Assembly (NCBI GenBank): GCA_029261295.1
Contig: JAJDBP010000002.1
Span: forward strand, 62,001-126,000
Length of the DNA stretch: 64,000 nucleotides
Source: Nitrospirales bacterium
Lineage (GTDB): Bacteria > Nitrospirota > Nitrospiria > Nitrospirales > UBA8639
Direction of reading: 5' to 3'
The position numbers and the translations under genes were made by a program. Positions 1-64,000 of this stretch are shown here, piece by piece; the stretch's first letter is position 1; each line of letters opens with the position of its first letter. The notes below the pieces were generated by a model. The model saw only the letters and a program-made list of their open reading frames with translations, did not search any database and had not been told where the DNA came from.

Positions 1-236
1 TAACATGGCGTAGGCCTATTCAGGGAGTATTGGGGGAAGTCTAGACGGGTTTTTTTAAAAGAAGGCATTGTCCACCTGTTGCCTCAATTAAATCCTCATA
101 AAAGCAAAGCTGGTTCATGGAGATATAAAAGTTTTGTGCGAGAGTCGCAGATAAAGAATGTGCCCCAATCTACCGAAGGGAATTAATAGTTTTTGGCCTA
201 GCGGATAGGGTAGATGAGAAAAGCCCTGTAAGTTGT
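1..236. other. Non-genic left edge with an uncertain short open frame
   Basis: No gene can be firmly assigned here. A plus-strand frame is open from 4 to 186 and ends in TAA. It has no ATG and an in-frame TAA at 1-3, so it cannot simply continue a gene from outside the window. Its composition looks protein-like (FREYWGKSRR near the start), so it may be the decayed or frameshifted 3' end of an upstream gene. The terminator at 237-285 points the same way. I do not recognise the protein. Confidence 0.25.
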
Positions 237-285
237 TGGCGCAGCAAGAATTTCCCCTTCAATTCTTGATTGCGCCATTTTTTTT
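237..285 (+). terminator. Rho-independent terminator
   Basis: A long stem pairs GGCGCAGCAAGAATT (from 238) with AATTCTTGATTGCGCC (261-276), followed by a run of eight T. It reads as a plus-strand terminator for whatever gene ends just upstream, and it isolates the HDOD gene that starts at 324. Confidence 0.8.
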
Positions 286-323
286 GCTATTTCTAGGAAA
301 AAACTCAATGAAAGAGGGGAATT

Positions 324-1205
324 ATGCCCAACATGGAGGACATTTCGCTGAATATTAACGAACAGACCATTGAGTCACTGTTAGTTCCAGTCTTGGATCA
401 ACTGGCAAACACCGACTTGGAAATTCCGATGTTACCCCATGTCGCTAGTCAGGTGTTGCTCCTAGCCAATGATCCTGAAGCCAATGCCTCTAAATTTTCA
501 GTTTTGGTTGAACAAGATCAAATTCTTGCGTGTCGGGTATTAAAATTAGCGAATTCCCCAGCTTATGGAGCTCGTTATCCGATCGATTCACTACATCAGG
601 CCATTTCTTGGCTAGGTTTAAATTTCCTTGCTAGCACGGCCTTTTCCTTTTCTGTGCAGGCTGGAGTTTTTGAAGTGGAGGGCTATGAGCAGGAGGTCAA
701 GGGGTTGTGGGCTCATACTCTGACGGTAGGTTTATATTCCCAAGCCATTGCTAAGCGTTTGGGATATAACCCTGATAATGCTTTCCTGTGTGGTTTATTG
801 CATGCGATCGGGAAACCTTATGTGACCCATACGGTGAACCTTTACCAACAAAACTTGAAAACACGATGTCCTTGGAAGGTGTTGGATCGAGTGATAAATG
901 AGTCTTACATCGAAGCAGGGCGGCAATTGGCGATTGGGTGGGGTTTACCCGAATCAGTAAAAGACGCGATTATGTTTCACGATGATTTGGCATTTGAAAA
1001 GGCCCTTTCACCAACCAAAGGGGCCTCGATTACATGTTTGGCGAGGCATTTAGCCACGCAACTGTTTAAATCCGTAGCTGGAAATGAGGAAAGCCTGATG
1101 GCGTTGCCAGTAACGGCATACTTGCAGGCAAAAAAGGAGGATATGTTGACTTGGCTAGATATGCAGGATTCTATTCAGGAAAGGGTGAATCCAATGCTGG
1201 CCTAA
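324..1205 (+). CDS. HDOD domain signalling protein
   Basis: The 293-residue protein is a stand-alone HDOD domain (about residues 30-230). Hallmarks are the PMLPHVASQVL segment, the CRVLKLANSPAYG helix pair, the HAISWLG segment, and the HD-like LCGLLHAIGKP motif. HDOD proteins resemble HD-domain phosphohydrolases but usually lack catalysis and act as signalling or scaffold modules in motility, biofilm or nucleotide-second-messenger pathways. No receiver or GGDEF partner domain is fused, and no two-component gene adjoins it. A Shine-Dalgarno-like AGAGGGG lies just upstream of the ATG. It appears monocistronic. The family call is secure; the role is not known. Confidence 0.88.
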   Translation: MPNMEDISLNINEQTIESLLVPVLDQLANTDLEIPMLPHVASQVLLLANDPEANASKFSVLVEQDQILACRVLKLANSPAYGARYPIDSLHQAISWLGLNFLASTAFSFSVQAGVFEVEGYEQEVKGLWAHTLTVGLYSQAIAKRLGYNPDNAFLCGLLHAIGKPYVTHTVNLYQQNLKTRCPWKVLDRVINESYIEAGRQLAIGWGLPESVKDAIMFHDDLAFEKALSPTKGASITCLARHLATQLFKSVAGNEESLMALPVTAYLQAKKEDMLTWLDMQDSIQERVNPMLA

Positions 1206-1269
1206 TATCTATTGTGGTCCGTCGGCGTGAAGTTTTCTATTGCCTTGCCATCTCAAAGGAGCTCTCTCC

Positions 1270-1644
1270 TTAGCCAAAAATCCCCTTCAGGCTCTGAAGC
1301 GCTTTTGAACTGGTATTTCTAATTAATTCTTCTGTTTTTGGGGAAAGCCGCACATATTTTGTTCGCTCACCTGTGTCCGTGACCTCAAGATATTGTGCGT
1401 CTTTCGCATTATGAATGGCACGTCTAGCTTGGGAAGCCGATAATTGGGGAATCATTTTTTCTGCATCACTCATACTTACAGGAATGTTATTGAGCTGTTT
1501 GAGAAACAATTCTGAAAACAAAGTCCAATAGTAGCTTTGTTGTAGTTTGGGTTCGCGGGCGAAAGCATTAATCCATACCTGAGCTGCTTCTTTGTTAATG
1601 GCCTCGATATATCTTCCAACCTCCTTATCAGAAAAGTGTTTCAT
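1270..1644 (-). CDS. Small winged-helix-like hypothetical protein
   Basis: This 124-residue protein has no signal peptide. A helical N-terminal half (SDKEVGRYIEAINKE...) precedes a segment that reads like the recognition helix and wing of a MarR-type winged helix: LSASQARRAIHNAKDAQYLEV, then TDTGERTKYVRLSPKTEELI. A dimerising C-terminal helix may follow. That pattern suggests a DNA-binding regulator, but I cannot name a family. It is divergent from the secreted-protein gene at 1930, with about 285 AT-rich bases between them, a natural place for shared control. Regulation of the neighbour is an inference only. Confidence 0.65.
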   Translation of the reverse strand: MKHFSDKEVGRYIEAINKEAAQVWINAFAREPKLQQSYYWTLFSELFLKQLNNIPVSMSDAEKMIPQLSASQARRAIHNAKDAQYLEVTDTGERTKYVRLSPKTEELIRNTSSKALQSLKGIFG

Positions 1645-1929
1645 GCCATTTTTCCTCTGGTTTTATGTTTTTCCAAAGCCTGGTTCTTGATTTACTCGTT
1701 TAATAGCCTTAAAGCTTACTACTTAAATAGTTTTAATGCAATGCATTGTATTTGCTATATTAATATCCTTTTTGATTCATAAATAGACTCTATTTTACTT
1801 ATCATATTGACTAATAAAATGAGTATTGTTATTATGGGATTCAAGGTTAGTTATGGATATTGGTTAGGCAATGAGTAGGGAAAAAGAAAATTAAATGGGC
1901 GAAATTATCATTATCTTAGGAGGTAACAA

Positions 1930-2391
1930 ATGAATAGTATCCAATCTACCTCACAGTCCAAAGAAAATCGGGGTATGGGAACACAGCTCACGAAAACTAG
2001 AAAATTTGGCCTTATCCTAGGTTTTATTATTCTATCCTGTCTGACCCTTACGCCTGCTTGGGCTGGGGGCCATTCTTTAGATAAGGCACCCACTGGAAAT
2101 ATTCATTTAACTGGACTTTCGATTCAAATTGGTCCAGGAGGATTTCATTTTGGAATAGGGGTACCTTCTTATGGTCGGGGCTATGGCGGTCGACATTTTT
2201 ACCGCGGGAATGGCCCTCAACGCCATTGGAAACATTATAGGCATAATGGCCATCGTCATCACTATGCCTCACCAAAAAGGTTTGGCCATCGCCATGGATG
2301 GAAGAATGATCGACATCGAGGAGATTTTCGAGGAAAAGGTGGCCGAGGAAGCGGTCGAGGAAACGGTGGTCATCGAGGAGGTCGCCGATAA
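1930..2391 (+). CDS. Secreted Gly/His/Arg-rich small protein
   Basis: A 153-residue exported protein. A very strong ribosome-binding site (AGGAGGT, 1919-1925) precedes the ATG. A signal peptide with a hydrophobic core (FGLILGFIILSCL) ends near PAWAGG. The mature part holds a short beta-like stretch, then a His/Tyr/Arg-rich section and a C-terminal GRGSGRGNGGHRGG tail. Such low-complexity basic, histidine-rich proteins may bind metal or polyanions at the cell surface, but no characterised family is recognised. An antisense frame (2048-2446) is a shadow. A strong terminator follows at 2449-2490, so the gene is monocistronic and probably well expressed. Confidence 0.8.
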   Translation: MNSIQSTSQSKENRGMGTQLTKTRKFGLILGFIILSCLTLTPAWAGGHSLDKAPTGNIHLTGLSIQIGPGGFHFGIGVPSYGRGYGGRHFYRGNGPQRHWKHYRHNGHRHHYASPKRFGHRHGWKNDRHRGDFRGKGGRGSGRGNGGHRGGRR

Positions 2392-2448
2392 AAAGAATAG
2401 GGGCATTGTTCTCTCTATCCAGGGGGATTGAACTAGAATCTGGCACAC

Positions 2449-2490
2449 GAAACCCGTGAGGAGCAAGCTCCTCACGGGTTTTCGCTTTTT
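2449..2490 (+). terminator. Rho-independent terminator
   Basis: A perfect stem pairs AACCCGTGAGGAGC with GCTCCTCACGGGTT around an AA loop, followed by TTCGCTTTTT. It ends the transcript of the Gly/His-rich secreted protein. Confidence 0.92.
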
Positions 2491-2522
2491 GTCCCGTAGC
2501 TTTGGTGTTCAGAGATATTTTT

Positions 2523-2714
2523 TTACTTAGAATTTTTTTTCATCTTAGAAGACGGAGTGCGAAGGTCAGGAGGAGTTTTGGATTGGTTATCCCATTCATC
2601 TTTCATTGGAGGAACCGCTTTGGCCTTTTGTCTCCGATGAATTTGCGTGTTAATGCGTGGCTTAGCTGGGCCTGGAGATCGTGATGTTTTTTTTGAGGAA
2701 TCAGATTGAGTCAT
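2523..2714 (-). CDS. Possible small basic protein
   Basis: This 63-residue frame, counted from the ATG at 2714, is rich in Lys, Ser, Pro and Arg (SSKKTSRSPGPAKPR near the N-terminus and a KMKKNSK tail). Codon choice looks coding-like and there is no hydrophobic segment. No good ribosome-binding site precedes the ATG. A plus-strand frame over the same bases is less protein-like. It lies in an otherwise gene-free 500-base gap between the terminator at 2490 and the gene at 2937. It could be a small nucleic-acid-binding protein or chance. Confidence 0.3.
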   Translation of the reverse strand: MTQSDSSKKTSRSPGPAKPRINTQIHRRQKAKAVPPMKDEWDNQSKTPPDLRTPSSKMKKNSK

Positions 2715-2936
2715 AAGGCACAATTGGGCTGAGGGGCAATTCCCAAATGATAAGGGGGAAACCCGGAGAATACTTAAATAGTCTATAGATTTTCGGGGTC
2801 GTTGGAAACACAGAATACGTTATGATGGGAAACCTGCATTGAGCCCGGCCAGTGATAAACGGATGCAAAAAATGATAGAATGCTTGAAAATAGGTGAACC
2901 GTCTCACTAAAATAGCATTCCCTTTTTCAGGAATTT

Positions 2937-3242
2937 ATGATGCGAACGCTTAGGTCTCCACTTCTTGCCATTGTTTTAGTTGTCCTGCTCCCCATCTTGA
3001 GTGGCGTCCTGTCGGCTCAAGCCGTTGGGCATGCTCCTGAGCATTCAGGGCATCATTCGTCCACTTCGCATGCTACGCCACTTTGCAGTTGGTATTGTGC
3101 TGCTGGCCAAGTGCATGGTGCGGATTTGGTGGTCATCGTCGCTCCTATTCTATCTTTCCTTGGTGTGGAAAATCCGGAGCCGACAATTGTCATGGCCCTA
3201 TTTGCCATTCCTTCTCCTTCCCGTGCCCCCCCTTCTGTCTAA
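2937..3242 (+). CDS. Small exported Cys/His-rich protein
   Basis: A 101-residue protein. A signal peptide (LLAIVLVVLLPILSGVLSAQA) is followed by a His-rich patch (HAPEHSGHHSSTSHATP) and a CSWYCAAGQ motif, then a second hydrophobic helix and a Pro-rich tail. The His cluster and paired cysteines resemble DUF2946-like proteins found near copper and other metal-efflux genes; I infer metal binding. It is followed, about 180 bases later, by the Met-rich outer-membrane barrel and the cupredoxin-like protein on the same strand, consistent with a metal-handling group. Confidence 0.6.
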   Translation: MMRTLRSPLLAIVLVVLLPILSGVLSAQAVGHAPEHSGHHSSTSHATPLCSWYCAAGQVHGADLVVIVAPILSFLGVENPEPTIVMALFAIPSPSRAPPSV

Positions 3243-3445
3243 TCCCCAAAATCGCTGTTTTCTCTCAAAGTTCGGAACTCTCATTCATTTACGCAGCCTA
3301 TCTGCTGTTGTGAATGACTGTTTCAAGAGCCTTCTTTCAATTCATCTTAGGATGTTTGGTTAAGAGACTGGAGAATGTTGGCTTCATGATTCACAAATAT
3401 TTCTGGGGTTTTTTATAAAACGAAATGGTAAGGAGAAGTCGTAGG

Positions 3446-4603
3446 ATGTACGGAAGAATTATAAAATTGGTTGTTAGTTTTCGAAATATTTTTTTTGGTC
3501 TCTTATTTGGTTTCCTAGCAATTGGGGGTTCGGGAACGGTGGCCCATGCAGCCCTGTTGGATGGGGTGATGGGCGGCTTTGAAAAAAGTTTAGGGGAACG
3601 AGCGCAGGCAAAAGGTGAGCAAGTTGTGATTGGTAATTTTTACCCTGCAGAACGTCCAGATTCTCATGGCCCAATTGGAGCCATGGGGGATCATACGCAC
3701 AATCAAGGTGAATTTATGTTCACCTATAAATATATGAGCATGTTTATGAGGGGGAACCGAGATGGGACGAAGAGTCGGTCTGACGCTGATGTCTTGCGGG
3801 ATTTCTTTGTCACCCCCACTGAGATGACGACCCAAATGCACATGTTTAGTTTCATGTATGGCTTGAATCAGACGGTGACCCTCACTGCCATGATCCCCTA
3901 TCTACAAAAATCCATGGATCATGTCACCAGAACGGGTGGGAAGTTCACGACGAGATCCAGCGGATTTGGCGATATTAGGCTAGGTTCGTTAGTGCGGTTG
4001 TACGCGTTTGAAACTCCGAGCATTGGATCTCATCGCTTTCATTTTAATGCAGCAGTGGGTTTGCCGACTGGAGACATTAAAGCCACTGGTGCTACCCCGT
4101 TAGGCGTGACACGCCTTCCTTATCCCATGCAGTTGGGATCAGGCACTGTTGATTTATTCCCCGGGTTAACTTACGCCGGAGGACTGAACGATGCCAGCTG
4201 GGGCTTACAGGCCATTGGGACCATTCGTTTAGGTGACAATAATCAAGGTTATGCGTTAGGTGACGAATATGAAGTCAGTACCTATGGAGCCTACCGTTGG
4301 GCAAAATGGATCAGTAACTCACTTCGCTTCAAATGGAGAGAATGGGCAAATTACGAAGAACGTGATCGAAATATTGCTACACAGAATCCTATGGGAGTGC
4401 CACTGGTGCCAACTGCGGAGACGGGCCGACGAGGTGGAAAACGTCTTGACCTCTTGGTGGGGATGAACATTCTTTTCCCAGAAGTCATGGGGTTGGAAAA
4501 TCACCTCGGTATAGAAGGTGGTGTGCCGATTTATCAAAATCTTGATGGACCACAATTGGAATCGGACTATTCGTTTTTTGTGGGTTGGCAGATCATCAAC
4601 TAA
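3446..4603 (+). CDS. Met-rich outer-membrane beta-barrel transporter
   Basis: The 385-residue protein has a signal peptide ending near AHAALLDG and a long region of alternating hydrophobic and aromatic strands, ending with the aromatic VGWQIIN typical of outer-membrane barrels. The N-terminal mature part is Met-rich (FTYKYMSMFMRGNRDG, TEMTTQMHMFSFMYG). This matches a conserved barrel family annotated as 'transporter' (phenol-degradation MetA-like) and often found beside copper genes. An ATG at 3425 is possible, but AAGGAG at 3429-3434 sits correctly for the ATG at 3446. The cupredoxin-like gene follows after about 40 bases, so the two are probably co-transcribed. Copper transport is an inference. 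Confidence 0.75.
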   Translation: MYGRIIKLVVSFRNIFFGLLFGFLAIGGSGTVAHAALLDGVMGGFEKSLGERAQAKGEQVVIGNFYPAERPDSHGPIGAMGDHTHNQGEFMFTYKYMSMFMRGNRDGTKSRSDADVLRDFFVTPTEMTTQMHMFSFMYGLNQTVTLTAMIPYLQKSMDHVTRTGGKFTTRSSGFGDIRLGSLVRLYAFETPSIGSHRFHFNAAVGLPTGDIKATGATPLGVTRLPYPMQLGSGTVDLFPGLTYAGGLNDASWGLQAIGTIRLGDNNQGYALGDEYEVSTYGAYRWAKWISNSLRFKWREWANYEERDRNIATQNPMGVPLVPTAETGRRGGKRLDLLVGMNILFPEVMGLENHLGIEGGVPIYQNLDGPQLESDYSFFVGWQIIN

Positions 4604-4644
4604 TGTGATCGAGATCAGCTAGTTTGAAACGGAGGGAAACTCCT

Positions 4645-5448
4645 ATGCGTAAAGTCATCGTCTATTCGTTTATCACAATCCTTCTTGTCATAGGTGGGGC
4701 TATCATGGCCTTCGCCTATGAAGTAGCTCCAGTGAGGGAGGGTGGCATGATTCATGGCACGGTCACCTTCTCTGGAACCTCTCCGGCCCCTTTGCAATTT
4801 GACGTGGAGAAAAATCCCGAAGTGTGTGGCTCCCAAAGAAGTTTAGTGAAGGTGGAAGTCCAAGATGGTCTCCTGAAGGGGGCTGTTGTCATTCTAGAAG
4901 GCATAGAATCAGGAAAGCCTTTCGTGAAACAAGAATGGCGTGGAAGTGCCCCTGGCAAAGGCACGTTTCAGTATGTGGGTGGGAAGACGTTGGGTTTACA
5001 GGTGAAAACCGAGAACTGTAATTTTGGCCCTTTTACGGGAGTTCTTACTCCGGATGATGCTGTACAGTTTGGAAATAAGGATTCCATTAAGCATGTTCTG
5101 CACACCTTTGTGTCTTTGGATTCCAAAGGCAGTGTCTTACGTACCTTGCACAATCGAGATATTCATCCTGACGGTGCGTTTGATCGTACGTTTGATTCGG
5201 ATAAATTGAAGGAAAGTCGTTTGGTAAGAATGACGTGTAATCGGCATGATTTTATGCAAAATTGGTTGTATGTGGTGAAGAATCCCTACTTTGCGATTTC
5301 GGATAAGACGGGGAAATTTGTTATCGACAATATTCCTCCCGGGCATTATTCCCTTCGTGTCTGGCATCCAGTGCTTGGCGTTCAAGCCCAGGAGGTACAG
5401 GTCACCCCAGGAAAAACATTGGGACAAGACTTCGCCTTCTCTGAGTAG
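4645..5448 (+). CDS. Cupredoxin-like periplasmic protein with carboxypeptidase-regulatory-like fold
   Basis: The 267-residue exported protein has a signal peptide ending near AFAYEV. It contains Ig-like strands and a probable type-1-copper-like ligand set: the histidines of KHVLHTF and the cysteine and histidine of MTCNRHDFMQNW. The C-terminus, KTGKFVIDNIPPGHYSLRVWHP, is a carboxypeptidase-regulatory-like motif. Proteins with this arrangement are often called plastocyanin-like or methylamine-utilisation-like and may bind copper. The upstream TTG at 4624 is rejected because GGAGGG at 4631-4636 fits the ATG at 4645. It sits between the Met-rich barrel and another secreted protein, in one direction with short gaps. 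Confidence 0.72.
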   Translation: MRKVIVYSFITILLVIGGAIMAFAYEVAPVREGGMIHGTVTFSGTSPAPLQFDVEKNPEVCGSQRSLVKVEVQDGLLKGAVVILEGIESGKPFVKQEWRGSAPGKGTFQYVGGKTLGLQVKTENCNFGPFTGVLTPDDAVQFGNKDSIKHVLHTFVSLDSKGSVLRTLHNRDIHPDGAFDRTFDSDKLKESRLVRMTCNRHDFMQNWLYVVKNPYFAISDKTGKFVIDNIPPGHYSLRVWHPVLGVQAQEVQVTPGKTLGQDFAFSE

Positions 5449-5484
5449 AGAAAAAATCGAGACTATAAAAAATGAGATAAGGTT

Positions 5485-6180
5485 ATGACCAGGAAATGTC
5501 AGCAAACATGGCAAATTTTGACCATATCGGCGTTTCTGGTTTTTGGGATAAGTTCTCCCGTTTTTGCTTCTCAGGAGCTTGGTGGGGAAACCCCAGAAGA
5601 GGTATTCAACAGGTTCAAGGCTGGGGCGGAAACCAGTAATTGGAAAGAAGTCGCCGCATGCGTTTCTCCAAATTCGCTAATCGAAATGAATGCCATGATG
5701 GTTGTTGTGGGTGGGATGACGGTTGCTTTTGCGAATATGGGAGAGGGAATGGCAGAGGCAATGGGTGCGCAGGAGCAGAAGGAATCAGGCGTCTCTCAAG
5801 TAAGTGTTTTAGAGAAGAGATTTGAAGAACTCCTGAAACGCCACGACATTGATAATAAATCAATGGAAGAGGGTACTGAAGGCCATCCCATGCCCGAAGC
5901 TTTTTCGTCTCCAGAGTTTTTCAATGACATCATGACCTTCATTGATGAGCTTCCTGATGAAAAAGAAGGGAGTTCATCTGAAGCTCCTTTCAATGGTCCT
6001 CAAGGGCCGCTTGAGAATGTTGTCATTGAAGGAGATCGAGCGACAGCGACTGTTGGAGGTAAACCCAGTGGATTTCTGCGTGTGAATGGGCGGTGGTTTT
6101 TCGATTTACCGATGGGAATGGATAAAGACTCAGATGGAATAGGTCCTGGTATAAGCCCCGCAGAAGAAGGCCAAACGTAA
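5485..6180 (+). CDS. Secreted protein of unknown function
   Basis: This 231-residue protein has a signal peptide (ILTISAFLVFGISSPVFA). The mature N-terminus (GGETPEEVFNRFKAGAETSNWKE) looks like the start of an NTF2/SnoaL- or DUF4878-like fold. A Met/Ala/Gly-rich hydrophobic helix follows (MMVVVGGMTVAFANMG), then an acidic coil. The C-terminal strands (VVIEGDRATATVGGK, GFLRVNGRWFFDLP) are typical of NTF2-like proteins. It lies 36 bases after the cupredoxin-like gene and is probably the last gene of that operon. The function is unknown. Confidence 0.7.
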   Translation: MTRKCQQTWQILTISAFLVFGISSPVFASQELGGETPEEVFNRFKAGAETSNWKEVAACVSPNSLIEMNAMMVVVGGMTVAFANMGEGMAEAMGAQEQKESGVSQVSVLEKRFEELLKRHDIDNKSMEEGTEGHPMPEAFSSPEFFNDIMTFIDELPDEKEGSSSEAPFNGPQGPLENVVIEGDRATATVGGKPSGFLRVNGRWFFDLPMGMDKDSDGIGPGISPAEEGQT

Positions 6181-6328
6181 GTTTGTTTATTCTCTATGAG
6201 CGGCCTGAGGAATTAACGAATAAGTGGATAACTGGTGAGAAGCAAAGAGTTTATTAGATTTAGCCGAGATGATATAAAGATTAGAAATTGTGAAACTTCT
6301 AAAATTTTTAAACTAGCGGGGCAAAGAC

Positions 6329-6892
6329 TCAGTTCTGAGGCCTTTCCCATTGAGGGCCAGGGCCAGCTGGTTCTTGGAGATCACTATTATCATACGGTTC
6401 TTCATTTCCGGTGACTCCATCCTCATAGGAATCCTTAAACATCTCGCCGAGTTCCTGTTCAAATTTTCCATTGCCATTCAGATCAATCCAATAGAAAACG
6501 GGATCACCCATGGTCAGCACCACGGGAGTGCCAAATTCATCCAACCAGACTTTATAGGTGCGACGGGCAGTCATAAAGTTGACGGATCCTGATCCGGTTA
6601 AATCGAACTCTCTGAAAAACATGTCATTCCGCCAATCGTAATAGGCTTTGATCTCACGTGGATCAAATTCTTCCGGTTCGACCGGAAGTTTTGGCCGTTG
6701 TTGAATCGAGGGAAAGGGTGAGAAATTCATGGCGGCCCTGAAAACCCAAGGATTTGCCTTTTGGCTGATCCATAGTTCACTTCCTGAGGTAGGGATAACA
6801 AGTAAGCCTGTTAGAGCTAATGTATATACGAGAATGCGTGTGACCGGGCGATAGTGATGAATAACTGAAAGAATTGGCATACAATACATCAT
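6329..6892 (-). CDS. Exported EF-hand-like protein
   Basis: A longer frame opens at 6985, but its first 31 residues are unlike a protein start and would overlap the region upstream of the phosphatase gene. I use the ATG at 6892; one at 6880 is equally possible. The protein (about 187 residues) has an N-terminal hydrophobic signal or anchor (ILVYTLALTGLLVIP). Two acidic loops resemble calcium-binding EF-hand or dockerin-like turns: FDLTGSGSVNF and DLNGNGKFEQE. The tail is acidic and Pro-rich. Calcium binding is inferred from the loops. No ribosome-binding site settles the start. Confidence 0.6.
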   Translation of the reverse strand: MMYCMPILSVIHHYRPVTRILVYTLALTGLLVIPTSGSELWISQKANPWVFRAAMNFSPFPSIQQRPKLPVEPEEFDPREIKAYYDWRNDMFFREFDLTGSGSVNFMTARRTYKVWLDEFGTPVVLTMGDPVFYWIDLNGNGKFEQELGEMFKDSYEDGVTGNEEPYDNSDLQEPAGPGPQWERPQN

Positions 6893-7086
6893 AGTGGAAA
6901 AATGTAGAGGGAGGAAAGACGATCTCCAAACAAGCCTAAAAATGCATAGAAAATAGGCTCGAAGAATAAGTATAGATGTCCTCACTCAAAGGATGGGTTG
7001 TGAACAATCAGAGGGGTATGGCAATTAAATACTCGTGGGGCTTGTCGGTTCTGTGTGACATTTTTTTTCAAGGATTAGGACCATCA

Positions 7087-8388
7087 ATGAAACGATTTTT
7101 CCATTCCAAAGTGTGGTGGATAAATAGTGTAGGAATTTTCTTAGCGTTGAGTGGGTGTGTGACTCCAGATGAAAGAAATATATTTCGATCCAATGGCTTA
7201 GAATTGGGTTGTGCGGTGGGCGATGTGACCCACCACGGGGCGGTAGTCTGGTTGAAAACTAAAGGACCTCGGGAGGTGAAAGTCCTCTATACAACTGATC
7301 CAGAATGGAAGACACCTCAAGAAACGTTATTAATTTCCACCAATGCGGAAAGAGACTTTACGGCTCAAGTCTCCTTGGAAAATCTTACGCCCCATACTCG
7401 GTTTCTGTATCGCATGCTTGTTCCCGGGAAAAAACTAGGACCAATTTGTGAATTTGTCACGGCTCCGCTTCCCAATGATCCTGTGCCGGTCACGTTTGTG
7501 ATTGGGGGAGATACCCGCCAAAATTTCCGACCTTTCTCTATTATGGAATTCATGCGATCGGCAAAACCTGACTTTTTTGTATATCTTGGGGATACGATTT
7601 ATGCTGACAAAGATAAAACAGCAATGACCTTGCCAGATTATTGGGCGAAGTATGGGGAAAACCGGCGTGGGTTTACCCAACGCTTATTGGGTTCCACGAG
7701 TCTTTTTGTGATGTGGGATGATCATGAAGTAGAGAATGATTTCACTAAACTTCATCGTCGCATGCCCATTGGAAGACAGGCCTTTTTTGATTATTGGCCG
7801 ATTCGACACTACGCTGCCGAAGAGCCTTTTCGTCTGTATCGATCATTCAGATGGGGCAAGGGGGTAGAAGTATTTCTGTTGGATTGTCGTCAGTATCGAG
7901 ATCCACGGGCAAAAACCATGTTAGGTGTGGAGCAAAAGCAATGGTTTCTTCAGCAATTGGCGGCTTCTACGGCAACTTTTAAATTTATTGTGTCACCAGT
8001 CCCGTTTTCCGATCCCCGAAATGATAAATGGGGGGAATATGCTGTTGAACGTGATGAGGTTTTGAGGAAAATTCAAGAGAACAAAATCCCTGGGGTCATC
8101 TTTCTTGCGGGGGATGTGCATCACGCGGCGGTGAGTCACATGCCGCACGATCCCTCCGTCCGTGAATTTATTTTTGGTCCTTTAGCCGCACCCATGAACT
8201 ATAAAATATCCAAGCTGGAGCCGAGGTTCGAATATTTTCATGAAGCCTCACAAAATTATGGAAAAATTACTGTCCATCCAGACCGTCCTACTCCTCTGGT
8301 TCGCGTGGAATGGTTTGATGATTCGAATACATTGCTTCACCGGGTTGATATTGAAAATGATCAATACTTTACCTCCCCCGCACAATAA
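7087..8388 (+). CDS. PhoD-type metallophosphatase lipoprotein
   Basis: The 433-residue protein starts at the ATG at 7087, preceded by AGGATTAGGA, and has a lipobox (LALSGC). An N-terminal fibronectin-like domain (GCAVGDVTHHGAVVWLKT...) precedes the PhoD metallophosphoesterase domain. Metal-site motifs are visible: GGDTRQ, YLGDTIYAD, MWDDHEVENDF, FLLDCRQYRDP and FLAGDVHHA. The family hydrolyses phosphodi- or monoesters using Fe/Ca or related metals and serves phosphate scavenging; here it would be anchored facing the periplasm. The upstream start at 6976 would add 37 residues without a signal peptide and is rejected. Confidence 0.85.
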   Translation: MKRFFHSKVWWINSVGIFLALSGCVTPDERNIFRSNGLELGCAVGDVTHHGAVVWLKTKGPREVKVLYTTDPEWKTPQETLLISTNAERDFTAQVSLENLTPHTRFLYRMLVPGKKLGPICEFVTAPLPNDPVPVTFVIGGDTRQNFRPFSIMEFMRSAKPDFFVYLGDTIYADKDKTAMTLPDYWAKYGENRRGFTQRLLGSTSLFVMWDDHEVENDFTKLHRRMPIGRQAFFDYWPIRHYAAEEPFRLYRSFRWGKGVEVFLLDCRQYRDPRAKTMLGVEQKQWFLQQLAASTATFKFIVSPVPFSDPRNDKWGEYAVERDEVLRKIQENKIPGVIFLAGDVHHAAVSHMPHDPSVREFIFGPLAAPMNYKISKLEPRFEYFHEASQNYGKITVHPDRPTPLVRVEWFDDSNTLLHRVDIENDQYFTSPAQ

Positions 8389-8400
8389 ATTCTTACAAGT

Positions 8401-9426
8401 ATGAAAGCGGTGGGTCGATCTCTCCCACTTCCTATTACTGACCCCGATTCCTTGCAAGACCTCGAGCTTCCCAAGCCTGTTCCACAAGAGAGAGACTTGT
8501 TGGTACAGGTAAAAGCTGTGTCGGTGAATCCTGTCGATACAAAAATTCGTCGCTCTCAACTGACTGATCAAGAAGAATCGACTCCGCGCGTGTTGGGCTG
8601 GGATGTGGCCGGAGTTGTGAAGTCTGTCGGAGCGCAGGTAAGCCTATTTCAATCAGGAGATGAGGTGTATTATTCGGGGAGTCTTATCCGGTCAGGAGGG
8701 AATTGCGAGTATCATTTGGTAGATGAACGTCTTGTTGCAAAGAAACCAGCATCCCTCACAATGGAACAGGCAGCCGCTTTGCCGCTAACGGCTGTTACGG
8801 CATATGAAGCCTTGTTTGATCGAATGGGTATTTCGCAGCAGGGTGAATCAGCTGAGAAATCCATTCTCATTATTGGTGGGGCTGGGGGGGTAGGATCTCT
8901 GGCTATTCAGCTTGCCAAAATTGCGAAACTTCATGTGATTGCTACCGCCTCACGTCCAGAGTCTCAAGCCTGGTGCCGGAAAATGGGGGCAGATGATGTG
9001 ATTGATCATACCCAATCAATGCCCCCGCAACTCCAAAAATTACACAGGCCCATGGTTGAGTATATTTTCAATACTTCTCATATCGATCATTACTGGAAGA
9101 TCATGGGTGAGATTATTATGCCTCAAGGCCGGATTTGTGGAATCGTTGAATCCTCAGGATCGGTTGACCTCAACGTACTCAAGTCAAAAAGTGCTACATT
9201 TGTCTGGGAATTCATGTTTACGCGTTCGATGTACCAGACAGAGGACATGATTGAACAGCATCATCTTCTCACACGAATTGCAGAATGGGTCGATTCCCAA
9301 CAGATCCAATCGACTTTGGCCAAAACGCTCTCACCAATTAATTCGGCTAATCTTCGCCAGGCTCATGCGACGTTGGAGTCAGGGCGCATGGTAGGCAAAC
9401 TCGTGCTTGCCGGTTGGGACTCCTAA
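8401..9426 (+). CDS. Zinc-type alcohol dehydrogenase / quinone oxidoreductase family protein
   Basis: A 341-residue medium-chain dehydrogenase/reductase. The N-terminal GroES-like domain carries AVSVNPVDTKIR and LGWDVAGVVKSVG; the Rossmann domain carries GGAGGVGSLAIQLAK. The form matches the zinc-binding-dehydrogenase subfamily typified by quinone oxidoreductase-like proteins. The structural-zinc cysteines of classical alcohol dehydrogenases are absent. The likely reaction is NADPH-dependent reduction of a quinone or enone; the substrate is unknown. It starts 13 bases after the PhoD gene and may be co-transcribed with it, although the two have no obvious functional link. Confidence 0.85.
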   Translation: MKAVGRSLPLPITDPDSLQDLELPKPVPQERDLLVQVKAVSVNPVDTKIRRSQLTDQEESTPRVLGWDVAGVVKSVGAQVSLFQSGDEVYYSGSLIRSGGNCEYHLVDERLVAKKPASLTMEQAAALPLTAVTAYEALFDRMGISQQGESAEKSILIIGGAGGVGSLAIQLAKIAKLHVIATASRPESQAWCRKMGADDVIDHTQSMPPQLQKLHRPMVEYIFNTSHIDHYWKIMGEIIMPQGRICGIVESSGSVDLNVLKSKSATFVWEFMFTRSMYQTEDMIEQHHLLTRIAEWVDSQQIQSTLAKTLSPINSANLRQAHATLESGRMVGKLVLAGWDS

Positions 9427-9562
9427 GGCCATCAATTTCTCAGTTGCAGAGCACTCATGATGGTTTTTAGCCTTTTCCAATTCCACCGATAGTTCAGTCC
9501 TGGACTATTTGTTTCCGATGGTTGAAGAATGAAAAATTGTCATAACTTGGGAGGACTACACA

Positions 9563-10405
9563 ATGATGATGCCCACTCCTTCCCCGCCGTCCTTCCCTAA
9601 GATTCCACCCTCCTGGCTATGCGAATTGCCAAAAAAAGATCCCTGGTCTCGACCGTTTGCAGAAAGTCTCCTGACCCATCTTGATCTTCATCCCGGATTA
9701 ACGGTTTTAGATGTGAACTGTGGGGATGGGATTCCGGCCTTCACTCTCGCCCATCAGGTTGGTTCGGCAGGACAGGTGTTGGCTATTGATGTCAGTGAAG
9801 GCCAATTAATGAGGGCTAGAGCAGTACAAGGGTCTTACTTTCCTTGGTTGGAGTTCCGCCGAGAAGACGTTAAGCAGTTACCGGAGAACTTAGGTCGCTT
9901 CGATCGAATCACCGGAAATCTCTCGTTCATGTTTTTCCGGCCTGACCGGGAGACCGCGTTGCATCAATTGGTGAGATTTCTAAAGCCGGGAGGCCAACTC
10001 GTTCTCACCTTCCCCTCGCTAGGGACATTCGATTCGTTGTGGGAACGGATCGATCAGGAAATGCAATTGAGAGGATTCATCGCTGAACGCGAACGGTTGG
10101 TGGAATATATTGCCGAAAGGCCCTCAGCAGAAGATGCGAGGAGGTGGTTGATATCTGGTGGCTTGGAACGTCTCGATGTGGCCGAATATCCTTTGGAAGT
10201 CGAGACCGGCCCAGGCCATGAGTTTCTCTATCATCCCTTACTCCGAGGCGGGTTTTTAGATGATGTGTATGAATGCTTCACTGATCAAGAATTAGCTGAA
10301 TCATTTATGCAAGACATTGCCGCAGAGACCTCAAGCTTTGTCCCCCTCATCGCGCAACGCTGTGTGATGTCTGGTTGGGCTCCGAATGATTCTTTGTCAA
10401 TCTAG
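9563..10405 (+). CDS. Class I SAM-dependent methyltransferase
   Basis: The 280-residue cytoplasmic protein shows class I methyltransferase motifs: motif I LTVLDVNCGDGIPAFTLA, acidic motif II VLAIDVSEGQL, motif IV-like FDRITGNLSFMFF, and LVRFLKPGGQLVLTF after it. The glycine-rich loop reads DVNCGDG instead of the usual DxGxGxG. The C-terminal part gives no substrate clue. GGAGGA precedes the ATG. It stands alone and converges on the spondin gene across the hairpin at 10439-10472. Confidence 0.82.
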   Translation: MMMPTPSPPSFPKIPPSWLCELPKKDPWSRPFAESLLTHLDLHPGLTVLDVNCGDGIPAFTLAHQVGSAGQVLAIDVSEGQLMRARAVQGSYFPWLEFRREDVKQLPENLGRFDRITGNLSFMFFRPDRETALHQLVRFLKPGGQLVLTFPSLGTFDSLWERIDQEMQLRGFIAERERLVEYIAERPSAEDARRWLISGGLERLDVAEYPLEVETGPGHEFLYHPLLRGGFLDDVYECFTDQELAESFMQDIAAETSSFVPLIAQRCVMSGWAPNDSLSI

Positions 10406-10438
10406 CAGGTAGCCTGTCACGCAGTGGTGCCTGCCTTC

Positions 10439-10472
10439 AAAAGGGTGGGCTTTGAGCAGCCCACCCTTCGAT
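10439..10472. terminator. Shared hairpin terminator between convergent genes
   Basis: AAGGGTGGGC pairs with GCCCACCCTT around an eight-base loop (10441-10468). It lies between the convergent methyltransferase and spondin-domain genes. The T-run is short, and better on the minus strand. Confidence 0.7.
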
Positions 10473-10477
10473 AGAGA

Positions 10478-11224
10478 TTAATAGACGCGAACTCGTTGAA
10501 TCACTACTTTGGCGACGGGATTGTTCCAGTCTTGGTTGACGGGGTTTAATTCGGAATCTGGAGCATTGGGGATTCCGTGAATTCCATTATGAATATGAAT
10601 GACGCCATCTTCTGGAGTTCCGCTACTAGCGTCAGCAGAAGCGTCTAGCGTACAGCCTAAAATCGCCGCTAATGGTGGAGGGCCAGGAATTTCCGCACAG
10701 GCTTCGCTGTTGACTTCCGTCCCCGCATCGTAGGCTGGCGCGAAATAGGTCACGGTTTGACGATGGCGAGGCGCTTGAACCCCACGAATGGCGTAAAAGG
10801 CATCATTGGTAGGGGTGAGCATGGCTGCAAATGACAGGCGTTCGGGTCGGGCTCGAGAAGCAGGCATGGTAAAGGTGACCGATTGCCCTGGAGGAAGTAA
10901 GACGCCTGAGAGACCATTGGGGTCAGGAGCAACCGTGACATGATACACCCCCCGTGCTCCACCCACTTGCGCAGCCAATGGTCCGGGATTCCCGGTTTCT
11001 GCCAATGTTTCCAGCGGAGTCCCAGAAACCGCCTGTCCAGCTGTTGGCAATGAGAAGGCTCGGTTATGTCCTATCGCTATGGTGGGTGGAAACCATTGGC
11101 CTTGAGTCAGATTTGTCACGGTGATGTTGTACTCGAATAACCCCTTGTCCTTGGCCAAAGCCGGCTGGGCCATGAGCAACAGACCGAAACACAGTGAACC
11201 GAAAGAAAAGAGAGAATGTCTCAT
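10478..11224 (-). CDS. Exported spondin-domain protein
   Basis: The 248-residue protein begins at the ATG at 11224, with GAGGT just upstream; longer starts at 11236 and 11266 are less likely. It has a signal peptide ending near PALAKDKG. The rest matches the spondin N-type domain: YNITVTNLTQGQWFPPTIAIGH at the front, FAAMLTPTNDAFYAIRG in the middle, and VIHIHNGIHG with a final strand pair (VAKVVIQRVRVY). Bacterial spondin-domain proteins are secreted and of unknown role, possibly in adhesion or calcium binding. It has no same-strand neighbour. Confidence 0.82.
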   Translation of the reverse strand: MRHSLFSFGSLCFGLLLMAQPALAKDKGLFEYNITVTNLTQGQWFPPTIAIGHNRAFSLPTAGQAVSGTPLETLAETGNPGPLAAQVGGARGVYHVTVAPDPNGLSGVLLPPGQSVTFTMPASRARPERLSFAAMLTPTNDAFYAIRGVQAPRHRQTVTYFAPAYDAGTEVNSEACAEIPGPPPLAAILGCTLDASADASSGTPEDGVIHIHNGIHGIPNAPDSELNPVNQDWNNPVAKVVIQRVRVY

Positions 11225-11497
11225 GGATAACCTCATACTTATAAATGTAAAGGAGCCGACCTCCAATGGGGGTGTGGAGGTATGAACGAGAAAGACCTTA
11301 TTGGGGGGAGGTCAGGAAGAACGGCGGTCGATTCTTTCCCCACAAAGTCTTTCGCGAAAGAAAAACGTTACAAAAATAATAAAGATTTTTTCGCCCACGA
11401 TGAGAACATGGGTTGATAGATTATCCAGGCATGGGGCGCAACGGGTGAAGGGAAAACAGAAGCAGCAATTTTCGGAGTGAAGGGAATCGAGGAAGAG

Positions 11498-11797
11498 ATG
11501 CCTACAAAAAAAGAGGGCTGTCAGGTTAGCGCATTGACTTCAACGGGGGTGAAGTGTCCGCAATGCAAAAAAGGTATATTGGATCCTGCGCGTGGCCGAT
11601 TTGGGCCAGTCTATAAATGCACGACCAAAGGCTGTGGATTTTGGCTCGATTCTCGCCCAACGGGAAAAAAATGTAGGTTTTTGCGAAATGGCCAACGCTG
11701 TGGGGCTTTACGGGTAGAGGGGACCAAAACAATTCCGACCAGGTGCAGTGATCGGTCCTGCCCCAATCGCCACCCTCATAAACTCCCTTTAGCTTAG
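11498..11797 (+). CDS. Small zinc-ribbon protein (topoisomerase C4-type finger-like)
   Basis: The 99-residue protein contains a four-cysteine ribbon (KCPQCKKG ... YKCTTKGCGFW), like the C-terminal zinc fingers of bacterial topoisomerase I. A second Cys/His cluster follows (CRFLRNGQRCGAL ... RCSDRSCPNRHPHK). No catalytic domain is attached, so nucleic-acid binding is the likely role. The start at 11498 has an upstream GAGGAAGAG; an earlier start at 11477 is possible. It is a stand-alone gene in a fairly AT-rich setting. Confidence 0.7.
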   Translation: MPTKKEGCQVSALTSTGVKCPQCKKGILDPARGRFGPVYKCTTKGCGFWLDSRPTGKKCRFLRNGQRCGALRVEGTKTIPTRCSDRSCPNRHPHKLPLA

Positions 11798-11887
11798 AGC
11801 GACTGTTTTGTCCTTCGTCATTTCACGCCAGTGGTTTACATAAGTGGGAGATAAATTGTTGAAAATTCAAACAATTTTCCTGATCAT

Positions 11888-11921
11888 GCCCCTCTCCTCC
11901 CTCTCCTCCCTCTCCCCCGAT
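11888..11921. repeat. Short CT-rich direct repeat
   Basis: Tandem copies of CTCCCTCTC form a pyrimidine-only tract of about 34 bases in the gap between the zinc-ribbon gene and the secreted-protein gene at 12013. It is simple-sequence DNA with no other visible feature. Confidence 0.6.
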
Positions 11922-12012
11922 TGGGTGGGTAGATGTTTTTGAATGATTTACCTACAATTTGACCTCATATTTATTTTTTTAACATATTTTTCTAAATGGG
12001 GGAGGTGTCACT

Positions 12013-13491
12013 ATGAAGGGACCTTTTGTGCGGTCGTTAAAGGTCTGTCTATTTTTGGGAGGAGTACTGTGTCTGATGCCATTTTCTCAGGCCCAGGCCT
12101 TTTCGTTAAAGCTGGAATCTAGCGGGGGCGCAAATCTTCTGATTGCCGATAATGGGCCGGGTGATAATGATCCCACTGTTGGAGCCATTAATTTTAATGG
12201 AGCAGTCGTTCCCTTCGCCTCAGTGACAGCTATAGGAATTACCAAACCTATAATTGGAACAGATGATTTAGCCAAGATGACGCTCAATGTGGTGGTATCA
12301 ACTGGAAATGCTGGAGGTTCATTGAAATCCTCGTTGACAGAAACCGATTATTTCGTGGGTGCTGCTGGTGGCCAAGAGCCTCTGGTTAGTTTCGTTGGGG
12401 GCACAAACGGGCTAACAGGCATGACGACCTTTCAAAGTTTCGTGGACACCGACAATATGGAGTTCGCCACATCCGGCGTGTCGGTTTGTACCCCTGGGGC
12501 TCAAGGCCCCTTTGGTCCTGGTGCCTTTAACAACAGTACGTCTCAAGATTGTGTGCTCAACGGCCAGATTTCTCTTACGGCGGTGGCGGAAACTAGCCTA
12601 GGGGCGAACGATGTCCAAAGTTTTGGGTCAGATATTTCTATCACACGCCCACCTGACACGCAGGAACCCTTAGCCTGCCGGTTTACCGGTGGTGGAGTTG
12701 ATACGGATAATAATTGGGACGGAACCTTGGAAGATGGATCGATGCAGCGTGGTAATGGTGCCGGGAATCTGCCGGCAGGGATTGACCGCTATACGTTCGG
12801 CGGCCAAGTGGGGGCTCGTACGGCTCAGCAGCCCCAACCTTCAGGTGAATGGCAACATCATCAACAAACAGGGCCAAGCGGGTCATTTGGATTCCATGGT
12901 GGAACCAATAGTGCGGCCGAAGGGACACGAATTGTAGATGTTCGGTGCAGCGATCCAGGATTCTGCGCTCAAGCCCGTCCAGCTCCGGCCAAACAGTTAG
13001 ACTTTGATGCAATAGGAACGTTTTCCAATATTGGGAAGGGACAAAAAGCACCTGTTTTTGAGATTCCCAGTCCTAATGTGATTCCCGAACCCAATGGTGG
13101 CAAGAATAAGGAATTTACCTTCCATTGGTTTGAAGTCAACATTGACGATTTAGGTGAACCAGGTAAATTCAACAATGGGGCACCCAATTCGGTAACGTGT
13201 CCAGGACGAGGATTTGGTGAAAAGAGCGGTGGCCCTTTTGTTCCAGATCCGGTTAATGCGCCAGGGACGACGGTGATTTTACCAACCACCGAATTGGCCA
13301 ACTGTGACTGCCCTGATTTTTACCGTATTACGGTTTATAAGGGAGTCTTGAATACAGAGGTCACATTCTTGCCGGATGGCCGAATTGATCCGACTTCAAT
13401 GAATAAAAGCGATGTGATTTACGAATCTTTTGGGTTTGTTGATGGGGGAAACTTACAACTCCATCCCCCAACAGGCTTTGATTCTAATTAA
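12013..13491 (+). CDS. Large secreted protein of unknown function
   Basis: The 492-residue protein has a strong GGGGGAGGT ribosome-binding site and a signal peptide ending near SQAQAFSL. The mature part is rich in Gly, Asn, Asp and Thr with predicted beta structure. It includes NLLIADNGPGDNDPTVGAI near the N-terminus and cysteine pairs in the second half (CRFTGGGVDTDNNWDG, CSDPGFC, CPGRGF, CDCPDFYRITVYKG). No PEP-CTERM anchor is present. It looks like a secreted or surface protein. I cannot assign a family. Confidence 0.75.
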   Translation: MKGPFVRSLKVCLFLGGVLCLMPFSQAQAFSLKLESSGGANLLIADNGPGDNDPTVGAINFNGAVVPFASVTAIGITKPIIGTDDLAKMTLNVVVSTGNAGGSLKSSLTETDYFVGAAGGQEPLVSFVGGTNGLTGMTTFQSFVDTDNMEFATSGVSVCTPGAQGPFGPGAFNNSTSQDCVLNGQISLTAVAETSLGANDVQSFGSDISITRPPDTQEPLACRFTGGGVDTDNNWDGTLEDGSMQRGNGAGNLPAGIDRYTFGGQVGARTAQQPQPSGEWQHHQQTGPSGSFGFHGGTNSAAEGTRIVDVRCSDPGFCAQARPAPAKQLDFDAIGTFSNIGKGQKAPVFEIPSPNVIPEPNGGKNKEFTFHWFEVNIDDLGEPGKFNNGAPNSVTCPGRGFGEKSGGPFVPDPVNAPGTTVILPTTELANCDCPDFYRITVYKGVLNTEVTFLPDGRIDPTSMNKSDVIYESFGFVDGGNLQLHPPTGFDSN

Positions 13492-13510
13492 TTCGCTTTC
13501 ACCAAGGAGT

Positions 13511-13552
13511 GAAAAAGGGGGCTGGTCGCTGTGCGGCTAGCCCCTTTTTTTT
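13511..13552. terminator. Rho-independent terminator between convergent genes
   Basis: AAAAAGGGGGCT pairs with AGCCCCTTTTT (one G bulged), followed by eight T on the plus strand. It ends the secreted-protein gene and may also serve the convergent lipase gene. Confidence 0.85.
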
Positions 13553-13610
13553 GAACAAAATATTTGGTTTGTATCAAGGTGGGAATTTCCTACGAGGAAG
13601 AAAATTAGAA

Positions 13611-15032
13611 CTATTTGCGCACATTTTTTGGACTTTCTAAGAGAAAGTACAAAATGTTGTCGACGAAGGCGGGGTCTTTGGTCATACCCAAATGATCGGA
13701 AAAAATAAACAGCACTTGGCTCCAACCGATAGGAGAGGTTAATCGATTTCCTAACTTCTTCTCTTCCCGTTCATCCATCAGCGCGCTTTGCCGCAAGACG
13801 ACTCCGTCACCGGGAGCATGTTCGATGATGTTGATCTGCCCGTCTGGTTGAATTTGAGCTCTAGCCATCGTTGGCATAGAATCGCCAGCCACCAGGAGTA
13901 ATCGAGTGGTATCAGGTGGATGAGCGGGAACATCCAGAGCAGCAGTCAGGTGCTTGGCTCGGGACAATGTTTTTCGTAGGTGTTCCAAGGCGATTCCTCG
14001 CCGTTCTGCCGGATCAACAATATTTGGCAAGAGATGGGCAAGAGTTTCATCCTGGGATGGATCAGCCAATCCCCAGCCATGCTTCTCCCACAAAGCTGGA
14101 TCAAACACATCGGAAACGGGTTGTCCATTCACGTCCAGTAAGGGTTGATGGCGACTGCGTGGGAGTAACTGATACACCGAGGGCATGGTTCCCACGACGG
14201 CGGAAGGATAGGTGGACAGCAAAGGAGATGGCTTCAAGCCTTCAGTTAATGTGATGAGCGTCTCCACCGAGCCTGCATTAGGAGGACCGATCATTACCAA
14301 ATGGTCCACATGCTTGGCTCCTTCCCAAGTGACAGGAGGAAGGTTTCCATCGGCAGGAAGATCTGCCGCTCCATAGCGCAAATAATACCGGGCCACCAGA
14401 CTGCCCATGGAATGGGCGACTAAATCAAATTTCACAGGCGACCGCTGAACACCATATCGCTTGTAAATTTCTTGCTGAACTTCGATTTCTTTCGCCTTAA
14501 TAAATCGATCCAACGCTTTCGCCGATTCCACCAAGTCACGACGCCAGTCATAATCAAATTGAAAACAAGTAAAGTGGCGGTTGCCATAGTCCACTGCATG
14601 GCTCTCGGCTAATTGTTGGTCACGATAACCACCGACACCGAGCGAACGCAGAATGTTGTAATAGGCATTCAATTCTAGTGGAATGCCAAAGAACTTCAGG
14701 ACCACACGATCCAAAGCCCCATCCTGCCGCACGGAATCTCGTAAATCCTTCAAGTCTGCGCCAGGTGCCATTGGCAAAGCCAATAGGCGTGCGCCATCTC
14801 CCGAAGTTGGATCCACTGCCCCCGAGCCGAACGCACCCCACACCGTTTCTCCAGTCCTGTTATCTTCCAATCGAGAACCCAAAATGCCGGGAATGACGAT
14901 GACCGGGTTGCGGTCCGGGTCCTCCTGCTGAGCCAATTGATTATAAAGATTGCCCAAATCCGGCACGGTCGGGAAGGAGGAACACCCGGTCAACCACAGC
15001 ATTCCCCATAGAACAAGAAGAAAAAATTTCAT
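13611..15032 (-). CDS. LCAT-like lipase/acyltransferase lipoprotein
   Basis: The 473-residue protein has a short signal peptide with lipobox (MLWLTGC). Its alpha/beta hydrolase domain matches the lecithin:cholesterol acyltransferase family: PVIVIPGILGSRLED (oxyanion region), FDYDWRRDL, and the nucleophile elbow LVAHSMGSLVARYYL (GxSxG form AHSMG). LCAT-family enzymes transfer or release acyl chains from phospholipids; a bacterial, membrane-anchored form probably acts as a lipase. The catalytic Asp and His should lie in the C-terminal third (candidate GDGVVLRQSALMD, HLGMT). It is monocistronic, opposite in direction to the gene at 12013. Confidence 0.85.
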   Translation of the reverse strand: MKFFLLVLWGMLWLTGCSSFPTVPDLGNLYNQLAQQEDPDRNPVIVIPGILGSRLEDNRTGETVWGAFGSGAVDPTSGDGARLLALPMAPGADLKDLRDSVRQDGALDRVVLKFFGIPLELNAYYNILRSLGVGGYRDQQLAESHAVDYGNRHFTCFQFDYDWRRDLVESAKALDRFIKAKEIEVQQEIYKRYGVQRSPVKFDLVAHSMGSLVARYYLRYGAADLPADGNLPPVTWEGAKHVDHLVMIGPPNAGSVETLITLTEGLKPSPLLSTYPSAVVGTMPSVYQLLPRSRHQPLLDVNGQPVSDVFDPALWEKHGWGLADPSQDETLAHLLPNIVDPAERRGIALEHLRKTLSRAKHLTAALDVPAHPPDTTRLLLVAGDSMPTMARAQIQPDGQINIIEHAPGDGVVLRQSALMDEREEKKLGNRLTSPIGWSQVLFIFSDHLGMTKDPAFVDNILYFLLESPKNVRK

Positions 15033-15089
15033 GGTCTTACAACCCTTTCCCTAAAAGATCGAGTTTTTTAATTTTCAACGAAGACATTT

Positions 15090-15145
15090 CAGGACTCCCT
15101 CGCCCTTTCAGGGAGAGGGGTGGGGTGAGGGTGAAGGGCGCATTC
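15090..15145. repeat. REP-like palindromic intergenic repeat
   Basis: CGCCCTTTCA (15101-15110) is inverted as TGAAGGGCG (15132-15140), around a GGGAGAGGGGTGGGGTGAGGG core. The CCCTCACCCC...CCCTCTCCC type of element is widespread between genes of many bacteria. I see one copy in this window. Confidence 0.6.
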
Positions 15146-15198
15146 GATGGTTAAACCACTAGAGAAGTCCGGGCGAAAAAAAATGGAGAGGGAGATAA

Positions 15199-15381
15199 TC
15201 ATGGGCACACATTTTCGTTCTGGCGTCCTCGGAGAATCGGTGCAACCTCCACGTTTTGTGAAGTCACCCATTCGACGCCCCTGAGTTTTTCACGACAGAC
15301 GGCGTTGATCAAATCACGGCCATGATATTGAGTGAGCCAATGGACATCCCAGACGCGAGTGGCTTTTAATTTTGTGTCGTT
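15199..15381 (-). pseudogene. Orphan coding-like fragment downstream of the TPR gene
   Basis: A 60-codon open frame ends in TGA at 15199-15201. It reads as good protein (VWDVHWLTQYHGRDLINAVC, EWVTSQNVEVAPILRG) but has no ATG. It begins inside the 3' end of the TPR gene, in the -1 frame relative to it. It may be the remaining 3' end of a decayed gene, or a C-terminal extension of the TPR protein separated by a frameshift. Family unknown. Confidence 0.4.
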
Positions 15382-17504
15382 TCAGAATATTGTGCCATGG
15401 CCGAGTCCAAACCTTCCAAGATGTTTTCCCGACCATGTCGTTCCACGGCGTGAATCAATTTTAAGACCCAATCTCTTGAAGAGGTAAACTGAGCTTGTGA
15501 ATGAAGGAACTGTTTGATGGCATCAAAGTCCCAGGTCATAAAAAACCCAAGATGCTCCGATGCAATACGTGTTCGAAGATGTTCAAGAACTCTAGGAACT
15601 TTATCATTTTCACCTTCTTCTATGAGCGCTAGGATCAGGAGAATCTGAAGGGCTACTTTGGAGACATTTGTGATGTAGGGGTCTGAAAGTAGGACTGCCA
15701 CCTCTTGCTTGACAAGATTCCACTTTTGTTGAAAAAGCTGGACTTCAACAATATTTGGGCGAATCATAGCCCAATAAGTGGGAAACCTTTCCCTAGTAGA
15801 AACTTCCAGGGCAGTGTGATAGGCGGTCATCGCCTTGTCTAGTAAGCGTTGGCTGTCCCCCCCCGTGGTGCGAGTGCCTTGTTCAGCAAGGACTAACCCC
15901 AGGCTCATCTGGGTCCTAGCCCAGTGTTGAGGGAGCGTGTCGCGGGTATAGATTTCTAAGGCGGCACGATAGGCGGTGACGGCCTCAGACAGCAAACGCT
16001 GGCTATCGACTCTCGTAGCGTGGCGACCTTGGATCGAGAGTGTGTTCCCCAAGTTCATCTGGGTCATGGCCCAATCTTGGGGCAGTGTGTCGCGGGTAAA
16101 AACTTTTAAGGCAGCACGATAGGCGGTGATGGCCTCAGACAGCCAGCGTTGACTGTCGGTCGCCGTGGTGTGGTTGGCCTGCAACGAGAGGGCAGTTCCC
16201 ATGTTCACCTGGGTCGAGGCCCAGGCTTGGGGTAGCGTGTTGGGGGTAAAGACTTCTAAGGCGTCACGATAGGCGGTGATGGCCTCGGTCAGCAAGTGTT
16301 GGCTGTCGGCCCCCCTTGTGCGGCTGGCCTGATCTGAAAGGGCATTTCCCATGTTCACCTGGGTCTTAGCCCAGTGTTGCGGAAAGGTTTCTCGAGAATA
16401 CACCTTTTGAGCCTGTTGGTAAGCCATTATGGAACGTTGAAGATGGGCGCTTATTTTCTCCCCTTCCGTTCGGATGGCAATTTGATTGTTGACGTTTCCT
16501 AGGTTGATTAATAGGGAGGCCCAAGCTGTGGGATTGGACTCCTGGGTTACGTAGGTGAAGGCTTTTTCATAGGTTTCCAATGCCTGTTCGAATTTGTAAT
16601 TTGTGTACAGCGCATTGCCGGCTTTTCGTAAATCTTCCACTATGTCTTCAGTCACCCGCCGCAACTTCTGTTCTAAGGCATTGAGTTGGGCCTCGTTTCC
16701 GTCTTCACTGTCTAAAGACATTTTTCTTATCTGACCTACCGTTTGTTTGCTCCAGCTTACGGCGTAGATGGTGGAAGAATGTGGTCTATTCCCTTGGCTA
16801 CTCTGTTTGTTTTTCAATCGTTCAATTTCCTGTAGTAATTCATCTCGGGTCAGCTCTTTTTCTTTGGCGGCTTGCTTGAAATATCCAGCGGCCTGATCAG
16901 GGCGTTTGTTAAAGATGGCGGCCATCCCTTGTTTCGAAGGGTCGTCGGACTGAGCATATTGATTTTTCAATGTTCTTAAGCGATCTAATACAATATCCTC
17001 TGGCACTCCGTTCTTTCTGGCCCATTCTCGGGCGAAAGTATAGGGGTCGAAGTCATCGGCTTTTCCATCTTGGGTGACTTGAGTCAACGATTCTTCCAAG
17101 GTTTTTTCCATGACCTTGCTCATATGTTCTGGAGACTGTAGTTCGGGTGCGCCTTTGCGGACCAGAAGGATTTTGACAAAGGTCTGGTCAAGGTTTTCAG
17201 GCATTGGGAATTCTCCTTCGACAGGATCCGACAGCACCCAATTTCTGAATTTGCCATGGAGAATAATCGTCGGGGCCGTCTGGAGAATATCGGGGACAAA
17301 GACGCCAAACCCGCCATCTGCTTTTGTGACGTCGGGGTTCCCGACTCCTACGATGGAGACCATGGCAGGGCTGGCCGGTTCTTTTGTGCCCCCATCGCGA
17401 ACGAGAAGCACCTGGCCTTTGAGGCTCTTGCCTTCCGATGGCCCGACCAGTAGCACAGACGTCGCAAGTACGCTGATCCCCAAAAGGAAAAAAGTGTTCC
17501 TCAT
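15366..17504 (-). CDS. Exported TPR-repeat protein with carboxypeptidase-regulatory-like domain
   Basis: The 712-residue protein has a signal peptide (FFLLGISVLATSVLLVGPSEG). A carboxypeptidase-regulatory-like domain follows at about residues 28-112 (KGQVLLVRDGG ... VTKADGGFGVFVPD ... FVKILLVRKG). A helical linker leads to TPR-type repeats. The last four to five units are near-identical 50-residue repeats built on AITAYRxALxVFTRxTLPQxWA. The start overlaps the end of the TIR gene by four bases (ATGA), so translation is probably coupled. Shared domains suggest the two proteins meet in the periplasm. TPRs mediate protein binding; no enzyme domain is visible. Confidence 0.82.
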   Translation of the reverse strand: MRNTFFLLGISVLATSVLLVGPSEGKSLKGQVLLVRDGGTKEPASPAMVSIVGVGNPDVTKADGGFGVFVPDILQTAPTIILHGKFRNWVLSDPVEGEFPMPENLDQTFVKILLVRKGAPELQSPEHMSKVMEKTLEESLTQVTQDGKADDFDPYTFAREWARKNGVPEDIVLDRLRTLKNQYAQSDDPSKQGMAAIFNKRPDQAAGYFKQAAKEKELTRDELLQEIERLKNKQSSQGNRPHSSTIYAVSWSKQTVGQIRKMSLDSEDGNEAQLNALEQKLRRVTEDIVEDLRKAGNALYTNYKFEQALETYEKAFTYVTQESNPTAWASLLINLGNVNNQIAIRTEGEKISAHLQRSIMAYQQAQKVYSRETFPQHWAKTQVNMGNALSDQASRTRGADSQHLLTEAITAYRDALEVFTPNTLPQAWASTQVNMGTALSLQANHTTATDSQRWLSEAITAYRAALKVFTRDTLPQDWAMTQMNLGNTLSIQGRHATRVDSQRLLSEAVTAYRAALEIYTRDTLPQHWARTQMSLGLVLAEQGTRTTGGDSQRLLDKAMTAYHTALEVSTRERFPTYWAMIRPNIVEVQLFQQKWNLVKQEVAVLLSDPYITNVSKVALQILLILALIEEGENDKVPRVLEHLRTRIASEHLGFFMTWDFDAIKQFLHSQAQFTSSRDWVLKLIHAVERHGRENILEGLDSAMAQYSETTQN
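15780..16470 (-). repeat. 150-base tandem repeats within the TPR gene
   Basis: Units of 150 bases recur with the same phase, for example at 15812, 15962, 16112, 16262 and, more weakly, 16412. The common core on the plus strand is GATAGGCGGTGATGGCCTC. Each encodes one 50-residue TPR-like unit. The high DNA similarity suggests recent expansion by recombination and possible copy-number variation between strains. Confidence 0.8.
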
Positions 17505-18400
17505 TTCTTCTTGTCCAAAAGAAAGTTGATGTTGGTGTTTCCCAGATTTCCTGAACTTCGTAACAGTTGATAGGCTATTTTTTGAACGAGGATTTCAATC
17601 TTTTGTTGTTTAGGGCCTTGGACCCGAAAGTCCCAATGGCCATGCGAATCCGTCTTCGTCATTTTTTGGAACTTTGGCAACGAGACTTCTACCCCTTCAA
17701 TGGGGCTGCCTTCTTCGTCAAAAACGGATCCACCCACTTCCTGCTCTAGCACCACATCTTTTTCTCCAGTGGTGAGATAGAAGACAAATCCGATGACCAT
17801 GAGGCCTAGCAGGGCGAGCCCGATAATCAGCCCCTTTTGAGGGGCAGGGGATGTCACATTGGTAATGTTCACATCCCCACCTGCCTGGATGTTGTCCCTG
17901 TGCACTACCCATCCTTCTTGATCAAACAACACTTTGGCTTTCGCGAGAACGGTTTCGGGATTCCCATGGGGAATGTTGGCTAATGTTTGAATGACCTCCG
18001 CTCTCTCCGATTGGGTGGCTTGGTTAGAAGGCTGTTGCGTTGCCTCAAGGATCCTTGAGATGGCTTGTGGTCTTTCGCGTGCTCGAATCGTTTCTAGAGA
18101 GCGGAGAGAGGCAGGAAGCTGGGTGTCGTCAAGTTTGAGGAGAATTATTTTCTTTTTGAGTGCAAGAGCCGTGCACCATTCTAATTCCACAAAGTGTGAT
18201 TGTGCAGCCTGTTTCGACCAGACTAAAAGGAAGTCGTTCTGTTGATCGATGGCTTCCCCGAGGACTTTCGGCCATTTCTTGCCGCCATGTATTTTTTCTT
18301 GGTCGCGCCAGATGGCTAGACCATTGTTGGAGAGTTCTTCCAACAGTGGGAGTATTTCGTTTAGGTCAGTACGTGAATAACTCAGAAAGGCGCTTGGCAT
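17501..18400 (-). CDS. Membrane-anchored TIR-domain protein
   Basis: The 299-residue protein has an N-terminal TIR domain (about 1-125) with FLSYSRTDL as box 1. HFVELEWCTAL holds a glutamate (E74) at the position of the catalytic residue of NAD-cleaving TIRs. A linker contains the NIQAGGDVNITNV motif. One transmembrane helix lies at about 190-210 (LIIGLALLGLMVIGFVFYL), and a carboxypeptidase-regulatory-like domain at about 220-295 (GGSVFDEEGSPIEGVEVSLP ... KTDSHGHWDF). The TIR would be cytosolic and the C-terminal domain periplasmic. It overlaps the TPR gene by four bases. NADase activity and a defence or signalling role are inferences from family knowledge. Confidence 0.85.
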   Translation of the reverse strand: MPSAFLSYSRTDLNEILPLLEELSNNGLAIWRDQEKIHGGKKWPKVLGEAIDQQNDFLLVWSKQAAQSHFVELEWCTALALKKKIILLKLDDTQLPASLRSLETIRARERPQAISRILEATQQPSNQATQSERAEVIQTLANIPHGNPETVLAKAKVLFDQEGWVVHRDNIQAGGDVNITNVTSPAPQKGLIIGLALLGLMVIGFVFYLTTGEKDVVLEQEVGGSVFDEEGSPIEGVEVSLPKFQKMTKTDSHGHWDFRVQGPKQQKIEILVQKIAYQLLRSSGNLGNTNINFLLDKKK

Positions 18401-18415
18401 GAGGCTTCGCTCGTC

Positions 18416-18598
18416 TCAGGTGTACTTTGCGACCCTATCAGTTTGGGCATGGCGAAACATACTGAAGATGAATATTTTAGGCAAGCGCGTGGGAGGAAGG
18501 GAGTAAATCCTCTTCCAGCCGTTGTCCTCGAGCCATTGGGCGAGGGCTAAAGCCTGGGCATTGTTGGTGCTTGAGTGGCTGATGAAGATTTTGGACAT
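18416..18598 (-). pseudogene. Truncated TIR-domain gene
   Basis: The first 28 residues (MSKIFISHSSTNNAQALALA... to DNGW) are a clear TIR-domain start. The frame then becomes unrelated and stops after 60 residues, well short of the roughly 130 needed for a TIR fold. A neighbouring frame continues for only a few residues (EEDLLPSS). It lies 15 bases upstream of the intact TIR gene in the same direction, so it is probably the remnant of a second TIR gene or of a former 5' partner. A working product is unlikely. Confidence 0.6.
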
Positions 18599-18775
18599 GG
18601 GTTGTTCTGCGGACGGGCTGTTCCATTTTTCTTACAGCAGAAAGCAGTATAGGAAAGTTCACCAAAAATAGGAACGTGTTTTTTGGGGGATCTGCTGATC
18701 CAGAAATTTCTTAGCGGACGGTCTTTATGCAGATCGTGAAGGATTGTGTTGGAAGCGCTGGAGCAGGGTGTAAGA

Positions 18776-18820
18776 AAAAGCGGCCAACCGGAATTTACAT
18801 TATCCGGGTTGGCCGCTTCG
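18776..18820 (-). terminator. Rho-independent terminator of the haem peroxidase gene
   Basis: AAGCGGCCAACCCGG and CCGGTTGGCCGCTT pair on the minus strand and are followed by a T-run. The gene ends 40 bases upstream at 18860. Confidence 0.88.
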
Positions 18821-18859
18821 GTGGTTTTTTAGGGAAGGGGGTTATCGCGTTATTGGCGA

Positions 18860-20557
18860 TTATTTGTGGGCATGCCGATTTTTGTGCCCACCGTGTCGGT
18901 GCCTGTGGTTGTGATGTTTGTGGGGGACGAGAAACACATTATCTTGGATTTCTCGATTGATGGTGGTGTTGCGGCGAATTACATCCGCCAGGGTGGTGGC
19001 TTCCAGCTTTCGTACCTGAAAATTCGGCAAGGCGTTGAGGTAAAAGAATCGGTCGCCATCCCTCAGCCGTTCAAACTGATCGACCAGGATGGTATAGATG
19101 AGTTTCCCGACCATCGCTCGTTTGTAGTGATCTTCAGCTAGGCCTCCGATCCATACATCCACGTGTTCGACTGTTTGGTAGATAGAGGCGAGACGATCCT
19201 GAAGCTCAGGATTGCTGGTGATATCGGCAAAGGTCAGGGCTGGTGAGAGTCCGTAGGCCAGTCGGACATCGTTGTAACTTGGTAACCCATGATCGCGCCC
19301 GCGTTGCAGATTCAGGGAGGCGAGGTCGAATCCTCCAGATCCTGGAAGGCCAAAGAGAAAATTTCGAACATCGTCGATGATGTAAGGATCAGTTTCTTGT
19401 GCCCGATTGGTGGCTAGCCCACGGAGGAGGGGTTCGATTCCGCGTTCGTTCGTAATTCTCCATGGAGAGAAAAATGCCTCGCGCATCGAAAGGTTGCCTT
19501 CGGGGATGGGCGTGCCATTTTTTCTGAGGCGCAGTAATTCTGGCGACAACATGCTATGGCCAAATCGATAGGCTGCTGTGCTGAATTCATTTCGAATGCC
19601 TGGATTTTTCCCAGTATCGTACCCAATGTACGGCTTGAGGGCATCAGGGCCCAGAAGTACTGGCAGAAACTCCTTATAGGTAATGGCTTGGATTAATCCT
19701 CCGACCCTGGCCCTCGCCGCTTCGTAGATGGCATCGCCCCCTAACCGGGGAAACCGGTGATGTAGGCGATCGGCCACGCGGTTATGTTCCCGCATAAATA
19801 GGGTATGCATCGCTGTGAGGCCCACCTGTTCATTGGCTCGAATATCTCCAGCGACAAAAAGAGAGGACGCGGTGCCGCCGTCGTTGGGTAGGCTGCTGGT
19901 GTTAAAAGGCAACAAGTTGCCGGAGCTGGTTTTCAAGCGTCCGGTGCCATCACGTGTTCGCAGGGCTTGGGCTCTTTCCAGGTCAGAGCCGTAGACCATT
20001 GAGGCGTCGATGAATGCCGTTATTTGATTGATTTGTTGTCGTGGATTCTCTGTGGTCTTGCCGGTTTCCTGATCAAAGATTGATCGGTTCATAGGCATTT
20101 CTTGGTTTCCAGTCACCTCCGGATCAAAGTCGGGATCGCCTAAGGGAATGGCAATAGGGAAGGGTTCATTGGGATTGCCACTCGTGAGGTCAATATCGTG
20201 GTCAAGAAATTGCCCCCACTGCCACAGCATATCTGTGGCATTTTTTGCGTTGTAGATTGGCTGATCCTGGGCGGCCACGGCATTCGAAACGTCTCGGACA
20301 TTTGGACGGTCTTCTTCAACCGGTGTAGAAATGTCGTCTGCATAGTCCGGGGCCACTTTCCTAAGGAGTTGGCTCTTCGCGCTTCCCCAAGACGAGTTTT
20401 CGAGATTATTGTTGGTGCCATCAATTGTTCTTGGCTCAACAGCCCATGTGTCATGGGTGATGACACCCAATTCTAGTGTTACAGCACTCATAAGAATGAT
20501 AGCGATGAAGATAGGACGTAAGGGTGATTGATTGTTTAGAGATCTGAAAATTTCCAT
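18860..20557 (-). CDS. Animal-type haem peroxidase family protein
   Basis: The 565-residue exported protein starts at the ATG at 20557, where GAGGGG lies upstream; the frame also opens earlier at 20584. A signal peptide (FIAIILMSAVTLELG) precedes the catalytic domain of the animal haem peroxidase (peroxidase-cyclooxygenase) superfamily. The distal-haem segment QWGQFLDHDIDLT, the DIRANEQVGLTAMHTLFMREHNRVA helix and the proximal-His segment AAYRFGHSML are visible. The C-terminus is a His/Lys/Arg-rich tail (HKHHNHRHRHGGHKNRHAHK). Such enzymes oxidise halides or organic substrates with hydrogen peroxide; here it would act outside the cytoplasm. It is monocistronic. Confidence 0.9.
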   Translation of the reverse strand: MEIFRSLNNQSPLRPIFIAIILMSAVTLELGVITHDTWAVEPRTIDGTNNNLENSSWGSAKSQLLRKVAPDYADDISTPVEEDRPNVRDVSNAVAAQDQPIYNAKNATDMLWQWGQFLDHDIDLTSGNPNEPFPIAIPLGDPDFDPEVTGNQEMPMNRSIFDQETGKTTENPRQQINQITAFIDASMVYGSDLERAQALRTRDGTGRLKTSSGNLLPFNTSSLPNDGGTASSLFVAGDIRANEQVGLTAMHTLFMREHNRVADRLHHRFPRLGGDAIYEAARARVGGLIQAITYKEFLPVLLGPDALKPYIGYDTGKNPGIRNEFSTAAYRFGHSMLSPELLRLRKNGTPIPEGNLSMREAFFSPWRITNERGIEPLLRGLATNRAQETDPYIIDDVRNFLFGLPGSGGFDLASLNLQRGRDHGLPSYNDVRLAYGLSPALTFADITSNPELQDRLASIYQTVEHVDVWIGGLAEDHYKRAMVGKLIYTILVDQFERLRDGDRFFYLNALPNFQVRKLEATTLADVIRRNTTINREIQDNVFLVPHKHHNHRHRHGGHKNRHAHK

Positions 20558-20751
20558 TACTGGTCCCCTCATCATGAGATTCATGAAAAATTGGCATACG
20601 TATTACTATAGGGGGAAAAGGATAGTGAAAAATTTGGGGTTCTTTCTATACCAAAAAGGCGGTATCTAAGGAAAGAGTGCCTGGCTGAGTATTTGGTTTG
20701 AGTGTTAGGATGGCTTTTTCCTTATTTGATTGCCTGGGAGGATTCTAACTT

Positions 20752-21069
20752 ATGGATATTGAAGAGTTTCGACAAATGGTGGAGAAGAAGCCTGATGGGT
20801 TTTTGGGTCGATATGGGTTGGGCGATAAAATACTGCAGACTGGAGAAAATTTAGAAGAAGCGGTGGAGCATTTGAGTGTGGCCGTCCAACTTGATCCGGT
20901 GCACGTGGCCTCGCACTTTGCTTTGGGTCGCGCATTGGCTGGGGTCAAGCGGAATGACGAGGCGAAAAAGGTGTTGGATTCTGGAATTGATGCGGCGCTC
21001 TCGGGTCGCTCGAATGGTGGTGGAGACCTCGTTCCTGAAATGCGTGCGTTAATTCAGAGTTTGGGATAA
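20752..21069 (+). CDS. Small TPR protein
   Basis: The 105-residue protein has no signal peptide. Residues 30-85 hold a TPR-type helical pair (EEAVEHLSVAVQLDPVHVASHFALGRALAGVKRNDEAKKVL) followed by an Ala/Gly-rich tail. GGGAGGA lies upstream of the ATG. It probably acts as a protein-binding adaptor. It is about 55 bases from the amidohydrolase gene and may be co-transcribed with it. Confidence 0.75.
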   Translation: MDIEEFRQMVEKKPDGFLGRYGLGDKILQTGENLEEAVEHLSVAVQLDPVHVASHFALGRALAGVKRNDEAKKVLDSGIDAALSGRSNGGGDLVPEMRALIQSLG

Positions 21070-21123
21070 CCTTTCGGTTCAGGCAGAAAGGTCTGGCAGG
21101 TCAAAGGAGCATGCTCGTCAAAA

Positions 21124-22410
21124 ATGGCCATCCATAAATGTTTTCTCTCATTGAAAATAATCTCGCATGGTTCGCCTGGTTTTGCCTTAGCGTTGGTATT
21201 CCTGGTCAGTGGGTTGTGGAGTGGCTGTAATATTGTTGGAGGTGCGTTTGACTATGAACCCAAGGACTTACAGAGAAACTTGAGCTCAGAGGCTCGGACA
21301 CTTATGGAAGAGGCCTTCAAGGGCATTGATTCTTCAGCACGGCGGGATTACCACACACATATTTTAGGGATGAATACCGAATTGAATGGCACGTTTGTCA
21401 ACGAAGGATGGCAATCACCTTGGAGTGGGCTGATTCATTATATCCAATTTGAGGTCTACAAAAGTTCGGCGGCTATTACCGATGTTGAACAGGCTGATGC
21501 CCAATATCTAGCTCGTTTAAAAGACCTCATCTATCACATGCCGCATTCCGGTAAGTTTGGAATAATGGCTTTTGATTATTTTCATGATGAGCAGGGTCAG
21601 TCCGATCCCGTGTTGACGACTTTTCATGTGCCGAATGACTATGTCATGAAGATTGTGCGGGAGAGTCCGGATTTGTTTTTTCCAATTGTGTCTATCCATC
21701 CCTATCGAACCGATGCGACCACTGTCTTACAACACTATGCCGAACAGGGTGTGCGATTTGTGAAGTGGTTGCCCAATGCGATGGGAATTCATCCTGCCTC
21801 TAAAACCATGAAGGATAAATTGGAGGCCTACTATGGGATTATGCACCGGCATGACATGGTGCTCATCTCCCATACAGGTGATGAAAAGGCCACTGAAGCC
21901 GAAGAATTTCAGAATTTGGGAAATCCATTATTCTTACGAAAGCCTTTAGGCATGGGTGTGAAAGTTGTCATGGCTCATGTCGCCAGTTTGGGAGAATGTC
22001 TGGAAGAAGATGTCACGATCTGTCCTACGGGGACACCCTATATTGATGTGGCTATCCAAATGCTAGAAGAACCACGCTATAAGAAATTGTTATTTGCTGA
22101 TATTTCCGCGTTGACTCAAGATAATCGAAAAGACAATCTCAATAAAGTTCTGGCCAATACGGCTATCCATTCTCAACTCATCAATGGCAGTGATTATCCA
22201 TTGCCTGCCGTCAATATTGTCATTCAGACCAGGACCCTTGAATCTTCTGGATACATTACCGCAGAAGAGCGAGAAGCACTCAATGAAATCTACGACTACA
22301 ATCCTCTGCTGTTTGACTTTGTATTGAAACGGACCTTACGCCATACCGAGACCGGTGTGCAGTTCCCTCCCTCCGTCTTCGCCGAACATCCACTCCTTCC
22401 TACCGGTTGA
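21124..22410 (+). CDS. Amidohydrolase-family metal-dependent hydrolase, lipoprotein
   Basis: The 428-residue protein has a signal peptide with a lipobox-like LWSGC. The rest is a TIM-barrel amidohydrolase-2-type domain: DYHTHI (metal-binding HxH), FFPIVSIHPYR, VRFVKWLPNAMGIHP, LISHTGDE (third His), VVMAHVASLGE, and INGSDYPLPAV (fourth-metal Asp). Such enzymes hydrolyse or decarboxylate small molecules with zinc or another divalent metal. The substrate is unknown. A periplasmic, lipid-anchored amidohydrolase is unusual. Confidence 0.8.
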   Translation: MAIHKCFLSLKIISHGSPGFALALVFLVSGLWSGCNIVGGAFDYEPKDLQRNLSSEARTLMEEAFKGIDSSARRDYHTHILGMNTELNGTFVNEGWQSPWSGLIHYIQFEVYKSSAAITDVEQADAQYLARLKDLIYHMPHSGKFGIMAFDYFHDEQGQSDPVLTTFHVPNDYVMKIVRESPDLFFPIVSIHPYRTDATTVLQHYAEQGVRFVKWLPNAMGIHPASKTMKDKLEAYYGIMHRHDMVLISHTGDEKATEAEEFQNLGNPLFLRKPLGMGVKVVMAHVASLGECLEEDVTICPTGTPYIDVAIQMLEEPRYKKLLFADISALTQDNRKDNLNKVLANTAIHSQLINGSDYPLPAVNIVIQTRTLESSGYITAEEREALNEIYDYNPLLFDFVLKRTLRHTETGVQFPPSVFAEHPLLPTG

Positions 22411-22498
22411 ACTCATCTCTCAAGATTCTCCGAATCGGGGTGTTGGGACTTTATGGGAGAAATTCCTGGACTGCTCAACAATGAACAGACACGATGGC

Positions 22499-24634
22499 TT
22501 ATAAGTCTGTGGCTTGCTGGTAAGCTTCGAAGCGGCGTTTAATTTCTTGAACATATTTGACCGGCTCGGATCCACGGCAATACCCGTGTCGGGCTTGTCG
22601 TGCATATTTCTTTTTGGCCAAGAGCTGAATGGCTTTCTCGACATGTCCAAACCATCGGTCAGGATTCAGGCCTTGCTTACGTGCGAGTCGCCGAGCATCT
22701 CGGACATGGCCGTGCCCGGCATTGTAGCCGGCCAAGGCGAACCAGGTGCGAACATGGACGGGGAGTTCTGGATCAAATCGTTCTCGCACCCAATTCAAAT
22801 ATTGCACTCCTGCATGAATGCCTTTTTCAGGCGTGGTGACCTCTTGAAACCCTAAGCTTCGAGCGGTGCGCGGAAGAACTTGCATGAGGCCCACTGCGCC
22901 TGCCCAAGAGCGAGCCTTGGGATTAAATCGGCTTTCTTGATACATTTGAGCGACGATTAACCGCCAATCAAATCCATAGTGTTTGGCGTGGGGTTGGACT
23001 ATCTTGTCATAGGGCGAGAGCTTACCTGTTTGTGTGGTACGGGTATCGACATGTTGGCGAATGTTGCGTGCATCTTTAAAATATTTTTTGAGGGTCATGT
23101 TATAGAAGAGCCCACGGTATTCTTTCTTCATATATTGATTGAGTGTGTGTAAGAGTTTTGAATTAGATGGGCGAACGGCCCACCCAAGTGGTTGGGGATC
23201 TCCTAAAGGAAAGGCTGCGCGGATATCTTCTCGCCAGGTGAGTTCGATATCTAAGATATGGCTATCCGCTATCGTGAGGTCGTATTCGCCTTCTGCCACT
23301 TTGGCAATCAGTTCTTCGGTCTCTAGGTCCTCGGGTGCGGCTTGAATTTTTACACCAATCCCTTGGTCTTGGAATTGTTTTAGTGTGTTCCAATAGGCGC
23401 TACTTCGACGAATGACTACTGTTCGACCTTCCAGGTCTTCGATTGAAGCTAGATCTTTTTCAGATTCCTTGGCTCGAGTCACAACAATTTCCGAGGCGGT
23501 GAGATAGGGACGAGAAAACTCCACTCCTTGTTGTTGGCGTTGTTCGTTAATCGTCAGGGAGGCGGCAATGACGTCCCCTTTTCCTTCGAGTAGCCATGGA
23601 ATCAACTCTTCGCGAGTTGGTGGCACCACGATTTCCACCCGGAGCTTGTGTTGGTCGGCGAAATGTCGAGCCAATTCATATTCAAATCCCATCAGTTCAC
23701 CACGCCAGAGGAAATATGTTGCGGGGTTGTTTCGTGTGAGAACGCGCAGAATTCCTCGTTTTTGAATGCCTGGTAAGTCTTCTCGGGATTCTGAAGGCTG
23801 ATGCTGGGTGAGATTGACCTTATTGAGAAATGTATTGAGGGCAGCGAGCAAGTCTGAGGCTTGAGGACGGACTCCCCAAGCAATGGATTGATCATCGGTG
23901 ACCGTAAGAGCTGGGCGTAGATCTGAACGGTAAGAGCGCACGGCTTTGACAAGATTGCTGTCCGCCAAGGTGAGGTCAAATGTATGTTGGGCAACACCAT
24001 CTAACATTCCTTCAATATCCAAATGTTCTGGGGCTTCTTGGAGTTGAAGCTTTGGATACTGTTGTTGAAGGGAGGATGCGGTTTCCCAAAAGGTTAAGGA
24101 ACGGTGGACGAAGATGGTTCGGCCGTTAAGATCTGCGAGCTTTTTGAGTTGAGTGTCGTCATGTCGTGTAACGATTTGTTCCTTGGTAGTCGTAATGGGC
24201 ACGGAAAATTTTATGTGTTCCTTGCGTGTGGGGGTGACGGTAAAATTTGCGGCAATGAGATCGCCTTTTCCTTCCAATAAGTAGGGAATGAGATCTTGAT
24301 ATCGGTCGATGGCCACATAGCCGAGTTTCACGCCTATAGAGTCTGCAAAGTTTTCTAACAGCTCGTGTTCATGGTTTTGTGGGAACCCCTGTCGAGGAAG
24401 ATGTGTTGTATGACTGTGTGAAGGACTCAGCACTCGCAAATGCCCGCGTTGTTTGATGGAAGCCAGGTCTCCTTGTTCTACATAAGTAGGAGCCGCTGTC
24501 CTTGCCGTGGTTTGAGGAGATTCTTGTTCGGAAGACCCGCAAGCGGTGACCAAAGCAAGCAGCGTCATGAAACAAACGTAAAACGTTTTTTGAAATACGG
24601 AAGAACAGGGCAATGTTCTTGAGCGACTTCGCAT
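22499..24634 (-). CDS. MltF-like lytic transglycosylase with two solute-binding domains
   Basis: Counting from the ATG at 24634, the protein has 711 residues, a signal peptide and a lipobox (LALVTAC). It contains two tandem bacterial extracellular solute-binding (family 3-like) domains. Each begins with IKQRGHLRVLSPS or IQKRGILRVLTRN and contains PYLLEGKGDLIAANFTVT or PWLLEGKGDVIAASLTIN. A C-terminal SLT domain follows, with catalytic Glu in QMYQESRFNPKA and AVGLMQVLPRTA. Family members such as MltF have one binding domain (about 500 residues), so the second copy is a fusion or duplication. An ORF extending to 24928 overlaps the next gene and is rejected. Role: peptidoglycan cleavage linked to ligand sensing. 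Confidence 0.86.
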   Translation of the reverse strand: MRSRSRTLPCSSVFQKTFYVCFMTLLALVTACGSSEQESPQTTARTAAPTYVEQGDLASIKQRGHLRVLSPSHSHTTHLPRQGFPQNHEHELLENFADSIGVKLGYVAIDRYQDLIPYLLEGKGDLIAANFTVTPTRKEHIKFSVPITTTKEQIVTRHDDTQLKKLADLNGRTIFVHRSLTFWETASSLQQQYPKLQLQEAPEHLDIEGMLDGVAQHTFDLTLADSNLVKAVRSYRSDLRPALTVTDDQSIAWGVRPQASDLLAALNTFLNKVNLTQHQPSESREDLPGIQKRGILRVLTRNNPATYFLWRGELMGFEYELARHFADQHKLRVEIVVPPTREELIPWLLEGKGDVIAASLTINEQRQQQGVEFSRPYLTASEIVVTRAKESEKDLASIEDLEGRTVVIRRSSAYWNTLKQFQDQGIGVKIQAAPEDLETEELIAKVAEGEYDLTIADSHILDIELTWREDIRAAFPLGDPQPLGWAVRPSNSKLLHTLNQYMKKEYRGLFYNMTLKKYFKDARNIRQHVDTRTTQTGKLSPYDKIVQPHAKHYGFDWRLIVAQMYQESRFNPKARSWAGAVGLMQVLPRTARSLGFQEVTTPEKGIHAGVQYLNWVRERFDPELPVHVRTWFALAGYNAGHGHVRDARRLARKQGLNPDRWFGHVEKAIQLLAKKKYARQARHGYCRGSEPVKYVQEIKRRFEAYQQATDL

Positions 24635-24824
24635 AGGCTCAGTGTACCGTGAATACTGCCAAATGGAAGATCTTTGGTGGTTTCCTCTCCCTTTAGGTTT
24701 GGTCGTAAGATCTAAAAAATGAAAAGATATTCTTTTAGGGTCGGTTTGTGATGGGGTATTCAGAATAGTTGCGGGGCAGCTTGGATTCTCGTTTTTAACG
24801 GAACGACTGCATTTGAGGGAATAT

Positions 24825-25676
24825 TCAGGAATGGTGCCAGAGTGTGAGAACTGCGGGCTGGGTGCGAGGGCGGAGTGGGGTGTCGTGAACATAATGCCCC
24901 CGGCAGATGAGACCCGTGGCTTCAACAATATTCTGCGCGATTTTGGCTTCGGATTGGCTGTGATTCACCATAACAAATGATCCGCCAATCACGAGGTTGT
25001 TTGCGATTTTGGTAAACAGGGCCCTTGGATCAAACAAACTTAATGGTAGACGCCAAGCTAAGAGCGGTTTGGGCGTCACGAATGGATACCAGGCGGTGAT
25101 GATCTCGGCAGGTTTGTTGTATTGCCGGTAGTCAGCAACCACATAGTTGGTGTGCGGGAGATCTTGAATATGGCCCTGAGCATAATCAATGCGGCTCCGT
25201 CCATTGCAATAGAGTCGATGGCCATCGACTTCAGTCCCGGTGAGTTGAGACGGATGAAAAAAGGCCTGTAGGGCAGCCGCATAGACAAAATTGGCGCTAC
25301 CGACATCGCAGATTTTACGGTTTTTAATGATTGGCCATTTTAAGGCTTGTCGTGCACGATCCAACAAGTCTAAATAGCCATAGTTGAGGAGTGTTGTTTC
25401 TGGTGGATGGCTCAACTCAAAGCGTGTTCCATAGGTTTCCCCGAGCTCCTCAATACGATGGTATTGAGCTGGAGTCAGATTACCAAGTGTTGTAATTGGT
25501 GCTTCCCGATAGGTTCCTCGCGACCAACGCAATACCTGAGTAGCCTCGTACCAGATGCGATGGTAGCCAGAACGTAGTCGATCGGTCAGGGTGATATCTG
25601 ACCTGGTCATCTGTTGAAGGTCCCCCAACGTAGGTTTGTCTTTTCCTGTGACGGCTTGTTTCGCGAGATTGTTCAT
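24825..25676 (-). CDS. Methyltransferase-like protein
   Basis: The 283-residue cytoplasmic protein has a class I Rossmann start (KICDVGSANFVYAAALQAFF, glycine-poor), an acidic strand-end motif (TGTEVDGHRLYCNG) and a motif-IV-like YVVADYRQYNKPAEIITAWYPF. FTKIANNLVIGGSFVMVNHSQ resembles the post-IV segment. The substrate is unknown. It ends 190 bases before the MltF-like start and has the same orientation, but the intervening bases show no clear link. Confidence 0.6.
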   Translation of the reverse strand: MNNLAKQAVTGKDKPTLGDLQQMTRSDITLTDRLRSGYHRIWYEATQVLRWSRGTYREAPITTLGNLTPAQYHRIEELGETYGTRFELSHPPETTLLNYGYLDLLDRARQALKWPIIKNRKICDVGSANFVYAAALQAFFHPSQLTGTEVDGHRLYCNGRSRIDYAQGHIQDLPHTNYVVADYRQYNKPAEIITAWYPFVTPKPLLAWRLPLSLFDPRALFTKIANNLVIGGSFVMVNHSQSEAKIAQNIVEATGLICRGHYVHDTPLRPRTQPAVLTLWHHS

Positions 25677-25903
25677 TGTCTTCGTTGTTTCTTATCGGTT
25701 TTCTCTCTTCCTCTCTTAATGGTCTTTGCGGTCTTCTTTTCGCTATTCGCAAATTTCTTTTATTTTCGGTCAACCAAACGAGACCACCTGCGTTATTGGA
25801 GATAGCGCGCGCTTTTTTGTAAAAAGGAAGTCTGTTGTCTAAGTCTGGGCACGACTTCATATGGGGAATCTTGTGGGATTACAAATCGAAAAGGAGGATG
25901 AGA

Positions 25904-26494
25904 ATGTCACGATTATTTTTCGTGTGTTGTGTTTTAGGCCTGGTTTGTCTAGGGAATATGGAGTTACCACTAGTCCAGGCTCAAGTTGATGAGGAGACGA
26001 ATGATAAGGCTATTTCAGAGGGAGTGAGAGGATTTGTCGCACGGGTAAATGGGTATCAAAAGATTCCTGCTATCTCCACGCCTGGACATGGGACCTTTCA
26101 TGCTCGGCTTATCCAGGAAGGGCAAGCTGTTGCCTATGTCCTTCGGTACGCCGATTTGCAAGGGCGTCCAGTTCTCGCACATCTTCAATTTGGACGACGG
26201 GGCACGAAAGGTGGAGTGATGGTGGTGTTATGTCAAACGGGGGATCATCCCGACCCCACAGGGAATGCCCCTAGTTGCAATGAGGACGGGATCGTTGAGG
26301 GCGTGATTGCTGAACGGAATATTATTGGACCCGTTGAACAAGGTATTGAGGTCGGAGCATTTCGTGAAGTGTTGCGGGCTCTTGTCTCCCACGCTGGGTA
26401 TGTGAATATTCGGACCACGGCTTTTCCTAGAGGAGAAATTCGAGGTCAAGTTCGAAATATTCAATTGGAAAATGATAATGAAGAAACCCTATAG
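25904..26494 (+). CDS. Exported CHRD-domain protein
   Basis: The 196-residue protein starts at the ATG at 25904, seven bases after AAGGAGG; the frame opens earlier but lacks a signal before this point. The signal peptide (LFFVCCVLGLVCLGN) precedes a CHRD domain (about residues 40-190): FVARVNGYQKIPA, GTFHARLIQEGQAVAYVLRY, LAHLQFGRRGTKGGVMVVLC, and a final YVNIRTTAFPRGEIRGQVR. CHRD domains occur in chordins and many bacterial secreted proteins of unknown role. It stands alone. Confidence 0.88.
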   Translation: MSRLFFVCCVLGLVCLGNMELPLVQAQVDEETNDKAISEGVRGFVARVNGYQKIPAISTPGHGTFHARLIQEGQAVAYVLRYADLQGRPVLAHLQFGRRGTKGGVMVVLCQTGDHPDPTGNAPSCNEDGIVEGVIAERNIIGPVEQGIEVGAFREVLRALVSHAGYVNIRTTAFPRGEIRGQVRNIQLENDNEETL

Positions 26495-27038
26495 AAATAT
26501 TGAGGTGAGGGCCGTCAGGGTAAAGCCCTCATTCTTGAATCTCAGATTTTGTTATTGAAGAAAAGCCTAAAATCACACACAGGGCATTGAAGTCCTGTGT
26601 GTGAATTGAGAGACCACGAATTTCGAGTCTTGGGTTTTGGCCAGTAGGAGCCCATTCTGCCTCGGCTAGTTCAGTCAATTTCCTTGCCTTCAGCTCCCAT
26701 ACTCTCTCTTCTCTCTTAGAAAAGTCTTTCCATCCCTTAATTTCCTACGGACTATTCAAAATGCGCTGTACCTAGTTGTTTTGAAGCAGCCAGTTTCTTC
26801 GACAGTGCTGTCAGGTTTCTTATCGAGAAATCCCATTTTTCCCCTCATCCACATCAAGATTGAGCTCGTTGGCCAGAAAACAATACAGGCTCTATTTTTA
26901 TCTTTGGTTACTTTCATCTTCATTGCAGGATGATCATGTTCCGCTATTTTTCATTGCGTGAGATGGTATGTCGATTGCTTGAAATTGCCGTAAATAAAAA
27001 ATATTGAAAACAACATCCTGTGGGTAGGAGGAGATGAA
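26495..27038. other. 544-base intergenic region with a perfect inverted repeat
   Basis: No convincing gene is present. The main feature is a perfect 11-base inverted repeat, TCACACACAGG (26573-26583) and CCTGTGTGTGA (26594-26604), with a 10-base loop and no T-run. It could be an operator, an mRNA-stabilising hairpin, or a weak terminator of the CHRD gene. The rest is AT-rich upstream sequence of the PEP-CTERM gene. A 25-codon frame near 26931-27008 is too weak to call. Confidence 0.5.
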
Positions 27039-27872
27039 ATGAAACAAATGTGTATTCGTCAATTTGCGATCGGCGCGGCTCTTGCTGTAGGTCTCGGTTT
27101 TTCCGGTCCAGCCCTTGTTCAGGCTAATTCGTTTTCAGTTGATAATGCCTTGTCTGAAGCTCCTTATCATAACGGAAATCATAATCATGCGTTGTGGATG
27201 CCTGGATTGGAGAGTGGAGTTGGGAACGATTTTGTGTTCACCAATGGGACGGGTTTGGGAACCTTTATAGAAAATGCAGATGGAACAGCCACCTTAACTG
27301 GGATGGTGGTGAGTGAGACTCACCCTACCACTCGTGGGTGGAATCTCAATGTGACCTTAAATAATCGAACAACTTCTGTGCTTTCAGGTAGTCCCAAAAA
27401 AGAATTACGATTTGATGCTCCTTCATATGTTGAACAAAGTGGGCCAGTTGATACTAAGACATGGCATTATTATGGAGAGAAAAATGGAGCATCCACCTTT
27501 ATGGGGAATTCCATTGGTACTTTAGAGGGAAAAGGACTGTATCAAGGATTTGTCCTTCAGTTGACCGGCTTCGGAGCGAATTTTCAAGTGGGAGAAGGGG
27601 CCAACGGGAAAAATACTCATTTAGGTGCCTCAGGTTGGTTTAATTGGATGGTAACCGCACCGGGTACAAATGCAGTGGCGGTGACGGATTCCAATAACAG
27701 GGAAATTGGTCTTCGCCTGGGTAACATAACCCTTAAGCATAGACAAGGCTCAAACCACGGTGATTTTAATATTGATCTGAAACCAGTTCCCGAACCCGGA
27801 ACTTTTCTTCTCCTTGGTTCAGGTCTAGCAGGGTTAGGGTGGTGGCGATCTCGGAAGCCATCAGTCGCCTGA
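27039..27872 (+). CDS. PEP-CTERM sorting-domain protein
   Basis: The 277-residue protein has a strong ribosome-binding site (TAGGAGGAG), a signal peptide ending near VQANSFSV and a Gly/Asn-rich mature domain of beta character. The C-terminus is a typical PEP-CTERM anchor: VPEPGTFLLLGSGLAGLGWW and then RSRK. This signal is recognised by an exosortase and marks proteins for envelope or extracellular sorting with exopolysaccharide. No exosortase gene is in the window. The middle domain (LNVTLNNRT...) is not recognised. A terminator follows at 27902-27946. Confidence 0.9.
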   Translation: MKQMCIRQFAIGAALAVGLGFSGPALVQANSFSVDNALSEAPYHNGNHNHALWMPGLESGVGNDFVFTNGTGLGTFIENADGTATLTGMVVSETHPTTRGWNLNVTLNNRTTSVLSGSPKKELRFDAPSYVEQSGPVDTKTWHYYGEKNGASTFMGNSIGTLEGKGLYQGFVLQLTGFGANFQVGEGANGKNTHLGASGWFNWMVTAPGTNAVAVTDSNNREIGLRLGNITLKHRQGSNHGDFNIDLKPVPEPGTFLLLGSGLAGLGWWRSRKPSVA

Positions 27873-27901
27873 TTGAATTTGTCATAGAGAATGATTGAAT
27901 T

Positions 27902-27946
27902 AAAAAAGCGACCGCTTTTCATTTCGAAAAGCGGCCGCTTTTTATT
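27902..27946 (+). terminator. Rho-independent terminator
   Basis: AAAAAGCGACCGCTTTTC pairs with GAAAAGCGGCCGCTTTTT around ATTTC, with a T-run. It ends the PEP-CTERM transcript. Confidence 0.9.
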
Positions 27947-28046
27947 AAATGCCCGCCCTTTTTTCCCTTCTTTCGAAAACCGACATATCATCTCTTCGTC
28001 AAATCCTAATCAACCTGCATTTTCCTCTCATTAAGGGAGGTCCCTT

Positions 28047-28214
28047 ATGGGGTTAAACCCAGGTGCTACGTTCAAGATGGGTAGGGAATCTTCCGAGAAG
28101 ATAAGGAGGGTAATCTCCAGAATTTTTTTAATAATATCTCCTAGAATTCATAAAGATATGAATCTGATTCATAACCTTTGGGCTCATAAAGGTTTTCAAT
28201 GCAAGAGGCCCTAA
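28047..28214 (+). CDS. Possible 55-residue leader or small protein overlapping the GAF kinase start
   Basis: An ATG at 28047 follows a well-spaced GGGAGG (28035-28040). The frame runs 55 codons, basic and hydrophobic (EKIRRVISRIFLIISPRIHK), and ends at 28214, 16 bases inside the kinase frame that begins at 28199. The kinase itself has only a weak ribosome-binding site, so translational coupling is plausible. It could also be chance; the protein is not recognised. Confidence 0.35.
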   Translation: MGLNPGATFKMGRESSEKIRRVISRIFLIISPRIHKDMNLIHNLWAHKGFQCKRP

Positions 28215-29410
28215 TCCCTCAAGACGAAGAAGCTCGTCTTCATGCTCTCCTCCAGTATGACATTTTAGATACGGAGGCTGAAGCGGTCTATGACGATTTC
28301 GTGAGGCTGGCTTCCTTTATTTGCCAAACGCCAATTGCCTTAATCAGTTTGGTGGACCCCAATCGGCAATGGTTTAAAGCCAAAGTTGGATGCTCAGCTT
28401 CAGAAACCTCTCGTGAGATTGCCTTTTGTTCACATGCCATCCTCCAGTCTGATGTGTTTGTAGTACCCGATACTCAAGCCGATCAACGTTTTTTTGATAA
28501 TCCCCTGGTAACAGGGGATCCGCATATTCGATTTTATGCTGGTGCTCCTCTGATCACCCCTGATGGCTTAGCTATAGGGACATTATGTGCGATTGACCGT
28601 GAACCTCGAAAATTATCTCAGGAACAAATCTCGTCGTTGGAAACACTGGCTCGACAGGTGGTCTCCCAGTTGGAATTACGTCGTCTCACCAAGGAGCTGC
28701 AACAGGTTGTAGAAAGCAAGAACAAATTATTTCATATCTTATCCCATGACCTGCGCTCACCTTTTAATGGCATTCTGGCATTCGCCAAAATGTTAACGGA
28801 GGAAGCTGAAACCTTGACCACGGATGAAATCCAAGACTTTTCTCAAACAGTCCTAACTTCCGCAGAGCAATTCATGCATTTGCTTGAAAATCTTTTGCAA
28901 AGCACACGGTTTGAATTAGGGTCTTTGGAATATCGGCCATGCAACATTGTCATTGACACCGTTGTGGCCAATGTCCTAATGCTCTTGAAGAACAATGCCA
29001 CTCAGAAGAAGGTTCATCTGTCTTATGAACCGAATCCTGGGAAGGAAGTGTTTGCGGATCAGACTATGCTTCATTCGATTTTTCAAAACCTGATCGGGAA
29101 TGCTATCAAATTTACCCCTAGCGGTGGGCGAGTCATGATTCAAGTAACTGAGCAAGATGCCATGTATCAAATATCTATCGTTGACACTGGGGTAGGGGTC
29201 ACTCCAGAAAAGGTTTCAATGCTATTTGAGCCGATGGTTGGACGAACCACAGATGGCACGTCAGGGGAAAAAGGCACTGGATTAGGCTTACTGCTTTGTA
29301 AAGACTTTGTTGAGAAACATGGGGGGCGTTTGTGGGTAGATTCTGTGGTTGGACAAGGCACGTCTTTTCATCTCACCCTCCCAATCGTTCATTCACCTGT
29401 TTCTTTCTGA
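28199..29410 (+). CDS. GAF-domain sensor histidine kinase
   Basis: The 403-residue soluble kinase has an N-terminal GAF domain of the LLQYDILDTxxE type (about 10-165: ALISLVDPNRQWFKAKVG, GTLCAIDREPR). HisKA follows with the phospho-accepting H-box HILSHDLRSPFNG, then HATPase_c with N-box NLIGNAIKFTPSG, G1 VDTGVGV and G2 GEKGTGLGLLLCKDF. No transmembrane segment is present, so it senses an intracellular signal such as a small molecule or redox state. No response regulator adjoins it. An overlapping small ORF at 28047-28214 may couple its translation. Confidence 0.9.
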   Translation: MQEALIPQDEEARLHALLQYDILDTEAEAVYDDFVRLASFICQTPIALISLVDPNRQWFKAKVGCSASETSREIAFCSHAILQSDVFVVPDTQADQRFFDNPLVTGDPHIRFYAGAPLITPDGLAIGTLCAIDREPRKLSQEQISSLETLARQVVSQLELRRLTKELQQVVESKNKLFHILSHDLRSPFNGILAFAKMLTEEAETLTTDEIQDFSQTVLTSAEQFMHLLENLLQSTRFELGSLEYRPCNIVIDTVVANVLMLLKNNATQKKVHLSYEPNPGKEVFADQTMLHSIFQNLIGNAIKFTPSGGRVMIQVTEQDAMYQISIVDTGVGVTPEKVSMLFEPMVGRTTDGTSGEKGTGLGLLLCKDFVEKHGGRLWVDSVVGQGTSFHLTLPIVHSPVSF

Positions 29411-29590
29411 AAAACGTATGTTCGGAATATTCTCTAGCCAACATTGACCCTGCCTACGTATTCGATACCCTCACAAGATTTTTGATTCTGAAACATCATG
29501 TCCCATTATTGAATGGGCGTTCATTTGGTAGAAGGCAAGTTTTTTGAAATCAGCTAACTCATACAATAGAGCTGAGGGAAAAGAACGATT

Positions 29591-30166
29591 TTATTCCAGA
29601 GGGATCAATATCTCTAATCCGCCCATTATATCGTTGAGTTTGAAATCACGTTTCGGGCTTCTTCCATGGGCATTATGGCAGTTCACACAGGCGCGACTGA
29701 CTGCCCGGTCTGGGAAAATGGCTTGATAATATTTCCGCTTCTCTAGCTCAATTTCCTGTTCCGCGACTTCTCCATAGTTAATGACTTGTTCTAATGCCTG
29801 CCGTTCTTTCTCTGATTCTGGAGCATTTTCCTGATTGATGGGCCATAAACTAACTAATCGGTAGCGAAATGGCTTTCCACGAACCTGTAGTCCTCGCGAA
29901 GATTCTTTGAAAAACTGTGCCGGGAGTGGCAAGGTACGGTCTTCTCTCCAATTTTCCGTGGCATTCACAATGAGCATGGCTTCCATCCTCTCCACGACGT
30001 GCTGGGCGTAAAATGTTCGGTCGGCTTGAAGAACGGCATGCAAGTAATCGGCGACCACTCGTATGGGAAGGCCTGTGGTAGGGGCCATCTTAAATCCGAT
30101 AACCCAGCCCAGAAGAAGGCCCATCAGACCTGCGCTCAATGAGATAAGGATGGTTTTTCCGCTCAT
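29591..30166 (-). CDS. Tll0287-like (DUF3365) single c-type haem protein
   Basis: The 191-residue protein has one N-terminal membrane anchor (ILISLSAGLMGLLLGWVIGF) and a periplasmic domain of the Tll0287-like fold: PIRVVADYLHAVLQ, GLQVRGKPFRYRLVSLWPINQENAP, then a CVNCHN haem c site (CxxCH). The family occurs alone or as the sensor domain of kinases and cyclases and is thought to sense redox state or gases. It is divergent from the CHASE3/HAMP kinase at 30423, and sensing for that kinase is a possible but untested link. Confidence 0.82.
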   Translation of the reverse strand: MSGKTILISLSAGLMGLLLGWVIGFKMAPTTGLPIRVVADYLHAVLQADRTFYAQHVVERMEAMLIVNATENWREDRTLPLPAQFFKESSRGLQVRGKPFRYRLVSLWPINQENAPESEKERQALEQVINYGEVAEQEIELEKRKYYQAIFPDRAVSRACVNCHNAHGRSPKRDFKLNDIMGGLEILIPLE

Positions 30167-30422
30167 ATCTCCTCGACTTGGAGAACCGGAAAAGCTGCGA
30201 ACTTTAGTTTCCTGAAAATCTGTTCAAAGAAGGCACTTGTTGGCATGATAGCAGGATGACCTGGTTTTCCACTACTACCTGTGGATGGCCAGACTTTTAC
30301 TTGACTCGCTGTGGGGCCATGGACAGGTGGCAAATAAATTTCGTAGGCTCCCTTTGGTGATGGCTTTGTTTGTAGGGAATGACATCTCTAGCGTATTCTA
30401 ATTGCATTTTCCTTTTTTGGTT

Positions 30423-32348
30423 ATGAATTTGACTTCATTTTTTTTGAATCTTCCTCTGGCCAAGAAGCTCCTTTTGGTTTCAGCGGTTCCCATGGTGGCC
30501 GTGTTAGTTTTAAGTTTATTGACCTATCGAAGTGTTGAAACGTTTTCTCTAGATGAAGATCATCTCAATGAGGTCTATCATGTCCAGAGTGCCTCTGCTG
30601 AATTCATGCGATTAGTTGTGGATCTTGAGACCGGGTTCCGCGGCTATGTGTTGACGCAGCAACCGCAATTCTTGCAACCCTATCAAGCAGCCAAACAACG
30701 AGTGTTAGCTCTAGGGAATTCTCTTCGCCAAATGGTGGAGAATAATCCTGCCCAACGGATGCTCATTCAATCAGTACAACAGAATATTCATTTGTTGATG
30801 TCTGATAAGGATCGTCTAATTGAGCGAGTGAAAATGGGACATCCGGAAGAGGCCCATGAATACGTGGAAGCAGAAAAGGGACGATTATTAATGTTGGCCA
30901 TTCGAGAAGAAATGGCCCGATTTGATCGTCAAGAGGTTGAACAGTTACAGCAGGCACTGGCGAGCAGTTCGGAAGACCGCTCAATTCTCATGGGAGTCAT
31001 TGTGGGTGGTGGGGCCTTTGCCTTAATTCTCATGCTGCTTCCACTGCAGTTGATTGCGCGTTCCATTACAGGCCCGTTAACTACTCTGGTTAAAACGGTC
31101 GAAAATTTTTCAGGAGGAACAATGCCCAATGTGCCTGTGCTGGATAGGCAAGATGAAATTGGGAATTTGACCAGGGTCATGAATACCGCAGGTACTCAGA
31201 TTCAGCAACATATTCAGCAGATTGAGCAGTCTGGTCAAGAGCTACGGAGTTTAAACCAAGAAATTACATCTTCAGAAGCGAAATACCGTGGCATTGTTGA
31301 TCATGCACCTATTGGTATTTTTACCTTAGAACGGAATCACATTATTTTTAGTAATCGACAAAATTGGATATTAGCTGGGCGAGATCCCGACCAGACTCTA
31401 GATCCTGAGCACATGTGGGAAGCCATTCATCCTGATGATCGAGAAGATGTTCGCAGAACCTTTCACAAAGCTCGGGCAGAAGGTGAGCCTTTCGAGCGGG
31501 TCTTCCGATTTTTACATCAGGATGGAACGGTCAAACGAGTCTTAAGTCGTGCGGTCAGGATTAACGATGAATCTGGTCAGGCCATGGTGTATCAAGGCTT
31601 TAATGTTGATATTACGGCTCTTGAGCAAATGCGAGTGCAATTGAGTCGGTCGGAACGATTAGCCACTCTGGGACAAGTCGCTGCAGGTATTGCTCATGAA
31701 ATTCGGAATCCATTGGTTGGAATTGGGTCTACGGCATCATTGCTATTAGAGGATTTTGCAGAGGGAGATTCCCGACGAGATGATTTGAAAACCATCCTGA
31801 AAGAAACACGGCGATTGGATCGGATTGTCAATCAGATTGTCGATTATGCGCGGCCGCGCGATCTTCTTCCGGTCACCTTTCAGCTTGAGGAATTACTGCA
31901 TGAATCTCTGCAGGTTTTAGCAGACCCGGTACAGCAGAAAGGCATTCATGTGCACCATTATCGGCCTTCAAAAGTGAATAGTCTTTTGGCGGATCGCGAC
32001 CAACTCAAACAAGTCTTCTTGAATATTTTTCAAAATGCTATTGAAGCTATGCCAGCCAATGGTGCTCTTCATATATCTATTGCTGAAGAACTCTATGAAC
32101 ACCATCAAGGACTTCGATTAAAAGTCGAAGATACTGGCAAAGGTATTGAGCCTGCGGTATTGTCTCGAGTCTTCGAGCCATTTTTTACGACGGGGAAACA
32201 TCGTGGAACGGGGCTCGGCTTGGCCATTTGCCGAAATATTATTGAAGCCCATGGTGGAGAGATCCACGCGGAAAGCCAACAGCACATTGGGACCACGATT
32301 TCGCTGTGGCTTCCCTGTGTCTGTCAACCACAACTTTCAACAGTATAA
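30423..32348 (+). CDS. CHASE3-HAMP-PAS sensor histidine kinase
   Basis: The 641-residue kinase starts at the ATG at 30423 (an upstream TTG at 30402 is less likely). The order is TM1, a CHASE3 sensor with the typical DLETGFRGYVLT motif, TM2 (ILMGVIVGGGAFALILMLL), HAMP, PAS (YRGIVDHAPIGIFTLERN), HisKA (H-box AAGIAHEIRNPLVGI) and HATPase_c (NIFQNAIEAMP, GKGIEP, RGTGLGLAI). It is NtrB-like. The NtrC-type regulator starts two bases after its stop, so the two form an operon and very probably a cognate pair. Confidence 0.93.
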   Translation: MNLTSFFLNLPLAKKLLLVSAVPMVAVLVLSLLTYRSVETFSLDEDHLNEVYHVQSASAEFMRLVVDLETGFRGYVLTQQPQFLQPYQAAKQRVLALGNSLRQMVENNPAQRMLIQSVQQNIHLLMSDKDRLIERVKMGHPEEAHEYVEAEKGRLLMLAIREEMARFDRQEVEQLQQALASSSEDRSILMGVIVGGGAFALILMLLPLQLIARSITGPLTTLVKTVENFSGGTMPNVPVLDRQDEIGNLTRVMNTAGTQIQQHIQQIEQSGQELRSLNQEITSSEAKYRGIVDHAPIGIFTLERNHIIFSNRQNWILAGRDPDQTLDPEHMWEAIHPDDREDVRRTFHKARAEGEPFERVFRFLHQDGTVKRVLSRAVRINDESGQAMVYQGFNVDITALEQMRVQLSRSERLATLGQVAAGIAHEIRNPLVGIGSTASLLLEDFAEGDSRRDDLKTILKETRRLDRIVNQIVDYARPRDLLPVTFQLEELLHESLQVLADPVQQKGIHVHHYRPSKVNSLLADRDQLKQVFLNIFQNAIEAMPANGALHISIAEELYEHHQGLRLKVEDTGKGIEPAVLSRVFEPFFTTGKHRGTGLGLAICRNIIEAHGGEIHAESQQHIGTTISLWLPCVCQPQLSTV

Positions 32349-32350
32349 AT

Positions 32351-33739
32351 ATGCGCGCGACAATTTTTGTAACCGATGATGATGAAGTTGTTCGTCAGGC
32401 GATTAGCCGGCGATTGGCGAAGCGCCATCATGAGGTCCGAAGCTTTGATTCTGGTGAGGCGTTACTTGTGGCGCTTGACTCTGATTTGCCTGACATCATT
32501 TTTCTAGATTTAAAAATGACCGGCATGAGTGGGCTAGAAACTCTTAAGCATGTGCGATCAAAAACACAACAAGCGTTAGTTATTTTGCTGACGGCTTATG
32601 GCACCGTCGAAGATGCTGTTGAGGCTATGCGGCTAGGTGCCTACGATTTTCTCATCAAAAGCGTGGATCTCTCAGGAGTGGAGCCAGTGATTGATCGGGC
32701 GTTGGAATATTTAACGTTGCGTCGCCGGATTGATTTCGAAACACAAGATCGCCCTGGCCGGTATGCTTTGCAAAGCCTGGTGTCCAATAGCCCCAGCATG
32801 ATTGAGTTAGTTGGACAAATTCAGGAAATGGCTCAAAACCTGAATACGACCGTATTATTGTTCGGAGAAACAGGAACAGGCAAAGAATTTGTTGCACGAG
32901 TGTTACATCACAATGGTCCTCGAGCAAAAGGACCGTTTGTTGGGGTGAATTGTACGGCTATTCCTCAGGAGTTATTTGAAAGTGAGTTATTTGGGTATGA
33001 GCGTGGGGCGTTTACGGGAGCACATCAACGCAAACCGGGGCTTTGTGAGCAGGCTGAAGGCGGAACACTTTTTTTGGATGAAATTGGCGATTTAAACCCT
33101 ACCATGCAAGCGAAGCTGCTTCGTGTCCTTCAAGAACGATCATTTAAACGTCTTGGAGGACGTCAAGATATTGAAGTTGATTTTCGGTTGATCGCCGCGA
33201 CGAATAGAGATCTTCGGAAAGAAGTCTCGCAAGGGAACTTTCGTGAAGATCTGTATTTTCGATTGAATGTGGTGTCACTCAATCTTCCTCCATTGCGGCA
33301 ACGCATTGAAGATATCATCCCTCTGGGCTTGCAGACCTTGATTCGGCACAGTCAAGAGTTAGGCAAAGCGGTTACGGCGATTGATTCTGAAGCGCAACAG
33401 TTTTTGGAGCGCTATTCCTATCCAGGCAATATTCGAGAGCTCCAAAATATTATTGAAAGAGCGGTCATTTTCTGCCGAGGACAAAGTTTGACCAGTGGGG
33501 ATTTGCCGCGCGAAGTTCAGGAAGTGGCGAGATCTCCCGTGAATGTTGTGACACAGGGAGGGGAGCCTACCGTGCGCATTGAGATGAAGCTGGGTGAGCA
33601 CACGCTGGGAGATATTGAACATACCCTCATTGAGGAAGTGATGCGGGTATCGGATTTCAATAAAAGTTTGGCTGCGAAGCATCTGGGAATCACACGGTTT
33701 GCTTTGGATCGCCGTCTCAAAAAACAATCAGACGCCTAA
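32351..33739 (+). CDS. Sigma-54-dependent NtrC-family response regulator
   Basis: Counting from the ATG at 32351, the protein has 462 residues. An N-terminal receiver domain (TDDDEVVRQ acidic pocket; phospho-acceptor Asp in IIFLDLKMTGMSG) precedes a complete AAA+ sigma-54 activator domain: Walker A GETGTGKE, GAFTGA loop, Walker B GGTLFLDEIGDL, and the RLIAATNRDL sensor region. A Fis-type helix-turn-helix sits at the C-terminus (FNKSLAAKHLGITRFALDRRLKK). It is the regulator for the kinase just upstream. Target promoters would carry a sigma-54 box; I found none nearby. Confidence 0.95.
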   Translation: MRATIFVTDDDEVVRQAISRRLAKRHHEVRSFDSGEALLVALDSDLPDIIFLDLKMTGMSGLETLKHVRSKTQQALVILLTAYGTVEDAVEAMRLGAYDFLIKSVDLSGVEPVIDRALEYLTLRRRIDFETQDRPGRYALQSLVSNSPSMIELVGQIQEMAQNLNTTVLLFGETGTGKEFVARVLHHNGPRAKGPFVGVNCTAIPQELFESELFGYERGAFTGAHQRKPGLCEQAEGGTLFLDEIGDLNPTMQAKLLRVLQERSFKRLGGRQDIEVDFRLIAATNRDLRKEVSQGNFREDLYFRLNVVSLNLPPLRQRIEDIIPLGLQTLIRHSQELGKAVTAIDSEAQQFLERYSYPGNIRELQNIIERAVIFCRGQSLTSGDLPREVQEVARSPVNVVTQGGEPTVRIEMKLGEHTLGDIEHTLIEEVMRVSDFNKSLAAKHLGITRFALDRRLKKQSDA

Positions 33740-33767
33740 ACGTTTGCCCTTGTTGGCCATCCATGCT

Positions 33768-33863
33768 TTAGCGATCTGAATTCTTGCGACTCTTAAACAA
33801 GACAATCAGACCAATGACTCCAATGACGATGCCAAGGAATCCAAGAATTTCTAAGGCTCCCAT
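33768..33863 (-). CDS. 31-residue single-pass membrane peptide
   Basis: From the ATG at 33863, which follows GTGGAGAC, the frame encodes a very small protein with one hydrophobic helix (ILGFLGIVIGVIGLIVLF) and a basic C-terminus (KSRKNSDR). Longer starts reach 33956. Such peptides can be accessory subunits of membrane complexes or regulators. Its gene lies about 100 bases downstream of the DCC-family gene on the same strand. Function unknown. Confidence 0.5.
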   Translation of the reverse strand: MGALEILGFLGIVIGVIGLIVLFKSRKNSDR

Positions 33864-33970
33864 ATTTTCGTCTCCACGTACATGAAACATCCTCCGGTAG
33901 ATTTTCAAGCCATCCTCTTTCAATCGTAGATATCCAAAAACGAAGACTGAGCACAATTGAATGAATTCTG

Positions 33971-34411
33971 CTAGACCTCATAGCGAAATCGATCTTGGTA
34001 TTCTGGTGGGGGTCGATAGCACGTTGTGAGGGTTCCTCGTAGTTGATAGCGACAGTGAGCAATCAAGTCGTAGATGCTGTCTCGTAGAACGGTTGGAAGC
34101 AAAATAAGCGGATAATACAAAATGCGCCAAAGACCGCCAAGGCGATGAATAATGTGTAAGGCGGCGGTAGATTTGGTGAAGTAGTTTTCTGGGGAGATCA
34201 CGACAAAGGTCGAAAAATTCTCTTGGGATAGATTGTACTTCGCTAGCTGCTGCTGCCCTAGCGGGGATTGGAGTGGAGCGAATTGAAACCGTTTTTCGGA
34301 GTCATGCCTGACCAGAAAGCGTACCCATCCAGTACACCATCCACAAACGCCGTCAAAAAGAATGAGCCATGGAGTAGGGGGGTGGTATTCAGCTGTGTGT
34401 TTTTGCTTCAT
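33971..34411 (-). CDS. DCC-family thiol-disulfide oxidoreductase (DUF393)
   Basis: The 146-residue protein has the DUF393 signature: LILFDGVCGWCTGWVRFLVRHD (DGVCGWC, the family's DxxCxxC), RFQFAPLQSPLGQ, and a C-terminal LTTCYRPPPEYQDRF. The two close cysteines fit a thioredoxin-like active site. No signal peptide is present, so it acts in the cytoplasm. The substrate is unknown. The small membrane peptide gene follows downstream. Confidence 0.88.
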   Translation of the reverse strand: MKQKHTAEYHPPTPWLILFDGVCGWCTGWVRFLVRHDSEKRFQFAPLQSPLGQQQLAKYNLSQENFSTFVVISPENYFTKSTAALHIIHRLGGLWRILYYPLILLPTVLRDSIYDLIAHCRYQLRGTLTTCYRPPPEYQDRFRYEV

Positions 34412-34568
34412 ACGAAACCCTTCACGTCAAGTTCGTTTTCTCTTTAAAGCTTGCCACTTGAAATAATCATCTGTCCAGTCAGAAAAAGCTCTTTTCAAGA
34501 CCGGACAATATTGTGGGCCGATCGCGCGATTGATAAAATGAGGTTCTCCATGAGAATGTCAATCGCCC

Positions 34569-36902
34569 ATGCTTGCTGATGTTGTCCTGCCCAGTCGGCG
34601 GTTTCAAGTTTTTACCTATCACATTCCCAAGCCATTGCAGGATCAGGCCTTCGTTGGGAGCCCGGTTCTTATTCCATTAGGTCCGTCGGTCGTATCCGGG
34701 GTGATTGTTCGGATTTTAGAGCATGCCGCCCTCCCTTCTTTGCGCTCCTCGAATCAAGCCGTAACCATTCGCGACATCTTATCCGTGGATGCCTCTCCTG
34801 ATCAGTCGTCTCTTGATCAGAGGCTGCTGATGCTGGTTGAACGAATAGCTGACTATTATCTTGCCCCACTGGCAGCATGTTTACGACTTGTTATCCCTCC
34901 TCGTGTGTTCAAGGTGACTAAGCGTCTTCTTCTCACGGAAGCAGGCCGTGAGGCATTAAACGATGCCTCTTTGCCTGTGGACAGTCGATCGGTACTGCAA
35001 CAATTAGCGCGCTCATCTCAGGGAGTACTCCGTTCCTCTCTCATTCGACTAGTCCCTCAAGCCGTGATTCTTGTGACGAAGTTAAAAAGAAAAGGGTGGA
35101 TTGAAGAACGTTCAACCTTGCCAGCTCGATTAAAAGTGAATGCCCAGCGAGAAAATTCCCCTCCTATTGAATCCCGGAGCAATTCGTCTTTTAGTGGAAT
35201 GGGTGATCTTTTTGAACAAGACCGCAATTGCTCATCGGATGTTTCATTTACCAAACCGGTTCTTTCAAAGAAAATGGAAGTGCGCGCGGAGAACCTTATA
35301 CAGGAAAGCGGCACTGGGAAATTTACGAAACAGGTCGTCATAGGCAATGCCCATGACCGACTTCAAATATTTCAGCACATCGCCCAATCATTAATTCACC
35401 AAGGGAAAACTGTGTTATTGCTTGTGCCAGAAGTGCATCAAATTGAAGCAGTCGTCAAGCAGTTGCGAGGAATTATTGATGGGGAGATGGAAGTCTATCA
35501 TGGGAAACTCTCTGCGCCAGCTCGGTCGAATTGTTGGGAGCGGATTCGGCAAGGTCAGGTCCATGTTGTGGTAGGAACTCGTTCGGCGTTGTTTGTCCCG
35601 CTCTCAGATCTTGCCCTCATTTGGGTAGATCAGGAGGAAGATGCGTCTTTTAAGGATGAACATCTGCCCTATTATCATGCACGTGATGTTGCTGGAATGC
35701 GGGGGGCGATTGAACAGGCTTTGGTGGTGTATGGTTCTTTTTGTCCCTCCTTGGAAACTTATGCAGAATTTCGTGAAAAGATTCAGGAACAATGGCCCGC
35801 ATCTCGTCAGCAGCTTCCAGTCATGACTCTCGTTGATCTACGAAAGGAGGTTTCCAAAACCCTCCTTTCCTCGACTTTGGTTGATCGACTTTCCCAAGTT
35901 CTTCTTGAGGGGCATCAGGCTATTATCCTCCTCAACCGAAAGGGGTTTTCTCAATCTCTCATCTGTCGAGATTGTGGGCATTCCCCATCCTGTGAAACGT
36001 GTGGTGTGACTCTTCGCTTGTTCCAACGTCCTTCTCGTTTATGGTGTTCTTATTGTGGAAAGAGTTCTCCAACACCGGAAACCTGTTCCTTATGCCTAGG
36101 AACGGTCTTTCGATTTTCTGGAGGGGGAACTCAACGGCTTGAGGAAGAACTCTCGGAACTTTTCCCGTCGCATCCAATCTTCAGGTTTGATCGGGATCAG
36201 GTGAAAACCACAGATGAAGCCCTAAATGTGTTAAGAGAATTTCGGCAGGGAAAGATTCAGATTCTTATTGGGACCGAATTTTTGTTTCATCAATCTGAAC
36301 TTCCATCCGCGAATTTTGTGGCTTTTCCTCAAGCTGACCTTGGATTGCATCTTCAAGACTTCCGTTCAGCGGAGGGCACCTTTTTTCATCTTTCGAAAGC
36401 GCGGCAATTAGTCCAATCGGCTCCTCAAGGGGAGGGGCCATCGGGTGAAATATTTCTACAAACGCGAATGCCTGATCACCATGTGTTTCAGGCCATGGTT
36501 CGACAAGACCCTCTTTTCTTTTATCAGCAGGAGTTAGAGTTGCGTGAAGCATTGGCCTATCCACCCACGACACATATGCTGTTATTGGTCGTCACTGGTG
36601 AGCAGGAGGTACGTGTTCAGCGAGTGGTCGATTTCATCGATCAACAAATGAAAGAAGTAGGATTGTATGAATCCTTTCCTAAAGAAGAACACGGGAAATT
36701 AGAAATGCCTCTGGTCTTAGGGCCGATGAGTTCAAAAAAACCAGGACGTCTTAAAAAAAACCGAACCATATTTCTCATTAAAACGTTTTCATTGGAAGAG
36801 ACTCAACGAAGTCTTCGGAAAATTCAACAGGCGTATGACCGAGAGTTTGGAAGGGAGCCGGTCCTTTTTGAGGTTCACGTCAACCCTCTAGAAATTCAAT
36901 AG
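34569..36902 (+). CDS. priA: PriA-like primosomal protein with degenerate helicase motifs
   Basis: The 777-residue protein keeps the PriA layout. The N-terminal 3'-end-binding domain (VVLPSRRFQVFTYHIP) is present, as are the zinc region (CRDCG, CETCG, CSYCG, CSLC, about residues 466-513), the GTQRLEEELSELFP segment and a C-terminal domain. The helicase signatures are altered. Walker A, normally TGSGKT, reads IGNAHDRL (about 258-265). The DEEH box reads DQEED (354-358). GSATPS reads GSFCPS. The KGHDFP segment reads HQSELP, and QVAGRAGR reads KARQLVQSA. It may load the primosome without unwinding DNA. A sequencing error cannot explain five separate sites. Confidence 0.85.
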   Translation: MLADVVLPSRRFQVFTYHIPKPLQDQAFVGSPVLIPLGPSVVSGVIVRILEHAALPSLRSSNQAVTIRDILSVDASPDQSSLDQRLLMLVERIADYYLAPLAACLRLVIPPRVFKVTKRLLLTEAGREALNDASLPVDSRSVLQQLARSSQGVLRSSLIRLVPQAVILVTKLKRKGWIEERSTLPARLKVNAQRENSPPIESRSNSSFSGMGDLFEQDRNCSSDVSFTKPVLSKKMEVRAENLIQESGTGKFTKQVVIGNAHDRLQIFQHIAQSLIHQGKTVLLLVPEVHQIEAVVKQLRGIIDGEMEVYHGKLSAPARSNCWERIRQGQVHVVVGTRSALFVPLSDLALIWVDQEEDASFKDEHLPYYHARDVAGMRGAIEQALVVYGSFCPSLETYAEFREKIQEQWPASRQQLPVMTLVDLRKEVSKTLLSSTLVDRLSQVLLEGHQAIILLNRKGFSQSLICRDCGHSPSCETCGVTLRLFQRPSRLWCSYCGKSSPTPETCSLCLGTVFRFSGGGTQRLEEELSELFPSHPIFRFDRDQVKTTDEALNVLREFRQGKIQILIGTEFLFHQSELPSANFVAFPQADLGLHLQDFRSAEGTFFHLSKARQLVQSAPQGEGPSGEIFLQTRMPDHHVFQAMVRQDPLFFYQQELELREALAYPPTTHMLLLVVTGEQEVRVQRVVDFIDQQMKEVGLYESFPKEEHGKLEMPLVLGPMSSKKPGRLKKNRTIFLIKTFSLEETQRSLRKIQQAYDREFGREPVLFEVHVNPLEIQ

Positions 36903-36919
36903 GGATTATGTGGAGAGGT

Positions 36920-37360
36920 TCACTTTTTTTTCTTTTTTGATTTTTTCTTAGGGGGGGGAGAAGATGATGCTGGCTCTGGAAATGGGGTGTGGATGATGGG
37001 GGCTTGAATGCGTTTGTAAATTCCATAGGCAAACGTAAGCCAAAACACGCCAGAGAAGAGACCAAGAATCACTCCAGGAAAAATATTTTCCATTTCTTCC
37101 ATTGTGGGCTCACGTCCGAGTTTTTGGAGGTCTGTCACTTGTGTCATGGCCCAGGCCATGCTTTCAACACCGAGCAATAAAGTGCAAATAGTCCAGATAT
37201 ATCCGATGGATGGGCATTTCCACGCAAGAAGGATTGCCAGACCGATTCCCATGGCAATCCCAAGTGGTAGCGGGATGGCACCTAATAAGAGCCACAGTCC
37301 GACAGTCACGGCGAGGCTTCCTAAGACGGCATTCACTTGATGCCATAGATTTTCATTCAT
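36920..37360 (-). CDS. Small integral membrane protein with Lys-rich tail
   Basis: The 146-residue protein has about four hydrophobic segments (AVLGSLAVTVGLWLLLGAI, IAMGIGLAILLAW, IWTICTLLLGVESMAWAM, IFPGVILGLFSGVFWLTFAYGIY). A Pro/Ser linker leads to a C-terminal KKKSKKKKK run, cytoplasmic by the positive-inside rule. Its coding end lies only 17 bases from the end of priA and converges on it. Function unknown. Confidence 0.7.
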   Translation of the reverse strand: MNENLWHQVNAVLGSLAVTVGLWLLLGAIPLPLGIAMGIGLAILLAWKCPSIGYIWTICTLLLGVESMAWAMTQVTDLQKLGREPTMEEMENIFPGVILGLFSGVFWLTFAYGIYKRIQAPIIHTPFPEPASSSPPPKKKSKKKKK

Positions 37361-37441
37361 ACTGTCACGGTCTCCTAATATTTCTGATGGGGCTCAACCT
37401 TATCACAGGGACTCTTCCCCCAGCACCTCATACGGTGGGGG

Positions 37442-37578
37442 TCTGTTGAAAAAAGTCGCCAACAGCGCTCCCTGTCTTCGCACGGGCAGGTCACTATTTC
37501 GCTGTGCTCACGTACAGGAAGTACGCTGCACACGTCTAAATAGCTGCGGCCTTGCTGGACGGAATTTTTTAATCATCC
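37442..37578. repeat. Large imperfect inverted-repeat element (REP-like)
   Basis: The region has nested inverted repeats: CTATTT (37494-37499) with AAATAG (37538-37543), and CGTAC (37511-37515) with GTACG (37521-37525), inside flanking GAAAAAAGTC...GCTGCGGCCTTGCTGGACG. The GCTGCGGCCTTGCTGGACG end resembles intergenic repeats I remember from Nitrospira genomes. It lies between the membrane protein and the beta-helix protein. Copy number is unknown from one window. Confidence 0.5.
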
Positions 37579-37636
37579 CTTCTAGCCACTGATGTCGATT
37601 GAAGTTTGAGGTTGTTGGAAGCTTTGTAGCCCAGGG

Positions 37637-38443
37637 CTAACGGCCAATATCTGCCAGGGGTTTTGATGTGATGGTAAATTCTCCGCGAGGATTATCTTTG
37701 AAGGTATTGGATTGGAGGAGTTCTTCTGTCTTTGGTGTGGGTTCGCAATCTGGAGTGAGTACGGCTCCCCAATGCGTGTTGTTCTCAAACGTATTGTCGA
37801 GAATAAGGGCTTGTGCTTCTGAAAAAAGGAGAAGCCCACTCAGCATATTATCCCGGCAAATATTGTTAATGATGTCTGGCCGTGTATCTTGGTCACGAGC
37901 CGCCATGCCGAAATGATGGTTCCCAAAGCATTGATTCTCTCGTAAGTAAGGCTGGGCACCGGCAAAGGCAAATATCCCAGATTCTCGGTTATAACAAATT
38001 TCATTGGACTGTAAGGTTGGCCGGCAATCAGGGCCATAAATAACGACTCCGGATAAAAGACCTTCAGTTGCTCGACAATGGGCGATGGTACAGGTCGAAT
38101 CTAAAATGTTCAGCGCAGAATGTTGGTCGCTACCAACATAGCGAAACGTGATACCACTGATATGCCCACCTGAGACTTTCTGTAAATAACAGGGCCCACT
38201 TAGACGGCTAAAAATAGTGACCTGATCGCGACCGGATCCGATGAGATAAATCGGCCGTTCGGTGATCACCAATCGATCTTCATAGATTCCCGGCCGGATA
38301 AAAATTTGATCTGTCGATTCAGCTTGGGTTAAGGCTTCGCTGGGAAGATCAAAGCAGTCTGGTTGATGAGGATCGACGATTAATGTTTTCCCTCCAAATG
38401 GATTAGGAGGTGGTTCTGTCAAAGGCTCAGGTTGAGAGTGCAA
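37637..38443 (-). CDS. Right-handed parallel beta-helix protein
   Basis: The 268-residue protein has no obvious signal peptide. From about residue 30 to the end, repeating strands of the PbH1 / NosD-like type are visible (IFIRPGIYEDRLVITERPIYLIG, GHISGITFRYVG, CTIAHCRATEGLLSGVVIYG, NEICYNRESGIFAFAG, NNICRDNMLSGLLLF). Such proteins bind or cleave polysaccharides or act as scaffolds. The QTF-like N-terminal segment (TLIVDPHQPDCFDLPSEAL) suggests a carbohydrate-related scaffold. No catalytic residues can be named. It is single and divergent from the di-haem gene. Confidence 0.78.
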   Translation of the reverse strand: MHSQPEPLTEPPPNPFGGKTLIVDPHQPDCFDLPSEALTQAESTDQIFIRPGIYEDRLVITERPIYLIGSGRDQVTIFSRLSGPCYLQKVSGGHISGITFRYVGSDQHSALNILDSTCTIAHCRATEGLLSGVVIYGPDCRPTLQSNEICYNRESGIFAFAGAQPYLRENQCFGNHHFGMAARDQDTRPDIINNICRDNMLSGLLLFSEAQALILDNTFENNTHWGAVLTPDCEPTPKTEELLQSNTFKDNPRGEFTITSKPLADIGR

Positions 38444-38843
38444 AAAATTCTATCCTTTGTGTGGGTATCGCGCATAATCATTGAAAAGCCAAGGTCTTTG
38501 TTCTAGCACAGGCAAATTCTCAACACATCGTGGCCCATTTCCATGTAATCCCAGTGATTACTTTTTGCATCCTTTAGAAATGTGAAGGAGATTACATTCA
38601 GTCAGGTAACCTACATATAAGAAGATAAAACATTCTTCCATGAGGAAGCCATTGGTTTTTCAGGTAATTTCATGATTTTTATTACAAGGCACTGACTTTG
38701 CTTACATCAACGTTCAGAGCATTTCTTCGGCATGGTACCTGCCTGCTTTCATCATTAATGGCTCGTTGAAAATGAAGGGGTTCATTCTTGTGATGAGCCT
38801 TTTGTCGTCACACCTCTGTCCCCCATGAAAGCGGGAATATCTC
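38444..38843. other. 400-base divergent intergenic region
   Basis: It lies between the beta-helix gene (minus) and the di-haem oxidoreductase (plus) and probably carries both promoters. AT-rich stretches occur (TTTTTATTACAAGG near 38680). I see no gene, clear hairpin or recognisable operator. Confidence 0.5.
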
Positions 38844-40448
38844 ATGAATTATTATCCAGGAAAAGTGCGTCTTCATTGGGTTCGTTTCGTAGGACTCTTG
38901 TCTCTGAGTAGTTTTATGCTTGGTGGCACTCTGGCTTATGCTCAAGAATCAGATGTGACCCAAGCTCCAAATACCGTAAACGCCGGAATCCAGAAATCTC
39001 TTACTGAGCAAATTGGTACAGGACGTGGCGATGTTGATTCGCCCGGTTCATCTCAGTATCTCATTGCGAGAGATCCCTTCCGGTCCATCCGTCGCGGCCG
39101 AAATCTTTTTCAAAGAAAATTTACGATGGAACAGGGATTAGGCCCTCGTACTGGTGATGGGTTGGGCGATATTGCTGCGGAGGGTTCAATTGGCGCGGGC
39201 TTGGCTGATAGCTGTGCTGGGTGCCATGGACGTCCGCGAGGTTCGGCAGGGTTTGGAGGCGATGTGTTCACAAGACCAGATAGTCGAGATGCCCCACATT
39301 TATTTGGTCTCGGTCTTGTCGAAATGTTGGCGGATGAAATCACTCAAGACCTCAGACGGCTTCGTGATGAGTCGATCTTACAAGCGCAATCCAGGGGAGC
39401 TTCCGTGACTCGGGCTTTAGTCAGTAAAGGGATTCGTTATGGACGTATAACCGTGAATCCTGATGGTTCGGTTGATCCTTCTAATATCCAGGGTATCAAT
39501 GCAGATTTACGGGTGCGTCCATTTTTTCATGAAGGTGGAACCATTTCCATACGAGAATTTGTCGTCGGAGCCTTGAATGCCGAAATGGGTTTAGAAGCGT
39601 TTGACCCAGATCTTGCGCAGGCAGCCTCAGGAGGAAAAATTGTGACCCCGTCTGGGATGGTGCTAGATGGCTCTCTAGATGCGATTGAAGCCCCTCCAGC
39701 TATCAGTGAAAGTGACGACCCCGACTTAGATGGAGTGGCCAATGAAATTCCAGTAAGTCTGGTTGATCATTTTGAGTTCTATCTGTTGAATTATTTTAAA
39801 CCTGCAACCGGACGGCAAACGCCAAATTCTCGAAGAGGCAAGCAATTGTTTGAGCGTATTCGTTGTACGCGTTGTCATATTCCCTCCTTAGTAATCGACA
39901 AAGATCGACGAGTGGCAGATGTCGAAACGAGATATGACTCACGACGTGGAATTTTTAACCGATTATTTGCAACGGCGATACCGCTCATGCAGGAAGTGGG
40001 AGGGTCTGGCAGCCCTCCAGCCAAGCAGCCTCAAGGACAGTCGTTTATGGTGAAGAGTATTTATGCGGACTTTAAACGGCATGATCTTGGCCCAAATTTT
40101 TGGGAGCGAAATTTTGATGGCACCCTTACCAAGGAATTTATGACTGAGCCGCTCTGGGGAGTCGGAACGACTGCGCCCTATGGGCATGATGGAAGAAGTA
40201 TTAATTTATGGTCAGTGATTATGCGGCATGGGGGAGAAGCTCAGAATGCTCGCGATCGATTCGCTCGACTCTCGAATAGTGAGCAAGGCCAAATTCTAGA
40301 TTTTTTAGGATCGCTCGTGCTGTTTCCTCCGGATGACACGGCATCCAATCTCAATCCAGGCGATCCCCGTGAACCTGATTTTCCACAGAGTGGGCATGGA
40401 AATATTGCCTTGCCAAAACTTTTTAATAACCCGGATGATTTAGAATAA
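38844..40448 (+). CDS. Di-haem oxidoreductase (DUF1111 / DHOR family)
   Basis: The 534-residue exported protein (signal peptide ending near LAYAQES) carries two c-type haem sites: CAGCH at C124-H128 and CTRCH at C341-H345. PF06537-type motifs are visible: RDPFRSIRRGRNLFQRKFT near the N-terminus, RDAPHLFGLGLVEMLADE, and a C-terminal EPLWGVGTTAPYGHDGRS segment. The family is annotated as putative thiol oxidoreductase or di-haem peroxidase; the electron donor and substrate are unknown. It is periplasmic. It ends near the hairpin at 40460-40494 and is convergent with the TPR gene. Confidence 0.9.
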   Translation: MNYYPGKVRLHWVRFVGLLSLSSFMLGGTLAYAQESDVTQAPNTVNAGIQKSLTEQIGTGRGDVDSPGSSQYLIARDPFRSIRRGRNLFQRKFTMEQGLGPRTGDGLGDIAAEGSIGAGLADSCAGCHGRPRGSAGFGGDVFTRPDSRDAPHLFGLGLVEMLADEITQDLRRLRDESILQAQSRGASVTRALVSKGIRYGRITVNPDGSVDPSNIQGINADLRVRPFFHEGGTISIREFVVGALNAEMGLEAFDPDLAQAASGGKIVTPSGMVLDGSLDAIEAPPAISESDDPDLDGVANEIPVSLVDHFEFYLLNYFKPATGRQTPNSRRGKQLFERIRCTRCHIPSLVIDKDRRVADVETRYDSRRGIFNRLFATAIPLMQEVGGSGSPPAKQPQGQSFMVKSIYADFKRHDLGPNFWERNFDGTLTKEFMTEPLWGVGTTAPYGHDGRSINLWSVIMRHGGEAQNARDRFARLSNSEQGQILDFLGSLVLFPPDDTASNLNPGDPREPDFPQSGHGNIALPKLFNNPDDLE

Positions 40449-40459
40449 AAATAGGTTGA

Positions 40460-40494
40460 ACCCAGTCTGTGAAGGTAGTAGCTCGCAGACTGGG
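40460..40494. terminator. Hairpin between convergent genes
   Basis: CCCAGTCTG (40461-40469) and CAGACTGGG (40485-40493) are perfectly inverted. The T-run is weak on both strands. It probably ends the di-haem gene and may also serve the convergent TPR gene. Confidence 0.55.
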
Positions 40495-40545
40495 CTTGCT
40501 AGGATGGACTTTTTTAGTGGATTCCCTAACGAGGGCAGTCAAGCG

Positions 40546-42039
40546 TTAGAGTTCTGGGAGCCATTTGGCAAGATGCTTCAGAATTTTCAACGTGGGATGT
40601 TCGCGCCAGCAGCCTTCCTTCCAGATCATGCGCTGGGAGGTCTTCTTGGCCCATTCGAGATCATTGGAGGAGCAATTGCCTGATGCCAAACAGCGAAATT
40701 TGTAACTTTCTAGAATTCCAACGGCTTTGCATTGTCCTAGCTTATTGAGTGCCCATCCATAATTGAGCCAATGCCAAGCTCTTGCGGGTTTCAACTCCAC
40801 AGCTTTCTTAAGATATGGCAATGCCTCAGTTGGATCATGAAGGTCGGCAAGATACAGTCTTCCTAAGTCTCCTAGTATGCCATGATCATGTGATCCATAA
40901 ATCAGGGCCTGGGTTAATATCTCCTTCGCCTCTTCAATCCGGCCCTGTCTTTTGAGCCGCCAGGCATAGAGCTGAAGACGGTCTGAATCTAGCTCGTCCA
41001 ATTGAATAACCTTGGTTTCTTGTTGGAGGGCGGCTTCTGGTTGATTCAGTGCCTCTAATATTCGTGCTCGATAATGGAGGACTGTCGGAACCTGAGGTCG
41101 TTCCTGTAAGGCGAGGTCAATGATATCCAAGGCTTCATTATCTCGGTCTAGGTAGAATAGTGTTTTTGCCCATTGGAATCGGAACCAATAGTCCGATCCA
41201 TGTTGTAGGGCTTCCTCGTAAAATGCCAAAGCATCTACCCCCTGGCCATTTCTGTCCAAGATCCTTGCTTGTAAATAATCTGGGTAGCCTAAGAGGGATT
41301 TGAGGTTCGGCATGTTCTTGATAAACGGGGATACTTGAGTATCAATGAAGCCTTGGGCCGTTGTGATGCTTTGTTCGTTGGACATCCCACTCCACCAAGG
41401 TCGTAAGGAATTGAGATATCTCCATCGGACTCCTTTTGATCGGGGGTCGTCTTGAAGTCCTTGTTTCAAGAATTGTTCAATTGCAAGCTCATCGCTGAAA
41501 TTCATGGCAATACTTATGAGAAACATATAAGGAATTCCAGAATTTCCTTTCTTCTGTGCGGCCTCTTTGAGATCCTGCCAGGCTAACGAAAAGTAACTTT
41601 TCATTCCTTGAGCGCGTGCGGTTGGTGTCGCAGACATGTAGTTACTTCCACGTGCTTTCCATCCAATGTTCCAATAATACATCCCGCGTGCAAGATGGGC
41701 TGTCCCTGATTTGCTAGGCTGCTGAACCCATTCATTTAATTTTTCTTTGAGGTCGGCGGCAGAATTAGCAAAGGCCCAATAAGCAGCTTCGACGTGTTCT
41801 TCTGGAATTGTATTTTTCTGATACAGAATTTCCTGATGTGCCAGGATTTTTTCTAATTGCGAGTAATGGCCCTGGCGCAGATGATTAACTAGTTCAAGAC
41901 GATCCAGGTATTCGGCATGAACGATTTCTGGGGAAAAGAAGAAAGCCAAAAAGCCAAACCACAGGCATAGTCCTTTGATCGCGATGGGGCCTTTTGGTAT
42001 TTCAATGAATGAAGGTGAGTAATAAGAGAGATAGGGCAT
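40546..42039 (-). CDS. TPR-repeat exported protein
   Basis: Counting from the ATG at 42039, the protein has 497 residues. A signal-like segment (GLCLWFGFLAFFFSPEIVHA) precedes an all-helical chain: an N-terminal HLRQGHYSQLEKILAHQEIL unit, then TPR-type repeats in the second half (DALAFYEEALQHGSDYWFRFQWAKTLFY, AEALDII-like and EALPYLKKAVELKPARAWHWLNYGWALNKLGQC). The first part resembles DUF4034-type proteins. It presumably scaffolds protein contacts in the periplasm. No catalytic motif is visible. It is monocistronic. Confidence 0.75.
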   Translation of the reverse strand: MPYLSYYSPSFIEIPKGPIAIKGLCLWFGFLAFFFSPEIVHAEYLDRLELVNHLRQGHYSQLEKILAHQEILYQKNTIPEEHVEAAYWAFANSAADLKEKLNEWVQQPSKSGTAHLARGMYYWNIGWKARGSNYMSATPTARAQGMKSYFSLAWQDLKEAAQKKGNSGIPYMFLISIAMNFSDELAIEQFLKQGLQDDPRSKGVRWRYLNSLRPWWSGMSNEQSITTAQGFIDTQVSPFIKNMPNLKSLLGYPDYLQARILDRNGQGVDALAFYEEALQHGSDYWFRFQWAKTLFYLDRDNEALDIIDLALQERPQVPTVLHYRARILEALNQPEAALQQETKVIQLDELDSDRLQLYAWRLKRQGRIEEAKEILTQALIYGSHDHGILGDLGRLYLADLHDPTEALPYLKKAVELKPARAWHWLNYGWALNKLGQCKAVGILESYKFRCLASGNCSSNDLEWAKKTSQRMIWKEGCWREHPTLKILKHLAKWLPEL

Positions 42040-42287
42040 GGGGAATTCCAAGATTATCTAGAGCCTGCTCCCTCCCTTTTCGGTGGAAAAGTTAATTTGA
42101 TGAAATAAAATGATTTGGAGCGATGCTCTGGATCAGCTCCTTTGAGAATCACCACGTATTGGTACGTTGGTTGGCAGACACTGAAGATTCTGGTGGATTC
42201 TTGAGGTTAGGACCGAATGGTGTGAAGGTGAAAAGCGTTGATGATGGTTGAATCAACCAAGGGAGATTTAGAGAAAAGGGAGGGTAG

Positions 42288-42956
42288 TTAGTTATTTTCG
42301 ATGGATTGGCGAGTGGCAAAAACTTCGCCTGGATGGATTAACAGAAGGCAATCCCCATCCACAGCGTCTTTGTGGAATAAGGCGAAGGTGAGGCAGAGTT
42401 GGGGTGTGGGTTCGGGAGAAAATTCTAAAAGAACGGGGACATCCACTAACGGAGTCGTCTCTTTCAAATTGGCTAGGCGAAGCCGAACCGCCACGAGGGT
42501 ATCGCGCAAACGGGAATGAATGTGTTCCTCAGTGAAATCCGGAGACGACTTAATATATTGCTCCCATAAGGGATTCGTCATGCCCACACAAAAATCCAGG
42601 CCTATGCTTTGTGCTATAGGGGTCACATCTTTGAGAACTCCAGATTCTACAGCTTGTTTTCTTGACTGAATCGTGAGTTGTTTCAACTCTGGCGGGATTT
42701 CTTGAGAGGTTTCCGAATCTTGAGGTTGTCGTTCTAACAAATGAGGGGATGGGGTTTCGTTGGATTCCTCAATAAGGGTTGGTAAAGAGGACTCATCTGA
42801 AATTTCTAGATTAGACGAATCCTTCCCTAGGGCTTGGATAATTCCTTCATAGACCGATTTAGCAGAATCGGTCCAATTTTCATCTAAGGGAATTCCTCGA
42901 AACGCTGCTTCCGAGGCTTTCTTTTCATCATGAGTGAGTGGGCGTGTTGGTATCAT
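42288..42956 (-). CDS. DUF6573-like protein
   Basis: The 222-residue cytoplasmic protein has an N-terminal RPLTHDEKKASEAAFRGIPLDENWTD segment and an acidic, Ser/Glu-rich low-complexity linker. Its C-terminal half matches DUF6573: VESGVLKDVTPIAQSIGLDFCVGMTNPLWEQYI, RDTLVAVRLRLANL, PQLCLTFALFHKDAVDGDCLLLIHPGEVF. The family is known from plasmids and phages as well as chromosomes. The role is unknown. Confidence 0.7.
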   Translation of the reverse strand: MIPTRPLTHDEKKASEAAFRGIPLDENWTDSAKSVYEGIIQALGKDSSNLEISDESSLPTLIEESNETPSPHLLERQPQDSETSQEIPPELKQLTIQSRKQAVESGVLKDVTPIAQSIGLDFCVGMTNPLWEQYIKSSPDFTEEHIHSRLRDTLVAVRLRLANLKETTPLVDVPVLLEFSPEPTPQLCLTFALFHKDAVDGDCLLLIHPGEVFATRQSIENN

Positions 42957-43156
42957 ACGTAATAAGATAAGGCAATCCGAGGGAAAGTCAAGGATCTGCC
43001 ATCCTTCCTCTCTAAAGTTCCCTCACAATATCATAATTTTTCCTCTTTTTGTGCGATTTCGCGCACTGCCACCAGAGCGAAAGCGCTCTTATTGATTAAT
43101 TTCAAATGAGAACTGTATACCAATACAAATAGAAATAATTAAATATTTCAATAGGT

Positions 43157-43175
43157 TATTGGTTAACAACCAATA
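43157..43175. promoter_or_regulatory. Palindrome upstream of the 23-residue peptide gene
   Basis: TATTGGTT (43157-43164) and AACCAATA (43168-43175) are perfectly inverted with a three-base spacer, and AATAGGT is repeated on both sides. It lies about 70 bases upstream of the ATG at 43244 in an AT-rich region and looks like an operator. No regulator is known. Confidence 0.5.
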
Positions 43176-43243
43176 GGTCCTGTTAGGGAATATTCTTTGC
43201 ATTTTCACAATAATAACGAATTACTTTTTCTAAGGAGAACGCC

Positions 43244-43315
43244 ATGGATCCTCTTTTTGATTTAGCAATGATTGCCATCGTGGCCATTATGGTCGGCTTC
43301 AACATTTACGGGTAA
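43244..43315 (+). CDS. 23-residue single-transmembrane peptide
   Basis: AAGGAG (43232-43237) sits seven bases before the ATG. The 23-codon frame (starts MDPLFDLAMIAIVAIMVGF) is almost entirely one hydrophobic helix with a short acidic N-terminus and an aromatic end (NIYG). It resembles CydX- or CcoQ-like small subunits in size only. It precedes the SulP gene by about 540 bases, with a hairpin at 43331-43377 and a terminator at 43671-43725 between, so it has its own transcript. I infer a small membrane subunit or regulator. Confidence 0.55.
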   Translation: MDPLFDLAMIAIVAIMVGFNIYG

Positions 43316-43330
43316 TCCCCAATTCGTTCT

Positions 43331-43377
43331 CTTGTTTGTGAAGAGACAGCATCAGTAATCAGATCTTCACATACAAG
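43331..43377 (+). other. Hairpin after the 23-residue peptide gene
   Basis: CTTGTTTGTGAAGA (43331-43344) pairs with TCTTCACATACAAG (43364-43377) with one mismatch, around a 19-base loop. No T-run follows, so it is more likely an mRNA-stabilising or regulatory structure than a classical terminator. Confidence 0.55.
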
Positions 43378-43670
43378 ATAAAATCCTTTCCCTTTCCCTC
43401 TTTCTTATCATTAAATTCAGTATCAACAGATTCAATAACGTATTTATACGTAATTGAAACTTCATAAGTTGAAGATTTTAAAGGATATTTTTAGCAATAT
43501 TCTTGAAGTCCACCATTCCGTCTTGGTATATCTCCTTGTCGTTTCTATAGAAGAGCGTAAGGCCAACTGTTAATTACTGCGGGCTTTATCGAACTTCATT
43601 TCTCCTTAAAATAGCTTTTGCCAAATTGTAGGGTAGCTGACTCTCCCAATATGAAGGGTCCGTTTCAGTA

Positions 43671-43725
43671 CAAGCCGGTCCGTGTTTCTGAATGTGAGTT
43701 CCGAAACCATGACCGGCTTTTTTGT
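43671..43725 (+). terminator. Rho-independent terminator upstream of SulP
   Basis: AAGCCGGTC (43672-43680) pairs with GACCGGCTT (43711-43719), followed by TTTTTG; GTTTC and GAAAC add an inner pairing. It separates the small-peptide transcript from the SulP gene. Its outline resembles the terminator at 49284-49341. Confidence 0.8.
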
Positions 43726-43859
43726 ATCAATTCATTGGGGAAGGAAGATGCTGAATCATCGTGCAGATAAATAGCACCACTCTTGATTGGCGAAGGTTGA
43801 ATAACTGAGGTACAAATTTTTAGCCCCATTTGTTTTCTATGATCATGAATAAGGATCGG

Positions 43860-45482
43860 ATGGAAATTCCAAGAGGGCAGATTTCAGATTTTCCAAGAAA
43901 CTGGCAAGCAGACATGCTTTCCGGGTTTTTGGTTTTTTTGATCGCCCTTCCTCTCTGTTTGGGAATTTCATTAGCCTGCGGTTATCCCGCCATTTCTGGC
44001 ATCTTCACGGCCATTATCGGGGGGATGCTGGCCACATTTTTCAGTAACTCTGAACTCACCATCAAAGGGCCTGCCGCTGGACTGATTGTTATCGCGATCG
44101 GATGCGTCATGGAGTTTGGTTTTACTGGGGGGAAGGACCCTGCCGTTGATTTTCAGGCCTACCGCTTGGCCCTGGGGGTAGGTGTTGCCGCAGGGTTGGT
44201 TCAGATTCTGTTTGGAGTCTTTCGAGCCGGAATTCTAGGAGAGTTTTTCCCGACCTCCACCGTGCATGGTCTCCTCACGGCGATTGGGATCATTATCATG
44301 GTCAAACAATTTCCCGTGGCGATGGGATTAAGCCCAGAGGGAAAGCCTTTAGAACTTCTCGCGAGCATTCCTCATTTCATGATGAACATGAATCCCCTGG
44401 TGGGTCTTATTGGAATCATTAGTTTGATCATTGTGTTTAGTTACCCCTTCATAAAGAATCAGCATCTCAAAATGGTACCTGCTCCAATGCTCGTCTTATT
44501 TGTCACCGTTCCTTTGGGTATGTATTTCAATTTTAGCCAAGAGCAAACCTATTCATTTAGTGGACAGGATTATCCTTTAGGAAAGAATTTTTTGGTTGCG
44601 GTCCCGGAAAATATGTTCAGTGCCATGACCTTTCCCGATTTTTCAGGCTTGGGGACTTCGATCGGTATCAAATATGTTGTGATGTTTTCGCTGATTGGCA
44701 GTATCGAATCACTCTTAAGCGCGAAAGCCATTGATGAAATTGATCCATGGAAAAGAAAGACAAATCATGATCAAGACATGGTAGCGGTTGGAGTAGGGAA
44801 TACTCTTGCAGCCTTTGTGGGTGGGCTTCCCATGATATCGGAAATCGTTCGAAGTAAAGCCAATATTGATAATGGCGCACGAACTCGATTCGCGAATATG
44901 TTTCATGGATTGTTTTTGCTCTTGTTTGTTGCGCTCCTCCCAGGGCTCATCAATCAAATCCCCCTTGCTGCCCTTGGAGCTATGCTGGTCTTCACCGGAT
45001 TTCGGCTCGCTTCACCTCAAGAATTTGTTCACATGTGGCACGCCGGTCGTGAGCAATTCTTTATTTTTGTGGCAACGGTCATTGGTGTGCTGGCCACTGA
45101 CTTGCTTATGGGTATCGCGATTGGTATTGGTGTTAATTTTGTGATGCATTTGAAAAATGGTGCTCCTCTAAGGTCTTTATTGAAGACGCAAGTGACGGTT
45201 GAGCGCCGGGAGAAAGAGGGAGTAATCGTTCGAGTCAAGGATTCGGCAATTTTTAGTACCTGGATTGGCCTGAAGAAAACGTTGGATCCATTAATGAATG
45301 AGTCACGAGTTACGCTGGACTTATCGGACACCTTTCTTGTGGACCAAACAGTCATGGCTAAACTTCAAGAAATGGAAAAAGTATTTCAGGTCAATGGTTC
45401 AGCTTTAGTAATTGCAGGATTAGATCAGCATCAGCGGTTATCCAATCATCCAGCTGCGGCGAGGAAAAAATTGAGGAAATGA
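43860..45482 (+). CDS. SulP-family anion permease (probable bicarbonate transporter)
   Basis: Counting from the ATG at 43860 (AAGGA upstream; the frame is open from 43830), the protein has 540 residues. It has about ten to twelve membrane helices with the SulP signatures LIALPLCLGISLACGYPAISGIFTA and TIKGPAAGLIVIAIG, and a C-terminal STAS domain (RVKDSAIFSTWIGLKK ... VTLDLSDTFLVDQTVM). SulP proteins move sulfate, molybdate or bicarbonate; BicA-type members are Na+-dependent bicarbonate importers. The adjacent DabA and MpsC make bicarbonate the likely substrate. It is the first gene of the carbon-uptake locus. Confidence 0.85.
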   Translation: MEIPRGQISDFPRNWQADMLSGFLVFLIALPLCLGISLACGYPAISGIFTAIIGGMLATFFSNSELTIKGPAAGLIVIAIGCVMEFGFTGGKDPAVDFQAYRLALGVGVAAGLVQILFGVFRAGILGEFFPTSTVHGLLTAIGIIIMVKQFPVAMGLSPEGKPLELLASIPHFMMNMNPLVGLIGIISLIIVFSYPFIKNQHLKMVPAPMLVLFVTVPLGMYFNFSQEQTYSFSGQDYPLGKNFLVAVPENMFSAMTFPDFSGLGTSIGIKYVVMFSLIGSIESLLSAKAIDEIDPWKRKTNHDQDMVAVGVGNTLAAFVGGLPMISEIVRSKANIDNGARTRFANMFHGLFLLLFVALLPGLINQIPLAALGAMLVFTGFRLASPQEFVHMWHAGREQFFIFVATVIGVLATDLLMGIAIGIGVNFVMHLKNGAPLRSLLKTQVTVERREKEGVIVRVKDSAIFSTWIGLKKTLDPLMNESRVTLDLSDTFLVDQTVMAKLQEMEKVFQVNGSALVIAGLDQHQRLSNHPAAARKKLRK

Positions 45483-45570
45483 GAAATTTTTGAAAGGGAA
45501 AGGTCGGTCTTTAGTCTTTGGAAATAGCCTTTGACGTCGTCGTGAAATTTAGGAAGCTTAAATGAGGTTT

Positions 45571-45942
45571 TTAAAGAAACTTTGATTCGAGGTCTTGGTT
45601 CAGGGAAAACACAATCACTCGTTCTCCAATGCGGACATCGATGTCAGTAAATAAGCCTATGACCGTCGCTCCTGTAATTTCCGTTACTTGTGCGCAGAGT
45701 TTTTCGCGCCCTTGGGTAATGAGATTTTGACGCATGGCCTTAACCATATCCACCCCATTTTCACTCTTGGCCAATTGGCGCTCTGCCTGGGTGAGCACGC
45801 CTTTCAAGCGAACGAGAACTAGGTCGCGGAGAATAAAGGCTTTGACATCCATGGGTCCCCGACCCATAAACTCTTGCTCAAATTTAATAATGGCATTTCG
45901 GATTTCTGTTTCAGCCTCGCCTTTGGTTCGTCCGTTTTGCAT
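45571..45942 (-). CDS. mpsC: MpsC (DUF2294) subunit of inorganic-carbon / ion-transport system
   Basis: The 123-residue protein starts at the ATG at 45942; the frame extends upstream to 46017 over the DabA start. It matches DUF2294, renamed MpsC: EIRNAIIKFEQEFMGRGP, KAFILRDLVLVRLKGVLTQAERQL, TEITGATVIGLFTDIDVRIGERVIVFSL. In Staphylococcus aureus mpsC lies in an operon with mpsA (NuoL-like) and mpsB (DUF2309, the DabA homologue), which move inorganic carbon. Here it is divergent from dabA across an 86-base promoter region and convergent with SulP. Its biochemical role is not known; it is soluble. Confidence 0.8.
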   Translation of the reverse strand: MQNGRTKGEAETEIRNAIIKFEQEFMGRGPMDVKAFILRDLVLVRLKGVLTQAERQLAKSENGVDMVKAMRQNLITQGREKLCAQVTEITGATVIGLFTDIDVRIGERVIVFSLNQDLESKFL

Positions 45943-46028
45943 ATATTCAGAATTATTTGTGAAGTTGATAGGGCGAGCCAGTATAAAGGGTTTCTTTATG
46001 GCGAACAATGTGGGCAACCGGAGGTAGA

Positions 46029-49000
46029 ATGCCTTCTGAAGCCAAGATGAAAGAGTGGCAGTCCTTGACAGAAGAAGAACGGATCCATCTCCGTCAGGTG
46101 ATTGAAAAGGCGAGTGAACCTATTGCACCTTTCTGGCCGATGCGAACCATGGTCGCTCAAAACCCGATTCACGGTTTGGAGTATTTGCCATTTGATCAGG
46201 CGGTTCGAAAAGGAAAGGATCTTCTTGGGGGAAATGGATATCTGCCGAATGAAGATTATAGACAATTATATCGAGAGGGAAGGATATCTACAGAAAATGT
46301 TCAACGAGCATTGGCTCGTTTGGGTCCTCGCGAAGAACCAAGTGATTCTCTCAAGATCGGAAATTTCCTCTTGTCTGCCCGTGATATATGGCAATGGCAT
46401 CTAGTCGTTGGGTTCGAGGAGTTGGAGCCAGTACTTTTGCAATGGGAACTTGGTGGAGGTGGAGCCACCCAACAATTTCGGTCAGACCTTTCACGTGAAT
46501 CCAAGCATCGAATTATTCAACGGACGATCCAGGAATGTGAGAAGTGCAGGGATTGCCCGGAAGAGGCATACTTAACAAATCTATGGAAGGCCACCTTATC
46601 TATCCTTGGCCTACATGAATCGGCTCAGGATGGAAATGGTTCTGCTCGCGGTGTTCAATCATCAGTGTCCAAGATAATAGGAGGGAAGACCCGCAAGAAT
46701 ATTGATTTGCCTGCCCAACGCACGGTTAGCGATTGGGTCGAACGTTTGAGTGGCGATACCTTGGTCGACCAAATCAATAATCAAATGATTAAATGGATTG
46801 CTGCCTTTGTTGACGAGGGCTTGGCTGGGTGGGAGATGCCACTTAGGGAAAAGGGTTTTTTCCGGGCTTGGAAAGACTTGGCACTATGGGATCAATCTGG
46901 CCATTTCTTAGGAATTCATCAGTTTCATCAAAAAGTTCAGGATTTGCCTGATGACCCTGAAGATAGCATTGCCTGGTGTTTGAATCGCCTCGGTATTCCC
47001 CCGTCACAGTGGGAAACCTACCTTTCAAGAGAGCTGTCCCAATTGCCAGGATGGACAAGATACATTCGCTGGCTAGGAGAACATCCCCTCTATCATGCGC
47101 AACGGAAGCATCCAATTGATACTCGGCAATATCTAGCGGTTCGGTTGTTTTATGAAGTAGAGCTGGCCCAGGTTATTTGCCAACGAGAATGGAGTATTGA
47201 TGCCACCGTTGAGGCGTTGAAATCCTACTGGGATGAGCGGCAAGTGGAATATGATGACCGAATGGAGCAAAGTTGTCATGCTGTTGATGCCAAAACGCAG
47301 GCGATCTGTCGAGACGCTTGGCGTGTGTTTCATTTTGCACAATACTTAGAGATGTCCCCAATAGAGGTTCACGATCTCTCGGTAAGGGATGCTCGGAAAT
47401 TGTTGAATTGGCTTAATGCTTTTCCCTTTGATCTTCATGGCCCGGTGTGGCTTGAGGCCTATGAAGACAAGTTTCGAGATGAACTTCTGCAAAAACTAGT
47501 AGCACATCGCGGTGTAGCTAAGAGCCTAGATGTTCGTGCCAGAGCGCAGCTGGTGTTCTGTATTGATGTTCGATCGGAGTCTTTCCGCCGCCATATCGAA
47601 GAGCAGGGCCCCTATGACACGTTCGGTTTTGCAGGGTTCTTTGGAATCCCCATGAGTCATCAAGCATTTGATAGCGAGGAACGATCAGATTTATGTCCGG
47701 TCCTCCTTTCTCCCAAACATGCCGTGACTGAAGTTCCGCGGATGGGGGAGGAACATTCGTTGGAGCAATACTCCGCAGGATCACGGTGGAGTCAACTCGG
47801 GAATCATCTGTTCCATGATCTCAAGCGCAACCCTGTTGGGTCGCTCATGGTGATAGACGTGTTAGGATTATTCTTCAGTCTAGGACTCCTCGGGAAAACG
47901 CTAATTCTTAAACCCTACCGTGCCATAACTTCTTGGATTGATAGATCGTTTTCCAGTTTGGTCCCAACTCAGATAGCTGTGTCTTCCCCATCGGACACGA
48001 TGAATATTCGTGGGGATGATGTTCCCGCTGACGGGATTCCGCAAGAGATGGGCCAAGGGTTCTCACTTTCCGAGAAGGCGACCTTCATTGAAAATGGTCT
48101 ACGTGCGATGGGACTCACCCAACACTTTGGCCGACTGATCGTGCTCTGTGGTCATGGGAGTGAGACGGACAATAATCCCTATTATGGGGCCTTGGATTGC
48201 GGAGCATGTGGAGGGAATCCCGGAGATGCCAATGCTAGGGTGTTTGCTGCTTTGGCCAATCATCCAGATGTGCGTCGTATTGTGAAAGAAAACGGATTGA
48301 ACATTCCCGACGATACATGGTTTCTCCCAGCCAAACATAACACGACGACTGATCGAGTGACATTTTATGATGGAGAAGACCTTCCCCTGGGTCACGCGGA
48401 AGATTTGAAACAGTTAACTGATGATCTTGAAAAGGCAGGAGCGCAGCAAGCGCTAGAGCGATGTGCCCGTATTCCACGGGCGCCAACTGCGATCTCTCCG
48501 GAGAAAGCGTTTGCCCATGTAGAAGAACGGAGTATGGATTGGGCTAGTTCTCGTCCTGAATGGGGACTGGCTGGCAATGCCGCCTTTTTAATCGGGAGAC
48601 GAAGTCTCACGAAAGGGCTTGATTTAGGGGGACGGGTTTTCTTGCATTCGTATGATCCCATTGCCGACCCTGAAGGTGGCATCCTCGAAAAAATTATGAC
48701 GGCTCCTTTGATCGTCGGAGAATGGATTAATACAGGTTATTACTTTTCAGGCGCGGATCCCTGGCATTATGGAAGTGGCAGCAAAGTCATTCACAATGTG
48801 GTGGGTGGTGTGGGGGTTATGCTAGGAAGTCAAAGTGATTTGCAAATGGGGTTTCCCTTGCAGACTGTCAATAATGGAGACATTCATTTTCATGAACCCA
48901 TGCGGCTGCTGGCCATCATTGAGGCAAAGATGACGGTGCTTGCATCAATTATTCAAAAGCATGAGATTCTTCAACAGCTGTTTCATAACGGGTGGTTGAA

Positions 49001-49082
49001 TTTGATTGCCCTCGATCCCACGACAGCTGAATGTCATCGGTATGATATAGACGCGACATGGGAACCAGCTCTCAAGTGTTAA
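46029..49082 (+). CDS. dabA: DabA (DUF2309) inorganic-carbon transporter catalytic subunit
   Basis: The 1017-residue protein starts at the ATG at 46029, after GGAGGT (46019-46024). It is the DUF2309 family protein DabA/MpsB, a zinc-dependent, carbonic-anhydrase-like subunit that hydrates CO2 one way and is coupled to a NuoL-like DabB. The predicted zinc ligands align with the residues known in Halothiobacillus DabA: C511 and D513 in VFCIDVRSE, H709 in CGHGSETDN and C724 in GALDCGACGG. The 15-residue gap between His and Cys is kept. It is soluble, membrane-associated, and longer than the roughly 800-residue model protein. No DabB lies directly beside it; a large Mrp-like cluster follows. Confidence 0.93.
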   Translation: MPSEAKMKEWQSLTEEERIHLRQVIEKASEPIAPFWPMRTMVAQNPIHGLEYLPFDQAVRKGKDLLGGNGYLPNEDYRQLYREGRISTENVQRALARLGPREEPSDSLKIGNFLLSARDIWQWHLVVGFEELEPVLLQWELGGGGATQQFRSDLSRESKHRIIQRTIQECEKCRDCPEEAYLTNLWKATLSILGLHESAQDGNGSARGVQSSVSKIIGGKTRKNIDLPAQRTVSDWVERLSGDTLVDQINNQMIKWIAAFVDEGLAGWEMPLREKGFFRAWKDLALWDQSGHFLGIHQFHQKVQDLPDDPEDSIAWCLNRLGIPPSQWETYLSRELSQLPGWTRYIRWLGEHPLYHAQRKHPIDTRQYLAVRLFYEVELAQVICQREWSIDATVEALKSYWDERQVEYDDRMEQSCHAVDAKTQAICRDAWRVFHFAQYLEMSPIEVHDLSVRDARKLLNWLNAFPFDLHGPVWLEAYEDKFRDELLQKLVAHRGVAKSLDVRARAQLVFCIDVRSESFRRHIEEQGPYDTFGFAGFFGIPMSHQAFDSEERSDLCPVLLSPKHAVTEVPRMGEEHSLEQYSAGSRWSQLGNHLFHDLKRNPVGSLMVIDVLGLFFSLGLLGKTLILKPYRAITSWIDRSFSSLVPTQIAVSSPSDTMNIRGDDVPADGIPQEMGQGFSLSEKATFIENGLRAMGLTQHFGRLIVLCGHGSETDNNPYYGALDCGACGGNPGDANARVFAALANHPDVRRIVKENGLNIPDDTWFLPAKHNTTTDRVTFYDGEDLPLGHAEDLKQLTDDLEKAGAQQALERCARIPRAPTAISPEKAFAHVEERSMDWASSRPEWGLAGNAAFLIGRRSLTKGLDLGGRVFLHSYDPIADPEGGILEKIMTAPLIVGEWINTGYYFSGADPWHYGSGSKVIHNVVGGVGVMLGSQSDLQMGFPLQTVNNGDIHFHEPMRLLAIIEAKMTVLASIIQKHEILQQLFHNGWLNLIALDPTTAECHRYDIDATWEPALKC

Positions 49083-49283
49083 GCAAGAACTGAGACCTTC
49101 TTCTGTGGGATGTTGTTGTGGAAGGATGGTTCCACTGGTATAACATCAACCTTAGGTCGTTGTGATGAGGAATGCGTGGTTGTTGATGATGAAGAAGGAA
49201 TTCTGAGCGATCAATAATCGGATCGACAAGACCTATGCTCAATAGAAAAACTGGTTCGTCTCACTTTGCGACCAGTGGAATGA

Positions 49284-49341
49284 CAAGCCAGCCAGGCGCT
49301 GTTCGAATGAATAATTCGAAGTATCCGGTTGGCTTTTTTTC
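49284..49341 (+). terminator. Rho-independent terminator after dabA
   Basis: AAGCCAGCC (49285-49293) pairs with GGTTGGCTT around an inner TTCGAAT...ATTCGAA hairpin and is followed by seven T. It separates dabA from the mrpE-led operon. Some readthrough is possible, since the next gene begins 60 bases further on. Confidence 0.8.
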
Positions 49342-49399
49342 GGAACAAAGATGTATCTGGTATTCCTGACATCAGTCATGTCTTCGATTTAGGCGTGCC

Positions 49400-49894
49400 A
49401 TGAGACCTGTATCTTCACAATTCCTTATTCTGAAGACGGCAGCGTTATTTGGATTGTGGATCATGCTGTCGGCCCAATTTAATCCTTTTCACTTGGGGTT
49501 AGGTCTTCTTCTTTCGTTTCTTGTTGCGTGGATTAATTCTGGACATTCTCCGTTTGTTCCTCGATTTCAGCTGTGGGGAAGAATTCTTTTGTATCTTCCT
49601 TGGTTGTTTTTAAGAATTATACAAAGCAGCCTGCATCTCACCAAACTCATTCTTGATCCGCGCCTCCCCATTCATCCCCGACTCATCCGTTACGAATCAA
49701 AATTGCAAGAACCTCCTGCGGTGGTTCTTCTGGGGAATTCCATTACGTTAACGCCAGGAACGATTACCGCAGAGGTGAATGGCCAAGTGCTTTTGGTGCA
49801 TGCGATGGATGAGGTGTCGGGAGAAGATGTCACGAGTGGACGACTGGAAGCGAAGATTGCCCAGGTCTTTGGCGATAGCGACTCAAGAGCATGA
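49400..49894 (+). CDS. mrpE: Mrp-type antiporter subunit E (MrpE/MnhE)
   Basis: The 164-residue membrane protein matches MnhE: two N-terminal helices (ALFGLWIMLSAQFNPFHLGLGLLLSFLVAW), the ILLYLPWLFLRIIQSSLHLTKLILDPRL segment, and GNSITLTPGTITAEVNGQVLLVHAMD in a soluble tail. It is first in a tightly packed operon (E-F-G-MbhDE-B-C-D-L-M) and overlaps mrpF by four bases. It is an accessory subunit of the complex. Confidence 0.9.
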   Translation: MRPVSSQFLILKTAALFGLWIMLSAQFNPFHLGLGLLLSFLVAWINSGHSPFVPRFQLWGRILLYLPWLFLRIIQSSLHLTKLILDPRLPIHPRLIRYESKLQEPPAVVLLGNSITLTPGTITAEVNGQVLLVHAMDEVSGEDVTSGRLEAKIAQVFGDSDSRA

Positions 49895-50157
49895 CGGACT
49901 TTTTCATATTTGTGTTATTGGTGCTTTCTGCATTGATTGGCGCCTATTTATATCGTGTGCTCCAGGGCCCGACCATCTTCGATCGTGTGTTGGGACTTAA
50001 TGGGATTTCCACCAAAGCGATCATACTATTGATTGTCATGGGCATAGTGTTTGAACGAGTCGAAATGTTCATCGATCTTTCCACCGGCTATGCTCTCTTA
50101 AATCTTGTCGGGGCCTTGGCGGTAGCCAAATACTTGGAACAAAAGGGGCTGCCGTAA
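49891..50157 (+). CDS. mrpF: Mrp-type antiporter subunit F (MrpF/MnhF)
   Basis: The 88-residue protein has three helices with the MnhF pattern LIGAYLYRVLQGPTIFDRVLGLNGISTKAIILLIVMG and DLSTGYALLNLVGALAVAKYL. It overlaps mrpE (ATGA) and ends one base before mrpG. It probably packs with subunit G in the membrane. Confidence 0.92.
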   Translation: MTDFFIFVLLVLSALIGAYLYRVLQGPTIFDRVLGLNGISTKAIILLIVMGIVFERVEMFIDLSTGYALLNLVGALAVAKYLEQKGLP

Positions 50158-50158
50158 T

Positions 50159-50458
50159 ATGGAAATACTGGCTATGATTTTAATTGTCGCCGGCTTGTTT
50201 TTTTTGATTGTTGCCGCCATCGGGGTCATTCGCCTTCCAGATGTGTTTACGCGGTCACATGCGGTCTCGTTGACAGATTCGTTAGGCGCTTTTCTCTTAT
50301 TAATTGGGATAGCCATTTATGAGGGACTGAGTATGAATGTTTTGAAGATCTTGGCGGTCTTATCCTTACTGTATCTTCAAAATCCTGTGATTTCACACGC
50401 GACCTTACGGGCCGCGGTGCGAGCAGGCCTCAAGCCGTGGAAAGAAAAGGCTCCATGA
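50159..50458 (+). CDS. mrpG: Mrp-type antiporter subunit G (MrpG/MnhG)
   Basis: The 99-residue protein has three helices and the family signature LIVAAIGVIRLPDVFTRSHAVSLTDSLGAFLLLIG. It overlaps the start of the next gene by four bases (ATGA at 50455). It is a small membrane subunit of the Mrp module. Confidence 0.92.
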   Translation: MEILAMILIVAGLFFLIVAAIGVIRLPDVFTRSHAVSLTDSLGAFLLLIGIAIYEGLSMNVLKILAVLSLLYLQNPVISHATLRAAVRAGLKPWKEKAP

Positions 50459-50985
50459 GTTTGGTCTACGAAATCTCACTCTTGCTTCTCCTGTTAATGA
50501 CCGCCGCAGGGGCCATCCTCGTAAAAGATTTGATGAGCGCGATATTGCTTCTGGGTTGTTATAGTTTTTTTCTTTCGGTTGTCTGGGCCTGGCTGGGAGC
50601 AGTAGATGTGGCGTTTGTTGAGGCAGTCGTCGGAGCCGGGTTGGCCACGGTCCTGTTTCTACTCACGCTTTTTGGTACGCAACCGAAAGACGGGAGACTT
50701 CGTCGGCCTCCCCCTCCGATTGCGGCTGTCATTGCCCTTCCACTACTAGGCGTCTTGTTGCTGTATGCGGCGAAGGATCTTCCGGCGTTTGGAGATCCTG
50801 CTTCGCCACCAAGTGTCCGCATTTCTCCGTCGTATCTCGAACAGAGCTACAAAGATACGCGAACGCCGAATGTGGTCACGTCTGTACTGATGGATTATCG
50901 TTCCTTAGATACGATGGTCGAAACGGTTGTGATTTTTACCGCTGGAATAGCCTGCGCTTTTATATTGAGGAGGAAGACCTCATGA
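50455..50985 (+). CDS. MbhD/MbhE-like subunit (DUF4040)
   Basis: Counting from the ATG at 50455, the protein has 176 residues. The N-terminal half is a DUF4040/MbhD domain (ILVKDLMSAILLLGCYSFFLSVVWAWLGAVDVAFVEAVVGAG), equivalent to a part of the C-terminal end of large MrpA. The C-terminal half (NVVTSVLMDYRSLDTMVETVVIFTAGIACAFIL) resembles MbhE. MrpA is therefore split here, with its antiporter-like part as the separate NuoL-like gene at 53276. It overlaps mrpB. Confidence 0.85.
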   Translation: MSLVYEISLLLLLLMTAAGAILVKDLMSAILLLGCYSFFLSVVWAWLGAVDVAFVEAVVGAGLATVLFLLTLFGTQPKDGRLRRPPPPIAAVIALPLLGVLLLYAAKDLPAFGDPASPPSVRISPSYLEQSYKDTRTPNVVTSVLMDYRSLDTMVETVVIFTAGIACAFILRRKTS

Positions 50986-51434
50986 TTCAACCTCATGACA
51001 GTATCATTGTGCAATCATTGGGCCGGTTTCTCATTCCTGTGATCCAAATTTTTGGATTGTATGTGCTGTTTTTTGGCCAGTACGGTCCAGGCGGAGGATT
51101 TGTCGGAGGGGTCATTCTAGGGACCAGCATGCTTCTCGCAATTCTCATCTTTGGCCATGAAGCCTCTCGGAGCCAGTTGGCAAAAAAAGTATTACATGGC
51201 GATGGCGTGGGAATGTTGATCTATGCTGGTGTCGGTGGCTTATGTTTAATCGGCGGGGGCGAGTTTCTCAATTATGCCAATTTGGAAATTCCGGGTCTCG
51301 AGATTTCTGCTCGGCGGTCCTTGGGCATTGTTCTGACACAAATCGGTGTGGCCGTTGATGTGGCGGTGACAGCTATTTCCATTGTGTTCAGTTTATCAGC
51401 CCAAGAGATTATCGAGGATTCATTAAATGGTTGA
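50982..51434 (+). CDS. mrpB: Mrp-type antiporter subunit B (MrpB/MnhB)
   Basis: The 150-residue protein has four helices and the MnhB signature IVQSLGRFLIPVIQIFGLYVLFFGQYGPGGGFVGGVIL, with a C-terminal QIGVAVDVAVTAISIVFSL. It overlaps the preceding gene by four bases and mrpC by eight. Confidence 0.92.
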   Translation: MIQPHDSIIVQSLGRFLIPVIQIFGLYVLFFGQYGPGGGFVGGVILGTSMLLAILIFGHEASRSQLAKKVLHGDGVGMLIYAGVGGLCLIGGGEFLNYANLEIPGLEISARRSLGIVLTQIGVAVDVAVTAISIVFSLSAQEIIEDSLNG

Positions 51435-51804
51435 TGCCTTGGCAGCCGTTTTTGAACGCCCCAATTTTTTGACCTTTGTCATTATTTTTTTATGGGGATT
51501 TTATATCATGGTCACGAGATACAATCTCGTGAAAAAACTTGTAGGCATGTATCTGGTTCAAACGAGTGTCATTTTTTTTCTGGTATCGATTAGCGCCAAA
51601 AAAGGCGCGACGGTGCCCATCCTCTTATCGACAACAGATCCTGTCAAAGCCATTGACTACGTCAACCCCTTACCGCACGTGATGACATTAACCGCCATTG
51701 TTGTTGGTGTGGCGACTCTGGGTGTCGCTCTTGCCTTATGTTCTGCCATTTACCGGACGTATGGCAGTCTTGACGAAGAAGAGATTTTGAAGAAGTTAGA
51801 ATGA
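51427..51804 (+). CDS. mrpC: Mrp-type antiporter subunit C (MrpC/NuoK-like)
   Basis: The 125-residue protein has three helices of the MnhC/NuoK type: FVIIFLWGFYIMVTRYNLVKKLVGMYLVQTSVIFFLVSI and HVMTLTAIVVGVATLGVALALCSAIYRTYG. NuoK-like glutamates are not obvious here. It overlaps mrpD (ATGA, 51801-51804). Confidence 0.9.
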   Translation: MVDALAAVFERPNFLTFVIIFLWGFYIMVTRYNLVKKLVGMYLVQTSVIFFLVSISAKKGATVPILLSTTDPVKAIDYVNPLPHVMTLTAIVVGVATLGVALALCSAIYRTYGSLDEEEILKKLE

Positions 51805-53270
51805 GCCGACATTTACCAGCCCTTCTCTTTCTTGTTCCATTGTTTGCCGCCATTTCGATGCCCATCGTCTGTTTGCGGCATAGGGCATGGAGTCGTTTCA
51901 TTGCTTTATGCGTTCTTTGTAGCATGGTGGTGCTCTCCATCATGAATCTCGTCAATATCTTTCAAAATGGTGAGGTTCGTTATGGGTTTAGTGGCTGGGC
52001 CCCGCCGCTAGGGATTGAATGGGTGGCGGATGGATTGGCCAGTGTGATGTTAGTGGCATTGAGCCTTTTAGGTTTGGTGGCCTTAATATTTGCAGGGCCA
52101 ACCTCACCAAAAGATCTTGGGGGGCGGATTGTTCATTTCTACACCCTCATCCTGTTGTTGATTTCGTCCCTCACTGGCATTGTCTTCGCGGGCGACCTGT
52201 TTAACCTGTTTGTCTTTCTGGAAGTCGCCGCGTTAGCGAGTTATGCCCTCGTCGGCGTGGCGGGTGGAAAAGCTTTGATGGCTGCATTTCGTTATCTGAT
52301 CTTGGGAACGCTTGGCGCCTCTCTCTATTTATTAGGGGTGAGTTACTTCTATGCCGCGACCGGAACGTTGAATATGGCCGATATGGCCGAACAAATTCCG
52401 CACTTATTGACCTCCAAGGCTGTCGTAGGAGGGCTGCTGTTTATGTTTATCGGATTGGGAATAAAGATGGCCTTGGTCCCATTCCATGCATGGCTCCCTG
52501 ATGCCTACACGCATGCTCCAGATTCTGTTTCTCCAATTTTAGCGGCACTGGTGACGAAGGTAGCTCTTTTAGGATGGGTGCGAATTATGTTTTGGGTGCT
52601 TGGGATAAAAGTTGTGGTAGTCGACACCCCCCTCCTGTTCCTCGTAGGACTACTGGGTGCACTGGCCGCAGTTATTGGTGCTGTCCTCGCATTGACTCAA
52701 CAGGATTTAAAAAGAATGTTCGCCTATGGTGGTATTTCGCATATCGGCATCATTCTTATTGGGGTGAGTCAAGGCAACCAAACGGGGTTTGTGGGAGGAG
52801 TGTTCTACTTATTAAATGATGCCGTGATGCAGGCGGCCTTATTTTTTATTGCCGGGATGGCAAATAGTCTCTATGGGGTCTCCACCATAGAGGATGTCGG
52901 GCGCATAGCCAAGCAATCTCCTTTACTAACGTCGGCCCTTGTCATCGCGGCTATGGGGATGATTGGGCTTCCACCAACTGGTGGGTTTTTTGGGAAGTGG
53001 TACATCATTCTTGGTGCGCTTGAAGCCAACAATTATGTCGCTGTGGGAGCCGTGTTGCTTTCAACCATGCTAACGCTGGCCTATTTTGTGAAGATTTTTG
53101 AACGAGTTTTTCGCCATGCTCCAACGGAGTCAGATGCGCGGCCTATTGAAATTCCTATCCAAATAAAATTGTGTTTAGGGTTCACGTCTGTGGCGATCAT
53201 GGTCTTAGGATTACTGAGCGATCCTATTATGGGATTGTTGATCGAAAAAACGTTACCGCCAGGTCTTTAA
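51801..53270 (+). CDS. mrpD: Proton-conducting antiporter subunit D (MrpD/NuoN-like)
   Basis: The 489-residue, roughly 14-helix protein is a complex-I-type proton channel subunit. It has the key Glu in FNLFVFLEVAALASYALVG, the Lys-bearing GIKMALVPFHAWLPDAYTHAPDSVSPILAAL helix, and LTQQDLKRMFAYGGISHIGIILIG. The NuoN/MrpD-like family shares such residues with NuoL, NuoM and MrpA. It is preceded and followed by related subunits and ends five bases before the NuoL-like gene. Confidence 0.93.
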   Translation: MSRHLPALLFLVPLFAAISMPIVCLRHRAWSRFIALCVLCSMVVLSIMNLVNIFQNGEVRYGFSGWAPPLGIEWVADGLASVMLVALSLLGLVALIFAGPTSPKDLGGRIVHFYTLILLLISSLTGIVFAGDLFNLFVFLEVAALASYALVGVAGGKALMAAFRYLILGTLGASLYLLGVSYFYAATGTLNMADMAEQIPHLLTSKAVVGGLLFMFIGLGIKMALVPFHAWLPDAYTHAPDSVSPILAALVTKVALLGWVRIMFWVLGIKVVVVDTPLLFLVGLLGALAAVIGAVLALTQQDLKRMFAYGGISHIGIILIGVSQGNQTGFVGGVFYLLNDAVMQAALFFIAGMANSLYGVSTIEDVGRIAKQSPLLTSALVIAAMGMIGLPPTGGFFGKWYIILGALEANNYVAVGAVLLSTMLTLAYFVKIFERVFRHAPTESDARPIEIPIQIKLCLGFTSVAIMVLGLLSDPIMGLLIEKTLPPGL

Positions 53271-53275
53271 AAGTC

Positions 53276-55366
53276 ATGATGCCCATATTTGTTCTTATTC
53301 CTTTGTGCCCTCTCATCGCAGCCGTCGTCTTGGCCATGGGCGGACGTCGCTGGGGAGATGAGGGACACCGGATTGGAATACCTGCCATGGGGCTTTCATT
53401 CGCCCTTTCCCTCTATGCATTCATTGAAGTGGCCACAAGCGGACCGATCTCGATTTCGCTTTATCGATTGATGAAAGCTGGCTCCCTCGTTGTCGACCTC
53501 AATTTATACATCGATCAGATCACGGTTCTTCTCCTGATGTTGGTGACTGGGGTGAGTAGCGTCGTGCATGTCTTTTCCTCGCGATACATGATTGGTGACC
53601 CTCGTTACAATCGGTTCTTTGCGGTTATCGCACTGTTTACCTTTTCGATGTTGATGTTAGTGATGAGCGGAAATCTGCTGATGCTCTACGTCTTTTGGGA
53701 GGTGATGGGTCTGTGTTCATACCTGTTGATTTCTCATTGGGCCCAACGTAAGCCGGCTATCCAAGCTGCCACCAAAGCATTCATTGTCAATGCGATTGCG
53801 GATGTGGGGTTTGGATTTGGAATAATCTTGACCTTTGCGACGTTTGGTACTCTCGATATTCAGACGATATTGGCTGAAGCTGAAGGTCTACAAGACCACA
53901 CTATCAATGTGCTTGGATGGGTTGGTATGGAATATCAAATACATCCGGTCACGATCATTCCGTTCTTTTTGTTTGTGGGTGCGATGGGAAAGTCTGCTCA
54001 ATTGCCCTTTCATGTATGGCTCCCGTTTGCGATGGAAGCTCCGACTCCTGTTTCTGCACTCATTCACGCAGCGACGATGGTGAATGCAGGCCCATTCTTA
54101 TTAATTCGGATGAGTCCATTGCTCATATTATCGCCAGAAGTGATGACATTTATCGCGATCGTCGGAGGGTCAACTGCCTTATTTGCGGCAATGGTATCAA
54201 TGGTCCAATCAGATATCAAAAAAAATCTGGCGTACTCCACGATCAGTCAGATTGGGTTTATGATCATGTCATGTGGAATAGGAGCCTTTGTTGCCGCAAT
54301 CTTCCACTTACTGGCCCATGGATTTCTAAAGGCCTTTTTATTCTTGTCTACCGGGAATGCGTTACAAGCGGTGCACACTAATCATCACGCACCGAATCCT
54401 TATCCTAGCCATTCGCACCCAAAACCATCATTGTATGTGGGGGCCTTGGTGTTAGCCTGCTTGCCTCCGTTCGTCATATTTTCTGGTTCCTACGAAGGTG
54501 TGTGGGTCGCGAATGGATTTGGGTCAACCAGGATAGTGTTTTGGCTTATAGGCCTAGCTACAGTCTTCTTTACGGCCATCTATCTTTTTCGTGGAATCAT
54601 GCTTCTCTTTCAACATGGGCCAACAATACCGAATGTTGGGAAAAGCGGTACTGTCACGATCCAACCTCAGTTAATTTCGCCAACACATTTTATCCCACTG
54701 GTTCTTGTCGGCGGAGTGATGGCCTATCTGCTCATGGTCATCTGGGTATGGTTGGTTGAATTTCTCACTCCTGCTTTGCCTGTATCCCCATTACTGGTTG
54801 CAGAGGTGGCAGCAACGACTGCCAGTTCATGGTGGATGTTGTTGCCAGTCGGAGTGGCAATTGGTGGATGGATGTATGCCATGGCTGGACAGAGGACCAG
54901 AGCTCAGGTGCACTCTGAAGAGGCAGACTGGAAGAAGGCTTTATATGTACTTTTTCTTCATAAGGGGTATTTTGACGAATGTTACGAAGTCTATTTCGTA
55001 CAACCGACACTTCGCTTCGCCAATTGGTTGTGGCGGATTGTGGATATTCGTGGGTTTGATCGAGTCGTGCACTCAGTCGCCTCTTCTTCTCTTCTGTTGG
55101 CAAGCTGGTTATGGCGCGTGATAGATATTAAAGGTATCGATCGAATGGTCGTGGGTCTGGGCGGATCCAGTGTGGGACTTGGACGTTGGTTATGGCGTGT
55201 GATAGATGTTCGCTGGTTGAGTTATAACGTGAGGCAAATTTTAAAAGGTGCAGATGTGGCAGGCCAGATCCTCCAAGAGACGGAAACTCGTACCATTCAA
55301 CATCATCTGCTCGTCATGGTGTTTTGGCTGGTGTCGGCTATTTGCTTCTTGTATTTCTTGGTGTAA
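53276..55366 (+). CDS. NuoL-like (MrpA N-part) antiporter subunit with triplicated C-terminal motif
   Basis: Counting from the ATG at 53276, the protein has 696 residues. It has the NuoL/MrpA core: LYIDQITVLLLMLVTGVSSVVHVFSSRYM, LLMLYVFWEVMGLCSYLLISHW with the channel Glu, MGKSAQLPFHVWLPFAMEAPTPVSALIHAATMVNAG and MVQSDIKKNLAYSTISQIGFM. The C-terminal arm carries three copies of WLWRxxDIxGxDR (about residues 580-660), where the NuoL family normally has one. A final helix follows. It may take the role of DabB as well as an Mrp subunit. The stretch before the first ATG in frame from 53171 is rejected. Confidence 0.9.
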   Translation: MMPIFVLIPLCPLIAAVVLAMGGRRWGDEGHRIGIPAMGLSFALSLYAFIEVATSGPISISLYRLMKAGSLVVDLNLYIDQITVLLLMLVTGVSSVVHVFSSRYMIGDPRYNRFFAVIALFTFSMLMLVMSGNLLMLYVFWEVMGLCSYLLISHWAQRKPAIQAATKAFIVNAIADVGFGFGIILTFATFGTLDIQTILAEAEGLQDHTINVLGWVGMEYQIHPVTIIPFFLFVGAMGKSAQLPFHVWLPFAMEAPTPVSALIHAATMVNAGPFLLIRMSPLLILSPEVMTFIAIVGGSTALFAAMVSMVQSDIKKNLAYSTISQIGFMIMSCGIGAFVAAIFHLLAHGFLKAFLFLSTGNALQAVHTNHHAPNPYPSHSHPKPSLYVGALVLACLPPFVIFSGSYEGVWVANGFGSTRIVFWLIGLATVFFTAIYLFRGIMLLFQHGPTIPNVGKSGTVTIQPQLISPTHFIPLVLVGGVMAYLLMVIWVWLVEFLTPALPVSPLLVAEVAATTASSWWMLLPVGVAIGGWMYAMAGQRTRAQVHSEEADWKKALYVLFLHKGYFDECYEVYFVQPTLRFANWLWRIVDIRGFDRVVHSVASSSLLLASWLWRVIDIKGIDRMVVGLGGSSVGLGRWLWRVIDVRWLSYNVRQILKGADVAGQILQETETRTIQHHLLVMVFWLVSAICFLYFLV
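55018..55240 (+). repeat. Triplicated coding repeat in the NuoL-like gene
   Basis: Three DNA copies of TGGTTATGGCGxGTGATAGAT at about 55021, 55105 and 55187 encode WLWR-(I/V)-(V/I)-D-(I/V) motifs, the first two with GFDR or GIDR. They sit in the C-terminal arm. Similarity at DNA level suggests duplication. Confidence 0.75.
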
Positions 55367-55448
55367 ATAATGACTGCTTTGATCTGCTCATTACGCAATG
55401 ATGCATTGAAAGCCGAACCGGAAATCGATCAACCACTGTGAGGTTTAT

Positions 55449-56954
55449 ATGATCATATTTACCGAACACATGATCAGCTGGATGGTCGTGATTCCCTTTT
55501 TGGGGATTGCTCTGCTTGCATTCGCCCGCGATCAAGAATGGATGCGTCGTATAGCATTCGCCTGCACCATGGTGGAGTTTGGGGTCTCACTCATTCTTTG
55601 GCAGCGGTTTGAGCTCGGCAAGCAGGGTATGCAATTCGTTGAACGGATGGAATGGATGCCGACGTTCAATATTCAGTATGCGGTGGGAGTGGACGGGATT
55701 AGCATTCTAATGGTGTTACTCACCGCCCTTTTGTGTCCGTTGTGCGTCTTATGTTCATGGAGAGCGATCACCACACGTGTTCGAGCATTTTTGTCTCTCA
55801 TCTTATTAGTTGAAGGGGCGATGATTGTGGTGTTTACCGCCTTGGACCTCTTTCTCTTTTTTATGTTGTGGGAACTTACGATGATTCCCATGTATTTCAT
55901 GATTATTCTTTGGGGTGGTCCGAATCGCATTGCCGCAGGAATCAAGTTTGTCTTGTATAGCCTCACAGGAAGTCTATTGTTGTTGGTGGGAATCTTGGGG
56001 CTGTATTTAGAAGGAGGACACACATACGATCTATTGGTGTTGAGTGAGCAAACCTACTCTTCCAACACGCAATTTTGGCTGTTCCTCGCTCTCTTTTTGG
56101 CCTTTGCGATAAAAATGCCGATGGTGCCATTTCATACGTGGTTGCCTGATGCGCATTCCGAGGCTCCAACAGCAGGAAGTGTGATCTTGGCTGGCGTTTT
56201 ATTGAAAATGGGTGGATATGGATTTTTACGATTTTGCTTGCCCATGTTTCCAGATGCTTCCGCCAAGTTTGCGCCTTTCATTTTATGGTTATCGGTCTTT
56301 GCTATTGTCTACGGAGGGTATTTAGCGCTGGCGCAAACAGATCTCAAGAAACTCGTGGCGTACTCTTCTGTTTCCCATATGGGCTTCGTCACACTCGGAG
56401 TGTTTGCGTTTAACAGCCAAGGGATTCAAGGAGCAATCTTGCAAATGTTTAATCATGGGTTGACGACTGGCGCGTTGTTTTTGGCGGTTGGACAGTTGTA
56501 TGACCGTACACATAGCCGGGCTATTGGAGACTATGGCGGGTTGCATAAATCCATGCCAAGATTTGTCGCGTTATTTTTCCTATTCTCGGTTGCGGCGTTT
56601 GGTTTGCCGGGAACCTGCAATTTCATTGGGGAATTTTTGGTGTTGGTAGGAATATCGGACACAAGTTTTGTCATGGTTCTTCTTTCCATGGGTGGTATCG
56701 TGTTGGCTGCAGCCTATATGCTGTGGATGTTGCAGCGGGTAGCGTTAGGTGAACCTTCAAATAAGGCTGCTGGAGTTCTTTCTGATCTTTCCACTCGTGA
56801 GTTGGCGACCGTGATTCCTCTGGCGATCATGGTACTGTGGATAGGTGTCTATCCTGGGCCCCTCATGGAAATGATGGATGCCAGTGTCACGCATCTAGTG
56901 CAACAGATGGCGATGGCTCAACCTCCTATACCTCCTCTTGCCTCTTTACAATAA
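55449..56954 (+). CDS. NuoM-like antiporter subunit
   Basis: The 501-residue, roughly 14-helix protein is NuoM-like: QYAVGVDGISILMVLLTALLCPLCVLCSW, LFFMLWELTMIPMYFMIILWGG (channel Glu), MPMVPFHTWLPDAHSEAPTAGSVILAGVLLKMGGYGFLRF and QTDLKKLVAYSSVSHMGF. GTGAGG stands before the ATG. It begins 82 bases after the NuoL-like gene and ends the operon. No other complex-I genes (NADH- or quinone-binding subunits) are present, so this is a paralogue in an Mrp-type module, not part of a Nuo operon. Confidence 0.92.
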   Translation: MIIFTEHMISWMVVIPFLGIALLAFARDQEWMRRIAFACTMVEFGVSLILWQRFELGKQGMQFVERMEWMPTFNIQYAVGVDGISILMVLLTALLCPLCVLCSWRAITTRVRAFLSLILLVEGAMIVVFTALDLFLFFMLWELTMIPMYFMIILWGGPNRIAAGIKFVLYSLTGSLLLLVGILGLYLEGGHTYDLLVLSEQTYSSNTQFWLFLALFLAFAIKMPMVPFHTWLPDAHSEAPTAGSVILAGVLLKMGGYGFLRFCLPMFPDASAKFAPFILWLSVFAIVYGGYLALAQTDLKKLVAYSSVSHMGFVTLGVFAFNSQGIQGAILQMFNHGLTTGALFLAVGQLYDRTHSRAIGDYGGLHKSMPRFVALFFLFSVAAFGLPGTCNFIGEFLVLVGISDTSFVMVLLSMGGIVLAAAYMLWMLQRVALGEPSNKAAGVLSDLSTRELATVIPLAIMVLWIGVYPGPLMEMMDASVTHLVQQMAMAQPPIPPLASLQ

Positions 56955-57303
56955 GACGAGCTTCCACTTCCCCAATCCTCTTGTACACTAAAGATCCCTC
57001 CATGTAGGTCTCATGCCGGAGTTTCTCCGATCGATGAAGTTGAATGAGTCCTTATAGGGGATGTTCTGGTGAATCTTATACTTCGTTTGAGATAAAAAAA
57101 TAAGAAGTTTATCCATATTATGATAAGATTTTTGACATGAGTATTTAATGCTGGCTTTTCCCCTTTGTTCTCTCAAGAAATCCAGGATGGGAACCGAGAA
57201 GGGGCAAAGAGAACGTGATCTTTGTTGTTCTCTTCTCTCTGTGGGTGAAGCCAGGTGGCCATGTGAGCCAGGTGAATTTCAAACAGAAGAGGGAGGCAAA
57301 TAG
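56955..57303. other. 349-base intergenic region
   Basis: AT-rich sequence follows the operon. TTGACA at about 57132 is a possible -35 box for the lipoprotein gene, but a matching -10 is not clear. I see no gene and no obvious terminator. Confidence 0.4.
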
Positions 57304-57567
57304 ATGCGAACTCGTGTAGGTAAGATGGTTCTGGCCCTGGTGATGTTCTTAAGCCTGGGATGTAATCAGGTGGTAACCATCTATTGGTCCAAGCCTGGAG
57401 CAGGAAAAGAGGCATTACAGAAGGATAAAGAAGAATGTCAGTCGCTCCAACGAGCTGTTGGGTTGAATGAAGAACGGATTGAGAAATGTTTAGAAGCTCA
57501 AGGATGGTCCCCGGTCAGAAAAGAAACAGAAACAGAAGTGGAGGCTCCTGATTCGGAGTCCCAATAA
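57304..57567 (+). CDS. Small lipoprotein
   Basis: The 87-residue protein has a signal peptide and lipobox (FLSLGC), preceded by GGGAGG. The short mature part (KDKEECQSLQRAVGLNEERIEKCLEAQGW) has two cysteines and an acidic Glu-rich tail. It lies 45 bases upstream of the OmpA-like lipoprotein gene and is probably its operon partner. Function unknown. Confidence 0.72.
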   Translation: MRTRVGKMVLALVMFLSLGCNQVVTIYWSKPGAGKEALQKDKEECQSLQRAVGLNEERIEKCLEAQGWSPVRKETETEVEAPDSESQ

Positions 57568-57612
57568 GTCGGTACATGAGATTTTATTGAAATGATTTGA
57601 AGGAGTGAGCTT

Positions 57613-58758
57613 ATGAAGACGATCAAAGTCATCCTGGTAATGGTTATGTCGACGATGGTATTTGGCTGTCTTAGTCAACAGTCGCATGAACGGGCTATGG
57701 AAGAGTTAGCCATGTCCAACCAAAATTCTGACCAGGAAGTGCAGCGGCTGCAACAGGTTGTTCAAGACAAAGAGGCCTCCGTCGCGAAATTGGTAGAAGA
57801 AAAACAGGTTCTTGAAGAAACTCTGGGTGAGAAAGACTCAACGGTTATTCACCTTCAGGAATCCAATCAAGAATTAGAAGCGGCAGTCGAGGTCCAAGAG
57901 CAGATTAAAGATAAAAACTTAGCAGTCTTAAAACAGGAACTACAAGCCTTGTATTCGCAGGTATCCGGGCTTGGGGAACTGTCGGGAGCCACGCCAGCCA
58001 GTTATTCCGGAGGGATGAATGGCGATGAGGTAGACTTTGATGATTTAGCACAAGCTTTCCGGAATGTGCGTTCTACTCTCGCTTCACAACTCAATGACTT
58101 TTCCCAATTGCGATCACAAAATGATCTTTTAGAAGAAGAAATGGAAAAGTTAGAAGCGCGTTTGCGTCATGTTGAACGGTTAAAAAAGGAACTCGAGGAA
58201 GTACGAGCCGCACGAGAAGCCCAGGAGGCACAACTGGCCAGAGTGAGAGGTGAAGTGCAGACAGTCGGCAAGGAAATTGATCGCATTACCAAAGCGTTGG
58301 AAGAGAAATTTGGAAAGAGCTTAGTCGTGACCCAGCATCAAGATCGATTGGTTCTCACCATGCTAGGCCAAGTGTTATTTGAGTCAGGAAAGGCGCAACT
58401 CACACCGTTGGGACTAGATATCATGAAACAGGTCGGGGAGGTGTTAGCAACCTTACCTAATAAAAATATTCAAGTCGAAGGACACACCGACAACAATCCT
58501 ATCTATGGCCGACTCCAACAACAATATCCGACGAACTGGGAATTATCAACTGCTCGGGCCACAACCGTCCTTCGGTATTTAATAGAGCAAACGAGGATGA
58601 ATCCTACGGATTTTGCAGCAACTGGATATGCGGATACTCGTCCTGCCGTGACCAACGATACTGAGGAAGGACGAGCTAAGAACCGTCGAGTAGAAATTGT
58701 GTTATTCCCTGAACGGGTGGTGAAAGAACCCAATACAGTGGCAACTCTCACTCAATAG
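57613..58758 (+). CDS. OmpA-family peptidoglycan-associated lipoprotein with coiled coil
   Basis: The 381-residue protein has a signal peptide with lipobox (VFGC). It has a long coiled coil (about residues 30-215: NSDQEVQRLQQVVQDKEASVAKLVEEK, EEEMEKLEARLRHVERLKKEL) and a C-terminal OmpA/MotB domain (ESGKAQLTPLGLDIMKQVGEVL, IQVEGHTDNNPIYG, NWELSTARATTVLRYL, GRAKNRRVEIVLFPE). The domain binds peptidoglycan; the coil spans the periplasm. GGAGTGAGC precedes the ATG. Confidence 0.9.
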   Translation: MKTIKVILVMVMSTMVFGCLSQQSHERAMEELAMSNQNSDQEVQRLQQVVQDKEASVAKLVEEKQVLEETLGEKDSTVIHLQESNQELEAAVEVQEQIKDKNLAVLKQELQALYSQVSGLGELSGATPASYSGGMNGDEVDFDDLAQAFRNVRSTLASQLNDFSQLRSQNDLLEEEMEKLEARLRHVERLKKELEEVRAAREAQEAQLARVRGEVQTVGKEIDRITKALEEKFGKSLVVTQHQDRLVLTMLGQVLFESGKAQLTPLGLDIMKQVGEVLATLPNKNIQVEGHTDNNPIYGRLQQQYPTNWELSTARATTVLRYLIEQTRMNPTDFAATGYADTRPAVTNDTEEGRAKNRRVEIVLFPERVVKEPNTVATLTQ

Positions 58759-58809
58759 CATCTTGAGGAAATTCTTCAGTCTTTCCCCTCAAACCTGGGC
58801 AGACGGGTC

Positions 58810-60399
58810 TTAATGATGACCTGCTCCGCCTATTTCTTTTCCTGGCAATGAGTGATGTTGTATCAAGTTCAGGTCGTAGAGAAAACTTGTGGCAGGTTCG
58901 AGGATCACATACGCCGCCAATAATCCCACCAGTGTCATGGTGATGGTATAAGGAACTGCCATCCAGACCATGCGCCCATATGAGAGGCGAATAATGGGTG
59001 CAAGTGAAGAGGTCAGTAAAAATAAAAAGGCTGCTTGCCCATTGGGCGTGGCGACGCTGGGGATATTGGTGCCAGTGTTTATTGCTACGGCCAGAAGGTC
59101 AAATTGGTCACGGGTGATCGCCCCTGCCTGAAGTGCTCGAAACACCTCGTTAATATACACGGTGGCTACAAAGACATTGTCGCTAATGGCGGACAAGATG
59201 CCATTGGCCAAATAGAACATGCCGATTTGATGTGTGCCATCTAAACTCAACCCATATCCGATAATTCCAGCAAATAAATTCTGTTCTTGAATGACTGCCA
59301 CAATCGCAAAAAAGACAACCAACAGCGCCGTAAATGGTAAGGCTTCTTTAAACGCCTCCCCAATCTGATGCTCCTCGATGATGCCGTTGAACGCGGTAAT
59401 CAAAATAATGACGGTGAGCCCAATAATGCCGACTTCGGCCAGATGAAAGGCTAAGGCAATAATGAGCCAGATGCCCGCGACGGCTTGAACGATGAGCTTG
59501 GCTATATCATCCTTATCCCGGCGTTTTTGTTGTTCTGTTTCATATTCCACTAAAATATGGCGGACGGGGTCTGGTAGTTCATAGCCATAGTCAAACCATT
59601 TCATTTTTTCGACGAGCAGGCAGGTGGCTAAGCCCATAACAAAGACCGGGAGAGTGATCGGCGCCATCCGAAACACGAATTCCATAAATTCCCAGCTGGC
59701 TCGATCGGCAATCAATAGGTTTTGCGGTTCGCCCACTAAGGTACAGACGCCGCCTAATGCGGTGCCGATCGCCCCATGCATCATGAGGTTGCGTAAAAAC
59801 CCCCGAAAATTTTCAAGATTTTCTCGATTGAGTTCCTGTACTTCTTGGTCGCTAGTATGGTCATGAGAGGCCGTATAGGATTTGCCTGAGGCCACCCGAT
59901 GATAGATGCTATAAAATCCAGTTGCGACGGCAATGATGACCGCTGTGACAGTCAGTGCATCTAAAAATGCTGAAAGAAAGGCCCCCATGATTGAAAACAA
60001 CAGGGCCAACCAATGCTTAGATTGGACTCCCAAGAGAATTTTGGTGAAGAGAAATAATAAGAGATCTTTCATGAAATAAATGCCGGCCACCATGAACATG
60101 AGGAGCAAAATAACCTGGAAATTATTGACGGTTTCATGGTAGACCATGGCGGGTGTGGTCATGCCAAGGAGCACAGCCTCAATGGCCAATAAGCCCCCCG
60201 GTTGAAGGGGGTAACTTTTCAAGGCCATGGCCAGCGTAAAAATAAATTCCAAAATCAGGACCCACCCAGTTACAAATGGGCCAACTGTGAGGATTAAAAC
60301 CGGATTAAGAAGGAGAAATCCCACTATCGTGAGTTTGTACCAAGTGGGAGTATGATTGAGGAAATTTTGTGCTAGCTCCTGCGGAATACTTCGACTCAT
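58810..60399 (-). CDS. nhaB: Na+/H+ antiporter NhaB
   Basis: The 529-residue, roughly 12-helix protein matches NhaB (E. coli 513 residues): [80 protein letters not shown] and [32 protein letters not shown]. NhaB exports Na+ in exchange for protons. Near the Mrp and SulP genes it could restore the sodium gradient that drives bicarbonate uptake; this is inferred from position. Confidence 0.93.
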
Positions 60400-60572
60400 T
60401 GGCGTGTTGACCCTTTCCGTGAAGACGGGTGTTGATCGTCGATCAGATGATAAATCAAGAAGGAAGCGGACTCTAGCGAAAAAGTGTAGGTATTATAAGA
60501 ATCTAATCTCTACTAATGAAAGCATAAAAATTCGAAAAAGCAAGAATCCTTTCCTAGCCTGTGAAACGAATT

Positions 60573-60941
60573 ATGGATATGTCACCTTCAAATGCCAACG
60601 TCTATCATATTGCAGGGATCGATGATCGGGACCGAGGGTTTAATCGACAGGCTCAGGTCATCATTCAGAGCGGCGTGTATCAAGCTCGCTTACGGTATGA
60701 AGCCTTACAGATTGATGTTGAGGCGGTTCCGACGGAAGAAGAGGCTTTGCAGGGCCTCATTCAGGGGTTGCAGGAACTTGGCTATACTCAATTGCGTACG
60801 CAACGAATTTTTCAAGGTGAGCAATATTTAGGCAACCAGGAGCCCTGGGTGGACTATTCTGACCCAGAAATTTTCAACGTTCAAGGAACCTCTTGGTTTA
60901 AGCGGATACAAAAGTTTTTAGGGTTTGGGAAAAATGAATAG
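60573..60941 (+). CDS. Small conserved-looking cytoplasmic protein
   Basis: Counting from the ATG at 60573 (a GTG at 60561 is possible), the protein has 122 residues and no signal peptide. It reads IAGIDDRDRGFNRQAQVIIQSG, a central helix with EEEALQGLIQGLQELGYTQLRTQRI, and an aromatic, basic C-terminus (TSWFKRIQKFLGFGKNE). I do not recognise a family. It is divergent from nhaB. Confidence 0.55.
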   Translation: MDMSPSNANVYHIAGIDDRDRGFNRQAQVIIQSGVYQARLRYEALQIDVEAVPTEEEALQGLIQGLQELGYTQLRTQRIFQGEQYLGNQEPWVDYSDPEIFNVQGTSWFKRIQKFLGFGKNE

Positions 60942-61023
60942 GTAGGGCTATTGGGGAAAGAGTCATGACACAACAACCAAGAGAAAAAAACTGTTCATAC
61001 CCAAAAAACTTTATTGTTTCTGA

Positions 61024-62373
61024 TTAGAATGGCGCGGCCGCTTCGATAGGGGAGTTCGAGGGGAAATAGCTAATAAAGCGTCTGGGATTCAGGCATTCTC
61101 GAATTTGCGGGGCAAGGTCAACAGGGCGAATGGCATGAGTAATGGTTAGCGATGAGTCTTCTTCTGCCAAATTCAGGACACAAGTTTTTTCTTGTGGAGC
61201 ATGTTCGTCATAGACGAGAAGAATAGGCCTTAAACGATTATCACCGTTGACACTTGTCACAATCCCTATTTTTTGATTGCTCAACTGAACGAGTGATCCA
61301 GGAGGATAGACCCCCAATTGTTTGATTAATGAGACGACGGCGTCATTCCAAAGAGTCTTGCGACATTTCACATACAAAAATGATAGAGCTTCCGAGGGCA
61401 CGAGCGACCGAGCTGGATCTGAGTGATGGCAAAGTTCATCATACAGGTCTACGGCCATCACGATTTTTGCGAATTTACTGATTTGTTCCTCTCGCCTTCC
61501 TGAAGGTTCTCCAGATCCATCGAGGCGTTCATTGTGGTGCCTAATGACATTCACCGATTCAAAAGGGAAATTTTGAATGTTTTCGACCATTTCGACCCCA
61601 AATTTGGCATGTTCACCGAGAAACTTTTTGTGTTCCCCTTGCCCCATTATGCTTTTCCGTAGAAGCGTTTCAGCAGGAAATTTGAGTTCTCCCACATCAT
61701 GAAAAAATGCGCCTAACGCTAATTTTTCTATTTCGTCTCGTCTGAACCCTAGGTCTATTCCTACCATTAAGGATAAGGAGCAGACATTGGTGGCATGAAG
61801 AAAGAATTCATCGCTGGGTTCATTCGAGCCTATCAGGTTCAGTAAGGCTCTGGAATTGTCCGATCCATCCACCAAATTAATAAGGTTTTCCACAATTTTT
61901 TGAGCAGTGCGGAGCCCACGTGGACGGCCGGACACGATGTCATGAACCGTTTGTTTTGCTTCTTCCAAAACCTCGTGAAATTGACTTTCCACCTGTTGGA
62001 GATGGTTTTGATATTCCCGAAAGGCCTCCTGCTGGAGAATTTGACGTTGTTGCCCTTCGGCCTTTTCAGCAGTGTGATCAAATGATAGTGAAGTCTCCGA
62101 TTCAGATTCTGAAAAGGCCGGTTTATCAGGAAGACCTGTTGAAGTTTCTAGAACAGACGGGTTGGAAGTTTCAGTGGGTACACCAGGATCTGGATCTGAG
62201 CGATCAAAATCTACTAACACCTGTAAGTCTGTTAAGCCCTGAAGTGTGGCTAGGTCTTTGAGGGTTGCAATCTTAAAAGAATTCGTAGGAAACGGGTGGC
62301 TGAACCAGGATCCTTCGATCTTAATAAATAACCCAAGTCGTAGGGTGCTGGGTTCTATAGGGGCGAATGACAT
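61024..62373 (-). CDS. DUF3391 / HD-GYP domain protein
   Basis: The 449-residue soluble protein has an N-terminal DUF3391-like segment (LRLGLFIKIEGSWFSHPF...) and a linker with a coil. Its HD-GYP-type domain (about 170-370) shows LALGAFFHDVGELKFPAE (the HD pair), EHAKFGVEMVENI and IRHHNERLDGSGEPSG. The signature HHHERxDGxGYP is altered to HHNER...GSGEP. HD-GYP enzymes cleave cyclic di-GMP; this one may be weakened or have another role. It is on its own. Confidence 0.85.
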   Translation of the reverse strand: MSFAPIEPSTLRLGLFIKIEGSWFSHPFPTNSFKIATLKDLATLQGLTDLQVLVDFDRSDPDPGVPTETSNPSVLETSTGLPDKPAFSESESETSLSFDHTAEKAEGQQRQILQQEAFREYQNHLQQVESQFHEVLEEAKQTVHDIVSGRPRGLRTAQKIVENLINLVDGSDNSRALLNLIGSNEPSDEFFLHATNVCSLSLMVGIDLGFRRDEIEKLALGAFFHDVGELKFPAETLLRKSIMGQGEHKKFLGEHAKFGVEMVENIQNFPFESVNVIRHHNERLDGSGEPSGRREEQISKFAKIVMAVDLYDELCHHSDPARSLVPSEALSFLYVKCRKTLWNDAVVSLIKQLGVYPPGSLVQLSNQKIGIVTSVNGDNRLRPILLVYDEHAPQEKTCVLNLAEEDSSLTITHAIRPVDLAPQIRECLNPRRFISYFPSNSPIEAAAPF

Positions 62374-62732
62374 ATCAATGAAGGAATATAGGAAAGATTA
62401 AAACAGTCATAGAATGGTCCGTAACAGAAATATCCCATTTCTTGATAATGTTGGAAACAAAGAGATTTTTACGCTTAAGAACAGAACAAGCCAGTCCCTC
62501 CCTGGCCTCGTGTTGCCTACGTAAATTCTCTCATGATCTTTTCGGAGGACTGCCCCTGAAAATTAAGAGAATGTCTGGGGCAAGCCCTCGCGGTTGAAGA
62601 GGAGCCAGGGTCGGTGAGTTTTCAAGGACAATAGTGCGTATAAATAGCTAAGTATTATTATGCGGGTGGCGGGACTGAAAACTAAATGTTACGGCCAATG
62701 TGGAGGGCAAACGGATAGGTACCATGCTAGTC
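62374..62732. other. 359-base intergenic region
   Basis: I find no gene here. Several short inverted repeats are present (ATTCTCT with AGAGAAT near 62525 and 62569), but no recognisable riboswitch or terminator. It may carry the HD-GYP promoter. Confidence 0.4.
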
Positions 62733-63434
62733 CTATAGTGAAGGATCAGGTGTGTCCTCAGGGACTTTTTTGGTTTCGGTGGTTTCGTATAATACCGTTT
62801 CTAAGTATTTACGCAAACCGGCTAAATCTTTAGATCTGAAGGCGCTCTTGGTTTTCTGAAGAACTTGAATCGTATGAAAAATTGATTCACGAAGACGGAA
62901 ATAGTGTGATTTGGATGAATCAGTAAGTGTAGAAGGTTTGGCAGAATACAAAACTTCTTCTTCCGAGGAAAGCCGAAAGACATTCGCTGCTGCTTCTAAT
63001 GCTGTGAGCTCTTGAGCGCGCTGCTGAGATTCTTCTCGTGCTAAAGTGAGACTGGCCAACAGGTGTTTGTGGTGAATTCCTTCCCGGACAGCCTCTAATA
63101 ATCTGGGGAAATCAATCGGTTTAATCATGTATTCCAGAACATTTAATCGAACGCTTTTGACAGCAGATGGAACAGACGGGTAGCCAGTGACCACAATCAC
63201 AGGTAAAGATTTTGACCGTTCTCGTAACTCTCCAACTGTTTCCATGACCCGGTTTCCCGGCATGTTCAAATCAGTGATGAGGAGATCAAATTCGTTTTGG
63301 GTTAAGGCTTGTGAGAGTTCATTTACATTATGAACTGCCTGGCAATCGTAACCCTCATCCTCAAGGAGTTCCTTCGTGGCTTCTAAAAATGTTGGCTCAT
63401 CGTCGGCTAATAAAATGTTGCCATGATGTCCCAT
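62733..63434 (-). CDS. Response regulator (receiver domain protein)
   Basis: The 233-residue protein has a complete N-terminal receiver (ILLADDEPTFLEATKELLEDEGYD; phospho-acceptor D in LLITDLNMPG; VTGYPS and the conserved Lys in YMIKPID). The helical C-terminal part has no output motif I recognise. It abuts the kinase at 63435 and is its probable partner. Confidence 0.88.
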   Translation of the reverse strand: MGHHGNILLADDEPTFLEATKELLEDEGYDCQAVHNVNELSQALTQNEFDLLITDLNMPGNRVMETVGELRERSKSLPVIVVTGYPSVPSAVKSVRLNVLEYMIKPIDFPRLLEAVREGIHHKHLLASLTLAREESQQRAQELTALEAAANVFRLSSEEEVLYSAKPSTLTDSSKSHYFRLRESIFHTIQVLQKTKSAFRSKDLAGLRKYLETVLYETTETKKVPEDTPDPSL

Positions 63435-64000
63435 TTACGCATCCTTTCTGGGTAAGGTAATCCGAAAAGCACTTCCTTGTCCTATTGTACTGCAACAGTC
63501 AAGTTCTCCTCCCATGGACTGAACCAAACTATGACTAATGGCGAGTCCTAACCCCATCCCACCTTCCTGCTGCGCTTGTTTCGTTGTAAAAAACGGTTCG
63601 AAAATGTGAGATATGATGTCTTTTGGAATGCCTTCTCCCTGGTCAGCAACTTCAATACAAATGGTCCGAGGTTCAATTTGGCAGGCTATCTTAATTGTAC
63701 CTTCTGGAGTAGAAGCGTCAATACCGTTCTGGATCAAATTGCAGAGGACCTGAGTGAGTTCGCCTGACGGCAGATGGGAAAACATTGGGGCCGGAAGGTC
63801 TAATAGAGAAAGGGTGATATGTTTTGAAGAGGCTCGCGCATGCATGATCTCAATCGCGTCATGAATTGGTATGTGGAGGTCGATGAGGGTAGGGGTGGGG
63901 CTACTGGGTCGGTATAATTGATACAGGTGTTTGGTGATCTGCGCGATCCGATCAATACAGTCCTCGGCTTTGGCCATATAATGAAAATTGGGGTGTTCAG
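63435..64000 (-). CDS. Sensor histidine kinase, C-terminal part (cut by window)
   Basis: The visible part (180 residues from an internal ATG, but the frame is open to the window edge) contains the end of a dimerisation helix (DCIDRIAQITKHLYQLYRP) and a complete HATPase_c domain: N-box LCNLIQNGIDAS, G1 VADQGEGIP, F-box FEPFFTTKQ and G2 GGMGLGLAISHSL. The H-box and sensor domains lie outside. The gene ends one base before the response-regulator gene. Confidence 0.88.
   Translation of the reverse strand, partial: EHPNFHYMAKAEDCIDRIAQITKHLYQLYRPSSPTPTLIDLHIPIHDAIEIMHARASSKHITLSLLDLPAPMFSHLPSGELTQVLCNLIQNGIDASTPEGTIKIACQIEPRTICIEVADQGEGIPKDIISHIFEPFFTTKQAQQEGGMGLGLAISHSLVQSMGGELDCCSTIGQGSAFRITLPRKDA

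What the first reader, a model, noticed from the sequence alone, without database searches (positions are those of the whole stretch)
15366..18400. Coupled TIR-transmembrane protein and secreted TPR protein with a shared domain
The TIR protein (cytosolic TIR, one helix, periplasmic carboxypeptidase-regulatory-like domain) overlaps the TPR gene by four bases. The TPR protein has the same kind of domain after its signal peptide. A TIR with a likely catalytic Glu (E74) linked across the membrane to a periplasmic sensor-like pair could be a signalling or defence system that senses an envelope signal. The two-gene design is not one I recognise.
Basis: partly seen in the sequence, partly recalled or inferred. 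Interest (0 to 1): 0.6.

Follow-up and report, generated by a model that had tools for sequence, protein, structure and literature searches.

The report
Trans-membrane effector paired with secreted sensor
Two overlapping bacterial genes encode an inner-membrane protein with a cytosolic immune-type (TIR) enzyme domain and a secreted repeat protein carrying the same kind of docking domain; the pair recurs in four phyla, and in some relatives the TIR enzyme is replaced by a CHAT protease, so it looks like an exchangeable 'alarm' that reads a signal outside the cell and acts inside it.

Summary
On the minus strand, a 299-aa TIR–helix–transthyretin-like (CPR) protein (17501–18400) overlaps by ATGA a 712-aa signal-peptide–CPR–helical–TPR protein (15366–17504). 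The two CPR domains are related (hhalign P 96.7, E 3.7e-10), and E74 is invariant and aligns with SARM1's catalytic Glu. The pair is a conserved system. Searches with the secreted partner alone found 26 full-length loci in Nitrospirota, KSB1, Acidobacteriota and Bacteroidota; all 26 sit beside a TM–CPR gene, most with overlapping ends. Both genes are under purifying selection. The effector is swapped: in four KSB1 genomes the same partner sits beside CHAT–TM–CPR, and in three loci beside a TM–CPR with no effector. In one locus a related TIR–TM–CPR is paired with a CPR–β-propeller protein instead. Partner divergence tracks the TM–CPR half better than the TIR half. I read this as a modular trans-envelope switch: an outside sensor docks through CPR domains and triggers a cytosolic TIR or CHAT effector, probably for conditional self-harm or defence. 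Architecture and linkage are shown; activity, trigger and defence role are inferred. Neighbourhoods are not defence islands, which weakens the anti-phage reading. No paper, Pfam, NCBIfam or PADLOC entry I could reach describes it.

The parts
17501..18400 (-). TIR-TM-CPR gene (299 aa), the cytosolic effector with membrane anchor and periplasmic docking domain
18026..18400 (-). cytosolic TIR domain (about residues 1-125)
   Evidence: Pfam TIR_2 1.7e-16; AF2 fold and Foldseek to MyD88/SARM1/SPARTA TIRs; PDB profile match to Cat1 1.4e-6 and SARM1
18179..18181 (-). codon of E74, putative catalytic Glu
   Evidence: invariant in 19 homologues; aligned with the catalytic Glu of SARM1
17771..17833 (-). 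single transmembrane helix (residues about 190-210)
   Evidence: hydropathy and flanking charges across 26 homologues
17504..17749 (-). periplasmic CPR/transthyretin-like domain of the TIR protein (residues 218-299)
   Evidence: AF2 pLDDT mostly above 93; Foldseek to carboxypeptidase D TTL and SusC NTE; hhalign with the partner's CPR
17501..17504 (-). ATGA stop/start overlap of the two genes (translational coupling)
   Evidence: the same -4 overlap at about 20 of 37 loci
15366..17504 (-). secreted CPR-helical-TPR partner gene (712 aa)
17430..17504 (-). signal peptide of the TPR protein (residues about 1-25)
   Evidence: sequence MRNTFFLLGISVLATSVLLVGPSEG; conserved hydrophobic N-terminus in homologues
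17154..17426 (-). CPR domain of the TPR protein (residues about 27-117)
   Evidence: beta-strands in the AF2 model; hhalign E 3.7e-10 with the other CPR
16797..17147 (-). conserved helical adaptor segment following the CPR (residues about 120-236)
   Evidence: conserved across four phyla; AF2
15555..16667 (-). TPR solenoid with 50-aa repeat units (residues about 280-650)
   Evidence: Pfam TPR_12; AF2 and Foldseek to LGN/Pins TPRs; repeat analysis

Best explanation
This is a two-gene, trans-envelope effector module. The secreted TPR protein sits in the periplasm (or on the surface) and is the sensor. Its CPR domain docks with the CPR domain of the single-pass inner-membrane partner. When the TPR solenoid binds or loses its ligand (an envelope or outside signal), the complex clusters or rearranges and brings the cytosolic N-terminal TIR domains together; TIRs act by self-assembly, so they then hydrolyse NAD+ and stop or kill the cell. 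The TIR is one of several plug-in effectors: CHAT proteases occupy the same place in relatives. Shown: gene pair, order, overlap, shared domain family, anchor, conserved Glu, selection, effector swap, and tighter co-divergence of TM-CPR with the partner. Inferred: CPR-CPR contact, clustering, NAD+ cleavage, the trigger, and the defence or suicide outcome.
For: Partner-based searches that did not use the TIR found 26 full-length loci, all beside a TM-CPR gene. Most junctions are -4 or -1 nt overlaps. Effector swap: CHAT in L178, L183 and L184 (7.5e-9, 2.8e-32, 7.3e-7, with His and Cys motifs) and a CHAT remnant in L180, all next to the same partner family. CHAT- and TIR-type proteins share the juxtamembrane 'ERWQTWV' + TM + CPR segment. 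Sensor swap: the second TIR-TM-CPR in L071 is paired with a CPR-PD40 propeller protein. Distances of TM-CPR vs partner correlate at r 0.69, TIR vs partner at r 0.50 (Mantel p 0.0005 each); TM-CPR was higher in 998 of 1000 bootstraps. dN/dS 0.10-0.35 for both genes. Invariant E74 aligned with SARM1; nearest PDB TIR by sequence is the CRISPR effector Cat1. No conserved third gene at the fetched loci.
Against: No activity data. Neighbourhoods are mostly housekeeping, not defence islands. No phage, plasmid or viral-contig copy. Three loci have TM-CPR with no effector (L175, L179, L185), so the sensor half may have other uses. L180's CHAT lacks the Cys. Complex formation was not modelled. Positive-inside support is weak, and the window protein itself has only one basic residue on each side of the helix.
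Confidence: 0.55

Rival explanations
1. The TPR protein is a periplasmic restraint (antitoxin-like) that keeps the TIR inactive; loss or displacement of the TPR protein, for example when the envelope is breached or its gene is lost, frees the TIR to kill. The parts are the same with the opposite sign of control.
For: Tight translational coupling and strict co-occurrence; in the broken loci both halves often decay together (L135; L070, L115).
Against: The effector gene normally comes first, whereas the restraint more often comes first in toxin-antitoxin pairs (general knowledge). In G027 the partner is frame-broken while the TIR stays intact, though that may be an assembly error. Partner size varies from 435 to 1457 aa, more like a recognition surface.
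Confidence: 0.2
2. It is an envelope-stress or development signalling pair in which TIR/CHAT act as assembly or processing domains, with no role in immunity or cell death.
For: Housekeeping neighbourhoods; no mobile copies; one CHAT relative resembles HetF, a cyanobacterial cell-division/differentiation protease.
Against: Patchy distribution (16/395 Nitrospirota, 10/82 KSB1, 3/347 Acidobacteriota, 1/395 Bacteroidota genomes), repeated decay in Nitrospira and swapping between TIR and CHAT effectors are more typical of conflict systems.
Confidence: 0.2
3. Thoeris-like relay: the TIR makes an ADP-ribose-type messenger that activates an unlinked receptor elsewhere in the genome.
For: Weak matches of the TIR to ThsB/ThcB4 profiles.
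Against: No conserved receptor gene next to the pair; CHAT swaps into the same slot, which does not suit a messenger-maker.
Confidence: 0.1

Closest known systems
TIR effectors of bacterial immune systems (Cat1 of type III CRISPR, SPARTA TIR-APAZ, TIR-SAVED, ThsB)
   Same: TIR_2-type fold with the conserved Glu; Cat1 is the nearest solved sequence (1.4e-6); Foldseek finds SPARTA TIRs; PADLOC TIR profiles match the TIR region only
   Different: These sense inside the cell with cytosolic sensor domains (general knowledge). Here the TIR is membrane-anchored and its partner is secreted.
Animal Toll-like receptors (by analogy only)
   Same: Outside sensor, one helix, cytosolic TIR
   Different: Opposite chain orientation, sensor on a separate protein, TPR instead of LRR, no sequence relationship tested beyond the TIR fold
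Kaur et al. 2020 'System 4', EACC1-caspase two-gene membrane system (PMC7159879)
   Same: Two genes, a membrane-spanning component and caspase-type effectors with variable modules
   Different: EACC1 is not described as a CPR protein, no secreted TPR partner is described, and the caspase is the constant part. The only match here was the CHAT relative to the EACC1-caspase model at 0.0077, far below cut-off.
Secreted or periplasmic CPR domains of SusC-like TonB transporters
   Same: Same domain family
   Different: Used there as an N-terminal extension of outer-membrane transporters, not as docking between an effector and a sensor

Membership tests
TIR domain proteins (TIR_2) | significant match to the TIR_2 profile and TIR fold | tested here: met
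   1.7e-16, above cut-off; AF2/Foldseek
TIR domain proteins (TIR_2) | catalytic Glu for NAD+ cleavage | tested here: met
   E74 invariant and aligned with SARM1's catalytic Glu; activity itself not testable here
Thoeris | ThsA-type receptor gene adjacent to ThsB | tested here: not met
   Neighbours at the window and at ten or more loci show no such gene by reading the ORFs; ThsB matches are weak and ThcB4 is far below cut-off
CBASS / type III CRISPR TIR effectors | SAVED, STING or CARF ligand-sensing domain fused to the TIR | tested here: not met
   Only TIR and CPR domains found; the rest is TM and linker
SPARTA (pAgo + TIR-APAZ) | APAZ domain and a short pAgo gene next door | tested here: not met
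   No APAZ match; the neighbour is the TPR gene
Kaur System 4 (EACC1-caspase) | EACC1 domain plus EACC1-associated caspase | tested here: inconclusive
   No EACC1 profile was tested directly; no match in the window proteins in NCBIfam
Known defence systems in PADLOC-DB 2023 | profile for the secreted CPR-TPR partner | tested here: not met
   No PADLOC match for the window, L118, L124 and L178 partners; L183's partner hits a generic TPR profile and, weakly, one other
Anti-phage defence system | protects against phage | not testable with these tools
   Needs bench work

The most novel reading that the evidence does not exclude
A previously undescribed class of bacterial outside-in immune receptors: a secreted, repeat-variable sensor docks by transthyretin-like domains to a single-pass anchor whose cytosolic end carries an exchangeable death effector (TIR NADase or CHAT protease). 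It would be a bacterial counterpart, in topology, of Toll-like receptors.
Probability: 0.4. Interest if true: 0.88.

Novelty: new variant of a known kind. Interest (0 to 1): 0.72.

Why it matters
Nearly all bacterial TIR and CHAT immune effectors characterised so far are switched on by sensors inside the cell (general knowledge). A modular system with the sensor outside and interchangeable effectors inside would show how bacteria couple an extracytoplasmic signal directly to a death-type enzyme. It would also give a minimal two-gene system in which outside-in TIR activation can be tested.

Tried and rejected
Single-protein pattern scan of genome contigs found nothing; the alignment scan succeeded. 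CPR-containing profiles picked up N-termini of ~1,000-aa ORFs, probably SusC-like, in Bacteroidota, so the later profile excluded most of the CPR (A7). Chance adjacency was rejected (26/26). A pseudogene or neutral pair was rejected (dN/dS 0.10-0.35), though several Nitrospira loci are decayed (L068 in-frame deletion fusion, L069, L070, L115, L135). Mobile-element cargo: no phage, plasmid or viral-contig relatives. Defence island: not supported. TPR-only hits G017, G036, G038 and G078 are short TPR proteins without the CPR part, and G021 is a contig-edge TPR array. L181 and L182 are CPR-less relatives of the partner without a TM-CPR neighbour. The A7 viral scan could not run. Eight literature searches found no description.

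Full report
WHAT IS THERE. The window lies in a Nitrospirales-order genome (G000:C2). Its nearest named relatives in the searches are Nitrospirales MAGs such as RBC_NOB5. On the minus strand, ORF 17501–18400 (299 aa) and ORF 15366–17504 (712 aa) overlap by ATGA. The first is TIR (Pfam TIR_2 1.7e-16), a helical linker, one TM helix near residues 190–210, and a C-terminal CPR domain. The second has a hydrophobic signal-peptide-like N-terminus, a CPR domain, a conserved helical segment and a TPR solenoid. AF2 models are good for the TIR and CPR domains (mean pLDDT 82.6; the linker and TM are low) and for the TPR protein (88.3). Foldseek matches the TIR protein's CPR to carboxypeptidase D transthyretin-like and SusC N-terminal-extension domains and its TIR to MyD88, SARM1 and SPARTA TIRs. 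It matches the TPR protein to LGN/Pins TPRs. The claim that the two proteins share a domain, which Pfam alone does not settle, is supported by hhalign of the two domain families: probability 96.7, E 3.7e-10.

CONSERVATION. Searching 97 relatives with either protein showed the two genes side by side in ten other genomes. A profile of the secreted partner alone (A3, A4), and then one without most of the CPR (A7), found 26 full-length partner loci: 14 in Nitrospirota, 8 in KSB1, 3 in Acidobacteriota and 1 in Bacteroidota. Every one has a TM–CPR gene next to it; in L175 one TM–CPR gene heads four tandem partners. Three of the 26 have a frame-broken member. Adding loci found through the TIR brings the count to about 37 complete-partner loci. 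About 20 have exactly the -4 overlap and seven a -1 overlap; L121 has the reverse gene order. Both genes are under purifying selection in close pairs (dN/dS 0.10–0.35). Several Nitrospira copies are decayed by frameshift or deletion, so the system is accessory and is lost repeatedly.

EFFECTOR SWAP. In KSB1 the same partner family stands next to a CHAT–TM–CPR protein in place of TIR–TM–CPR: L178 (CHAT 7.5e-9), L183 (2.8e-32), L184 (7.3e-7) and a contig-truncated L180 (7.9e-5, no Cys). L178, L183 and L184 keep the His and Cys motifs (HYAGHANG/LNGCST, HYAGHGAF/LNACQG, HFCGHGEQ/LNACYS). The L178, L183 and TIR-type L112 proteins share the juxtamembrane 'ERWQTWV' + TM + CPR segment, so only the cytosolic end was exchanged. 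L176 carries a different TIR subtype (TIR_2 6.8e-29). L175, L179 and L185 have TM–CPR with no recognisable effector. On the sensor side, a second locus in L071 (15937–18479) pairs TIR–TM–CPR with a CPR–PD40 propeller protein that looks like a lipoprotein. The partner's evolutionary distances follow those of the TM–CPR half (r 0.69) better than those of the TIR (r 0.50). This survives removal of outliers and holds in 998 of 1000 bootstraps, as expected if CPR contacts CPR and the effector is the movable piece.

MECHANISM. E74 is invariant and aligns with the catalytic Glu of SARM1; the nearest TIR in the PDB by sequence is the CRISPR effector Cat1. Flanking charges weakly favour N-inside topology. 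TPR repeats are 50-aa units, on average up to 95% alike within one protein (L110) and variable in number; partner length ranges from 435 to 1457 aa. That suits a recognition surface, though rapid change by recombination alone would look the same. The best-supported reading is an outside sensor docked by CPR domains to a membrane anchor that switches on a cytosolic death-type enzyme. Steps not shown: secretion, docking, clustering, NAD+ cleavage, the ligand and the benefit. The main rival is that the TPR protein restrains the TIR.

DEFENCE OR NOT. For: TIR and CHAT in the same slot, patchy distribution, repeated loss, and repeat-variable sensor. Against: housekeeping flanks in Nitrospira and elsewhere, no copies in phage, plasmid or viral collections, and no PADLOC profile for the partner. 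A defence-like gene (HNH effector, PDC-M68A 7e-36) lies near the Cyclobacterium locus beside integrase fragments. Anti-phage is therefore one option; sensing competitors, predators or envelope damage are equally open.

NOVELTY. No held paper describes such a pair. The nearest concept found is the EACC1–caspase two-gene membrane system, which differs in its parts. The library lacks most subscription papers and preprints, so prior description cannot be excluded; 'new variant of a known kind' is the cautious filing.

Noticed in passing
window 18416-18598 (-): A 60-aa ORF just upstream of the TIR gene begins MSKIFISHSSTNNAQALALAQWLEDNGW, like the start of another TIR protein, and then loses similarity: probably the remnant of a second, different TIR gene.
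   Followed up: partly
L071:15937-18479: A second TIR-TM-CPR gene 9.7 kb away from a regular pair in the same contig, overlapping a gene for a CPR-PD40 beta-propeller protein: a possible sensor swap.
   Followed up: partly
L175:2410-14871: Four tandem paralogues of the secreted CPR-TPR partner (773-1077 aa) downstream of one effector-less TM-CPR gene in an Acidobacteriota genome.
   Followed up: partly
L068:8835-10883: A single 682-aa ORF fuses TIR-TM-CPR to the TPR repeats, apparently by an in-frame deletion; it is open but may be a decayed copy.
   Followed up: no
L178:1-13433: The KSB1 CHAT-TM-CPR locus also holds two more CHAT-like proteins, a large TPR-like protein and a TIR protein whose C-terminus looks like a formylglycine-generating-enzyme domain (read by eye): a cluster of conflict-type genes.
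   Followed up: no
L118:8689-9705: HNH endonuclease resembling CBASS SAVED-HNH effectors and PDC-M68A next to the Cyclobacterium pair, with integrase fragments on both sides.
   Followed up: no
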